Shown here piece by piece: positions 1 to 42,686 of a DNA stretch of 42,686 nt (position 1 is its first letter; the number at the start of each line of letters is the position of its first letter). This DNA comes from Microcoleus sp. GA_180221_E-2-1-MAG-45_12. Lineage in GTDB: Bacteria > Cyanobacteriota > Cyanobacteriia > Cyanobacteriales > JAAUUE01. Below the pieces are notes generated by a model. The model was given only the letters and a program-made list of their open reading frames with translations, was not told where the DNA came from and did not search any database. Location: NCBI GenBank assembly GCA_020692245.1, contig JAIMKT010000032.1, positions 1 to 42,686 on the forward strand, written 5' to 3'. The position numbers and the translations under genes are program-made.

Positions 1-28
1 CGTCCTTACTGGGGCGGCGCTTGCTATA
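1..28. repeat. Terminal repeat, left copy (inverted copy at right end)
   Basis: This 28-bp GC-rich sequence (core GGGGCGGCGCTTGC) is found again as its reverse complement at 42654-42681, with one mismatch at position 9. On this side it abuts a truncated gene fragment and on the right side it abuts a truncated transposase. That is what the end of a dispersed element would look like. The family is not recognised. Confidence 0.75.
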
Positions 29-136
29 GATCAAAATCTTCCCTTGCCATGATTTGATTTGCCAACAGTGCCTGTCGAGCTGCGGGTAAGAGAGCTTCCG
101 GGATCAAAATCGATGCCCCATCACCACCAAAGATAA
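27..136 (-). pseudogene. Duplicated fragment of the DUF3095 gene
   Basis: On the minus strand these 110 bases match 4894-5003, an internal part of the DUF3095 cyclase-like gene in this same window, with a single difference seen by eye (GGGGCATCG here, GGGGCTTCG there). The fragment carries the codons for the second metal-binding motif (GGDGAS). It has no start, and its downstream side stops exactly where the terminal repeat begins. It is a non-functional piece left by a recent duplication or a rearrangement at the repeat. Confidence 0.8.
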
Positions 137-159
137 CAAGTTTCTATTTAAATATTTTT

Positions 160-1320
160 TTAGGATTTCCTGATCTCCTGCCATAGAGCTAAATATTCGG
201 CGGCGGCCGTGGTGGTGAGAGGTTCGAGAAATTCCGATCGCCTTAGCAACTCTTCTGGTGGCAAAATTAGGGGGTTGGTAAGTAAATCTGGGAAAATTTC
301 ATTTCTATTCATCCCCATCAGCATCGGTGAAGTCCCATTGCTCAACAGGCTGAGGCGATTTGCTGTTGTTGCTTCCCAACAAAAATTAATCCAAGACTTG
401 GCTCCCGCAGATAAATCTCGTCCTTGGGGATGTACCCAGAGATCAGCCCAGAGAGAGGTTCCTGAGTTGGGAATGATGGCTGCAAGGCGGGGATTGCGTT
501 TCAGGAGAGGCAGTAAATCCGTTGACCAGCCCACAGCAGCCCAAGTGTCCCGGAGAATTAGGGGCTGGAGATAGCGATCGTTACTATAGAGTTTCGCCTG
601 TTGATGTAAGGCTTGGAGTTCTGGTTTTAGTTCAGGGATTTTGGTTAACTCTTGATTGTTATAGGAATACCCCAATTTTTTCAGGGTTAAACCAATGACT
701 TCCCGTGGTTGATCGAGCAGAGAAATTTTGCCCCGGAGTTCCGATCGCCACAGATCACTCCAATCTTGAGGAACCCAGCCCAACTCTGCAAATCGATCGA
801 CATCGTAGGCAATCATCGTCGTCCCCCAACGGTAGGGCGCACCCCATACCTGCCCATCTGTAACAGGTATACCTTGGGAATCACGCAGTACTAACTCTTT
901 CCAGCGTCGGGGTAGCTTTGACCAGAGGGGAATATCTGCAACGGGTAGAGGTGTAATCAATTTTTGAGCGATCACCTCTTGGAGCCAACTATCGCCAAGG
1001 GTCAATAAATCGGGCGACTTGGCTGAGGAATTTTGCCGAAAGGGTAGCCAATTCCAGTTAAGCCAATCCCAATTACCAGAAGCGGGAGGTTGTTGCAAGG
1101 CTTGGAGATTTTCTAATACTTCCTTGAGCTGTTCTACGACCTTCGGGTCAAAATTAATTGTCGTCCCTACCGTACGGGGAAATTCTTCAATTATTTGGTT
1201 AGGAAGCGAACCCTTCAAAAATTGAATTTGCAGACGATTTTCTCCCTGCATTCCACAGGCAGCAAGCTCCGGAGCCAGAGCCAACATTCCCCCACCAATC
1301 AAAAAAGAGCGACGTTTCAT
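160..1320 (-). CDS. Extracellular solute-binding lipoprotein (ABC transporter type)
   Basis: A 386-residue protein that resembles periplasmic solute-binding proteins of the polyamine/iron type. The N-terminus has a twin-arginine-like motif (KRRSFLIGGG, residues 2-11), a hydrophobic stretch and a lipobox LAAC ending at Cys22, so Tat or Sec export and lipid anchoring are likely. Later features typical of the fold include 'LLTLGDSWLQE' and 'WGAPYRWGTTMIAYD', the hinge-region pattern seen in spermidine/putrescine-binding proteins. No permease or ATPase gene lies beside it, so the ligand cannot be given. The ATG start directly precedes the signal peptide. It is transcribed away from groES, and the two share the region 1321-1529. 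Confidence 0.75.
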   Translation of the reverse strand: MKRRSFLIGGGMLALAPELAACGMQGENRLQIQFLKGSLPNQIIEEFPRTVGTTINFDPKVVEQLKEVLENLQALQQPPASGNWDWLNWNWLPFRQNSSAKSPDLLTLGDSWLQEVIAQKLITPLPVADIPLWSKLPRRWKELVLRDSQGIPVTDGQVWGAPYRWGTTMIAYDVDRFAELGWVPQDWSDLWRSELRGKISLLDQPREVIGLTLKKLGYSYNNQELTKIPELKPELQALHQQAKLYSNDRYLQPLILRDTWAAVGWSTDLLPLLKRNPRLAAIIPNSGTSLWADLWVHPQGRDLSAGAKSWINFCWEATTANRLSLLSNGTSPMLMGMNRNEIFPDLLTNPLILPPEELLRRSEFLEPLTTTAAAEYLALWQEIRKS

Positions 1321-1330
1321 GGATCAGTAA

Positions 1331-1350
1331 ATAGTGAACAGTGAACAATT
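1331..1350. repeat. Short AGTGAAC heptamer repeat
   Basis: Two copies of an ATAGTGAAC/CAGTGAAC unit sit just upstream of the solute-binding gene. The same heptamer forms a longer array at 1842-1880 between groES and groEL, so this is a dispersed short-tandem-repeat type. Confidence 0.5.
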
Positions 1351-1362
1351 ATTAGTATAGCT

Positions 1363-1378
1363 GTTCGGAAAACCGTAC
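1363..1378 (+). promoter_or_regulatory. K-box of the groESL promoter
   Basis: The sequence GTTCGG-AAAA-CCGTAC fits the cyanobacterial K-box consensus (GTTCGG-N2-A-N-CC-N2-AC), an element reported upstream of groE genes and tied to light and heat response independent of HrcA. It lies about 40 bp upstream of the CIRCE element. The consensus is recalled from the literature and the match is read directly. Confidence 0.7.
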
Positions 1379-1417
1379 CTTGATGGTTGTTGCAGTGGAG
1401 TGACCAATTCCGTTAAA

Positions 1418-1444
1418 TTAGCACTCAGGGGTCGAGAGTGCTAA
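1418..1444 (+). promoter_or_regulatory. CIRCE operator (HrcA binding site)
   Basis: A perfect inverted repeat TTAGCACTC, nine bases, GAGTGCTAA. This is the full consensus of the HrcA repressor operator and lies 85 bp before the groES start codon. It predicts HrcA repression of groES-groEL at normal temperature and release under heat stress. Confidence 0.97.
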
Positions 1445-1529
1445 CTTCCCCCCAGATTTGTAAGTCTCAAGTTTATAAGTCTGAGATTTAGTAAGTCTAA
1501 CAAGTTTTGTAAGTAAGGAGAAATAATCT

Positions 1530-1841
1530 ATGGCATCAGTAACTCTAAGTGTATCCACAGTCAAGCCCCTAGGCGATCGAGTATTTATCAAGATTAGCGC
1601 CGCAGAAGAAAAAACTGCTGGTGGGATTTTGTTACCCGACAATGCTAAGGAAAAACCCCAAATTGGTGAAATTGCCGCTGTGGGCCCTGGCAAACGCAAT
1701 GATGAAGGAACTGTCCAACCCTTAGAAGTCAAAGTTGGTGATAAGGTTCTCTACTCCAAGTATGCCGGAACTGAAATTAAATTAGGCTCCGAAGAATACG
1801 TACTTCTCTCTGAGAAAGATATTTTAGCGATCGTCTCCTAG
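1530..1841 (+). CDS. groES: Co-chaperonin GroES
   Basis: A 103-residue protein of full GroES length that caps the GroEL folding chamber as a heptameric lid in the cytoplasm. The N-terminal strand '[11 protein letters not shown]', the mobile loop '[19 protein letters not shown]' and the tail '[11 protein letters not shown]' are all present. The ATG has a good Shine-Dalgarno AAGGAG just upstream (1516-1521). It is the first gene of the groES-groEL operon under CIRCE and K-box control, and groEL follows after 139 bp of repeat-rich DNA. Confidence 0.98.
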
Positions 1842-1938
1842 ACAGTGAACAGTGAACAGTGAACAGTGAACAGTAAACAGGGAAGACTTTTAATTTAGTT
1901 TTTGATAACTGGTAACTGATAACTGATAACTGGTGACT
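1842..1938. repeat. Two heptanucleotide repeat arrays between groES and groEL
   Basis: The first array (1842-1880) repeats ACAGTGA about five times. The second (1904-1938) repeats GATAACT/GGTAACT five times, with small changes. Both units are seven bases long, as in the short tandemly repeated repetitive sequences known from cyanobacteria. They sit within the operon, so they would be transcribed. Confidence 0.85.
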
Positions 1939-1962
1939 GAAAATTAATAATTTATACATTGA

Positions 1963-3618
<1,656 letters not shown>

Positions 3619-3672
3619 GCTCTGCTGTGTAACAACCTAATTACTTAATACCTAAATTAAGTTAAAAACCTT

Positions 3673-3705
3673 TTAGGGTGGGCTAATGTCTACCCTAATT
3701 TTTTT
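3673..3705 (+). terminator. Rho-independent terminator after groEL
   Basis: The stem TTAGGGT (3673-3679) pairs with ACCCTAA (3692-3698), with a 12-base loop and a run of seven T. It lies 55 bp after the groEL stop and ends the groESL operon. Confidence 0.8.
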
Positions 3706-3817
3706 GTGCAGCTTTTAGGGCGATCGCCACTACTAATTACGATTAATTACAATCAAACTTGCAGGTTTCTCGTCTGGAACTTCTGAGGATAACAGTGTGG
3801 TAGAAACTATAACAAAT

Positions 3818-4465
3818 ATGAAAACTTTTATGAACACTTCAAAATCTTATTTCCCTATTTTAACTAGCACCCTTTTTGTTAGCTTAGTAGGATTGATTAC
3901 TTCAGCCAGTGCTATTGCTTCATCTAGCAATCTATCCCAAACTCAGACAAAAGATACAACAACAGAAACAGATTTGGGTCAACCCATTAGTTCTGTTAGT
4001 ACCGATTGGAATGGCGATGGTTTAGAAGATAGAGCCTTGCTAATTCCCTCTGCATCTAGAGAGCCTCAAGCTACCCTATTAATTTATCTTTCCGAAGCAC
4101 CCGATCGCCTCAGATTAGCCATAAGAAAAGAAGATATTGTCTGGCACGGTAGTATGTATGGGAACGAAGCCCAACTTTCTCTCAATGATCAAGGTTCCCT
4201 AGTAATCTCATCTCAGAATGAAGCGATCGGTCGGGGACGTTGGAATCAAAAAATCACAGCCATGTATCAAGAGGGAGTATTCATTGTTGCTGGCTATACC
4301 TACAATTATCGAGATACCCTCGACCTTGCTGCTGGTGGCACCTGTGATGTTAATTTTTTAACCAGAAGAGGTGTCAGAAATGATAATCCCTTCAGAATAA
4401 ATAGAGAACTGATAAATTTAACAGATTGGACAGAAAGTTCTATCCCGACAGAGTGTAAACATTAG
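3818..4465 (+). CDS. Secreted hypothetical protein
   Basis: The family is not recognised. A start at ATG 3818 (or 3830) gives about 215 residues with a clear signal sequence: Lys/Asn-rich start, hydrophobic core 'ILTSTLFVSLVGLITSASAIA', likely cleaved after ASA or AIA. A GTG start at 3797 would add seven residues. The mature part includes 'STDWNGDGLEDRALLI', which looks like an FG-GAP/VCBS-like calcium loop (DWNGDGLED), and two Cys (in GTCDV and PTECK) that could pair outside the cytoplasm. It stands alone between groEL and the DUF3095 gene. Confidence 0.7.
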   Translation: MKTFMNTSKSYFPILTSTLFVSLVGLITSASAIASSSNLSQTQTKDTTTETDLGQPISSVSTDWNGDGLEDRALLIPSASREPQATLLIYLSEAPDRLRLAIRKEDIVWHGSMYGNEAQLSLNDQGSLVISSQNEAIGRGRWNQKITAMYQEGVFIVAGYTYNYRDTLDLAAGGTCDVNFLTRRGVRNDNPFRINRELINLTDWTESSIPTECKH

Positions 4466-4498
4466 GAACTACAAGATAAGTTTATGTTCTAACCTTTT

Positions 4499-4535
4499 CT
4501 AGATCAAGGCTCAACCGAAAACTACTGGCAACTAA
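4499..4535. repeat. 37-bp dispersed repeat, copy 1
   Basis: This sequence recurs in the same orientation at 11343-11379 with two mismatches. It begins CTAGATCAAGGCTCAAC and lies 34 bp after the stop of the secreted hypothetical. Its origin is unknown. Confidence 0.7.
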
Positions 4536-4667
4536 TGTCTCTCCTACGCCCCTCAAAATTTAAGAACGCTGATCTCTACGGAGGTTGGCATTTTTTAGTT
4601 GATAATGCTGATACAGCACTTTTCAAGATTATCAAAACTTTGGCTGCTTAACCCTTGTGAATTAATC

Positions 4668-5837
4668 ATGGCAAATGACGTATTTTATGCAGAATTACCA
4701 GCTCTAGAGCAATTCATGGATGTCACTATCTCTGAGAACTTTGTGCCAGTTCCCGACGATTGGTACATTATTATCACAGACATTGTGGGTTCAACTCAAG
4801 CCATCAAACAAGGGCGCTACAAGGAAGTTAACTTTTTGGGAGCCTGTGCAATTATTGCCCTGCTGAATGTTGCCAAGCGCTTGGATATTCCTTTTATCTT
4901 TGGTGGTGATGGGGCTTCGATTTTGATCCCGGAAGCTCTCTTACCCGCAGCTCGACAGGCACTGTTGGCAAATCAAATCATGGCAAGGGAAGATTTTGAT
5001 CTAGAGTTAAGAGCCGGAATCGTCCCAGTGGCGATCGTCAAAGTTGATTATCGATTGCAAATTGCCAAGCTGAAAATCTCTGAGAACTATAGCCAAGCTG
5101 TATTTCGGGGCGGCGGCTTAACCTATGCAACCCGCTTAGTTAAGGAAGCTGCCACAGCCAAGATGTATCAGCTAGAGGTGGAAAATCTTCCGGCTCAGGC
5201 AGATTTGTCGGGTTTGGAATGTCGGTGGCAAGATATCCCTAGTCCCCAAGGAGAAATTTTGAGTTTGTTAGTTTTAGCCACTGCCCCCAGTGAGTCGCAG
5301 ATCGATCGCATCTATCGGGAAGTTATTGAGCAGATTAATAGTATTTACGGGAATAGCGATCGACAAAATCCTATCAGCAAAAAAAATCTCCGCCTATCTT
5401 TTAGCAAGAAAAATCTGCTGCTAGAAACCAAAGCTAGATCTGAGTCGAGGAGTGGGTGGAGTCGGTTGCTTTATCTATGGAAAATTAGAGTAGAAAATCT
5501 TTTAGGTTCAGTTTTGATGGATTTTGGGATCAATCTTGGGGGTGTGGACTGGAGTGAATATAAAACTGGAGTGACTGAAACCACCGACTACCGAAAGTTT
5601 GACGATATTCTCCGGATGGTTATCGCTGGCACCCCCCAACAAAGCAAGAGGCTAGAAAAATTCCTAGAGAAAAAGTATCAAGATGGGCGCTTGGTCTATG
5701 GATTGCATCGTACCGATCGAGCTTTGATGACCTGTTTAGTTTTTGAGCGGGCGGGGAGGCAAGTGCATTTTATTGATGGAGCCGATGGGGGCTACTCGAT
5801 CGCCGCCGAAGCCATGAAAAATCGCATGAGAGCCTAA
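4668..5837 (+). CDS. DUF3095 protein, class III cyclase-like
   Basis: About 389 residues starting at ATG 4668 (MANDVFYAEL). An upstream ATG at 4599 would add 23 residues that do not look conserved. The protein matches DUF3095-type proteins, which carry an adenylate/guanylate-cyclase-like fold. The two metal-binding Asp motifs are 'IIITDIVGSTQAI' near residue 36 and 'FGGDGASILIP' near residue 79. The second half has no recognised domain; its end contains 'GRQVHFIDGADGGY', which is also typical of the family. Cyclase activity is not proven for the family. Part of this gene (4894-5003) is duplicated at the left edge of the window. Confidence 0.8.
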   Translation: MANDVFYAELPALEQFMDVTISENFVPVPDDWYIIITDIVGSTQAIKQGRYKEVNFLGACAIIALLNVAKRLDIPFIFGGDGASILIPEALLPAARQALLANQIMAREDFDLELRAGIVPVAIVKVDYRLQIAKLKISENYSQAVFRGGGLTYATRLVKEAATAKMYQLEVENLPAQADLSGLECRWQDIPSPQGEILSLLVLATAPSESQIDRIYREVIEQINSIYGNSDRQNPISKKNLRLSFSKKNLLLETKARSESRSGWSRLLYLWKIRVENLLGSVLMDFGINLGGVDWSEYKTGVTETTDYRKFDDILRMVIAGTPQQSKRLEKFLEKKYQDGRLVYGLHRTDRALMTCLVFERAGRQVHFIDGADGGYSIAAEAMKNRMRA

Positions 5838-6451
5838 TCTTTTAGCAATCTTTAAGCTAATTTCGGGCTAATTTCAGAGCCTTTACCCAAAAGTTGCTGC
5901 CCTGAACGCTACAATCTAGAAGAACCTTGACACTCTCAAGTCTAAAGACACTGAGATTCTTGGTTCAACGAAACCACTTAATTTAGATGCCTTGCGTTCT
6001 CTAAACCAGAGGTGGGATTCTCCCCAAGCGACTTCGGGTATGCCCTACCCTAGTTGCATTGCTGCAAGTTCTTTTTGTTCTGAAGCAACAACGCCTCAAA
6101 ATACTGAGTGTCTAGTCTCTGTAAATCTTTTACCTATTACCAGAAGGAAACTAGAACAATGTAATAGAACCCGATAGATTCAATTGTCAAGGTACAGAGT
6201 CTGCGGATTAGGCAGCAATGGGGTTTTTAGACAGGTTGATTACCCTTCCTGTATAAGCAATATCATACATAAAATGCTAGATTAGGGCAAAGAGAAAGAA
6301 AAAAACAATTTTAGAAAAAACCACGGGGAATAAATTCCTACGAATGGTCACTGAGCTTGTGGAAGTGTCGCTTTTCATCTCAGGTCTAAAGATTTTGAAT
6401 TTTCAATCTCCCACTTTTTTGCTATAAAATTAACTAGCTTATCAGCACCTT
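5838..6451. other. 614-bp intergenic region before clpP
   Basis: No convincing gene is present; the 61-codon frame at 5992-6177 has no family features. Several short hairpins are visible: CTTGA...TCAAG near 5930, GGGTA-TGCCC-TACCC near 6038, and TTGCA-TTGC-TGCAA near 6055. The middle part might be a structured RNA or the remnant of a mobile element. The right end should hold the clpP promoter, but no box could be assigned with confidence. Confidence 0.4.
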
Positions 6452-7054
6452 ATGATCCCTACAGTTATTGAACAATCCGGTCGTGGAGAACGCGCCTTTG
6501 ATATCTACTCTCGCTTATTGCGGGAACGCATCGTCTTTCTGGGGCAACAGGTGGACTCTGATCTGGCGAACCTGATTGTGGCGCAGCTTCTCTTCTTGGA
6601 ATCCGAAGATGCCGAAAAAGACATTTATCTTTATATCAACTCCCCCGGTGGTTCCGTCACCGCAGGCATGGGTATTTTTGACACCATGAACCAAATTCGC
6701 CCCGATGTTTCGACCATTTGTGTTGGACTTGCCGCCAGTATGGGAGCCTTTCTCTTAAGCGCCGGAGCCGAAGGTAAACGCATGAGCTTACCCCACTCCC
6801 GGATTATGATCCACCAACCCCTAGGCGGAGCGCAGGGACAAGCCACGGATATTGAGATTCAAGCCAAGGAAATTCTCTACCATAAGCAACGCCTGAACGA
6901 ACTCTTGGCAAAACATACCAAAAAATCCTACGAAACCATCGAAGCCGATACCGAACGGGATTTCTTTATGTCCGCCGCCGAAGCTAGGGATTATGGATTG
7001 ATTGATCAGGTGATCGATCGCAGTCCCTCGGCATTGCAGCCTGTAGCTATTTAG
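6452..7054 (+). CDS. clpP: ATP-dependent Clp protease proteolytic subunit
   Basis: A 200-residue serine protease subunit that forms the double-heptamer barrel of the Clp protease and works with ClpC/ClpX ATPases in the cytoplasm. The catalytic triad is intact: Ser96 in 'GLAASMGAF', His121 in 'MIHQPLGG' and Asp170 in 'TERDFFMS', with the same spacing as E. coli ClpP. The oxyanion motif '[11 protein letters not shown]' is at 62-72. Cyanobacteria carry several ClpP paralogues, and this is an active-type one rather than ClpR. lpxB follows after 7 bp, so the two are probably co-transcribed. Confidence 0.97.
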
Positions 7055-7061
7055 GTTCGAG

Positions 7062-8228
7062 ATGCAAATTTTTATTAGCACTGGGGAAGTCTCTGGAGAC
7101 CTGCAAGGGGGGATGCTCGTGGAAGCTCTCTACCGTCAAGCGCAGGCTCTGGGGATTGACCTAGATATTACCGCCCTTGGGGGGGCAAGGATGCAAGCGG
7201 CGGGAGCAAAACTCCTTGGGGATACGACGGCGATCGGCTCCATGGGGATTATTGAAGCTCTCCGGTTTGTGCTGCCCACCCTCAAAGTCCAGAGTCAGGC
7301 AAAAGCATACCTAAAACAGCATCGCCCCGATCTGATCGTGTTAATTGACTACTGGGGCCCCAACTCGGTCATTGGCAACTATATCCATAAACACCTGCCC
7401 GATGTCCCGGTAGTGTATTACATTGCGCCCCAGCTTTGGGTATGGTGTCCTTTCCCTGAAGATTTGAAACGAGCCATTCGGATTAGCGATCGCATCCTCG
7501 CCATTTTTCCCGAAGAAGCCAAATATTTTCAATCCCACGGTGCAGATGTCACTTGGGTGGGGCATCCCTTGGTCGATCGAGTTTCCCAGTTTCCCAGTCG
7601 CACAACAGCTAGAGCAGAATTGGGGATTAGTCCCGAAGAAACGGCGATCGCTCTCTTCCCTGCTTCCCGCCATCAGGAACTCAAATATCTCATGCCCCTG
7701 ATGTTCCAAGCTGCCAAAGTCCTCCAAGACCGCCATCCCCATGTTAGTTTCTGGATTCCCCTCGCCCTGCCTGCCTACGCTGACCGCATTGAACAGGCGA
7801 TCGTAGATTATGGGATCAAGGCAACCTTAGTTAGGGATAACCCCAAGGCAGTAATCGCCGCCGCAGATTTGGCTATTACTAAGTCCGGGACAGTAAACCT
7901 AGAATTAGCTCTGTTAAATATTCCCCAAGTCGTGATTTATCGGGTGAATAAATTTACCTACTGGATTGCCAAAGATGTCCTCCGGTTTCCCCGCCCTTTA
8001 ATTTCCCCTGTTAATCTGGTAGTGATGCGGGAGATTGTCCCAGAGTTGTTGCAAGCCAAGGTGACGGTGGAAAATATGGTACAAGCTGCCGAAGAATTTT
8101 TGGTAAACCCCCAACGGTTGGTACAAATGCAGCAAGATTATCAAGAGGTGCGGGAAAAGTTAGGGAGTCCGGGGGTGGGCGATCGAGCAGCGCAGGAAAT
8201 TCTGCAATTACTTAAGACAAGCAAATAA
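7062..8228 (+). CDS. lpxB: Lipid-A-disaccharide synthase
   Basis: A 388-residue GT19 glycosyltransferase that joins UDP-2,3-diacylglucosamine to lipid X, making the disaccharide core of lipid A at the inner membrane. The family start 'STGEVSGDLQGG' (residues 6-17), 'YYIAPQLWVWCP', 'ILAIFPEEAKYF', 'WVGHPLVD' and the sugar-nucleotide region 'TKSGTVNLELALLNIPQVVIYR' are all present. The start is 7 bp after clpP. Other lipid A genes are not in the window. Confidence 0.96.
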   Translation: MQIFISTGEVSGDLQGGMLVEALYRQAQALGIDLDITALGGARMQAAGAKLLGDTTAIGSMGIIEALRFVLPTLKVQSQAKAYLKQHRPDLIVLIDYWGPNSVIGNYIHKHLPDVPVVYYIAPQLWVWCPFPEDLKRAIRISDRILAIFPEEAKYFQSHGADVTWVGHPLVDRVSQFPSRTTARAELGISPEETAIALFPASRHQELKYLMPLMFQAAKVLQDRHPHVSFWIPLALPAYADRIEQAIVDYGIKATLVRDNPKAVIAAADLAITKSGTVNLELALLNIPQVVIYRVNKFTYWIAKDVLRFPRPLISPVNLVVMREIVPELLQAKVTVENMVQAAEEFLVNPQRLVQMQQDYQEVREKLGSPGVGDRAAQEILQLLKTSK

Positions 8229-8229
8229 A

Positions 8230-8252
8230 CCCCTTAAATTTTCGTCAAGGGG
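8230..8252. terminator. Possible bidirectional terminator between lpxB and argG
   Basis: CCCCTT (8230-8235) pairs with AAGGGG (8247-8252), flanked by A- and T-rich bases on the two sides. It lies between two convergent genes. The stem is short and the T-run is weak, so this is tentative. Confidence 0.4.
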
Positions 8253-8281
8253 ATTTCGTTACGCAATCAAAGAAAAAAGGG

Positions 8282-9484
8282 TTAGCCTCGATTCTTTTCT
8301 GACCAGACACGGGTTGGTAAGCCCCAAATGTAGATAAAACCTTCGGCGGCTTTGTGATCAAAGAGATCCTCTGCACCGTAGGTTGCCAAATCTGGAGTAT
8401 AGAGGGAGTAGTCAGAACTCCGCCCCACGATCGTGGAATTGCCCTTAAAGAACTTAATGCGGACTGTGCCGCTAACTTTCTCTTGGGTTTGTTGGATGAA
8501 CGCATCTACGGCAGCCTTGAGAGGACTATACCAGAGACCGTTGTAGACTAGTTGGCTGTAGGTTTCTTCGATTCCCCGCTTGTAGTGGCTGACATCGGCG
8601 GTGAGGACGAGGCTTTCTAGTTCTCGGTGCGCCTGAATCAGGACTAGGAGGGCGGGAGCTTCGTAGATTTCTCTAGATTTAATCCCCACCAGGCGATTTT
8701 CTACCATGTCAATTCTGCCGATCCCGTGCTTGCCAGCTAGCTCATTGAGTTGAGTTATCAGGGCAACAGGACTGAGGGCGATCCCATTCAAGCTGGTGGG
8801 TAGTCCTTGGGTAAAACCAATTTCTACATACTCTGGGCTGTCGGGGGCAGTGGCAATTGCTTGAGTCATCAGGTAGATATCTTCTGGTGGCTCATGGTTG
8901 GGGTCTTCCAAAACTCCAGCTTCAATACTCCTGCCGAGGAGGTTGCGATCGATACTGTAGGGAGAAGATTTTTTCACCGGAGCCGGAATCCCAAAATTTT
9001 CTCCGTAGGCAATACTCTGTTCCCGACTCATGCCCCATTCCCGTGCTGGAGCCAAAACTTTGAGCTTGGGGTTGAGAGCGGCGATCGACACATCAAACCG
9101 CACCTGATCATTTCCCTTCCCTGTACACCCGTGAGCCACAGCATCAGCTCCATACTCTGCGGCTGCTTCTACTAATAATTTGGCAATTAAAGGTCGAGCT
9201 AGGGCAGTGGAGAGGGGATAACGATTTTCGTAGAGAGCATTGGCTTGAATAGAAGGAAACGCATATTCCTTCACAAAACGTTCCGTAGCATCAGCAACTA
9301 GGGAAATACTAGCTCCAGATTTGAGAGCTTTCTCCCGAATTGGTTCTAGTTCATCGCCTTGTCCCAGATCTGCGGCAAGGGTAATAACTTCTTGAACACC
9401 CCATTCTTCTTTGAGGTAGGGAATACAAGTCGAGGTATCAACACCGCCAGAATAGGCTAAAACAACTTTTGTAGCACGACCCAT
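8282..9484 (-). CDS. argG: Argininosuccinate synthase
   Basis: A protein of 400 residues from ATG 9484 ([14 protein letters not shown]); a longer frame to 9508 adds eight residues. It joins citrulline and aspartate with ATP in arginine synthesis. The N-type PP-loop 'SGGVDTS' is at residues 12-18 and the citrulline/aspartate-binding region '[14 protein letters not shown]' at 118-131. '[12 protein letters not shown]' and the C-terminal tetramerisation region are present, so the gene is full length. It stands alone and convergent to lpxB. Confidence 0.97.
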
Positions 9485-9564
9485 TTTTTTTCTCTGTAAA
9501 AACAACAATCATCTATTATGCAACTATTCTTGCTTTTTTCCTGTGAGCGATCGTACAGATTTTT

Positions 9565-9667
9565 CCTTTGTAGTTAGGTCTTTAGTTACGTCTTTAGTCA
9601 CCCAGCCATCCAAAAATTAGATATTGCCTTTGTAGTAACGACTTTAGTCGCTTTACCTATCCAGCCA
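9565..9667. repeat. Imperfect direct repeat around an ACTTTAGT core
   Basis: Two related segments (from 9565 and from 9627) both begin CCTTTGTAGT, contain one or more CTTTAGT motifs and end in CCAGCCA. The second segment contains the palindrome CGACTTTAGTCG. This fits a dispersed palindromic element of the type common in cyanobacterial intergenic DNA, and nothing else is seen between argG and rarD. Confidence 0.5.
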
Positions 9668-9694
9668 GATGTTGATATTTACTTAATCCAGAAT

Positions 9695-10675
9695 CTAGCT
9701 TTGTTGCTCGATCGACCCCTGTGGCTCTTGTCGTTGTTGTCTGAGGGAGGAGGTGGAATAAATTGCTAGGGCTGCCCAGATAAAACCAAAGGTAATCCCA
9801 TGATTGATGGTGAAAGACTCCCGGTAAACAAACACCCCTAACCCAAGCTGAATTGTCGGCGCTAGGTATTGGAAAAAGCCCATGGTTGACAGGCGGAGAC
9901 GTTTGGCAGCATTGTTAAACCACAACAGAGGTAGAGAAGTGACGACCCCACAGCCGATAAACAGGATGGTCAGCCACCAACTATTCCCCCAGTGTCCAGT
10001 CCCGGTCACAGCCCCATAACCTACAATCATCAACGCTACAGGAGTAGCAAGGAGAGTTTCTACCGCTAGACCGACCATGGGGGAGACGGCGACCATCTTG
10101 CGGACTAAGCCATAAAAGGCAAAGGAAAATCCTAATGCTAGGGCAATCCAAGGAACTTGACCGAAGTTGCCAATAAAGCTCATCACGCCCACGGTGGCAA
10201 GGAACACGGCTATTTTCTGCCCTAGGTGTAATCGTTCTTTGAGAAAGATAAATCCCAGCAGGACATTGACTAGGGGATTAATAAAATAGCCCAGACTGGT
10301 TTCCAAGACTCGATCGCTATTGATGCCATAGATGTAGAGTCCCCAGTTGCAAGTTAGTAAAGTAGTCGTGAGGAATAAGGCTCCGAGGGCTTTGGGCGAT
10401 CGAACCAATTCCCGAAACTCTGCCCCCCGTTGTTGCAGGATCAAAATCACTGTCAGCAGCACCATTGACCACAAAATTCGATGGCTGAGAACTTCCACTG
10501 GAGATATCTGTCCAAAGAATTTCCAATAGATCGGAAATAAGCCCCAAGCGGAATAAGCTAAAAGAGCGTAGATGGCTCCAGTTCTGTCGGAATTGAGAGG
10601 AGTAGCTAGATCAGTGAGAGGGCTAGAAGTTGAATCAGGAGCTAAATCTGATAGATCTGAGGTGGGTTTATTCAA
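9695..10675 (-). CDS. rarD: EamA-family transporter RarD
   Basis: A 326-residue integral membrane protein with about ten hydrophobic segments in the two-fold EamA (DMT) arrangement. The RarD subfamily signature 'GAIYALLAYSAWGLFPIYWK' near residues 34-53 and 'VEVLSHRILWSMVLL' near 60-75 are clear, as is the late motif 'STMGFFQYLAPTIQ'. The substrate is uncertain: the name comes from a chloramphenicol-sensitivity link in other bacteria. The first 30 residues are polar, Ser/Thr-rich and variable. The DUF29 gene lies upstream on the same strand, after a 65-bp gap. Confidence 0.9.
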   Translation of the reverse strand: MNKPTSDLSDLAPDSTSSPLTDLATPLNSDRTGAIYALLAYSAWGLFPIYWKFFGQISPVEVLSHRILWSMVLLTVILILQQRGAEFRELVRSPKALGALFLTTTLLTCNWGLYIYGINSDRVLETSLGYFINPLVNVLLGFIFLKERLHLGQKIAVFLATVGVMSFIGNFGQVPWIALALGFSFAFYGLVRKMVAVSPMVGLAVETLLATPVALMIVGYGAVTGTGHWGNSWWLTILFIGCGVVTSLPLLWFNNAAKRLRLSTMGFFQYLAPTIQLGLGVFVYRESFTINHGITFGFIWAALAIYSTSSLRQQRQEPQGSIEQQS

Positions 10676-10740
10676 AGTAGCTGAGTTGTTAGGGCTGAGT
10701 ATGGGAATTAAGGATTGGGGTTGAGTACTTAAGGCAAAAT

Positions 10741-11214
10741 TTAAGGCAAAAAATCCCCGTCTAGGATTTGGAATAGGTCATAGGGACTTTGAGCAGGAAA
10801 ACTTGCCAAAGGTAGCCCGGTTTCGGCTTTTGTTTGCAGCAGTGCATCGGCATAGCATTCTGGAAATATCTCTACCAAAAAAGGCTTGAGGCTAGGAGAA
10901 TCTTTTAACGATTCCTTGATCCGGCGACAATGTTCAATAAGGCTCCGCTCCCAACTACCAGTCTTTTTATCAGATTGAAATTGCCATTTGAGGAGATGAA
11001 TTAAAAGAATAATCAGGTTACTTTTGAGGCTGCGCCGTTCGCTTTTTGCCATATCAGCAATTTCTGCTATGAGATTTTCCCAATCAACCTGAGCATAGTT
11101 GTGACTACGCAACTTTTCTACGTTGCTATCCAGCCATCCTACATAATCAGTGTCATACAAATAGGAGGGGGAATTATCCTTTAGTTCCGGTATTTGGGGA
11201 TGTAAACTGGTCAT
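10741..11214 (-). CDS. DUF29 domain-containing protein
   Basis: A 157-residue protein of the DUF29 family, which is abundant in cyanobacteria and of unknown function. Family features are 'LYDTDYVGWLDSNVEKLRS', 'VDWENLIAEIADMAKSERR', a run of basic helices ('LLIHLLKWQFQ') and 'PSLKPFLVEIFPECYADA'. A second, separate DUF29 gene lies at 25492-25953. Confidence 0.9.
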   Translation of the reverse strand: MTSLHPQIPELKDNSPSYLYDTDYVGWLDSNVEKLRSHNYAQVDWENLIAEIADMAKSERRSLKSNLIILLIHLLKWQFQSDKKTGSWERSLIEHCRRIKESLKDSPSLKPFLVEIFPECYADALLQTKAETGLPLASFPAQSPYDLFQILDGDFLP

Positions 11215-11342
11215 GGGTTAATGCTTCCAGTTAATTTTGTGTTTTATCTGAGTTCTACAAATAATTGATTTCTATTCTATCGATCGGCCAAATACTTAAT
11301 CCAGACACAATCTATACAAAATTAACTAGTACACTTGATTTG

Positions 11343-11379
11343 CTAGATCAAGGCTCAACTGAAAACTACTGGAAACTAA
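11343..11379. repeat. 37-bp dispersed repeat, copy 2
   Basis: Same sequence and orientation as 4499-4535 with two mismatches. Its right end overlaps the stop codon of the small coiled-coil gene that reads leftwards into it. Confidence 0.7.
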
Positions 11380-11675
11380 CGGCGTTGATGTTCTAGGGCT
11401 TTGGCTAAGTGGGAGAGAGTAATCATTAACTCGTTGAGCTGCCTAGAGGAATCCGCTTGATTTTCTATGAGAGTTTGCACTGCATCGGTGATGGCGTAGA
11501 CTTGATAGCCCTGTTGTTGAAACTGCTGCCCCTGTTGCTGGACTTGGATACTAAGAAAATCAATCCGCTCCCCCATGCGCTCTACCACTTCCGTAGTTGC
11601 CAATACAGCAAGAGCCGTCTGCTCGACGATCGTCTCCAAGCGTTCTAAGCGTTCTAAACGTTCTGAATAATCCAA
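11376..11675 (-). CDS. Small coiled-coil protein, unknown function
   Basis: A 99-residue protein almost entirely helical by composition. The start repeats 'LERLERLE', followed by a Gln-rich heptad stretch 'VQQQGQQFQQQGYQV' and a Leu-patterned tail. It resembles the short coiled-coil hypotheticals common in filamentous cyanobacteria. No catalytic motif is seen. It lies 19 bp downstream of galE on the same strand and could be co-transcribed with it. Its stop codon falls inside a dispersed repeat. Confidence 0.6.
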   Translation of the reverse strand: MDYSERLERLERLETIVEQTALAVLATTEVVERMGERIDFLSIQVQQQGQQFQQQGYQVYAITDAVQTLIENQADSSRQLNELMITLSHLAKALEHQRR

Positions 11676-11694
11676 GGGCTTCTCTTACTCCTTT

Positions 11695-12684
11695 TTAACC
11701 GTGGCGTTTTTGATGCCAGTGCCATGCATCAGTAATAATTTTACTCAAGTCAGCAAATTGCGGATTCCACTTGAGAACTTTCTTAGCTTTTGCCGCACTG
11801 CCGACCAAAACTGCCGGATCTCCGGGGCGACGATCGCCCTCAATTACCTTAATTTCTTTTCCTGTCACCTGCCGGGCTGTATCAATTACCTGTCGGACTG
11901 AAAACCCATTGCCATTGCCGAGGTTGAATCGATCGCTCTTTCCCCCAGCCAAGAGGTATTCCAAACCCAAAATATGGGCAGAGGCGAGGTCTTGAACATG
12001 GATATAGTCTCGAATACAAGTGCCATCAGGGGTATCATAATCTGTACCAAACACAGAAATGGCGGGAATTTTCCCCATGGCTGCAAACAAAGTCAGGGGA
12101 ATTAAGTGGGTTTCTGGGGTATGGTCTTCCCCTAGCCAGCCTTCAGGATTTGCCCCCGCCGCATTGAAGTACCGAAAACAAACGGAATTTAACCCATAGA
12201 CCTCAAAATCTTGTAATATGCGTTCCACCATTAGCTTCGTTGCCCCGTAGGGATTGATGGGAGCTTGGGGATGATCCTCCGTAATGGGGATGGCTTGGGG
12301 ATTGCCGTAGGTGGCGCAGGTGGAAGAAAAGACGAATTTATCTATGCCTGCCGCTACCATTGCTTCCAAGAGGCTCAAGGTTCCCACTACATTATTCCGG
12401 TAATACTTCGCTGGGGCGGTGACGGATTCCCCCACGTAGGCATAGGCAGAAAAGTGCATCACTGCGGCAATTTGGTGGTTATTGAAGAGAATATCCAACA
12501 GGGAGCGATCGATCGTGTCGCCGATAATAACTTCCACGTTGGGAATCGAGGCAATTAATTCCTTATGCCCGTAGTCCAGATTATCGAGAACAACTACCGG
12601 GTAGCCCGCCTGTGATAAGGCTAATACTGCATGGGAGCCAATATAACCCGCCCCGCCTGTCACCAAAATTGTCGGTTTTGCCAT
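11695..12684 (-). CDS. galE: UDP-glucose 4-epimerase
   Basis: A 329-residue short-chain dehydrogenase/reductase that interconverts UDP-glucose and UDP-galactose using bound NAD. The dinucleotide motif 'VTGGAGYIGSHAV' is at residues 8-20, the catalytic Ser/Tyr/Lys are in 'FSSTCATYG' and 'NPYGATKLMVE', and 'RYFNAAGANPEGWLGEDH' is typical of GalE. It probably supplies UDP-galactose for cell-envelope sugars. Full length, ATG start. Confidence 0.96.
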   Translation of the reverse strand: MAKPTILVTGGAGYIGSHAVLALSQAGYPVVVLDNLDYGHKELIASIPNVEVIIGDTIDRSLLDILFNNHQIAAVMHFSAYAYVGESVTAPAKYYRNNVVGTLSLLEAMVAAGIDKFVFSSTCATYGNPQAIPITEDHPQAPINPYGATKLMVERILQDFEVYGLNSVCFRYFNAAGANPEGWLGEDHTPETHLIPLTLFAAMGKIPAISVFGTDYDTPDGTCIRDYIHVQDLASAHILGLEYLLAGGKSDRFNLGNGNGFSVRQVIDTARQVTGKEIKVIEGDRRPGDPAVLVGSAAKAKKVLKWNPQFADLSKIITDAWHWHQKRHG

Positions 12685-12854
12685 AGATCTAGTGTTTCTT
12701 ACTGATGTCGAAATTGTAGCGATCGAGGGAAATTAAATTATCCCCATCCCTAAAGATACCTAAATAATAACCAAACAATTGAGCCGCAAGCCGTAAATAT
12801 TCCTACTTCAACTCCGCCCAGCACAAACAACTGATTAATCAGGTTTTCTGATAA

Positions 12855-12890
12855 CTCCCTGTACCTCCCCTTACCTCCCTGTACCTCCTA
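12855..12890. repeat. CCCTGTACCTCC short repeat
   Basis: Tandem CTCCCTGTACCTCC units. The same unit forms a longer run at 28803-28850 at the end of the ferredoxin gene. Confidence 0.55.
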
Positions 12891-12895
12891 ATTCC

Positions 12896-13252
12896 TTAAT
12901 AACTTTCCAAATAACTATTAATATCTTCCACAAGGGTTGTGAGTTGGGTTTCTGTGGTGAGACGGATGCGATCGTCCCGGAGGGTAATCAATACCTTCGC
13001 GGCAAAGGGAGTGGCGTAAATATTTGGGTTACAGAAAATTTCTAGAAAAACCTCTCCCGTATATTGATACTCCATGGGTTTGTAGGCTTGGCGTTTACCG
13101 CTTCCTGCCTGAGCCACAGCTTTGATATCTTGCATCAGTCGGGATATTTGTTTTTGCAACTCTTGGGCAGCTTGGGGATCAAATCCACAGGACACGGAGC
13201 CTTCATTGAGGTTAATTCTGAGTTCGGATCTTTGCGGGGGAATTACAGACAT
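12896..13252 (-). CDS. Conserved-looking hypothetical protein
   Basis: A 118-residue soluble protein that I do not recognise. It has a mixed alpha/beta pattern: an early strand pair 'ELRINLNEGSVSCGFD', a helix 'QELQKQISRLMQDIKAVAQ', then 'EVFLEIFCNPNIYATPFAAKVLITLRDDRIRLTTE'. No signal peptide or membrane segment is present. Reading frame, composition and a plausible ATG support a real gene. It lies alone between galE and the CDF transporter. Confidence 0.6.
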   Translation of the reverse strand: MSVIPPQRSELRINLNEGSVSCGFDPQAAQELQKQISRLMQDIKAVAQAGSGKRQAYKPMEYQYTGEVFLEIFCNPNIYATPFAAKVLITLRDDRIRLTTETQLTTLVEDINSYLESY

Positions 13253-13668
13253 AGAACATTCAATCTTAATTTAACTTAATATAAAACTTTAACTAGGAAA
13301 GCTCTAGGTAAAAACCTATTGTTAATGCTAAAAGATTTTGACACTTCTCGAAAAAATATTTACAAAATATCGGCATCATGTCTAAATAAATCTTACCTTA
13401 GCACTCAATCAAGCATTAAATAAATTTCTCTTCAGAGTAATTAATAGCCAAAAGAATTGCCAAAGATTTGCAATAACCAGCAAAAATCAATGAAGACAAT
13501 TGTAGATGAATACAGCTATAAGTCCTGTAATGTAAGGATTCTATTATTGTTTTTAAATTTCTTCAACTACACTAGAAAGTACTACTACAAATAATTAGGA
13601 ATTAAGTAGTAGATAGTCAACAGATATTCAGTAGATATAAAAAATATTAAATAAAAGAGTTAAGTTTT
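13253..13668. other. 416-bp AT-rich intergenic region
   Basis: Divergent promoter region between the hypothetical gene and the CDF transporter. It is AT-rich and contains no open frame of note. No metal-regulator operator (Zur or SmtB type) was found by eye. Confidence 0.4.
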
Positions 13669-14589
13669 ATGATCTCCGATAATCGATCGACTGTCCGCCG
13701 AGTTTTATTTATTACCCTCCTCCTAAATTTAGTAGTGATGGGAATTAAGATTACAGTTGGTTTCTTGACTGGCTCCTTAAGTTTGTTTGCCGATGCGTTA
13801 CATAGTGTTACTGATAGCTTAAATAATGTTTTAGGTTTGTTAGCCATTAAATTTGCTTCTCCCTATCCCGATCGAGACCATCCCTACGGACACCAAAAAT
13901 TTGAGGCGGTGGTGGCTTTGGGGATTGCCGCTTGTCTAGGAATTGCCTGTTTTGAAATTCTCCAAGGAGCAGTAGTTCGGGTGATTGAGGGTTTGCAAAA
14001 GGGGTTAACTCCTCTGTCGATCGGGGCAACAGAGTTGTGGATTTTGCTAATTGTGTTGGGAATTAATATCTTTGTGACTTTCTACGAGCGGCGGGAAGGG
14101 GTGCGGGTGGGCAGTGCGATCCTAGTGGCGGATGCTCAACACACCATGAGTGATGTCTGGGTAACGATTACTGTGATTGCGGGATTAGTAGGGGCTTGGT
14201 GGGGCAATCAAATCAATTTTCCGCTCCTGCGCTGGTTAGATGTGCTGCTGTCTTTTCCGGTGGCGATCTTAGTGTTTCGCAGTGGCTGGTCGGTGTTGCA
14301 AGATAATCTCCCGTGGCTAGTGGATGAGATGGCGATCGACCCTGAAGTTATCCAAAAACTCACCCTCGAAGTTCCGGGAGTGATCAATTGTCACAGCATC
14401 TCTTCCCGTGGCATAGTGGGGCGGCAGATATTTATTGAAATGCATTTAATCGTAAATACCCAAGATGTCTCCACAGCCCATGCCATCACGGAAGCCGTAG
14501 AACAAAAACTAGAGGAACGTTTTCCCCCCGCCCGCATTCTCATCCACGTAGAACCCCCGGACTACATCTCCGATGCCGTCACCTACTAG
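13669..14589 (+). CDS. Cation diffusion facilitator (CDF) metal transporter
   Basis: A 306-residue inner-membrane efflux protein with six membrane segments and a cytoplasmic C-terminal domain. The metal-site residues are in TM2 ('ADALHSVTDSLNN', residues 42-54) and TM5 ('ADAQHTMSDVW', about 157-167), in the HxxxD/DxxxD style of zinc or iron/manganese exporters. 'HPYGHQKFE' is the conserved loop after TM2. The C-terminal domain (VPGVINCHSISSR...) is the usual dimerisation fold. The metal cannot be fixed from the sequence. Confidence 0.92.
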   Translation: MISDNRSTVRRVLFITLLLNLVVMGIKITVGFLTGSLSLFADALHSVTDSLNNVLGLLAIKFASPYPDRDHPYGHQKFEAVVALGIAACLGIACFEILQGAVVRVIEGLQKGLTPLSIGATELWILLIVLGINIFVTFYERREGVRVGSAILVADAQHTMSDVWVTITVIAGLVGAWWGNQINFPLLRWLDVLLSFPVAILVFRSGWSVLQDNLPWLVDEMAIDPEVIQKLTLEVPGVINCHSISSRGIVGRQIFIEMHLIVNTQDVSTAHAITEAVEQKLEERFPPARILIHVEPPDYISDAVTY

Positions 14590-14638
14590 TAATCTTGCTA
14601 AGATAGTGATTATTTAAGATTTATGGATTTTACCCCCC

Positions 14639-14914
14639 ATGACACAATCAACTCTTGTCAAGCTCCTTAGTCAACTTGAAACCCTTGAGCCAAAGGAACT
14701 CCAAGAACTAAGCCAAGCAGTTCAAATTCGCCTTCAGGCAGTAAAGGAAGTTGATAAACTAACAAAGTTCTATGATTCTTTATTAAGTTCTGGATTAGTT
14801 CGCCATCTAAAACCAACATCTACACCGCAACAAATTAAACATCCTGTTAATCGATCTTTAATTGAGGTGCAAGGTAAGCCTATATCAACAACAATTATTG
14901 AGGAAAGAGGTTAA
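14639..14914 (+). CDS. Putative antitoxin of the adjacent PIN toxin
   Basis: A 91-residue protein that ends exactly where the PIN-domain gene starts (TAA directly followed by ATG), the typical layout of a VapBC-like pair. The N-terminal half is helical and Leu-rich ('LVKLLSQLETLEPKELQELSQ'). No ribbon-helix-helix or AbrB motif could be identified, so the DNA-binding class is unknown. The assignment rests mainly on context. Confidence 0.6.
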   Translation: MTQSTLVKLLSQLETLEPKELQELSQAVQIRLQAVKEVDKLTKFYDSLLSSGLVRHLKPTSTPQQIKHPVNRSLIEVQGKPISTTIIEERG

Positions 14915-15379
14915 ATGTCTATCTATTTTTTAGATAGTAGTGCGATCGCTAAACGCTACATTAATGAAATTGGCTCTAATTGGCTTTATTCTCTTTTTGA
15001 ACCAACTCTAGGCAACCAGTTTTTCATAACTGCTATTACAGGTGTAGAAATCATTTCTGCGATTACAAGGAGAGCAAAAAGTGGCAGTATTAGTAGTAGA
15101 GATTCGATCGCTATTCGTAATCAGTTTAAAGAAGACATACAATCTGAGTATCAAGTTATTGAAATTACAGAAACTATAATTAGTTCAGCAATGACTATGG
15201 CTGAAATCTACGCTTTACGAGGTTATGATGCTGTTCAACTTGCTTCAGGGCGTGAGATAAATAGTTTATGTATTCTGCATAATTTGCCTGTGGTTATTTT
15301 TGTTTCAGCAGATAATGCTTTAAATGAGGCGGCATCAGCCGAGGGATTAGTTATAGAAAACCCTAATAATTATCGTTGA
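14915..15379 (+). CDS. PIN-domain ribonuclease toxin (VapC-like)
   Basis: A 154-residue PIN-domain protein. The acidic metal site is present: Asp7 in 'FLDSSAIAKRY', a Glu in 'TGVEIISA', Asp in 'RGYDAVQLAS' and Asp in 'VSADNALN'. PIN toxins of toxin-antitoxin pairs cut tRNA, rRNA or mRNA when the partner antitoxin is lost. The preceding 91-residue gene is the likely antitoxin. Confidence 0.88.
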   Translation: MSIYFLDSSAIAKRYINEIGSNWLYSLFEPTLGNQFFITAITGVEIISAITRRAKSGSISSRDSIAIRNQFKEDIQSEYQVIEITETIISSAMTMAEIYALRGYDAVQLASGREINSLCILHNLPVVIFVSADNALNEAASAEGLVIENPNNYR

Positions 15380-15421
15380 TCTCATAGCCTTCTATTAAGT
15401 AATGAGAAACGTTATACCCAC

Positions 15422-15961
15422 ATGATTGAAATCATAGTCCAAGACCTTGGCTGGGTCACGGGAGAAGAAGATGTAATATGGGATCAATGCGCCCACGGAA
15501 CGGTAGTCTTTCGAGTGAATGAAACTACGTTTGTCGAGCCGGAAGATGGTAATTGGACTGTTAGTGCTACAGGATTGTATCTTTTGCGGACTTTATCCTT
15601 TGACCACACTCTTGAAAACTCAGTAGCTGAAGGAAGCTTTCTATTTCCCTGTTGTGCCTTCAATGCATGGCCTATCGAAGATAACAAAGAGTTTAAAGTA
15701 TTGTTGTGTAGCGGCTGTTCTCAAGGTATCGACATTGCTGTGCGCCATGTTGCAGGAAAAGTTCATCTTGAAGCAGAAGATAAAGTAGAGCAGGTTACAG
15801 AAACTGAGTGGAGACAAGCAGTGTTAGCTTTCGTTCGCCAAGTTGAGGGCTTATATGCTTCTTGTACTCCTAAGATATATATTGATGATGAGTTCGATCG
15901 AAAGGGATGGCAAGCATTCTGGCAAGAGTGGCGAGAACGTATTGATAAAATCAATTTATAA
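15422..15961 (+). CDS. Hypothetical protein, not recognised
   Basis: A 179-residue acidic, Trp-rich soluble protein. It contains 'FLFPCCAFNAWPI' and 'KVLLCSGCSQGIDIAV', with four Cys that could bind a metal, and a C-terminal helix 'GWQAFWQEWRERIDK'. No domain is recognised. It lies between a toxin-antitoxin pair and an Rpn-like nuclease, and its acidic, compact character would suit an immunity-type protein, but that is a guess. Confidence 0.6.
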   Translation: MIEIIVQDLGWVTGEEDVIWDQCAHGTVVFRVNETTFVEPEDGNWTVSATGLYLLRTLSFDHTLENSVAEGSFLFPCCAFNAWPIEDNKEFKVLLCSGCSQGIDIAVRHVAGKVHLEAEDKVEQVTETEWRQAVLAFVRQVEGLYASCTPKIYIDDEFDRKGWQAFWQEWRERIDKINL

Positions 15962-15963
15962 AA

Positions 15964-16755
15964 TTATTGTAATTTTTGAATTTGCTCTAGAGAAAGCCCC
16001 GTAAATTGGGCAATTAAATCTGGTGAGATACCAGAACGAAGCATGTTTAGGGCAATTTGATTAGCTGCTTCAATCTTACCCTCAGCCTTGCCTTCAATTT
16101 TACCCTCAGCCTTGCCTTCAGCCTTACCTTCTAGCAGGATTTCTTGATAAGTTACAGATTCTTTCATGATTTCTCTCCTCAGAAGTCTTTGGATTATTTC
16201 TTTATTTAATACTAACCCAGAAATGATGTAGGTAGCAGTTGTGATATTACCTTGGATGCGTTTATCTGTAATAGTTTTAATCTGTTGAGCCACTTGTCTG
16301 AGAGCCTCTTCTGGGTTGTTGGTTTGCGAGAGGACAGTAAAGGGTAATAGTCCCTGATATTGCTGAAATATCTCGACGGGCTGTTCCCAGAGTCTGATGA
16401 TGTTGAATTGATGGGTAGTTTGCTCTGAGGCAAAACTGGTTTGATAGGCTAGGGGTGAATTGGTAGGTCTGAGATAAATAACAGTTTGATGAATTCTTTT
16501 GGTGGGAAATCTACGGTATAGCCTTATCCAATAATCTAGCATCCGAAATGCCATACTTTCATCGGTGCTGGTTTGAAATTCTAAATGCAGGATCACCTCT
16601 GCCGATTCTAAGAATATGAGGGAGTCAGCCCGGATCGGTTCAACAGAAAGTTCTGATGGCTCAAGTTTGGTGAGAGGTATTGGTTCTCCTAAGATCCAAC
16701 TGGCAAAATCAGTGGGGAAGGTTTCAGCTAAAAATTTACAGGTGTTGTCATACAT
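15964..16755 (-). CDS. Rpn-family PD-(D/E)XK nuclease / putative transposase
   Basis: A 263-residue protein of the Rpn (recombination-promoting nuclease, formerly transposase_31-like) type common in cyanobacteria. The nuclease core is 'RADSLIFLESAEVILHLEFQT' (about residues 42-62), with Asp and the E-x-Q of the PD-(D/E)XK site. Near the C-terminus a run of 'EGKAEGKIEGK' repeats (about 210-230) is a typical linker in this family and is encoded by a 30-bp near-repeat. It ends with a helical tail. It is tail-to-tail with the unrecognised gene. Confidence 0.82.
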   Translation of the reverse strand: MYDNTCKFLAETFPTDFASWILGEPIPLTKLEPSELSVEPIRADSLIFLESAEVILHLEFQTSTDESMAFRMLDYWIRLYRRFPTKRIHQTVIYLRPTNSPLAYQTSFASEQTTHQFNIIRLWEQPVEIFQQYQGLLPFTVLSQTNNPEEALRQVAQQIKTITDKRIQGNITTATYIISGLVLNKEIIQRLLRREIMKESVTYQEILLEGKAEGKAEGKIEGKAEGKIEAANQIALNMLRSGISPDLIAQFTGLSLEQIQKLQ

Positions 16756-16781
16756 GGGATACGATCGAGCTAACGAGAAAA

Positions 16782-17669
16782 TTAAAATTGCTGGCGTTGG
16801 CGTTGGGCTTCGTAGAGCATTACGGCGCTGGAGATGGCAACATTCAGGGATTCTACCCCACCCAAAAGGGGAATTTGGACTTGTCGATCGGCCAGAGCTA
16901 GTAAATCCGCCGATAAACCCGCCCCTTCATTACCCAAGAGAATCAAAGTAGGGGAAGTGAAATCTACTTGCCAGTAAGTTAAATCGGCTCTGGGATTGGT
17001 GGCTACAACTTGGATGCCTTGGGCTTGGAGCGATCGCACCACCTCTGCTAAATCTGGAGTGCTGACCATGGGCAACCGAAACCACTGCCCCGCCGAAGCC
17101 CTTAAGACTTTGGGATTTTCCCCATCTACACTATCTCGACTCAACCATAAACCCTGTACCCCCGTTGCTACTGCCGTGCGGATCATCGTGCCGACATTAC
17201 CAGGATCTTGGAGAGTTTCCCCAGCAATCCCTAAAAAGTTAGCTGTTGATACTTCTGGGGATGGGGGCGATCGAAATTCTTCTGGTAATTCTGCTGGCTG
17301 TAAAACTTCTGAAGATAATTCTTCTGGCTGTAATAATCTGCTTAAACTTTGCCGACTCAACTCTTCTCGACTGGGAGCCGTCGCCACCACCCCATCCGGC
17401 TGCACCGTCGTCGCCATCGCCTGCAACACTTCGATCGTCACCATTTCTACCCTAGTCGCCAGATTACTCGCCTGTTCCCCCAATTCTTCATGACGTTCCC
17501 ACCACTGGGGAGTCGCACACAGGGTTTCTAGGGGATAATTTGTACCTACGGCTTCCATCAGGAGATGGGTTCCCTCTAGCAAAAATAAGCCCGCCTCTCG
17601 TCTGCCCTTGGGGGTGTGGAGTTGGCGGAAACTTTTCACTAAAGAATTACTACGACTGGAGATCAGCAC
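16782..17669 (-). CDS. TrmH/SpoU-family RNA 2'-O-methyltransferase
   Basis: A 295-residue SPOUT methyltransferase that transfers methyl from SAM to a ribose 2'-OH of rRNA or tRNA. The N-terminal substrate-binding domain begins 'ISSRSNSLVKSFRQLHTPKGR'. The catalytic knot motifs are 'LQDPGNVGTMIRTA' (motif 1, near 160), 'LGNEGAGLSADLL' (motif 2) and 'LGGVESLNVAISSAVMLYE' (motif 3). A low-complexity insert rich in 'LLQPEEL'/'LQPAEL' units lies at about 110-140. The exact target (RlmB-like or other) is unknown. Confidence 0.9.
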   Translation of the reverse strand: MLISSRSNSLVKSFRQLHTPKGRREAGLFLLEGTHLLMEAVGTNYPLETLCATPQWWERHEELGEQASNLATRVEMVTIEVLQAMATTVQPDGVVATAPSREELSRQSLSRLLQPEELSSEVLQPAELPEEFRSPPSPEVSTANFLGIAGETLQDPGNVGTMIRTAVATGVQGLWLSRDSVDGENPKVLRASAGQWFRLPMVSTPDLAEVVRSLQAQGIQVVATNPRADLTYWQVDFTSPTLILLGNEGAGLSADLLALADRQVQIPLLGGVESLNVAISSAVMLYEAQRQRQQF

Positions 17670-17727
17670 TAAAGGTTTTGGACTAGAATTTGGGATTAGG
17701 ATTTTTTTAATGATTATTGATTATTAA

Positions 17728-17811
17728 TGCGGAACCGGGGACTTGAACCCCGAAGTCCTTGCGGACACAAGAACCTGAATCTTGCGCGTCTACCAATTCC
17801 GCCAGTTCCGC
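17728..17811 (-). tRNA. tRNA-Leu (anticodon CAG)
   Basis: On the minus strand the acceptor GCGGAAC pairs with GTTCCGC. The anticodon stem CAAGA/TCTTG encloses the loop TTCAGGT, giving anticodon CAG. A long variable arm (GTCC...GGAC), as expected for leucine tRNA, and a T-arm GGGGTTCAAGTCCCC follow. No CCA is encoded. It lies between the SpoU gene and the YbjN-like gene. Confidence 0.97.
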
Positions 17812-17935
17812 TCAACTACATTTCGTACATTCAATTTTGTACATTTAATATAATAGCCTAATTCGCCTTAAAATAGATCAGCGAGATCAGCACAACTCAG
17901 GGGTAAAGCTGGATAAAAAAAAGGACAAGATCCCT

Positions 17936-18511
17936 ATGGCAACGACATTAGCCCAAATTGCTCAATATTTAGATAAACAAGAGTGGAAATATCGGTTAGA
18001 AGAGGAGTCCGATCGCATTATCACGGGAGTCCAAACTGACCATATCGAAAATTTCCTCATTGTCATTCAGCTAGACGAAGATGGCGAATTTTTTAAGCTG
18101 TTTGCCCCCCAAGTCCTTTCAGATATTCTGAACCATCCCTACAAGGAAGCCATTCTGGAAACCATGCTGAGTATTTCTTGGGAAACTAAGATGTTGCAAT
18201 GGGAATACGATCCTACGGATGGCGAGATTCGGGCAATCATTGAGTTTCCCCTCGAAGATGCGCTGCTGACGGAAAAACAGTTTAATCGTTGCTTGCGGGG
18301 CTTAATTCAAATTGTGGATGAGATTGCCATGCCCCGGTTAAAGGCAGTGATGGAAACTGGGGAAGACCCCGGTGATATTGAAGAAGGAGAGCGGTTATTG
18401 TTGCAATTACAGGAACAGGCTCCGGGACTGCTCGAAAAATTAGAAAAAGCTATGCAAGCCCGCCGCATCCGGGGTAAGGATCAAGACGATGATGATTTTG
18501 AACCCATCTAA
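17936..18511 (+). CDS. YbjN-domain protein
   Basis: A 191-residue acidic cytoplasmic protein of the YbjN (bacterial sensory transduction regulator-like) family, which has a type III secretion chaperone-like fold. Recognisable parts are 'QEWKYRLEEESDRIITGV', 'LEDALLTEKQFNRCLRGLIQIVDE' and an acidic C-terminal tail. The molecular function in cyanobacteria is not established. lnt begins 25 bp downstream on the same strand, so the two are probably co-transcribed. Confidence 0.75.
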   Translation: MATTLAQIAQYLDKQEWKYRLEEESDRIITGVQTDHIENFLIVIQLDEDGEFFKLFAPQVLSDILNHPYKEAILETMLSISWETKMLQWEYDPTDGEIRAIIEFPLEDALLTEKQFNRCLRGLIQIVDEIAMPRLKAVMETGEDPGDIEEGERLLLQLQEQAPGLLEKLEKAMQARRIRGKDQDDDDFEPI

Positions 18512-18535
18512 AAATTTTTATCCCCAATATTGGCT

Positions 18536-20224
18536 ATGAAAATAACCCAGCAGTCGATCGAGAGACTTTACCCAGCGTTTTTTGTGCTGTTGGGTGGTGT
18601 GGCTATGGGTTGTACTCCGGCGACCGTGGGAGCTTGGTATCTAGGATGGATCGGCATGATTCCCCTGTGGTTGGTGGTGTTGGGGGCTGATCTGCCAAAG
18701 ATGCTGAAATTTTTACCCAGCAGGAGTACGGCTAGCAGCAATTCCCTAGAATTTTCGCAATCAGGATTTTCACAGCCAGAGTTTTTGGCTAAACACCCAA
18801 TTAAAAAAAATATTTTTTATGGCTGCCTCTGGGGTATTGGTTATCATGGGTTAGCAATTTCTTGGATTACAGGAATTCATCCCATGACATGGATGGGCGT
18901 ACCGTGGTTGGCAAGTCTGGCGATCGCCGCCGTCTGTTGGGTGCTTCTGAGCCTGACTGGAGCCTTGTTTTTGGGACTATGGATATTAATAATGGCAGGG
19001 ATCGAAAAATTCCTCTTGCCTAATTTGCCCAATTTATCCTCAGGGAAACTCCTCAGAAAAATTCTGATCGGGACGGCTTTATGGTGCTTGTTAGAAGGTT
19101 TATTTAGCTTTGGGGATATTTGGTGGACTTCTCTTTCCTATACCCAAAGCCCGGTAAACTTAGCAATTTTGCAACTAGGAAAAATCTCTGGGCCAAATAC
19201 AATTACGGCGGCGATCGTCTCTATCAATGGTCTATTGGCGGCGGGTTGGCTGAGTTGGACAAATCCCGATCAATCTTTCAATAAAACTCAAGGGCAAAAA
19301 TTCCTAGTTGGGGGAATGGGGTTACTGATTGCCCTGCATGTTATTGGTGGAGTGATGTATGGACAGCCGATCGAGGATTCCCCAGAGCAAGCCATGAACA
19401 TCGGCATTATCCAAGGCAATATTCCCAACTCCATTAAACTTTACCCCGAAGGTTGGCGAAAAGCGATCGAGGGTTATACTTCCGGTTATGAAGAGCTTGC
19501 AGACCAAGGAGTTGCCGCCGTCCTCACCCCAGAAACCGCCCTGCCTTTTTTGTGGAGCGACCAAGTAGAAAACCAGAGTTCTTTCTATCGAGCGATCCTT
19601 GCTAAGGGGGTCATGGCTTGGGTTGGGGGTTTTGGGCGAGAGGGTAATCGTTTAACTAATAGCCTGTTTACCATTACGGGACAGGGAGAAATTTTTAGTC
19701 AATACAACAAAGTGAAGCTGGTTCCCCTCGGTGAATACATTCCTTTTGAGCAATTTATTGGGCAGTTTATCAGTCGTCTTTCTCCCCTAGATGCAAAGCT
19801 CCAAGCTGGGTCGGGGACACAAATTTTTGATACTCCCCTAGGGCGGGCGATCGTGGGTATTTGTTATGAATCTGCCTTTAGCCAACACTTTCAACGCCAA
19901 GCGGCGGCCGGAGGCGAGTTTATTATTACGGCTTCTAATAATTCCCATTACGGGCTGAGTATGCCTGCTCAACACCATGCTCAGGATGTGCTGCGGGCGG
20001 TGGAGGTCGATCGCTGGGCAGTGCGAGCTACGAATACGGGCTACTCTGGGATTGTTGATCCCCGCGGTAATACCCTCTGGATTTCTGGGATTAATACCTA
20101 TGAAACCCACGCCCACACGGTTTATCGCCGCCAGACCCAAACATGGTACGGACGCTGGGGAGACTGGCTCACTCCAGTGTTGTTATTTCTGGGATTAATG
20201 ACAGTTGGTGTTCGGCTTCGGTGA
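18536..20224 (+). CDS. lnt: Apolipoprotein N-acyltransferase
   Basis: About 562 residues from ATG 18536; a TTG two codons earlier is possible. It adds the third acyl chain to lipoproteins at the inner membrane. An N-terminal block of hydrophobic segments is followed by the nitrilase-like domain with its triad: Glu in 'VLTPETALPF' (about 333), Lys in 'QYNKVKLVPLGEY' (about 392-394) and Cys in 'VGICYESAFS' (about 443). One terminal membrane segment ends the protein. A 30-residue polar insert (about 62-92) lies between early membrane helices. Confidence 0.95.
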   Translation: MKITQQSIERLYPAFFVLLGGVAMGCTPATVGAWYLGWIGMIPLWLVVLGADLPKMLKFLPSRSTASSNSLEFSQSGFSQPEFLAKHPIKKNIFYGCLWGIGYHGLAISWITGIHPMTWMGVPWLASLAIAAVCWVLLSLTGALFLGLWILIMAGIEKFLLPNLPNLSSGKLLRKILIGTALWCLLEGLFSFGDIWWTSLSYTQSPVNLAILQLGKISGPNTITAAIVSINGLLAAGWLSWTNPDQSFNKTQGQKFLVGGMGLLIALHVIGGVMYGQPIEDSPEQAMNIGIIQGNIPNSIKLYPEGWRKAIEGYTSGYEELADQGVAAVLTPETALPFLWSDQVENQSSFYRAILAKGVMAWVGGFGREGNRLTNSLFTITGQGEIFSQYNKVKLVPLGEYIPFEQFIGQFISRLSPLDAKLQAGSGTQIFDTPLGRAIVGICYESAFSQHFQRQAAAGGEFIITASNNSHYGLSMPAQHHAQDVLRAVEVDRWAVRATNTGYSGIVDPRGNTLWISGINTYETHAHTVYRRQTQTWYGRWGDWLTPVLLFLGLMTVGVRLR

Positions 20225-20265
20225 GAATAACAGTAGTTTCCATTGCTTTCATGATTAAAAACAAC

Positions 20266-21741
20266 CTAACGATGGCGGATGAAATCGTAGATATCAATAT
20301 ATTTTTGAGCCGGATCTTTCCATGAATTGTCGTAGTTCATTCCCTGAAGAGCAAGCTGTTGGAATAAAGGAGGATTTTTGGCGTAGAGGTCGATCGCGCG
20401 ATCGAGAGCCGAATTTAAACCCTGTTGGTCTGGCTCAAAGAACATAAACCCATTCCGCTTCTCCGGTGGATGATTTGGATCATAGTCATAATCAAAAATC
20501 GTATTTAGCAAGCCTCCCACACCCCGCACCACAGGCACAGTGCCGTAGCGCAGCCCGATGACCTGCGTGAGTCCACAGGGTTCATAATTACTAGGCACCA
20601 CAATAATATCTGCCCCGGCGTAGATCAGGTGGGACAACTCCTCATTGAAACCTAGTTCCAGATGGGCATCAGGATTATTATTAGTATTAATTTTCTCTCG
20701 CCAGAACCAATCATTGATCCCCGATTCTGTTGCTGAACCCAAGAGGACAAACTGCCCGCCCCGGGCCAAGGTGTGATAGAGGGCATGGTGGACTAGATGG
20801 ACTCCCTTTTGATCATCCAGTCTGCCGATATAACAAACTAGGGGCTTATCTTCTTGTCGTAGCCAGAGACGTTCCCGGAGAGCTTTTTTGTTTTTTATTT
20901 TCTCAGCAAAAGTAGTAGCAGTGTAGGGGTGGGGAATGAATCGATCGCTCTCTGGATTCCACACATCAAAATCTATGCCATTGAGAATCCCTCCAAACTT
21001 GTCTTGATGAAGTTCCAGAGTATGCCCCAAACCATAACTAATCCCTGTAAATCTGGCTTCCCAAGCATGGTGAGGCGACACCGTAGTCACAAAATTTGAG
21101 TAGACAATTCCCCCCTTCATGAAGTTGATGGCAAAAGGATTAAAATTATCCCGGAGGCGATCGTAACCGTAGTAGTAGCCCTCATTATTTAAGCCAGTTC
21201 CCCGCAATACTTCCATGCCACCGATCCCCTGATGCTTGAAATTGTGGATGGTGTAACAAACTCGCTGGTTCGCCATGCCGTAAAATTTATACATTTCGTA
21301 GAGCATCACCGGGATCAAGCCTGTTTGCCAGTCGTGGCAGTGGATTACATCTGGGCGCTTATTTGATTGCAACAAGAACTCTAGAGCCGCCTTACTAAAA
21401 AAAGCAAATCGCAAATTGTCATCATTACCCCCGTAGTAGTAACCCCGATCGAAGAAATTCTCGATCGAGTGGGGTTGAATAAAGAAACACAGCCGCCCAT
21501 GCACCCAACCACAAAACACAGAACAATGGATTGCACCCCCATTCCAAGGCACGGATAGTTCTTTATAAGCATCGTGTAGCCCCCAGATTTGGTCGTAGCG
21601 CATACAGTCGTACATGGGCAGAATCAGCTCCACCGTATGCCCTTGGTTTTCTAATTCTCTACTCAGCCCATAAACCACATCCCCCAAACCACCAGCCTTA
21701 ATCACCGGGGCGCACTCCGAAGCAATCTGCACAATGTACAT
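20266..21741 (-). CDS. glgA: Glycogen synthase (GlgA2 type)
   Basis: A 491-residue GT5 glycosyltransferase that extends alpha-1,4-glucan from ADP-glucose. The ADP-glucose motif 'KAGGLGD' is at residues 15-21, 'HCHDWQTGLIPV' near 135 and 'YIGRLDDQKGVHL' near 306. 'PSNYEPCGLTQVIGLRYGTVPVVRGVGGL' is the C-terminal nucleotide-binding region. The beginning 'MYIVQIASECAPVIKAGG' is that of the second cyanobacterial isoform, GlgA2, rather than GlgA1; this is recalled, not searched. It is convergent with lnt. Confidence 0.95.
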   Translation of the reverse strand: MYIVQIASECAPVIKAGGLGDVVYGLSRELENQGHTVELILPMYDCMRYDQIWGLHDAYKELSVPWNGGAIHCSVFCGWVHGRLCFFIQPHSIENFFDRGYYYGGNDDNLRFAFFSKAALEFLLQSNKRPDVIHCHDWQTGLIPVMLYEMYKFYGMANQRVCYTIHNFKHQGIGGMEVLRGTGLNNEGYYYGYDRLRDNFNPFAINFMKGGIVYSNFVTTVSPHHAWEARFTGISYGLGHTLELHQDKFGGILNGIDFDVWNPESDRFIPHPYTATTFAEKIKNKKALRERLWLRQEDKPLVCYIGRLDDQKGVHLVHHALYHTLARGGQFVLLGSATESGINDWFWREKINTNNNPDAHLELGFNEELSHLIYAGADIIVVPSNYEPCGLTQVIGLRYGTVPVVRGVGGLLNTIFDYDYDPNHPPEKRNGFMFFEPDQQGLNSALDRAIDLYAKNPPLFQQLALQGMNYDNSWKDPAQKYIDIYDFIRHR

Positions 21742-21849
21742 AAAAATTTCTTTGCCTAAAACTTGATCTGATATTTATTTGATATTTGTTTGATATTTAA
21801 GATTTTAGATTTATTTTAGATTTAAAGTCACTTCAAAATTACTTGAGGA

Positions 21850-22671
21850 TTACTTCAAAATAAACTCCTCGATCGCCGCCACCACCCCATCTTCTTCCAC
21901 ACCGGGAGCCACCCACTGAGCCACAGCCTTGACCGCTGCCGGAGCCTCCCCCATAGCTACTCCAATTCCGGCATACTCAATCATTTCTAGATCGTTAAAA
22001 TTATCACCGATCGCCATCACCTCTTCAGCCCGAATCCCCATAACTTCCCTTACCAGATAATCCACCGCAATCCCTTTATTCACCAAAGGATGAGCCATTT
22101 CAAAAAAAGTTGCCACAGATTTAGTTAAATACAGTTCATCAGGACGGTACAATTGCCGGACTTTCAAGAGTAACTCATCAAGCAACTGGGTATCTTCACT
22201 CAGAGCCAGAATTTTGGTGGGTGCTTGGTCTAGCAATTTTCGCAGGTCTCCCACGGGGTTGGCAGGAATGTTCGATCGCCTTGCATACTCCTGAGTATCT
22301 CCCACTATTTGCCGGACATAAAGCTGATCATTGATGTAGAAGTGGATGGAAACCCGTGATCTCAGATCTCCTTGCTCCAAATAATCTAGTAGTTCACTAG
22401 CGAGGGGAATCGGTACTGGTCGATGGCGATGGAGTTCATTGGTAGCGGGGTCTTGGATCCAAGCTCCTTGGTAGGCAATTAAGGGCAGATTACCACCAAT
22501 ATCTTGATAAAAACGTGCTGCTGATTGATACATCCGACCAGTGGCGATCGTGACCGGAATTCCCTTCGCTTGGACTGCTTTGATGGCTGCGAGAACTCCG
22601 GGGCGGACTTGGTTAGACTCTCCGGCGATCGTCCCATCAATATCGAGAACTAGTAATTTAATCTCACTCAT
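21850..22671 (-). CDS. HAD-superfamily Cof-type phosphatase
   Basis: About 273 residues from ATG 22671 (MSEIKLLVLDIDGT); the longer frame to 22758 overlaps the Nudix gene and gives a non-conserved Phe/Ser-rich lead. The HAD motifs are complete: 'LDIDGTIAG' (motif I), 'IATGRM' (motif II), a Lys in 'LVNKGIAV' (motif III) and 'AIGDNFNDLEMI' (motif IV). The C2B cap is that of Cof/YidA-type sugar-phosphate or FMN phosphatases, but the substrate is unknown. It lies 40 bp downstream of the Nudix gene. Confidence 0.9.
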   Translation of the reverse strand: MSEIKLLVLDIDGTIAGESNQVRPGVLAAIKAVQAKGIPVTIATGRMYQSAARFYQDIGGNLPLIAYQGAWIQDPATNELHRHRPVPIPLASELLDYLEQGDLRSRVSIHFYINDQLYVRQIVGDTQEYARRSNIPANPVGDLRKLLDQAPTKILALSEDTQLLDELLLKVRQLYRPDELYLTKSVATFFEMAHPLVNKGIAVDYLVREVMGIRAEEVMAIGDNFNDLEMIEYAGIGVAMGEAPAAVKAVAQWVAPGVEEDGVVAAIEEFILK

Positions 22672-22711
22672 AAACTTAGAAATTGGCAAAAATCTAGAGA
22701 AACTAGAAAAA

Positions 22712-23257
22712 CTAAAGAAATGGACGGGCAAGGAAAAAGCTGGCGATCGATTTCGCATCTACCTGCTCCCCTGACAGAATAGCAGCTTCTAGTTCCCTTG
22801 GGGTCATCAATACCACCTCAATATCTTCATCTTCATCTTGCGCTGGCGGTGTTGCCAATAATTCCAAATCCTCTGCCAAAAAAGCATAAATAATTTCATC
22901 GGAGTAGCCGGGAGCTAAGAAAAATTCCCCCAACTTCCGCCATGTGGGCGATCGATACCCCGTTTCTTCTTCTATCTCCCGCCGAATTGTTTCTGCCGGA
23001 TCCTCTCCCGGTTCCACTGTTCCTGCCGGAAACTCTAGCAATCTTCCTTGCGTGGCAAAGCGGTATTGCCGGACTAAAACTAATTTGCCTTCGGGAGTTA
23101 CAGGTACAGCTAAAGCTCCCCCCGGATGCTGAATCCATTCCCAATCTCCTTCCACACCGTTGGGCAACCGCAATCGATCGACCTGAAACCCAAATTTCCG
23201 CCCCTGATAGACAAGACGTTGCTTAATCAACTCCGATGGTTCATTACCCGTAGGCAT
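22712..23257 (-). CDS. Nudix hydrolase (ADP-ribose pyrophosphatase-like)
   Basis: A 181-residue Nudix protein that hydrolyses nucleoside diphosphate derivatives, most like ADP-ribose pyrophosphatases. The full Nudix box is present, from 'GTVEPGEDPAET' through 'REIEEETGY' (G-x5-E-x7-REuxEExGu). 'PGGALAVPVTPEGKLVLVRQYR' precedes it and 'FFLAPGYSDEIIYAFLAEDL' follows it, as in ADPRases. It is probably co-transcribed with the HAD gene downstream. Confidence 0.93.
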   Translation of the reverse strand: MPTGNEPSELIKQRLVYQGRKFGFQVDRLRLPNGVEGDWEWIQHPGGALAVPVTPEGKLVLVRQYRFATQGRLLEFPAGTVEPGEDPAETIRREIEEETGYRSPTWRKLGEFFLAPGYSDEIIYAFLAEDLELLATPPAQDEDEDIEVVLMTPRELEAAILSGEQVDAKSIASFFLARPFL

Positions 23258-23342
23258 AGTTTAATCCTTATAAAATGTAAGCATTGCTCTAAAGTTCTAG
23301 AAGACACATTTTGCCTCAGTGATAACAATTTAGTATGTATTG

Positions 23343-23699
23343 TTAGCTTTGTTCATAATCAACACAAATAACTAGACTAAACAATAATTCTTCTAGGTTT
23401 TTGGACGAAACTTGACCTAATTTTCTCACAAATCGTTCTATCGAAATACTGCGAACTTGTAAGACATTTCCCGCAGAATCACGATCAAGTTGATTTTCTG
23501 AGTTAGCTTTGATTTTTATCATAAATGGACGATCGCTAAATTTTTCTTGCCAGCTTGTAATTGGAATAATAATCCTGAGAGGAATGGGATTAAATATTTC
23601 AGCATTAATAACTACTACAGGTCGAGTTTTCTGAAGCTCTTGTCCTATTGTCGGATTAAGATCAACCAACCAAATTTCGCCACGTTTGGGGTCAATCAT
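23343..23699 (-). CDS. MazF/PemK-type mRNA interferase toxin
   Basis: A 118-residue toxin of the MazF fold. The N-terminus 'PKRGEIWLVDLNPTIGQELQKTRPVVVI' is the family signature, including the catalytic Arg in 'KTRPVVVI', and 'RIIIPITSW' is the second conserved strand. Its start overlaps the end of the antitoxin gene by 8 bp, the usual type II toxin-antitoxin layout, and it would cleave mRNA when freed. Confidence 0.93.
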   Translation of the reverse strand: MIDPKRGEIWLVDLNPTIGQELQKTRPVVVINAEIFNPIPLRIIIPITSWQEKFSDRPFMIKIKANSENQLDRDSAGNVLQVRSISIERFVRKLGQVSSKNLEELLFSLVICVDYEQS

Positions 23700-23982
23700 A
23701 TTTCATATCCCAATCTTCAGTATCCAATATAGAAAACTCAGTAAGTTCTGGATCGCTTAGAAAATCATCAGCAATTTTAGGAATAATATTTGCCAGGTAA
23801 TGATGACGCTCTGCTAAGGGCATTTTCGCAATTTCCCTAAGAGATAATTGGGATTTTGTCGTTTCTTGAATAGATCCTTGCCTTAGAGCTTTAGTAAATT
23901 CTAGAACTTCTTGCTGCTTTTCCAGTGGTAGCTCTCGGAGATTGGTCAAGATGATTTGTTCTAGGCTTGCAGTGCTTTGCAT
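23692..23982 (-). CDS. Antitoxin of the MazF-type pair
   Basis: A 96-residue protein directly upstream of and overlapping the toxin. The N-terminal 'LEQIILTNLRELPLEKQQEVLEFTKALRQ' resembles DUF2281-type antitoxin starts. The middle 'LREIAKMPLAERHHYLA' is also frequent in cyanobacterial antitoxins, and the acidic end (SILDTEDWDM) probably wraps the toxin. It likely represses its own operon. Confidence 0.82.
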   Translation of the reverse strand: MQSTASLEQIILTNLRELPLEKQQEVLEFTKALRQGSIQETTKSQLSLREIAKMPLAERHHYLANIIPKIADDFLSDPELTEFSILDTEDWDMKYD

Positions 23983-24115
23983 TATCTTTATTCCGTGCTA
24001 TTGATATTTACCTCAAGTCTAATCTAAAGGGTTCAGATACTACAATTCAAACGATCATCAGTTTCACTGTTGTTATAATTAAGCATTCCCACTTAGAATT
24101 CTGGCGAAGTTAGAA

Positions 24116-24688
24116 ATGATCCAATCTCTAGAGAAAAAGTTATCGATCGCTGAGTTTCTGCAACTCCCGGAAACTAAGCCCGCCACTGAATATATCAACG
24201 GTCGGAGCTATCAAAAGCCCATGCCCCAAGGAAAACATAGCCAGCTACAGGGACAATTGGTTACGGCAATTAATGCAGTAGCAGCCAAACAAAAAATAGC
24301 CCTTGCCTTGCCAGAATTGCGCTGTACCTTTGGCAAAAGGTCGATCGTCCCAGATATTGCCATTTTTAGTTGGGATCACATCCCTCTAGATCAGGAGGGA
24401 GATATTGCTGATCGGTTTAACACTGCTCCAGATTGGGTCATAGAAATTTTATCCCCAGACCAAAATCAATCTAGAGTAACTGCAAATATCTTGCATTGTC
24501 TCCAATCTAGCTGTCAGATGGGCTGGTTAATTGATCCAAAGATTAAATCTATTTTGGTTTATCCCAATGGTCAACAACCAGAGTTTTTTCAAGAATTCGA
24601 TCAACTGTTACCCATCCCTGATTTTGTCCCCGACTTAAAATTAACTGTTGGTGATCTATTCAGTTGGTTAAAACCGGGAAATATTTAA
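24116..24688 (+). CDS. Uma2-family restriction-endonuclease-like protein
   Basis: A 190-residue Uma2/DUF820 protein with a PD-(D/E)XK nuclease-like fold, highly multiplied in cyanobacteria. It shows 'YINGRSYQKPMPQGKHSQLQGQL', 'VPDIAIFSWDHIP' (the Pro-Asp of the site), 'APDWVIEILSPDQ' (the E-x-x site) and the tail 'FVPDLKLTVGDLFSWL'. The biological role is unknown. Confidence 0.9.
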   Translation: MIQSLEKKLSIAEFLQLPETKPATEYINGRSYQKPMPQGKHSQLQGQLVTAINAVAAKQKIALALPELRCTFGKRSIVPDIAIFSWDHIPLDQEGDIADRFNTAPDWVIEILSPDQNQSRVTANILHCLQSSCQMGWLIDPKIKSILVYPNGQQPEFFQEFDQLLPIPDFVPDLKLTVGDLFSWLKPGNI

Positions 24689-24721
24689 TAACTTAATTAA
24701 GGTAATTGGCAACTTGAATTA

Positions 24722-25351
24722 TTAGTGTTCAAAAATACCTTGATACTGCATTAGGTCTAACTCCACAATTACCGGGATTGTTTGGAAACATTTTTGGGCT
24801 AAATCCCAACGTTCTTCCCGTTGCAGCATCATGATTAGCTTCGATCGAGCCGGAAGCAAGTAACGTACATCATTAGCTGCATAACTTAATTGAGCATCAG
24901 AAAGCTGATCGGCATTTCCCCAATCAGAACTTTGGGAAGTTTTATCTAATTCCACTTTTTCTAATTCTTGAACTAGTTCTTTTAAGCCATGTTTATTCGT
25001 GTAGGTTCTGGCTAATTTACTCGCAATCTTAGTACAAAAAATTGGCTGTACTGCAATATCCAAATGATAGGAGAATTGAGCCACATCGAAGCGGGCAAAA
25101 TGAAATACTTTCGTAATATCAGTCTTTTCTAAAAGTTGTTTGAGTTTTGGTGCTTCCGTTTGTTTTCTAGCAATCCGAATTACGGTCACATAACCCGTTG
25201 GATCACAGATTTGTACTAAACAAAGTCGATCGCGCTGGGGTAATAAACCCATGGTTTCCGTGTCGATCGCCAGCGCCGGAGCTGCTAAATAACGCTCTAA
25301 AGCAACATCACTCAAATCTCGATCGCAAACCAAAAAATTTTCATTACTCAT
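24722..25351 (-). CDS. Ribonuclease D-like 3'-5' exonuclease
   Basis: A 209-residue DEDDy exonuclease domain without the HRDC domains of classical RNase D, the short form usual in cyanobacteria. The acidic sites are 'ALAIDTETMGL' (Exo I), 'KVFHFARFDVAQF' (Exo II) and 'LSYAANDVRYLL' (Exo III, with Tyr and Asp). It probably trims RNA 3' ends. It stands alone on the minus strand. Confidence 0.9.
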   Translation of the reverse strand: MSNENFLVCDRDLSDVALERYLAAPALAIDTETMGLLPQRDRLCLVQICDPTGYVTVIRIARKQTEAPKLKQLLEKTDITKVFHFARFDVAQFSYHLDIAVQPIFCTKIASKLARTYTNKHGLKELVQELEKVELDKTSQSSDWGNADQLSDAQLSYAANDVRYLLPARSKLIMMLQREERWDLAQKCFQTIPVIVELDLMQYQGIFEH

Positions 25352-25491
25352 TTATTAAACTGATTATTAAAAATTAACGTATCACTAAATTACTTGGGTA
25401 TTGATCAAGAACGTAGTGTTCCTAGATTAACAGGAATGCGATCGATCACACCAATTTTAATCTTGAAATCCTTGGGGGATGGTAGAGGCAA

Positions 25492-25953
25492 TCATGGCAG
25501 AAAATCCTCATTTAGAATATTTTTTAAGGATAATAGAGGTTGGTCTGGGAAGAAATCTATAGGTTTACCTATCAAATGCCCAATAGTTTTTCTAGCATCC
25601 AGATAAGTATCTAAAAAAATCTCGGCTAGGTAGGGCTTTAGGCTAGGGCTATCAGATAACTCATCTCGAATCTGTTGACGAAAAGTAGTAATTTCTGATT
25701 TCCATTTATTCCTATTATATTCTCTTTCTGATTCCCAGTAACTCAGTTTGAGTAGATGTTCCCAAAGTCGAGTTAAGAGACTTTTAACGGCTCTTCTATT
25801 GTTTTTCCCCATGCTTTCTAATTCATCCAATAAATTTCCCCAGTCAACTTGGTCAAACTCTTGAGAGCGGAGTTGTTTTAGGGTTTCCTCTAGCCAGAGT
25901 TGATAGTCTTGATCGTATAATATTCTAGTACTGCGATCGACCGATGCTTTCAT
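25492..25953 (-). CDS. DUF29 domain-containing protein
   Basis: A 153-residue DUF29 protein, paralogous to the one at 10741-11214. Shared features are 'LYDQDYQLWLEETLKQLRSQEFDQVDW', 'ELESMGKNNRRAVKSLLTRLWEHLLK' and 'SPSLKPYLAEIF'. The function is unknown. It is 33 bp downstream of the Uma2 gene, same strand. Confidence 0.9.
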   Translation of the reverse strand: MKASVDRSTRILYDQDYQLWLEETLKQLRSQEFDQVDWGNLLDELESMGKNNRRAVKSLLTRLWEHLLKLSYWESEREYNRNKWKSEITTFRQQIRDELSDSPSLKPYLAEIFLDTYLDARKTIGHLIGKPIDFFPDQPLLSLKNILNEDFLP

Positions 25954-25986
25954 AAACTTTAGCTCCTCATTTATTGCTTTGATTAA

Positions 25987-26550
25987 CTATGCAAAAACTT
26001 GTTTAACTGTTAACTTTAATTCGGGAAAAAGCAAAGATTTTATTTCCTGTTCACCTGTAAATTCTGTAACTTCATAAAAACCAGAAACTAATAGCAAAAC
26101 TGAGATTTTTTCTATTTCTGGGTCAACAATCCAATATTCAGGAATTTCTCTAACAGCATATTCAGAACGCTTATAGCGATAGTCATCATCAGAATTACTC
26201 GGACTTACAATTTCTATCACTAAAAGGGGCGGAGATTCTAAAACAGCACTGGACATTGTTCGGAGTTCTTGACATTGACTTTCTGACAAAATCACCAAAT
26301 CAGGAATCCTTGATTTCCTATAATCAGTTCTTACACCTACTGTCCCGGGCATCACTTTCCACTGTTGTTTGAGTTTGCCAATTTCTTGTTCTAAAATCGT
26401 AAAGATAAAATGTAAGATCAAGGCATGAAGACCACTAGCCGTAGGCATAAGTTGCAATTGTCCATTAACTAATTCATATTTATGATCAGTGCCGTCGTCA
26501 TAAGCTAGATACTCTTCAAAGGAATAAGTTTTAGTGAGTAATTGAACCAT
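25987..26550 (-). CDS. Uma2-family restriction-endonuclease-like protein
   Basis: A 187-residue intact Uma2/DUF820 protein. It shows 'YDDGTDHKYELVNGQLQLMPTASGLHA', 'RIPDLVILSE', 'PPLLVIEIVSPSNSDDDYRYKRSEYAV' and 'IPEYWIVDPEIEKISVLLL'. It is a close paralogue of the broken Uma2 gene at 38747-39275, and comparing the two shows what the broken one has lost. Confidence 0.92.
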   Translation of the reverse strand: MVQLLTKTYSFEEYLAYDDGTDHKYELVNGQLQLMPTASGLHALILHFIFTILEQEIGKLKQQWKVMPGTVGVRTDYRKSRIPDLVILSESQCQELRTMSSAVLESPPLLVIEIVSPSNSDDDYRYKRSEYAVREIPEYWIVDPEIEKISVLLLVSGFYEVTEFTGEQEIKSLLFPELKLTVKQVFA

Positions 26551-26598
26551 TTTTAATTTACTCCCAGTGGTCGAATTTGGACTTAAATTATCTTTGCA

Positions 26599-27333
26599 CT
26601 ATCTTCGCACAAAAATCTGGGTAAAGAAAAACTGCCCCCGACTATTCTGGGCAACCCCAATACCTGTCAGGTCAAACTGTCCCTCCAAATTTCGCCGATG
26701 CCCCTCACTAGCAATCCAACCTTGAAGGGCTTCCGCTATGGGATCAGCATAACCTTGATTGTAGGCAACATTTTCCGAGATGCCTTGATTTGTCATAACT
26801 TGATCGATCGATCGTCCCCGTTGCTCAAAACCCTCATGACTAAAAGGTACACTGCCATTTGCCATTCTTTGGGAGTGCAATCTTGCCTGCTGACTAATCC
26901 GTTCATCCAGAGCGAGGAGAGGCAGATTTCGTGATCGTCGAAATTGATTTACCTGCTGGTACACCAATCTTTCCAAAGTTGGGGCAGAAATTATTTCTAG
27001 CTTACTATCTCTAATATTTCGGTAGTTATAGACAGGGTTGTTGCCGGGGCTACTAGGAGAACGATCGATCGAACTAACCCAACCTCCTTGGGGTAAAGGG
27101 CGAGGCGGAGTGACAGGCAGAGTTCCAAAAGGGGGAATAACAGTTTCTGCCTGTTTTAGCTCTATTGGCGGGGATTTTATTTGTCTAAGTTCTAACACCT
27201 TAGATTCTATCCATCTAGACTCTATAAGTTTAGATTCTGTACGTTTATACTCTAACGATCTAGGTACTGCGGCGATCAGGGTCGGTGCAGTCAACAGTAA
27301 GAGCATAGCTCTGGGGAACAATGTTAGTCTCAA
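26599..27333 (-). CDS. Secreted CAP-domain (SCP/PR1) protein
   Basis: A 244-residue exported protein with a signal peptide ('PRAMLLLLTAPTLIAA'). A linker of pentapeptide repeats of the K/R-x-x-E-S type follows (about residues 25-55), then a Pro-rich segment, and a CAP domain from about residue 120 to the end. CAP motifs are 'ARLHSQRMANG', 'PFSHEGFE', 'ISENVAYN' and 'GWIASEGHRRNL'. CAP proteins in bacteria bind or remodel wall or lipid components, but the role here is unknown. Confidence 0.88.
   Translation of the reverse strand: MRLTLFPRAMLLLLTAPTLIAAVPRSLEYKRTESKLIESRWIESKVLELRQIKSPPIELKQAETVIPPFGTLPVTPPRPLPQGGWVSSIDRSPSSPGNNPVYNYRNIRDSKLEIISAPTLERLVYQQVNQFRRSRNLPLLALDERISQQARLHSQRMANGSVPFSHEGFEQRGRSIDQVMTNQGISENVAYNQGYADPIAEALQGWIASEGHRRNLEGQFDLTGIGVAQNSRGQFFFTQIFVRR
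27186..27260. repeat. Five 15-bp tandem units inside the CAP-protein gene
   Basis: Five in-frame 15-base units, of which three begin TAGATTCT or TAGACTCT on the plus strand, encode the pentapeptide linker (KLIES, RWIES, KVLEL and so on). The unit length is a multiple of three, so copy changes keep the frame. Confidence 0.7.
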
Positions 27334-27345
27334 TACCTCAATTCC

Positions 27346-28602
27346 TTAAATCAAAAACTTTGCCACAGTTTGCACATCCTTATCCCCTCGTCCAGAACAA
27401 TTGATCACAATCCGGGGAGAACCAGATAATTGAGGGCAAAGAGTTTCTAGGTAGGCGATCGCATGGGCAGTTTCCAGCGCAGGAATAATTCCCTCTAGCA
27501 TCGACAGCCGCTTAAACCCAGCCAGAGCCTCCTCGTCAGTCACGCTGTAGTATTCCGCCCGTTGAGAATCCTTCAGGTAGCTATGCTCTGGGCCGACCCC
27601 CGGATAATCTAGCCCCGCACTAATAGAATGGGGTTCGATCACCTGACCATCATCATCTTGCAACAGGTAGCTCATGGCTCCGTGCAGTACGCCCACCTGC
27701 CCCATGGTCAAGGTCGCCGCGTGTTTGCCAGTATCCACACCTTCTCCCGCCGCTTCCACGCCGATCATCCGCACCGTTGACTCGCCCATAAATTCATGGA
27801 ACAAACCCATGGCATTGGAACCACCGCCAATACAAGCCAGCAGAATATCGGGCAATCCTCCCCACTTTTCTTGGCATTGCTCACGGGTTTCCTTACCAAT
27901 CACTGCTTGCAAATCCCGGACAATCATCGGATAAGGATGGGGGCCAGCCACAGAGCCAAGGATATAATGGGTGCTTTCCACATTTGTCACCCAGTCTCGA
28001 ATTGCCTCTGAAGTTGCATCTTTCAAGGTTCCCGTCCCCGCCGCCACCGGACGAACCTCTGCCCCCATCAAACGCATCCGAAACACGTTCAGGGATTGCC
28101 GCTCCATGTCATGAACGCCCATATAGATCACGCACTCTAGACCAAACCGGGCGCAGACTGTGGCGGTGGCGACCCCATGCTGTCCGGCTCCAGTTTCGGC
28201 AATAACTCGCTGTTTGCCCATGCGTTTTGCCAGAAGTACCTGCCCCAGAGCATTATTAATTTTGTGCGCTCCAGTGTGGTTGAGGTCTTCTCGTTTGAGG
28301 TAAATTTGCGCTCCACTACCATCAGGTTTGGCATAGTGGGTGGTGAGGCGATCGGCAAAATATAGAGGGCTGGGTCTACCCACATAGTCTTTTAATAAAC
28401 CCTGAAACTCTGCTTGAAATTCTGGTTGTTGAGAATGATAGTGAAAGGCTTGTTCTAACTCGCTGAGGGCTGGCATCAAAGTTTCTGGAACATACTTACC
28501 CCCAAATTTACCGTAGCGTCCTAGGGCATCAGGTTGAGCTTGGTTGTAGAGTTGCTCAGATTTCACAGCATTAGGGTTAGGGGGCAGAGGAGTTGTAGTC
28601 AC
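27346..28602 (-). CDS. trpB: Tryptophan synthase beta subunit
   Basis: A 418-residue PLP enzyme that condenses indole with serine to make tryptophan, with TrpA as partner. The PLP lysine is Lys114 in '[12 protein letters not shown]' and the phosphate-binding loop is '[10 protein letters not shown]' near 252. The start '[16 protein letters not shown]' and the end '[13 protein letters not shown]' are the usual family sequences. trpA is not next to it, as is common in cyanobacteria with dispersed trp genes. Confidence 0.97.
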
Positions 28603-28696
28603 AAGTTTAGGGAATTAATGATTAATAAAGTTTAACTAAATATTCACAACCCCATCATACCAATCCCCACAAGAAAAACAAAGCAAACACTATATA

Positions 28697-28744
28697 TCTA
28701 TTAAGGGTGCAATCTATTAAGGGCGTAATTGATTAAGGACACAA
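28697..28744. repeat. Three 16-bp tandem repeats
   Basis: Three adjacent 16-base units of the form TCTATTAAGGGTGCAA with changes (the third is TTGATTAAGGACACAA). They lie upstream of trpB and downstream of the ferredoxin gene. Confidence 0.6.
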
Positions 28745-28802
28745 AGCCTTGCGCCCCTACCGATGGTGGTTAATGGCATAATTTATGTAAGTCCTACTCT
28801 TC

Positions 28803-28850
28803 TTACCTCCTGTACCTTCTCTACCTCCCTGTACCTTCTCTACCTCCTTC
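28803..28850. repeat. Short CTCCCTGTACCTTCT repeat overlapping the ferredoxin gene end
   Basis: Units of CTACCTCCCTGTACCTTCT repeat about two and a half times and run into the last codons of the ferredoxin gene, so they encode its 'GGREGTGR' tail. A similar unit stands at 12855-12890. Confidence 0.6.
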
Positions 28851-29249
28851 CGCCCGCCGCTTCTGCTGATGACTACTAATCATTGCTTGCTGCACAGGAA
28901 AACCAACTATGGGAATAACTTGGTACTCTCTTTCTTTCTCTACTTTTTTGAGTTCTGTGTAGTCTAACCAATGGATGCAATTAACCGGGCAGGTATCGAT
29001 CGCCTCATCAATTACTTCCTCTGGATCTCCATCCTGCCGATAAACCCTTGATCTGCCATAGTTCTGCTCAATAAAAAAAGTATTGGGGGCAACGTGGGCG
29101 CAGTGTTTACAGCCAATGCAGGTAATTTCATCTACATAGACTCCCTTCTGGCGCAAGTCACCCCCCAATTCTGGCTCGAAACCAGTCCGGTCGATCGCCT
29201 CTTGGGATATCCCACCTAATTCTGGCTCTAAACCGGAGCGTTCTAACAT
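28821..29249 (-). CDS. Ferredoxin with [4Fe-4S]-type Cys motif
   Basis: A 142-residue cyanobacterial ferredoxin. The cluster motif is 'CIGCKHCAHVAPNTFFIE' (C-x2-C-x2-C) and the distant fourth Cys is in 'DTCPVNCIHW'. The N-terminus has two copies of an 'R[ST]G[LF]EPELGG' unit, a known trait of this family. The last residues 'GGREGTGR' come from an intergenic repeat and are probably not functional. It lies downstream of the DUF1257 gene in a cluster conserved in cyanobacteria. It is a possible electron donor, but its partner is unknown. Confidence 0.88.
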   Translation of the reverse strand: MLERSGLEPELGGISQEAIDRTGFEPELGGDLRQKGVYVDEITCIGCKHCAHVAPNTFFIEQNYGRSRVYRQDGDPEEVIDEAIDTCPVNCIHWLDYTELKKVEKEREYQVIPIVGFPVQQAMISSHQQKRRAEGGREGTGR

Positions 29250-29306
29250 CGAATTAACCTGTGATTTATTTATTTCAGCTATTTTTATTTAGTTGGTTTA
29301 GTTAAT

Positions 29307-29693
29307 TTAGTTACTCCAACGTTGTAAAACTAACCGGATTGAACCATCAGCTTGCTTTTGTTGTTCTGCCACTTGGAAGCCTTGCTTGGTTGTTTCTGTA
29401 ACCACAGTGTGATAGGCATAGCGTTGGGTAACTTGGCGTAAAAATCCATCCACCGTCAATGGCTGCTGCCAGTACTGGAGATCAGCCACCAATTCATATT
29501 CTGTACCATTCCACCGAAAACCGATGTCATAACCATTCTCTTGGGCAATCGCCACCTGAGCCTCGTGGGTCTGTCCCTGATAACCTTGCACCACAGCATT
29601 CCCTGTTTGATAAGAAATTCCCAAGTCATTGAGGGCGGCTTCTAGGGAGCCTAAATTACGGAGTTGAGTCTTGATTTGGCTAAAATGCGACAT
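29307..29693 (-). CDS. DUF1257 / Ycf35 family protein
   Basis: A 128-residue member of the Ycf35 family found in cyanobacteria and some red-algal plastids. The start 'MSHFSQIKTQLRNLGSLEAALNDLG' is the family signature, followed by 'FRWNGTEYELVADLQYW' and 'VDGFLRQVTQRYAYHTV'. The function is not known. Gene order DUF2997, Ycf35, ferredoxin on one strand with short gaps suggests an operon. Confidence 0.9.
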   Translation of the reverse strand: MSHFSQIKTQLRNLGSLEAALNDLGISYQTGNAVVQGYQGQTHEAQVAIAQENGYDIGFRWNGTEYELVADLQYWQQPLTVDGFLRQVTQRYAYHTVVTETTKQGFQVAEQQKQADGSIRLVLQRWSN

Positions 29694-29730
29694 AGTTTTA
29701 GTTTGTCAGAATTTTTTAATACTAAGATAT

Positions 29731-29946
29731 TTACCAGTTACTAAAATTTGTTTGGCTAGTTACAGAAAGAGAAGCTTCCACAGTTTGATCTTGGGCAAAA
29801 TACTCAGAAGTTGTCTCTGTCGCCAGGACAATTCCTAATTCTGCCTCGATCGCTGCCGTCACCTCTGCACAGGAGTTACCCATGATCCCCGTAACCTTTT
29901 CCCGGACTCGACCATCAGCATAAATGATAAACTCTAAAGTTTCCAT
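29731..29946 (-). CDS. DUF2997 domain-containing protein
   Basis: A 71-residue protein with the DUF2997 pattern: 'LEFIIYADGRVREKVTGIMGNSCAEVTAAIEAELG'. It is the first gene of the cluster with Ycf35 and the ferredoxin, 37 bp before the Ycf35 gene. The function is unknown. Such short proteins are typically encoded next to Ycf35 in cyanobacteria. Confidence 0.85.
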   Translation of the reverse strand: METLEFIIYADGRVREKVTGIMGNSCAEVTAAIEAELGIVLATETTSEYFAQDQTVEASLSVTSQTNFSNW

Positions 29947-30308
29947 ATTTATTTGTTAAATTAACAAGTACAGCCCAGTTGCCCGTAGTTAGGATACTAT
30001 AGTTGCTTATTCTAACCATCTCATTAAAATAACTCAATCAACTTTCAGCAAATATTTCATAATTAATTATTTTTTAACAATTCTTAATAAAGGTATCGCG
30101 ATCGAGGGTAGATCCGCAAGCTCTCCAGAAAAATGAATACCTATTGAACAATTCTTGAGTAAGCAATACATTGGTAGACAGGATTGAATATTGATTAATA
30201 TTGCTAAAACTATCGGCATGTTGCGGATATTCTCTGGAGGTTTTTGATACCTTTGAGGTAGGGAATTGAGGCTCGATCGAAGATAGAGGATAAAAGAAAT
30301 TCGGGGTC
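29947..30308. other. 362-bp divergent intergenic region
   Basis: AT-rich DNA between the DUF2997 operon (leftwards) and the WD40 gene (rightwards). A minus-strand frame at 30074-30343 has no family features and overlaps the WD40 start, so it is not counted as a gene. No repeat or RNA is recognised. Confidence 0.4.
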
Positions 30309-31532
30309 ATGGATAAAAATATGCCATCTTTGCAACTAGTCAAGATATTCCGGTCATCTTGGCAACGATATCGAGTGTGGATGGTGATTGCGATCGCGAC
30401 GGGTCTAGGAGGCTGGGCTGGTTGGCAGTGGGTGCAGTCTCAGCAGGAGTCTCAGGGGTCTCAGAACTTAGTCGATAATCCCCTCAATAGCTCCGTCCCC
30501 CTCCCAACTAATCTGCCCCTGCCTCTTGGGTCGACGGAATCACCGAACGGAGCTAGGGACGCAAATAGTCTCCCCAGTCCTCCTGTCCCCCAGATGACGG
30601 CTCCTCAGTTTCGGATCGAGCAGACTTTCTCTGGGGTCGGCAACTCCATCAACTCCCTAGCTCTCAGCCCAGACAATACCAATTTAATTACCGTTAGTGA
30701 CTACTCCAAGGCAGTAACGTGGGATCTATCCCAGATTTGTGAGGATAAAGAGTGTCAAACTCCCCAAAAAGTACTGCCCATGTATTCTCTCTGGGTTTAT
30801 GACGTTGCCATCAGCAATAGCGGTAATTTGGCGGTGGGAGGTAGCTGGAATGTAGTCAAGGTTTGGGATTTGGTGAATGGCAGTATTATCCGCAATATCC
30901 AAGTCCATTTTGGCTCAGTGTACAAGGTGTTGCTTGGTGCAAAGACAAATACTCTGGTGACAGGAAGCAGCGACCAGACTGTCAAAATTTGGGATTTGGA
31001 CACAGGAAAACTCAAACAAACCTTAACAGGGCATAATGCTCCAGTGCAGGCTCTAGCCATGAGTACCGATGAGAAGTTGCTGGCAAGCGGAGCAACCAAC
31101 GGCGGGATAAAGGTTTGGAACTTAGAACAGAACTGTTTCCCAGAAAACTGTAAGGAATCCTTGTTGACTCTCAGTGGTCACGAAAAACAGGTAAATGCTC
31201 TGGGGATTAGTCCGGATAATCAGTATCTGGTGAGTGGCAGCGCAGATCAGACGGTGAAAATTTGGAATTTGCAAACAGGGGAATTAATCCATGATATTGC
31301 TGCCCACAGTGGCTCTGTTTTGGCGATCGCCCTGAGTCCCGATGGTCAGTTTTTTGCTAGTGGTAGCACGGATCAGACGATCAAACTTTGGGAAGTCAGC
31401 ACCGGGGCTTTTTTGGGGAATCTCTCTAGCCATTCTGATGCAGTACATTCCTTGGCTTTTAGTAAAGATGGGAAGTTATTAATTAGTGGGGGGAACGATC
31501 GACGGATCAATGTCTGGCGCCGCAGCAGCTAA
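30309..31532 (+). CDS. Membrane-anchored WD40-repeat protein
   Basis: A 407-residue protein with a short N-terminal membrane segment ('VWMVIAIATGLGGWAGWQWV', residues about 19-38), a Pro/Ser/Asn linker to about 95, then about seven WD40 repeats forming a beta-propeller. Clear units are 'SGSSDQTVKIWDL', 'ASGATNGGIKVWNL', 'SGSADQTVKIWNL', 'ASGSTDQTIKLWEV' and 'SGGNDRRINVWRR'. The propeller would face outside the cytoplasm if the N-terminus is inside, and it probably binds proteins. No kinase or protease domain is fused. Confidence 0.9.
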   Translation: MDKNMPSLQLVKIFRSSWQRYRVWMVIAIATGLGGWAGWQWVQSQQESQGSQNLVDNPLNSSVPLPTNLPLPLGSTESPNGARDANSLPSPPVPQMTAPQFRIEQTFSGVGNSINSLALSPDNTNLITVSDYSKAVTWDLSQICEDKECQTPQKVLPMYSLWVYDVAISNSGNLAVGGSWNVVKVWDLVNGSIIRNIQVHFGSVYKVLLGAKTNTLVTGSSDQTVKIWDLDTGKLKQTLTGHNAPVQALAMSTDEKLLASGATNGGIKVWNLEQNCFPENCKESLLTLSGHEKQVNALGISPDNQYLVSGSADQTVKIWNLQTGELIHDIAAHSGSVLAIALSPDGQFFASGSTDQTIKLWEVSTGAFLGNLSSHSDAVHSLAFSKDGKLLISGGNDRRINVWRRSS

Positions 31533-31869
31533 ATCCTAAAAGCTATCTAACCAAGGATTTCTTAATTCTCCTGTAACCAAGTTTGAATTGCTGAGAGGAG
31601 GTTGGTGTATTCTGATAATAAAGTTGTATACTCAATATCCCCGGAAAGCTTATTTTTGCATTACTCCTAAAGACGAGCTTAAAATAATATTGTATACTAC
31701 TTAAACGGAGCTTCACTAATAAGCTATTAATCTGTAACAATAAAGTTATATACTAATCCAATTTAGTTAAATAGAGCCTGATAAAATGGACTTTGAAAGA
31801 CTAAAATATTTGCCAAGGGAGTGTCCATTGATGTTAGTTCGATTAACTTCTGGGAATTTAACTTCTTTT
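31533..31869. other. 337-bp AT-rich intergenic region
   Basis: It holds two related stretches, AATAAAGTTGTATACT near 31618 and AATAAAGTTATATACT near 31739, plus another TTGTATACTACTT near 31691. A 29-codon frame (31786-31875, starting MDFERLKYLPRECP) has an ATG but no recognised relatives. It marks the left edge of the phosphorothioation island. Confidence 0.4.
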
Positions 31870-33021
31870 TTATAAATAATTTCTAATACCTTCAATTGCT
31901 TGAATAAGGATGCTGGATGTTTGGTTAATTTCTGTGTTGGTAGTGAATTTTCCTATCCCTATCCTTAATGCTCCTTCCTGATGGCTATGTGGTAGAGCGA
32001 TCGCTCTAAGAACGTGGGAGGGGGCTTCTACTCCAGAGGTGCAGGCGGATCCTGTAGAAATAGCTAACTGATGGCGAATTCTAGCAATAATAGCCTTATT
32101 GGGAATATTCGGGATAGAAATGTGTAAATTACCTGCAAGACGATTTTGTATATCTCCATTGATAGCTAAATTAGGGATACCCAGCTTTAGTAAAGTTTGC
32201 AGGCGATCGCGCTTTTGAGCAATTAATTTTTCATCTGCCGCCATTTCTAGTTGCCGTAAACGACAGGCTTCGCCTAAACCTACAATGCTGGGAACATTAA
32301 GCGTACCGGGGCGGAGTTTCTGTTGTTGTCCACCGCCATAGAGTAAGGGCTGTAGCTGTAAACCCTTTTTGATTACTAATGCCCCAATGCCTTTAGGAGC
32401 ATAGAGTTTATGTCCTGAGATCGCCAAATAGCTAATTCCCCAATCATTAAAATTGATCGGGATTTTCCCTACTGCTTGGGAGGCATCACAGAGAAAGGGA
32501 ATAGTATATTTTTGGGCAATTTTGGCGATCGCTTCTATGGGGTAAATATTACCAATTTCATTATTGGCTGCCATGACGCAAAGTAAAGATAGTCCTTGAG
32601 TACAAGCTTTTTCTACAACTTCTAAATCTAATCGCCCTCGATCGTCTACAGGTAAAATAACAATTTCGGCTAACCCTTTTCGTTCCAAGGCAGCACAGGT
32701 ATCAAGGACTGCTTTATGTTCTACGGGCGTAATGGCAATCTTTTGAGGATAGGGGGCTGGTAAACCTTGGAGAACCAGATTAATACTTTCTGTTGCTCCT
32801 GAAGTAAAAATCACTTCTCTGGGCTTGGCTTGAACAAGTTCTGCTATATGTTGACTAGCCTGTTTGACGGCTAGATCTGCCACGTCTCCATAGCTATGGT
32901 CAATACTGCTCGGATTACCAAATTTCTCCGTCATGTAGTCTAGCACTAGGGCTGCTACTCGGCGATCGCAGGGAGTTGTAGAGTGGTAATCAAGATAAAT
33001 TGGCTGGGCGGCGGATAGCAT
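31870..33021 (-). CDS. sspA: Cysteine desulfurase (SspA/IscS-like)
   Basis: A 383-residue class V aminotransferase-fold enzyme that takes sulfur from cysteine with PLP. The PLP Lys205 is in 'SGHKLYAPKG', the PLP-stacking His102 in 'PVEHKAV', and the sulfur-accepting Cys327 in 'STGSACTSG'. It starts 'IYLDYHSTTPCDRRV', typical of IscS/NifS. It could serve general Fe-S assembly. Placement directly divergent from a DUF4007 gene and near SspC/SspD-like genes supports a role as the sulfur donor for DNA phosphorothioation. The name sspA is by context. Confidence 0.88.
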   Translation of the reverse strand: MLSAAQPIYLDYHSTTPCDRRVAALVLDYMTEKFGNPSSIDHSYGDVADLAVKQASQHIAELVQAKPREVIFTSGATESINLVLQGLPAPYPQKIAITPVEHKAVLDTCAALERKGLAEIVILPVDDRGRLDLEVVEKACTQGLSLLCVMAANNEIGNIYPIEAIAKIAQKYTIPFLCDASQAVGKIPINFNDWGISYLAISGHKLYAPKGIGALVIKKGLQLQPLLYGGGQQQKLRPGTLNVPSIVGLGEACRLRQLEMAADEKLIAQKRDRLQTLLKLGIPNLAINGDIQNRLAGNLHISIPNIPNKAIIARIRHQLAISTGSACTSGVEAPSHVLRAIALPHSHQEGALRIGIGKFTTNTEINQTSSILIQAIEGIRNYL

Positions 33022-33157
33022 GGTGACTGGATTTATAAATTTAGATTCACACGATTAATCTTATACAACTACAATGGATGATGCCTGATTTAACAATTTG
33101 GGACAAAGCTCTAGTAATAGCCTCCAACCCAAACATATTGGCAGAGACAAACACACA

Positions 33158-34084
33158 ATGGTTAAACAACTTCAACTAGAGATAATAGTTCCAAGGCAAG
33201 ATACAACTCTTTACTTTGCTCGCCATGAAACCTTTTATCCCCGGTTTGGCTGGCTGAAGAAAGGTTTTGAAGCTGTAAATAGAAATCCCCAAATTTTCTT
33301 GGCGGAGGATGCCCATATCCAGTTAGGGGTGGGAAAAAACATGGCAAAAGCAATTCGCTATTGGTGTGGAGCATTTAAGCTGATCCAGTCAGATTCGACA
33401 CCATCTGAGTTGGGAACTAGTTTACTGGGTGATGATGGTTACGATCGCTACCTAGAAGACCCAGCGACTCTGTGGTGGCTCCATTGGCATCTCCTGAAAA
33501 CGCCCTGCACTGCTACAACTTGGGATTTCACCTTCAACTCTTTTCGACAAGTTGACTTTACTCAAACAGTTCTAAACAATGCCCTTCAGGATAAATATGC
33601 AGGCAGTCGGGTAGCAGAATCTTCCCTTAAGAAAGATGTTGCCTGTTTGCTACGGATGTATGTTAAACAAAAATCAGCTACTAGCCTCAACGAGGATCAT
33701 CTGGATTGTCCTTTTGCGGAGTTAGGGGTGATCCATCAAGCTGGCAGCTCTGAGCATTTCACTTTTCGGATCGGGGCAAAACTAAATCTGCCTGCGGAGA
33801 TTATTGTGGCTGCTTGTTTAGATTATGCCGAATCAGTTGGCTCACAGCAGCGCACTATTTCTATTTTTAGTTTGCTTTTTGATCCGGGTAGTCCGGGGCT
33901 AGTGTTTAAGCTTTCTGAAAGTGCTTTGTATGATGCCCTTGAACAAGTATCCCGTTGGTGTAATGCCCTTACGCTCTCTGATAGCACTAGTTTATTGCAA
34001 ATGTCTTTTACTGAAGCTCCAAACCTTTTAAAAGAGAGAATCCTTGAGCATTATTACCAAGCAAATTTAACCACTTCTAGATAA
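33158..34084 (+). CDS. sspB: DUF4007 protein (SspB-like)
   Basis: About 308 residues from ATG 33158 (MVKQLQLE); a TTG at 33098 would add 20 unlikely residues. The DUF4007 pattern is seen: 'FARHETFYPRFGWLKKGFEAV', 'HIQLGVGKNMAKAIRYWCGAFKLI', 'DPATLWWLHWHLL' and the C-terminal 'FAELGVIHQ'. In characterised Ssp systems the DUF4007 protein SspB is a nicking enzyme needed for single-strand phosphorothioation. It is divergent from sspA, with a 136-bp shared upstream region, and is followed at once by the ATPase gene. Confidence 0.85.
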   Translation: MVKQLQLEIIVPRQDTTLYFARHETFYPRFGWLKKGFEAVNRNPQIFLAEDAHIQLGVGKNMAKAIRYWCGAFKLIQSDSTPSELGTSLLGDDGYDRYLEDPATLWWLHWHLLKTPCTATTWDFTFNSFRQVDFTQTVLNNALQDKYAGSRVAESSLKKDVACLLRMYVKQKSATSLNEDHLDCPFAELGVIHQAGSSEHFTFRIGAKLNLPAEIIVAACLDYAESVGSQQRTISIFSLLFDPGSPGLVFKLSESALYDALEQVSRWCNALTLSDSTSLLQMSFTEAPNLLKERILEHYYQANLTTSR

Positions 34085-34157
34085 CTTTAATAAATTTATA
34101 AATCAGGTTTTAGCAGAATATTTTAGTGTTGATCGCCGCTACAACCGTTCGATTAAT

Positions 34158-37136
34158 TTGGAGCGGGATATTGATCAGTCGGAAGCTTTACAGGGCTATA
34201 TTCTCACGGAGCGATCGCACCATGCTCTACAACGCATTATTATTGATTCTACATTTTTCCATCGTACTAATGCTTACACAATCACTAGTATCTATGGCAC
34301 AGGGAAATCTGCCTTTGCTCACTTTTTAACCAGTTTGGTTGCCCCAGAAACTCATCCCACCCGTCAGCAAGCCCTAGATACCTGTCGAGGAGTTTTGAGT
34401 ACAGCAGACTATCACAGCTTAATCGAAAATTTACCCAAACAAGGCTTTTTGCGAGCGATCGCTACGGCAGGACATGAAGCTCTTGGATATACAGTGGTTC
34501 GAGCTTTACTGAGGGGAGCTAATAACTTTTGGCAAAAGGGAAAGAAACAACCGGAAATTGTCAAAAAGTTAGTAGACCTAGAAATAGAATTAGCTACTGG
34601 GGAAAAAGTCGATAATCAACGCATCTTAAAAATAGTTGTCGAAGTGATTAAGACTGCCCAAACTCCAGCGCTACTCCTAATTGATGAATTGGGTAAAAAT
34701 TTAGAGTTTTCTGCCTTGCATTCTGGTACAGAGGATTTATATTTACTGCAACAACTGGCAGAACTGAAAACGCCCCAAGCATTCTATTTAGTTGGTTTAC
34801 TCCATCAATCTTTTGCTGACTATGGCGATCGCCTAGCGACAGTCCAACGAAATGAGTGGTCAAAAATTCAAGGACGTTTTGAAGATATTGCCTTTGTTGA
34901 TCGTCCCCGACAAATGACAAAATTAATTGGGCAAGCGATCGTCCCTTTACAAACTGTAGCTACTGAGCTTAACGAAAATCCTGAATATGATTCTTTAATT
35001 CAACTACAAGCTGCCGATTGGTATCACAAGCTAAGTACAGACTTTGATGATCTTTCTCCAGAATTAATTGCCGCAGTTTATCCCCTACATCCCATCACAG
35101 CTTTGGTTTTACCAGTTCTTTGTACTCGCTATGGACAGAGCGATCGCTCCCTCTTTACCTTCTTGACTAGTACCGAACCCTATTCTTTTCAAAGTTATCT
35201 TAATACTACAGAAATTATCCCAGATTTGCTGCCAACCTTGAAATTAGATCAACTCTATGACTACTTTATTGCTGCGGTGGGAACTGGGTTTGCTGCCCGT
35301 CCCCAATTACGCAAGTGGTTAGAAATCCATGATTTGATTAGCAATATGACTTCTTTGACAGCTACAGAAACTGCTTTATTAAAGACTATTGGCATTCTTA
35401 ATTTAGTAGATGGTAATGGTGAACTAAAAGCTAGTCTAGAACTAGTTAAATTGGCTATGAGTGATCAAGCTAATGATATTCACCAACAGGAGCAAATTGC
35501 TAATTTAATTGATGAATTTCATGCTGGAAAAGGGATTATCAATTATCGTAAACAAGCTAATGAGTTACGGCTTTGGGAAGGCACAGATTTTGATATTGAA
35601 GCAGAAATTAGTAATCTAATCTCTCAAGAGCGATCGCCCTTAGCTACAAATTTAACTGCCTCTTTCCCCCTACCCCCAGTAATTGCCCAACGCCACAGTT
35701 ACCAGATTGGTGCAGTTCGTTATTTTGAGCGCTGTTATCTAGATAATGCTGAAGATTGGTCGAAATTAAGTTGTTCTAACTCTGGTTATGATGGGCTGAT
35801 TGGCTATTGGGTTGGGGAAGATTTACCCCAGAATGTCCCGGTTATGACTACTGATGGCAAACCGCTAATTATTCTCAAAGCGGAAAACCTTAACCTACTG
35901 CAAATTGCCGCAGTGGAGTATCGGGCTTTGCAGAAATTGCAAGACAGACCGGAGTTAGATCAAGATATGGTTGCCCGCCGAGAAGTGCGGTTTCGTTTAG
36001 TACAAGCAGAGCGATCGCTGGATGAAAGGCTCTCTCAGGCTTTTTCTTTCCAGCAGTGTGATTGCTGGCTGCTGGGGGAGCGGGTAATTATTCGCAATCC
36101 TCTTGATTTTCAGACTCAGCTTTCGGCGGTTTGCGATCGCATTTACGATCGAAGCTTGATTTTGTGGAATGAACTGATTAACCGTCGTCAACTCACAGCC
36201 CAAGGGGTAAAGGCTATGCGGTTGTTGATTGAGGCGATGCGGTTGTTGATTGAGGCGATGCTGGAGCGGGGAGATGTTGAGGATTTGGGTTTGCAAGGGC
36301 AGGGACCAGAAGTTAGTATCTACATTTCTGTCCTGAAAAATACGGGTATTCATCGACAAGAGGATGGCGTTTGGGGCTTTTACCCGCCTACAGAAACGGG
36401 GATTATAGCTACATGGCAGGCGATCGAAGATTTTTGTTTGGCAGCTACTCAAAAACTAGCCACCCTTGATCGTCTTTATACCCAGTTAGAATTACCTCCC
36501 TATGGTGTAAAACGGGGTGTGGTTCCGGTTTTATTAGCGGCTGTGCTGTTGTATCGGTTAGAAGATGTAAGTGTTTATAAGGATGGTACATTCATTCCAG
36601 TTTTGGGGAGTGAGCATTTTGAACTCTTGGTAAAACAGCCTCAACGATTTGCGGTGAAGCATTTTGAAATTGTTGGTTTACGATCACAGGTCTTCCGGGA
36701 ATTAGAAACAATTTTGCGTCATCCCCATGCCAAAATTCCTACAGGAATTCGCAATGCTACAATTCTTTCTGTGGCTAAACCCTTGTTTCAGTTTGTCAAA
36801 AAACTCCCTACCTACACTACTAAAACTAAGCAAATCAGCCCGGAGGCTCAAGCAGTTATTCAGGCTCTGCTCACTGCTCAGGAGCCAGATGATTTGATTT
36901 TTACGGCTTTACCTGTGGCTTGTAGTTTAGAAGCAATTGGTATCAGTGAAGATGCAGATCAAGACTTATTTATTGCTAGAACTTTTCAAGAAAAATTGCG
37001 AGGGGTCTTAATTGAAATTCAATCTACCTACGATCGCCTATTAACAGATTGTAGAGGGTTACTACACAATGCTTTTGGTTTACGCAGTGAGGATAAAAAA
37101 CTTAGAAGTGACTTTACTATTTATCACCAGCATTGA
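34158..37136 (+). CDS. sspC: Large P-loop ATPase (SspC-like), N-terminus uncertain
   Basis: At least 992 residues. Walker A is 'YGTGKSAF' (Lys50-Ser51 counted from TTG 34158) and Walker B is 'LLLIDELGK' (Asp176-Glu177). The rest is a long helical region with no other recognised catalytic motif, as expected for SspC, an ATPase of the phosphorothioation machinery. The start is a problem: upstream in frame there are 29 more sense codons (LLDNFNKFINQVLAEYF...) that look coding, then a TAA at 34068, then TTG AGC ATT ATT from 34044 overlapping sspB. No ATG, GTG, TTG or CTG lies between that TAA and 34158. So either TTG 34158 is used, or the gene has an in-frame stop. A 21-bp in-frame duplication is at 36216-36257. 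Confidence 0.8.
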   Translation: MERDIDQSEALQGYILTERSHHALQRIIIDSTFFHRTNAYTITSIYGTGKSAFAHFLTSLVAPETHPTRQQALDTCRGVLSTADYHSLIENLPKQGFLRAIATAGHEALGYTVVRALLRGANNFWQKGKKQPEIVKKLVDLEIELATGEKVDNQRILKIVVEVIKTAQTPALLLIDELGKNLEFSALHSGTEDLYLLQQLAELKTPQAFYLVGLLHQSFADYGDRLATVQRNEWSKIQGRFEDIAFVDRPRQMTKLIGQAIVPLQTVATELNENPEYDSLIQLQAADWYHKLSTDFDDLSPELIAAVYPLHPITALVLPVLCTRYGQSDRSLFTFLTSTEPYSFQSYLNTTEIIPDLLPTLKLDQLYDYFIAAVGTGFAARPQLRKWLEIHDLISNMTSLTATETALLKTIGILNLVDGNGELKASLELVKLAMSDQANDIHQQEQIANLIDEFHAGKGIINYRKQANELRLWEGTDFDIEAEISNLISQERSPLATNLTASFPLPPVIAQRHSYQIGAVRYFERCYLDNAEDWSKLSCSNSGYDGLIGYWVGEDLPQNVPVMTTDGKPLIILKAENLNLLQIAAVEYRALQKLQDRPELDQDMVARREVRFRLVQAERSLDERLSQAFSFQQCDCWLLGERVIIRNPLDFQTQLSAVCDRIYDRSLILWNELINRRQLTAQGVKAMRLLIEAMRLLIEAMLERGDVEDLGLQGQGPEVSIYISVLKNTGIHRQEDGVWGFYPPTETGIIATWQAIEDFCLAATQKLATLDRLYTQLELPPYGVKRGVVPVLLAAVLLYRLEDVSVYKDGTFIPVLGSEHFELLVKQPQRFAVKHFEIVGLRSQVFRELETILRHPHAKIPTGIRNATILSVAKPLFQFVKKLPTYTTKTKQISPEAQAVIQALLTAQEPDDLIFTALPVACSLEAIGISEDADQDLFIARTFQEKLRGVLIEIQSTYDRLLTDCRGLLHNAFGLRSEDKKLRSDFTIYHQH
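36216..36257. repeat. 21-bp in-frame tandem duplication in sspC
   Basis: The unit ATGCGGTTGTTGATTGAGGC plus G occurs twice in a row and encodes MRLLIEA-MRLLIEA. It keeps the reading frame and looks recent because the copies are identical. Confidence 0.85.
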
Positions 37137-37192
37137 AATAGCATAAGCCCTATGATTTTACCTTGGAATTAGTGAAGTATTATAAACAACAA

Positions 37193-37438
37193 TTATTGTT
37201 GAGCAAGACCGGATAAAGTCTGTACATCAGCATCTAAATCTTCAACTTCATAATGAATACAAATATCTCGGCTAGAAATAAGCTGCTGAAACTCAATTAA
37301 GTGCATTTCTAGTAAACTACTGGCTTTACCGATCGTGATTCTTTTATCTCTAAAAAGCATTAAGATAATCTCACGCAATAGTTCTATTTCGCTGAGATGA
37401 GAAGCAGCTATGATTTCATCAGGAATTACTAAGCTCAT
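37193..37438 (-). CDS. UPF0175 family protein (antitoxin-like)
   Basis: An 81-residue UPF0175 protein. The family pattern is 'LREIILMLFRDKRITIGKASSLLEMHLIEFQQLISSRDI', ending in an acidic 'YEVEDLDADVQTL'. The central helix-turn-helix-like part suggests DNA binding. In cyanobacteria UPF0175 proteins are often paired with a DUF3368 PIN toxin, but no such partner is adjacent here. It reads against sspC and HNH and separates them. Confidence 0.85.
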   Translation of the reverse strand: MSLVIPDEIIAASHLSEIELLREIILMLFRDKRITIGKASSLLEMHLIEFQQLISSRDICIHYEVEDLDADVQTLSGLAQQ

Positions 37439-37465
37439 ATTTTTAGTTACAGTTTTTAGAAGATT

Positions 37466-38593
37466 ATGGTATATAAATTTAACGATACATCAGATCTGCC
37501 GCCAGCAAATGGAATAAATGTTGGATGTCTATCAAGGTTATTTGATAACACAACAACTTCCTATAAGTATGTTTTCTTTTTATCCTTGTTAGAAATTCTT
37601 AGCTATAGATTTTTTGATGCTTCAAAGCCAATTTTGCTAAAAGACATTTTAATTGAAATGTTGGTCAATTCTTGGTACCCTCACTGTTTCTTTAGACTCT
37701 CATTTGGCTTACAAGATCAAATTGCATCACAGCTTAATCGTTTAGAACTAGTTGTAGGTAAGCAAGGGATAAAAGGAGATTTTCAGAGTAAAGAATATTT
37801 AAGAGAGCTAATTAGGAAAAGAGAAGTTGACAATTCACTCCTCAATTATGTTCCATTTCGTATAAATACACCATTCTTTAGGCAAGAGTTGAAAGGTCTA
37901 AAAGATTATCAAGTTAACAAGGCTATAATTGAACTATCAAATGAGTATTTTCAAACTCGGAAGCCTTTATTTAGATATACTCAAGATATTTTAGGTGTGG
38001 TTGTACATCCTGAATGGTCTATGTACTTCAAGGCAAATTATGCAATTGTAAAGGGCTGGATATTATGGGAATGGTTACAGTATTTACAAAAATGTAATCC
38101 TAGTATTCCAGCAATCAGCAACAAATTATTCCCTCCTCAGTGTAGGGAATCTCTTAGCTCTCAAACCACTTACTGGAAGTCGGTTTTAGATCATATTCAG
38201 TTACGATGTATTTATTCGGGAGAACTTTTACAAACAGAAAACCTTTCTTTAGACCATTATCTACCTTGGTCTTTTGTAACTCATGATTTGCTGTGGAATC
38301 TCATTCCTACATCAAGACAAGTAAACTCCTCTAAGTCTGATAATTTACCTTCTAGAGAATATTTTGAACCATTTGTAGCAATGCAACACTCTGGTCTATT
38401 AACTACCTATCAAAACTTGAAACAGAATAAGTGGAATAATTACATTGAGCCGTATATTTTAGAATTACGAGTTACCAGCAAATATGATCTACTCGATTTA
38501 GAAAAGTTACGCTGTGCCTACGAAGCCGTTTTACTTCCACAAATTAATCTGGCGATCAGTCATGGCTTTACTCCTAACTGGAGATATCACTAA
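37466..38593 (+). CDS. HNH endonuclease in the phosphorothioation island
   Basis: A 375-residue protein whose C-terminal third carries an HNH motif: 'LDHYLPWSFVTHDLLWNLIP' (residues 262-281, Asp263-His264, Asn278), with the following Asn287 in 'RQVNSSKSDNLP'. This is the HNH_4-like form with a single upstream Cys (RCIYSGE) instead of a zinc pair. The first 230 residues have no recognised domain; they are rich in aromatic residues and could bind DNA or read a modification. It lies between the sspC-like and sspD-like genes, so it is the best local candidate for the enzyme that cuts DNA in this system. That role is inferred from position. Confidence 0.8.
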   Translation: MVYKFNDTSDLPPANGINVGCLSRLFDNTTTSYKYVFFLSLLEILSYRFFDASKPILLKDILIEMLVNSWYPHCFFRLSFGLQDQIASQLNRLELVVGKQGIKGDFQSKEYLRELIRKREVDNSLLNYVPFRINTPFFRQELKGLKDYQVNKAIIELSNEYFQTRKPLFRYTQDILGVVVHPEWSMYFKANYAIVKGWILWEWLQYLQKCNPSIPAISNKLFPPQCRESLSSQTTYWKSVLDHIQLRCIYSGELLQTENLSLDHYLPWSFVTHDLLWNLIPTSRQVNSSKSDNLPSREYFEPFVAMQHSGLLTTYQNLKQNKWNNYIEPYILELRVTSKYDLLDLEKLRCAYEAVLLPQINLAISHGFTPNWRYH

Positions 38594-38746
38594 TCTAATC
38601 ACAATTAGCAGATTGACTAGTTTAAGTTCACAATTACCCTAAAAAAGATAGAGATTAATTGGGCGATCACCTAGAAATTTTTATGCCTTAAAAAATCCTT
38701 CTGCCGCGTTTAAAAGCTCAAATTTTTAAGAATTATATCATTAATT

Positions 38747-39275
38747 TCAGATCGCAAAAATTTCCTTGGGGATTAATTTTAATTCGGGGAATAGTTGAGA
38801 TTTAATTTTATCTTGATCTCTATAAACAATCTCTTCATAAAGATCATTTTTTAGGAGTAATACACTAACTTTGCGATCGCTAAAATCAATAATCCAATCT
38901 TCAGGAATCTCGATTGCGTTATACTCTATCCTTAACTAATAATGGAACAGTTTCTTTTAATACCGCTTCACAAAATTTGATTCCTTCCCACTGCTCAAGG
39001 GTAATGACTGTTACAGCAGGAATCCGACAAGTAATCTTGCTACTGATATAGGTTGTCTGAACCGCAATCAGTTCTTGTTTTGAAATTAAAGGTAACTGTA
39101 AGCGTTGAATCTCCGATCGAAAAGTATCATTGATAAATTCACAAATCCCTCCATGAATTCCTGTTGGTTGAGCCATTGCTACTAATTCCCCTTGGACTAA
39201 TTCATATCTTGTATCTGTGCCATCAGCATAGGCGAGATATTCTGCAAGTGTGAGTTTAGAACTAACAGCAACCAT
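38747..39275 (-). pseudogene. Broken Uma2-family gene
   Basis: The first part, from ATG 39275 ([19 protein letters not shown]), reads as a normal Uma2 protein to 'ETVPLLV'. The frame then ends at 38919. The C-terminal part continues in another frame, '[24 protein letters not shown]' to 'LKLIPKEIFAI', and stops at 38747. Compared with the intact paralogue at 25987-26550, the 'IEIVSPSN...' catalytic segment is missing at the join, so a deletion of about 40-60 bp shifted the frame and removed the site. It reads downstream of the sspD-like gene, 16 bp after its stop. Confidence 0.85.
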
Positions 39276-39291
39276 TTTGAGTACTCCAAAA

Positions 39292-40101
39292 CTATAAATG
39301 ACAAGCCATACATGGCATTTCACAATCTTGATCGTCAAGAACAATTTCTAAAACTTCTGCCAGTGATCGCTTCCCTGAAGACTTTTGTCCTTTGAGCAGG
39401 GATTGCTCATGATCGGCAATAATTTCATCCTTACGCCCGATCAGCTCCAATAAAGTTTCACCCTGCACCCATGTGTAGGAATAACCTCGGTCTTTAGTAG
39501 TTTTTCTTTCATATTCTACAGCTTGAGCAAAGAAATATGGGTGTTCCTCTGAAAGCCTTACCCATTCATACCTACGCTGGAAAAAGCAAAAGAAACAACC
39601 TGACCGAGTTCGCCAACGATAGTAGTCTGGCAGACCAATACCACTATCATCAAGTATCTGTAAGATATCAGCTTTGACCAAACCATCTTCTTTGAAGGGG
39701 AAGACAGGTTTAATATTAGGCTTTGTTGAGATATAGCCATCTCTATTCTCATCTGCTCGAATACCTATATAACTATATGCTTCATCACTACCAATAAAGG
39801 CTTCCAAAGGCTTAATCTTCATTGTTTCAGTACACCAGCGCATTTTAGGCGAAGGTAATACTCCTCCATACACATCCAGCCAATGATCGAAACCTCTTTC
39901 AGGACTGAGATATTTAATCTTTATCCCTAAACGAGCTTCAATCCGTCTCAGGTAGTCATAGGTTTCTGGTAATTCCTTGTGCGTATCGCAAAAAAAATAC
40001 TCCATAGGCAAGTCTGGATATTTTTGTTGCATCCAAATTGCCAGAGCCGTACTATCTTTGCCCCCTGACAGACCGAGGATGTGTCTAACTTTGTTGCCCA
40101 T
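39292..40101 (-). CDS. sspD: PAPS-reductase/ATP-pyrophosphatase protein (SspD-like)
   Basis: A 269-residue N-type ATP pyrophosphatase of the phosphoadenosine phosphosulfate reductase superfamily. The PP-loop is '[10 protein letters not shown]' (residues 11-20). Other features are '[14 protein letters not shown]', Cys90 in 'MRWCTETMK', Cys169/Cys172 in '[10 protein letters not shown]' and a C-terminal '[10 protein letters not shown]' (Cys260, 264, 267). In Ssp systems SspD is this kind of protein and adenylates DNA for sulfur insertion. A free PAPS reductase for sulfate assimilation is less likely in this context. It is transcribed opposite to sspB-sspC and diverges from the methyltransferase. 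Confidence 0.85.
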
Positions 40102-40289
40102 TTGCTACTTTTAGTTAATATTTTAGGAGAATATTTTTAATTAGGTTTTATAAACTAACTCCTTTGCAGATAGTCTAGCAATAATAGAGATATTTTGTTA
40201 TTCAAGCCCAGTAATATCAGCCTAAGATAAAAAATAATGTAGATTAATCATACAACTAAAGTGCACTCTAGCCTTATATAAAAAGTGAC

Positions 40290-40568
40290 ATGAGTACCCT
40301 ACTATCAAGTACCTTGAGTACACCACATAAAGAAATTATTACTCTTTGTCAACAAAGCAAGATTGGCAAGAAACTTCCTAGTGCCTTGTATATTCATATC
40401 TCTGCCACCTTAACCCTAGCTACGATTCTACAGGAATACGAACAGCAAGCTAGAAAACTCCTCCCTGAAGGTACTCTATTCACACTAATCAAATTCAACT
40501 ACGATCGCCCCACCATCTCTTACCTCCATTACCCAAATTTCGATACTGACCCCCACATCCTGCCCTGA
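40290..40568 (+). pseudogene. N-terminal part of the frameshifted methyltransferase
   Basis: A 92-codon frame: 'KIGKKLPSALYIHISATLTLATILQEY' to 'ISYLHYPNFDTDPHILP', then TGA. The same domain recurs near the C-terminus of the large downstream frame ('ALYVHISALESLETMLRLY' to 'YPKFDLEPHP'). After the stop the homology continues in the next frame (LNNSTQVNLTTQTVQHRDYSK...), so the gene was one unit. A single missing base near the CCC at 40563-40565 would explain the split. Confidence 0.85.
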
Positions 40569-42397
40569 ATAACAGCACCCAAGTTAATCTCACAACCCAA
40601 ACAGTACAGCACAGAGATTATAGTAAAGTTGCTAACCGCCCCGTCTTGCATCGGAAAGAAACCTTTGTAACTTCAGACTATCCCCTCTACCTAGATTTTC
40701 AACAACTAACGCAACAAGAAGATGCGATCGCCCTCCTGAATCATAATCAGGCGATCGGCACTCAGCAAGGCTGGCAACAAAGACTCCAAGAACGCCAGGT
40801 TAAAATTGTGGGACATCAAGTTATTCCCCTCCAGTCCCAGCAAGAAATTCAACCCAAGATCGATCGACATAAAGCTGCTATTCATCGGACAAGTCTTTCC
40901 AAGCCCGTTCGCCTTGCCCTCGAAGCAGAACTATTTACCCCAGAAACAAGTTTTTTTGACTACGGCTGCGGTCATGGCAGTGATATGAAATTCCTTGCTA
41001 GGCAGGGTTTTTCTAGTTCCGGTTGGGATCCTTACTATCGAGCCTATACAAACCTCTGCCCTGCTGCGATCGTTAATCTTGGCTACGTCATCAACGTCAT
41101 CGAAACCCCAGCGGAAAGGAGAGACGCTCTACTCAAAGCTTGGGAACTAACTCAACAAGTTCTTATTGTTTCGGCTCAGGTCTTAATTCATGACACCACG
41201 AGAGGACATATTGCCTACAGTGATGGCGTAATAAGCAGTCGCAACACCTTTCAGAAATATTACGAACAGGAAGAACTAAAACTTTATATCGATCAAGTTT
41301 TGGGTGTAGATGCAGTTCCCGTAGCTCTAGGAATTTATTTTGTCTTCCGCGATGAAGCCCAAGCCCAAAGTTTCCGTGCCTCTCGATTCCGCTCCCGTGC
41401 CACCACTCCCAGAGTCCGTTTGACGACAAAACGCTTTGAAGATTATCAAGAACTTTTATCACCTTTAATGAGTTTCTTCACCGAGAGGGGTAGATTACCT
41501 GTAGGCGAGGAACTGAGTGCATTCGCACCTCTTTTAGCAGAATTTGGGACTATCCGCCGTGCCTTTGCTGTAATTGTCCAAACTACGAATCAGCAGGAAT
41601 GGGATGTTATTGCGGATAAACGCCGTCAAGATATTTTAGTGTATCTAGCTTTAAGTAATTTTGATAATCCTTATAAGCACTTAAAATTCAGTCAATTCTC
41701 GTTGCCCTATCAAATAGATATTAAATCTCTGTTTGGTTCCTATCAAGCCGCCTGGGTTGCCGCTGATTTGATGTTGATGAATCTTGGTCGAGATGGATTT
41801 ATTGCTAGTTGTTGTCGCAATAGTCAGGTTGGCTACTTAGACGAACAAGCTCTTTACGTTCATATCTCTGCCCTAGAATCTCTAGAAACGATGCTTCGCC
41901 TCTACGAAGGTTGTGCTAGCCGGACTATTGGTAGATTAGATCGTGTAACAATTATAAAATTTCATCTCCACAAGCCAAAAATCACCTACTTGTTCTATCC
42001 AAAATTCGATCTAGAACCCCATCCTCAATTACATACTGCCATGCAGGTAGATCTGCGCGATTTACAAGTGCATTATCGCGATTATGCTAACAGCGATAAC
42101 CCGCCAGTCTTACACAAGAAAAATGCTCATGTACTAGATGAGTATCCCCTATATAAAAAGTTCGCACGACTGACTAAGCAGGAGGAGAATTGGGGACTGC
42201 TAGATGATAGGAAAGCGATCGCTTCGCTTAAGGGGTGGCAAAACTGTCTCCAAGGGCATTGTGCAGAGTTACAGGGACATCGCTTGGTCTGGAGCAAAGA
42301 TGCCGATCCTAAAAAAATAAAAGTTCTTAAAAGTCGGTTAAAGGGAATTATTCTAAAACAACGTGAGTTCGATGAAAAAAAAGGCTCAGACGTATAA
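40566..42397 (+). CDS. Phosphorothioation-associated putative methyltransferase (main part)
   Basis: The frame is open from about 40566; the first usable start inside it is TTG 40646, giving 583 residues. The SAM-binding motif I is 'FFDYGCGHGSDMKFL' (about 103-117), followed by 'LGYVINVIETPAERR'. The architecture is an N-terminal segment (YPLY...QGWQQRL), a methyltransferase core with 'RNTFQKYYEQEELK' and 'ASRFRSRATTPRVR', then a repeat of the N-terminal domain. This matches the family named DNA phosphorothioation-associated putative methyltransferase (recalled as TIGR04096). With the frameshift upstream, the intact protein would have had about 700 residues. Whether it still works is unclear. 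Confidence 0.82.
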
Positions 42398-42430
42398 GCT
42401 AAAAGTGTTGAAATTTAAGCAATCTGAGCC
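42383..42430. terminator. Inverted repeat between methyltransferase and transposase
   Basis: GGCTCAGA (42383-42390) and TCTGAGCC (42423-42430) form a perfect 8-bp inverted repeat with a 32-base spacer. The right arm ends directly at the ATG of the transposase fragment, and the left arm lies within the last codons of the methyltransferase. It could be a terminator-like hairpin or one end of the IS element. Confidence 0.4.
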
Positions 42431-42658
42431 ATGATTATCATTCCAGCCCGTCTTGACCTTGAGCAAATATATTGCGATGTGGACGACTTTTATCAAATCT
42501 GGACGCAATTTGTGGAGTTCTTGCCTCAACTACCTTATGAGGGCAAAGCTAAACACTACAAATCAAAGTTGAGTATTAGCGAAGTCATGACCATCGTGAT
42601 TGCCTTCCATGGCTCAGGATTTCGTACCTTCAAAGATTTCTATACTTTGCAAGTATAG
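42431..42658 (+). mobile_element. IS982-family transposase, truncated N-terminal part
   Basis: A 75-codon frame that matches the start of IS982-type transposases: 'LEQIYCDVDDFYQIW', then 'KLSISEVMTIVIAFHGSGFRTFKDFYTLQV'. Full-length IS982 transposases are near 290 residues with a DDE site that lies later and is missing here. The frame is interrupted right where the 28-bp terminal repeat starts, so it is a fragment. Confidence 0.85.
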
Positions 42659-42681
42659 CAAGCGCCGCCCCAATAAGGACG
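42654..42681. repeat. Terminal repeat, right copy
   Basis: Reverse complement of 1-28 with one mismatch. It cuts into the IS982 transposase frame, so it is probably the end of a second element inserted into the IS, or of a shared repeat family. Confidence 0.75.
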
Positions 42682-42686
42682 TAGAA

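Follow-up and report, generated by a model that had tools for sequence, protein, structure and literature searches.

The 42,686-nucleotide stretch of DNA analyzed here (the window) is one whole contig of a 132-contig, 4.2-Mb genome, with the sequence past the contig ends out of view. It carries a gene for an HNH protein among the genes of the Ssp phosphorothioate (PT) modification system, and so raises the question of whether this protein is a new restriction partner of SspABCD, as proposed in a first-pass annotation, or a nuclease with some other relationship to the modification.

The HNH gene and its surroundings

The HNH gene was confirmed as an open reading frame (ORF) at positions 37466-38593 of the forward strand, encoding 375 aa, with a predicted helical SBD-like N-domain (residues ~11-226) followed by a C-terminal Cas9-type HNH_4 domain (residues 231-367). 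HNH_4 (PF13395, residues 248-295, 4.3e-10) was the sole Pfam match at E ≤ 0.1; the DUF262/ParB-like GTPase domain (PF03235) was absent, and PF13395 stands in place of the SspE-type C-terminal DUF1524 (PF07510). The large N-terminus, described as unrecognized in the first-pass annotation, proved to be so, as residues 1-230 have no match in Pfam, NCBIfam, or PADLOC. Asp263-His264, His273, Asn278, and Asn287 are invariant across 54 diverse relatives, and the closest solved homolog of residues 228-367 is the Cas9 HNH domain (Z 4.3-6.5). The AlphaFold model of the protein has a mean pLDDT of 92. In four lineages the N-domain is encoded alone (L056-L059; in L056, a DUF6997 protein follows), and many cyanobacterial copies, as judged by eye, bear an N-terminal XRE-like helix-turn-helix that the window copy lacks.

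All four Ssp proteins of the window matched their PADLOC models at 1e-112 or better. The sspA-type cysteine desulfurase gene (31870-33021, reverse strand), which DndA models fit too, sspB (DUF4007; 33098-34084, forward strand), and sspD (PAPS-reductase family; 39292-40101, reverse strand) are full length, and SspC alone is short, leaving the window without a full-length SspABCD set. The sspC gene (34158-37136, forward strand) is 3′-truncated: its 992-aa product, versus ~1,160-1,190 aa in HNH-free loci, aligns to residues 1-1004 of 1173, and the conserved C-terminal ~170 residues of SspC were found nowhere in the window. The placement of the HNH gene between sspC and sspD holds by position, but the arrangement is not a clean operon, with a UPF0175 small-protein gene on the opposite strand (37193-37438, reverse) intervening between the truncated sspC and the HNH gene, and with sspD inverted relative to sspB and sspC behind a truncated Uma2-family gene (38919-39344, reverse strand; 141 aa, covering positions 10-128 of a 207-position model). 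Farther along lies a gene for a DNA phosphorothioation-associated putative methyltransferase (40646-42397, forward strand; TIGR04096, 725 bits), which has repeated internal matches and a fragment duplicated upstream at 40290-40568. At the contig end, the ORF at 42431-42658 has no Pfam match and looks by eye like the 5′ end of a transposase gene, which may be why the contig ends at that point.

As the first-pass annotation had stated, known effectors are missing from the window: a PADLOC scan of 20 window proteins returned no SspE, SspFGH, or DndFGH, and the ten further proteins, scanned with Pfam only, had ordinary annotations or none. The possibility raised there that SspE is encoded just beyond the window was rejected on the genome-wide set of DUF262 genes. 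The source genome has three of these, all on contigs other than that of the HNH gene, with no SspE among them; DUF1524 is present in just one, which is GmrSD-like and scores 718 bits to PADLOC 'Orf5' versus 71 to SspE. No plasmid copies near-identical to the window locus were found.

Recurrence beside ssp genes and breakage of the modification genes

Full-length or nearly full-length relatives of the HNH protein (E < 1e-59) are carried by 23 of 386 cyanobacterial genomes, one of them as a pseudogene. In the proposed check for co-occurrence with DUF4007, DUF4007/SspB was present in 14 of these 23 genomes versus 31 of the 363 others (odds ratio 16.7, p = 4e-9), an association exceeding chance. 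An ssp gene or remnant lies within ~10 kb of the HNH gene in 16 of the 23 carriers and in the other 7 does not. Outside cyanobacteria, such genes or remnants adjoin it in Chloroflexota (L154, L158, L162, L169) and Bacteroidota (L160, L172), but most of the non-cyanobacterial loci examined, among the best-scoring 80 of 557 relatives, are without ssp genes. The recurrence beside SspBCD, a condition set in the first-pass annotation, was borne out for cyanobacteria and a few Chloroflexota and Bacteroidota loci, and failed for about a third of the cyanobacterial and most of the non-cyanobacterial carriers examined.

Several further features of these loci resemble those of a dedicated partner, namely a restriction arm of an SspABCD variant that would be gated by self PT in the manner of SspE and would attack unmodified phage DNA. 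Besides the strong linkage, 44 of 47 ssp-linked HNH copies point the same way as the ssp gene closest to them (p = 2e-10, a value that ignores relatedness), and HNH distances correlate with those of SspB (0.69) about as well as SspA distances do (0.67). No SspE-type gene is linked to the HNH gene in the cyanobacterial genomes searched, and 83.9% of 2,678 sspBCD loci were reported to be without a known effector (PMC8092258). In addition, SspE is harmless without PT (PMC13251355), so a partner of this kind could survive PT loss. Even so, this explanation is considered doubtful in view of, among other points, the state of the modification genes described below.

An iterated SspB profile also caught a second, divergent DUF4007 paralog, and the extra hits in L095, L099, L105, L122, and L125 were excluded from SspB; this paralog also occurs near the ssp loci L183 and L188, and some loci with it also carry a ~1,800-aa protein and PglZ. 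Weak 'SspD' hits (1e-5 to 1e-10) were DndC-sized proteins and were likewise excluded. A locus was scored as broken if sspC or sspD was truncated or sspD was missing from it, whereas natural splits of sspC and a single frameshift did not count as breaks.

Among loci with full-length SspB, 19 of 27 with the HNH gene were broken versus 1 of 15 HNH-free loci (p = 7.5e-5). The systematic sample alone gave 6/11 versus 1/15 (p = 0.02), and phylogenetically independent pairs gave an excess of about 7:1 (median p ~0.07). In HNH-free SspB loci (L177-L193), sspC and sspD are full length except for one locus with a split sspC and two loci cut by contig ends. For seven carriers lacking SspD in the locus (G197, G213, G280, G093, G174, G091, G308), a search of the rest of the genome turned up no full SspD. 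Redundancy with Dnd was rejected as a cause of the breakage, as intact dndC shows no clear difference between genomes with the HNH gene (15 of 20 searched) and those without (9 of 16). By count, 8 of the 27 loci are intact; apparently intact SspB, SspC, and SspD accompany the HNH protein in at least seven loci (L038, L043, L046, L047, L048, L099, L128), four of them in one clade, and in one clade the gene lies cleanly between intact sspC and sspD. This coexistence favors a partner; against one, some intact loci, such as L047 of Geminocystis, hold a full alternative candidate effector set (in L047, DndB-like, PbeA-like helicase, HATPase).

Many of the breaks abut the HNH gene, at SspD codon 21 or 64, SspA codon 72, 142, 187, 217, or 304, SspC codon 114, 429, 717, 897, or 907, and helicase codon ~178. 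The junctions vary by lineage, and many lie only tens of bases from where the HNH gene starts or ends; truncated gene interiors flank the gene on one or both sides in L124, L125, L162, and L169, and the junctions in L102, L101, and L119 clearly reflect later decay of neighbors. Comparison of related loci shows what was lost: relative to L187 (91% identity), the HNH gene of L128 replaces a DndB-like gene together with the 5′-terminal 545 bp of a PbeA-like helicase gene; relative to L178, that of L103 replaces sspD and the helicase 5′ end; and relative to L177, that of L036 replaces the sspC 3′ end, sspD, and the helicase gene. In the HNH-free cyanobacterial ssp loci L177, L178, L180, and L181, a PbeA-like SF2 helicase is found together with an HSP90-like HATPase (MzaB-like), and these two are likely an unrecognized Ssp effector pair. 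In the cyanobacterial loci L051, L184, L187, and L189, the neighbor of sspD is a gene for a ~770-aa protein that matches DndB (PF14072) weakly.

The HNH gene itself is under purifying selection, even where the ssp genes are gone. For close pairs, its dN/dS ranges from 0.1 to 0.3: it is 0.11-0.13 among L101-L104, which lack sspD, and 0.24 between L041 and L119. Two Halomonas lacking Ssp give 0.15, and L115 versus L120, at an orthologous position with no trace of ssp genes, gives 0.195. A dedicated partner should be found neither with a broken modifier nor conserved without one, and an SspE-like arm, while tolerating PT loss, should decay afterwards. An arm like DndFGH, SspFGH, or DndI should harm cells without PT (PMC8092258, PMC11662687) and therefore would not persist where SspD is gone. 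The lack of an SspE-type DUF262 NTPase domain and the many ssp-free relatives outside cyanobacteria also weigh against a partner. The proposed restriction role is therefore only partly upheld, with the linkage and the absence of a linked SspE on one side and the broken loci and retention without ssp on the other. Since the HNH gene is found mostly where ssp genes are broken, its product may sense sulfur-marked DNA rather than simply partner the modifier.

The N-terminal domain as a candidate PT reader

In the predicted structure, residues 15-222 of the N-domain align to residues 92-241 of ScoMcrA (5zmm_C), whose crystallized SBD spans residues 91-260 (PMC6224610), with Z 6.2 over 123 residues at 3.5 Å in VIA-align, a Z below the tool's own threshold for trust of 8. 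The best Z for the N-domain alone against 538 other chains was 4.4. Foldseek with the N-domain alone as query did not return an SBD, HMMER searches for an SBD (Pfam per member, PDB profile, and SBD HMM) gave no match, and NF045808 of NCBIfam matched neither the HNH protein at E ≤ 0.1 nor any protein of its own genome. An hhalign comparison with the SBDs of cyanobacterial SBD-HNH proteins and ScoMcrA aligned 46 columns, with a score that was reached by 6 of 150 decoys when columns were shuffled and by 0 of 100 when blocks were shuffled. The sulfur-pocket residues compared were ScoMcrA His116-Arg/Lys117 and Tyr164-Pro165. The alignment sets the invariant Tyr33-Lys34 on the SBD His/Arg-Lys pair, which lines the sulfur pocket (PMC6224610), but the Tyr-Pro pair has no clear counterpart, as Tyr71-Pro72 is offset. 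The N-domain is treated as a likely SBD-like PT reader; the suggestion that this region reads the modification is backed by a predicted resemblance, with PT binding a putative property. An SRA domain was rejected as an alternative reader, with no match above the cut-off in 292 cyanobacterial genomes.

If the N-domain instead recognizes something else, the protein would be a PT-independent defense nuclease riding defense islands, with ssp operons as one favored site. The structural case for an SBD is weak, and in Chloroflexota, Halomonas, and others the neighbors of the HNH gene are, with no Ssp present, HIT or methyltransferase-HIT genes, while in L115 and L120 it stands alone between housekeeping genes. 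On the other hand, the gene is concentrated at ssp loci across phyla, SspA or SspB remnants adjoin several apparent orphans (L034, L108, L110), and the invariant Tyr-Lys occupies the SBD-equivalent position, making PT independence unlikely.

Two neighborhood patterns were recorded in these surveys. Outside cyanobacteria, the HNH gene is often paired with a methyltransferase-HIT fusion (L163, L164, L166, L167, L154, L162) or a lone HIT-domain gene (L147, L156, L161, L151). In Thiothrix (L153, 457-2550), a canonical SBD-HNH gene lies ~70 bp downstream of the HNH gene; as the one such case, it was not taken as a regular neighbor.

A proposed PT-dependent nuclease and its relation to known systems

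The reading preferred here, given a probability of about 40%, is that the HNH protein is a PT-reading, type IV-like nuclease that has been captured by ssp operons and often outlives them. Computation shows that the gene is linked to ssp genes and codirectional with them, that its catalytic residues are conserved, that Ssp genes are lost where they meet it, and that it stays under purifying selection without Ssp; we infer, in addition, PT binding, cleavage, and incompatibility with the Ssp modifier. The protein would act like the type IV/IIM PT-dependent enzymes ScoMcrA and EcoWI, with the N-domain using Tyr33-Lys34, in a divergent SBD-type pocket, to bind PT DNA, after which the HNH domain would nick or cut near the PT site. 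Captured into ssp operons, the gene would be co-expressed with ssp genes, and because its product would act on PT-marked DNA, it would fit poorly beside an Ssp modifier that is active in the same sequence context. Most carriers would therefore no longer have a functional sspC or sspD, and the retained nuclease would restrict PT-marked DNA entering the cell. A PT-dependent nuclease fits both the persistence of the HNH gene once PT is lost and the surplus of broken modification genes.

Cutting of self PT should kill the hosts of the intact loci, so a different sequence specificity or some control would be needed there, and the presence of dndC in most HNH genomes suggests that Dnd-type PT is tolerated; any PT specificity would thus be limited to the Ssp context or controlled. 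A stronger version is quite unlikely: here the nuclease would be specific for Ssp-type PT and incompatible with the SspBCD writer, could establish in PT-positive cells only if the writer is broken, either by its arrival or by a later deletion, and so would repeatedly displace PT systems at the loci of those systems. A selfish, homing-like, or mobile HNH gene inserting into ssp genes, with the truncations as insertion scars, would account for HNH ends so close to truncated gene interiors at many positions and for at least 12 changes of HNH presence on the SspB tree, but is improbable given the codirectional copies, the clean placement in one clade, the conserved N-domain, some junctions produced by later decay, the lack of viral copies, and the fact that inspection of flanks by eye revealed no target sequence in common and no terminal repeat. 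A phage origin was set aside, as 2.9 million viral contigs yielded no HNH relatives.

Approximately 84% of known sspBCD loci are without an identified effector (PMC8092258). The family offers a specific candidate PT-reading nuclease for such loci, and the breakage pattern suggests a cause for the patchy survival of PT modification. The family also reaches a model cyanobacterium. On plasmid pSYSM of Synechocystis PCC 6803 (NC_005229.1, 21843-23219; L175), the homolog WP_011153553.1 sits between DUF4007/SspB, a truncated SspC, and cysteine desulfurases; a LAGLIDADG endonuclease gene adjoins it, and there is no sspD in the stretch examined.

HNH genes have been reported alongside the modification genes of Dnd or BREX systems (Rakesh et al. 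2024, PMC10853773; 2026 BREX survey, PMC12839542). The descriptions consulted in these surveys cover SAD/SRA fusions and standalone HNH proteins, the present N-domain family at ssp loci not being among them, and no published description of it was found in the literature as consulted. SspE and DndI (DUF262-DUF1524) are likewise HNH nucleases encoded with PT modification genes, but the present protein, at 375 aa, has neither DUF262 nor DUF1524 and does not depend on intact PT genes. With SspFGH and DndFGH it shares the PT-linked restriction role considered here; unlike them, it is a single protein without an ATPase or translocase, and it is kept in hosts without SspD, in contrast to SspFGH, which is toxic when PT is absent (PMC8092258). 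Cas9 has the HNH_4 domain in common with it, and no other Cas9 domain is present.

Also close are the SBD-HNH PT-dependent enzymes (ScoMcrA, SprMcrA, EcoWI; NF045808), which pair an SBD with a C-terminal HNH domain, as may be the case here. Both are rarely beside a modifier, dnd genes being adjacent to SBD-HNH genes in <3.6% of cases (PMC7461809). In contrast to this reported rarity, four of the cyanobacterial genomes compared have an NF045808-like SBD-HNH gene no more than ~3 kb from dndC (L200, L202, L212, and L217 in G116, G024, G284, and G197, respectively). The present protein differs in that neither SBD nor NF045808 matches its sequence, in its Cas9-type HNH_4 domain as opposed to the zinc-bound HNH of ScoMcrA, and in its association with ssp rather than dnd loci. 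Thus, the family is near the SBD-HNH enzymes in design, yet it is placed outside them because their sequence model fails to match it.
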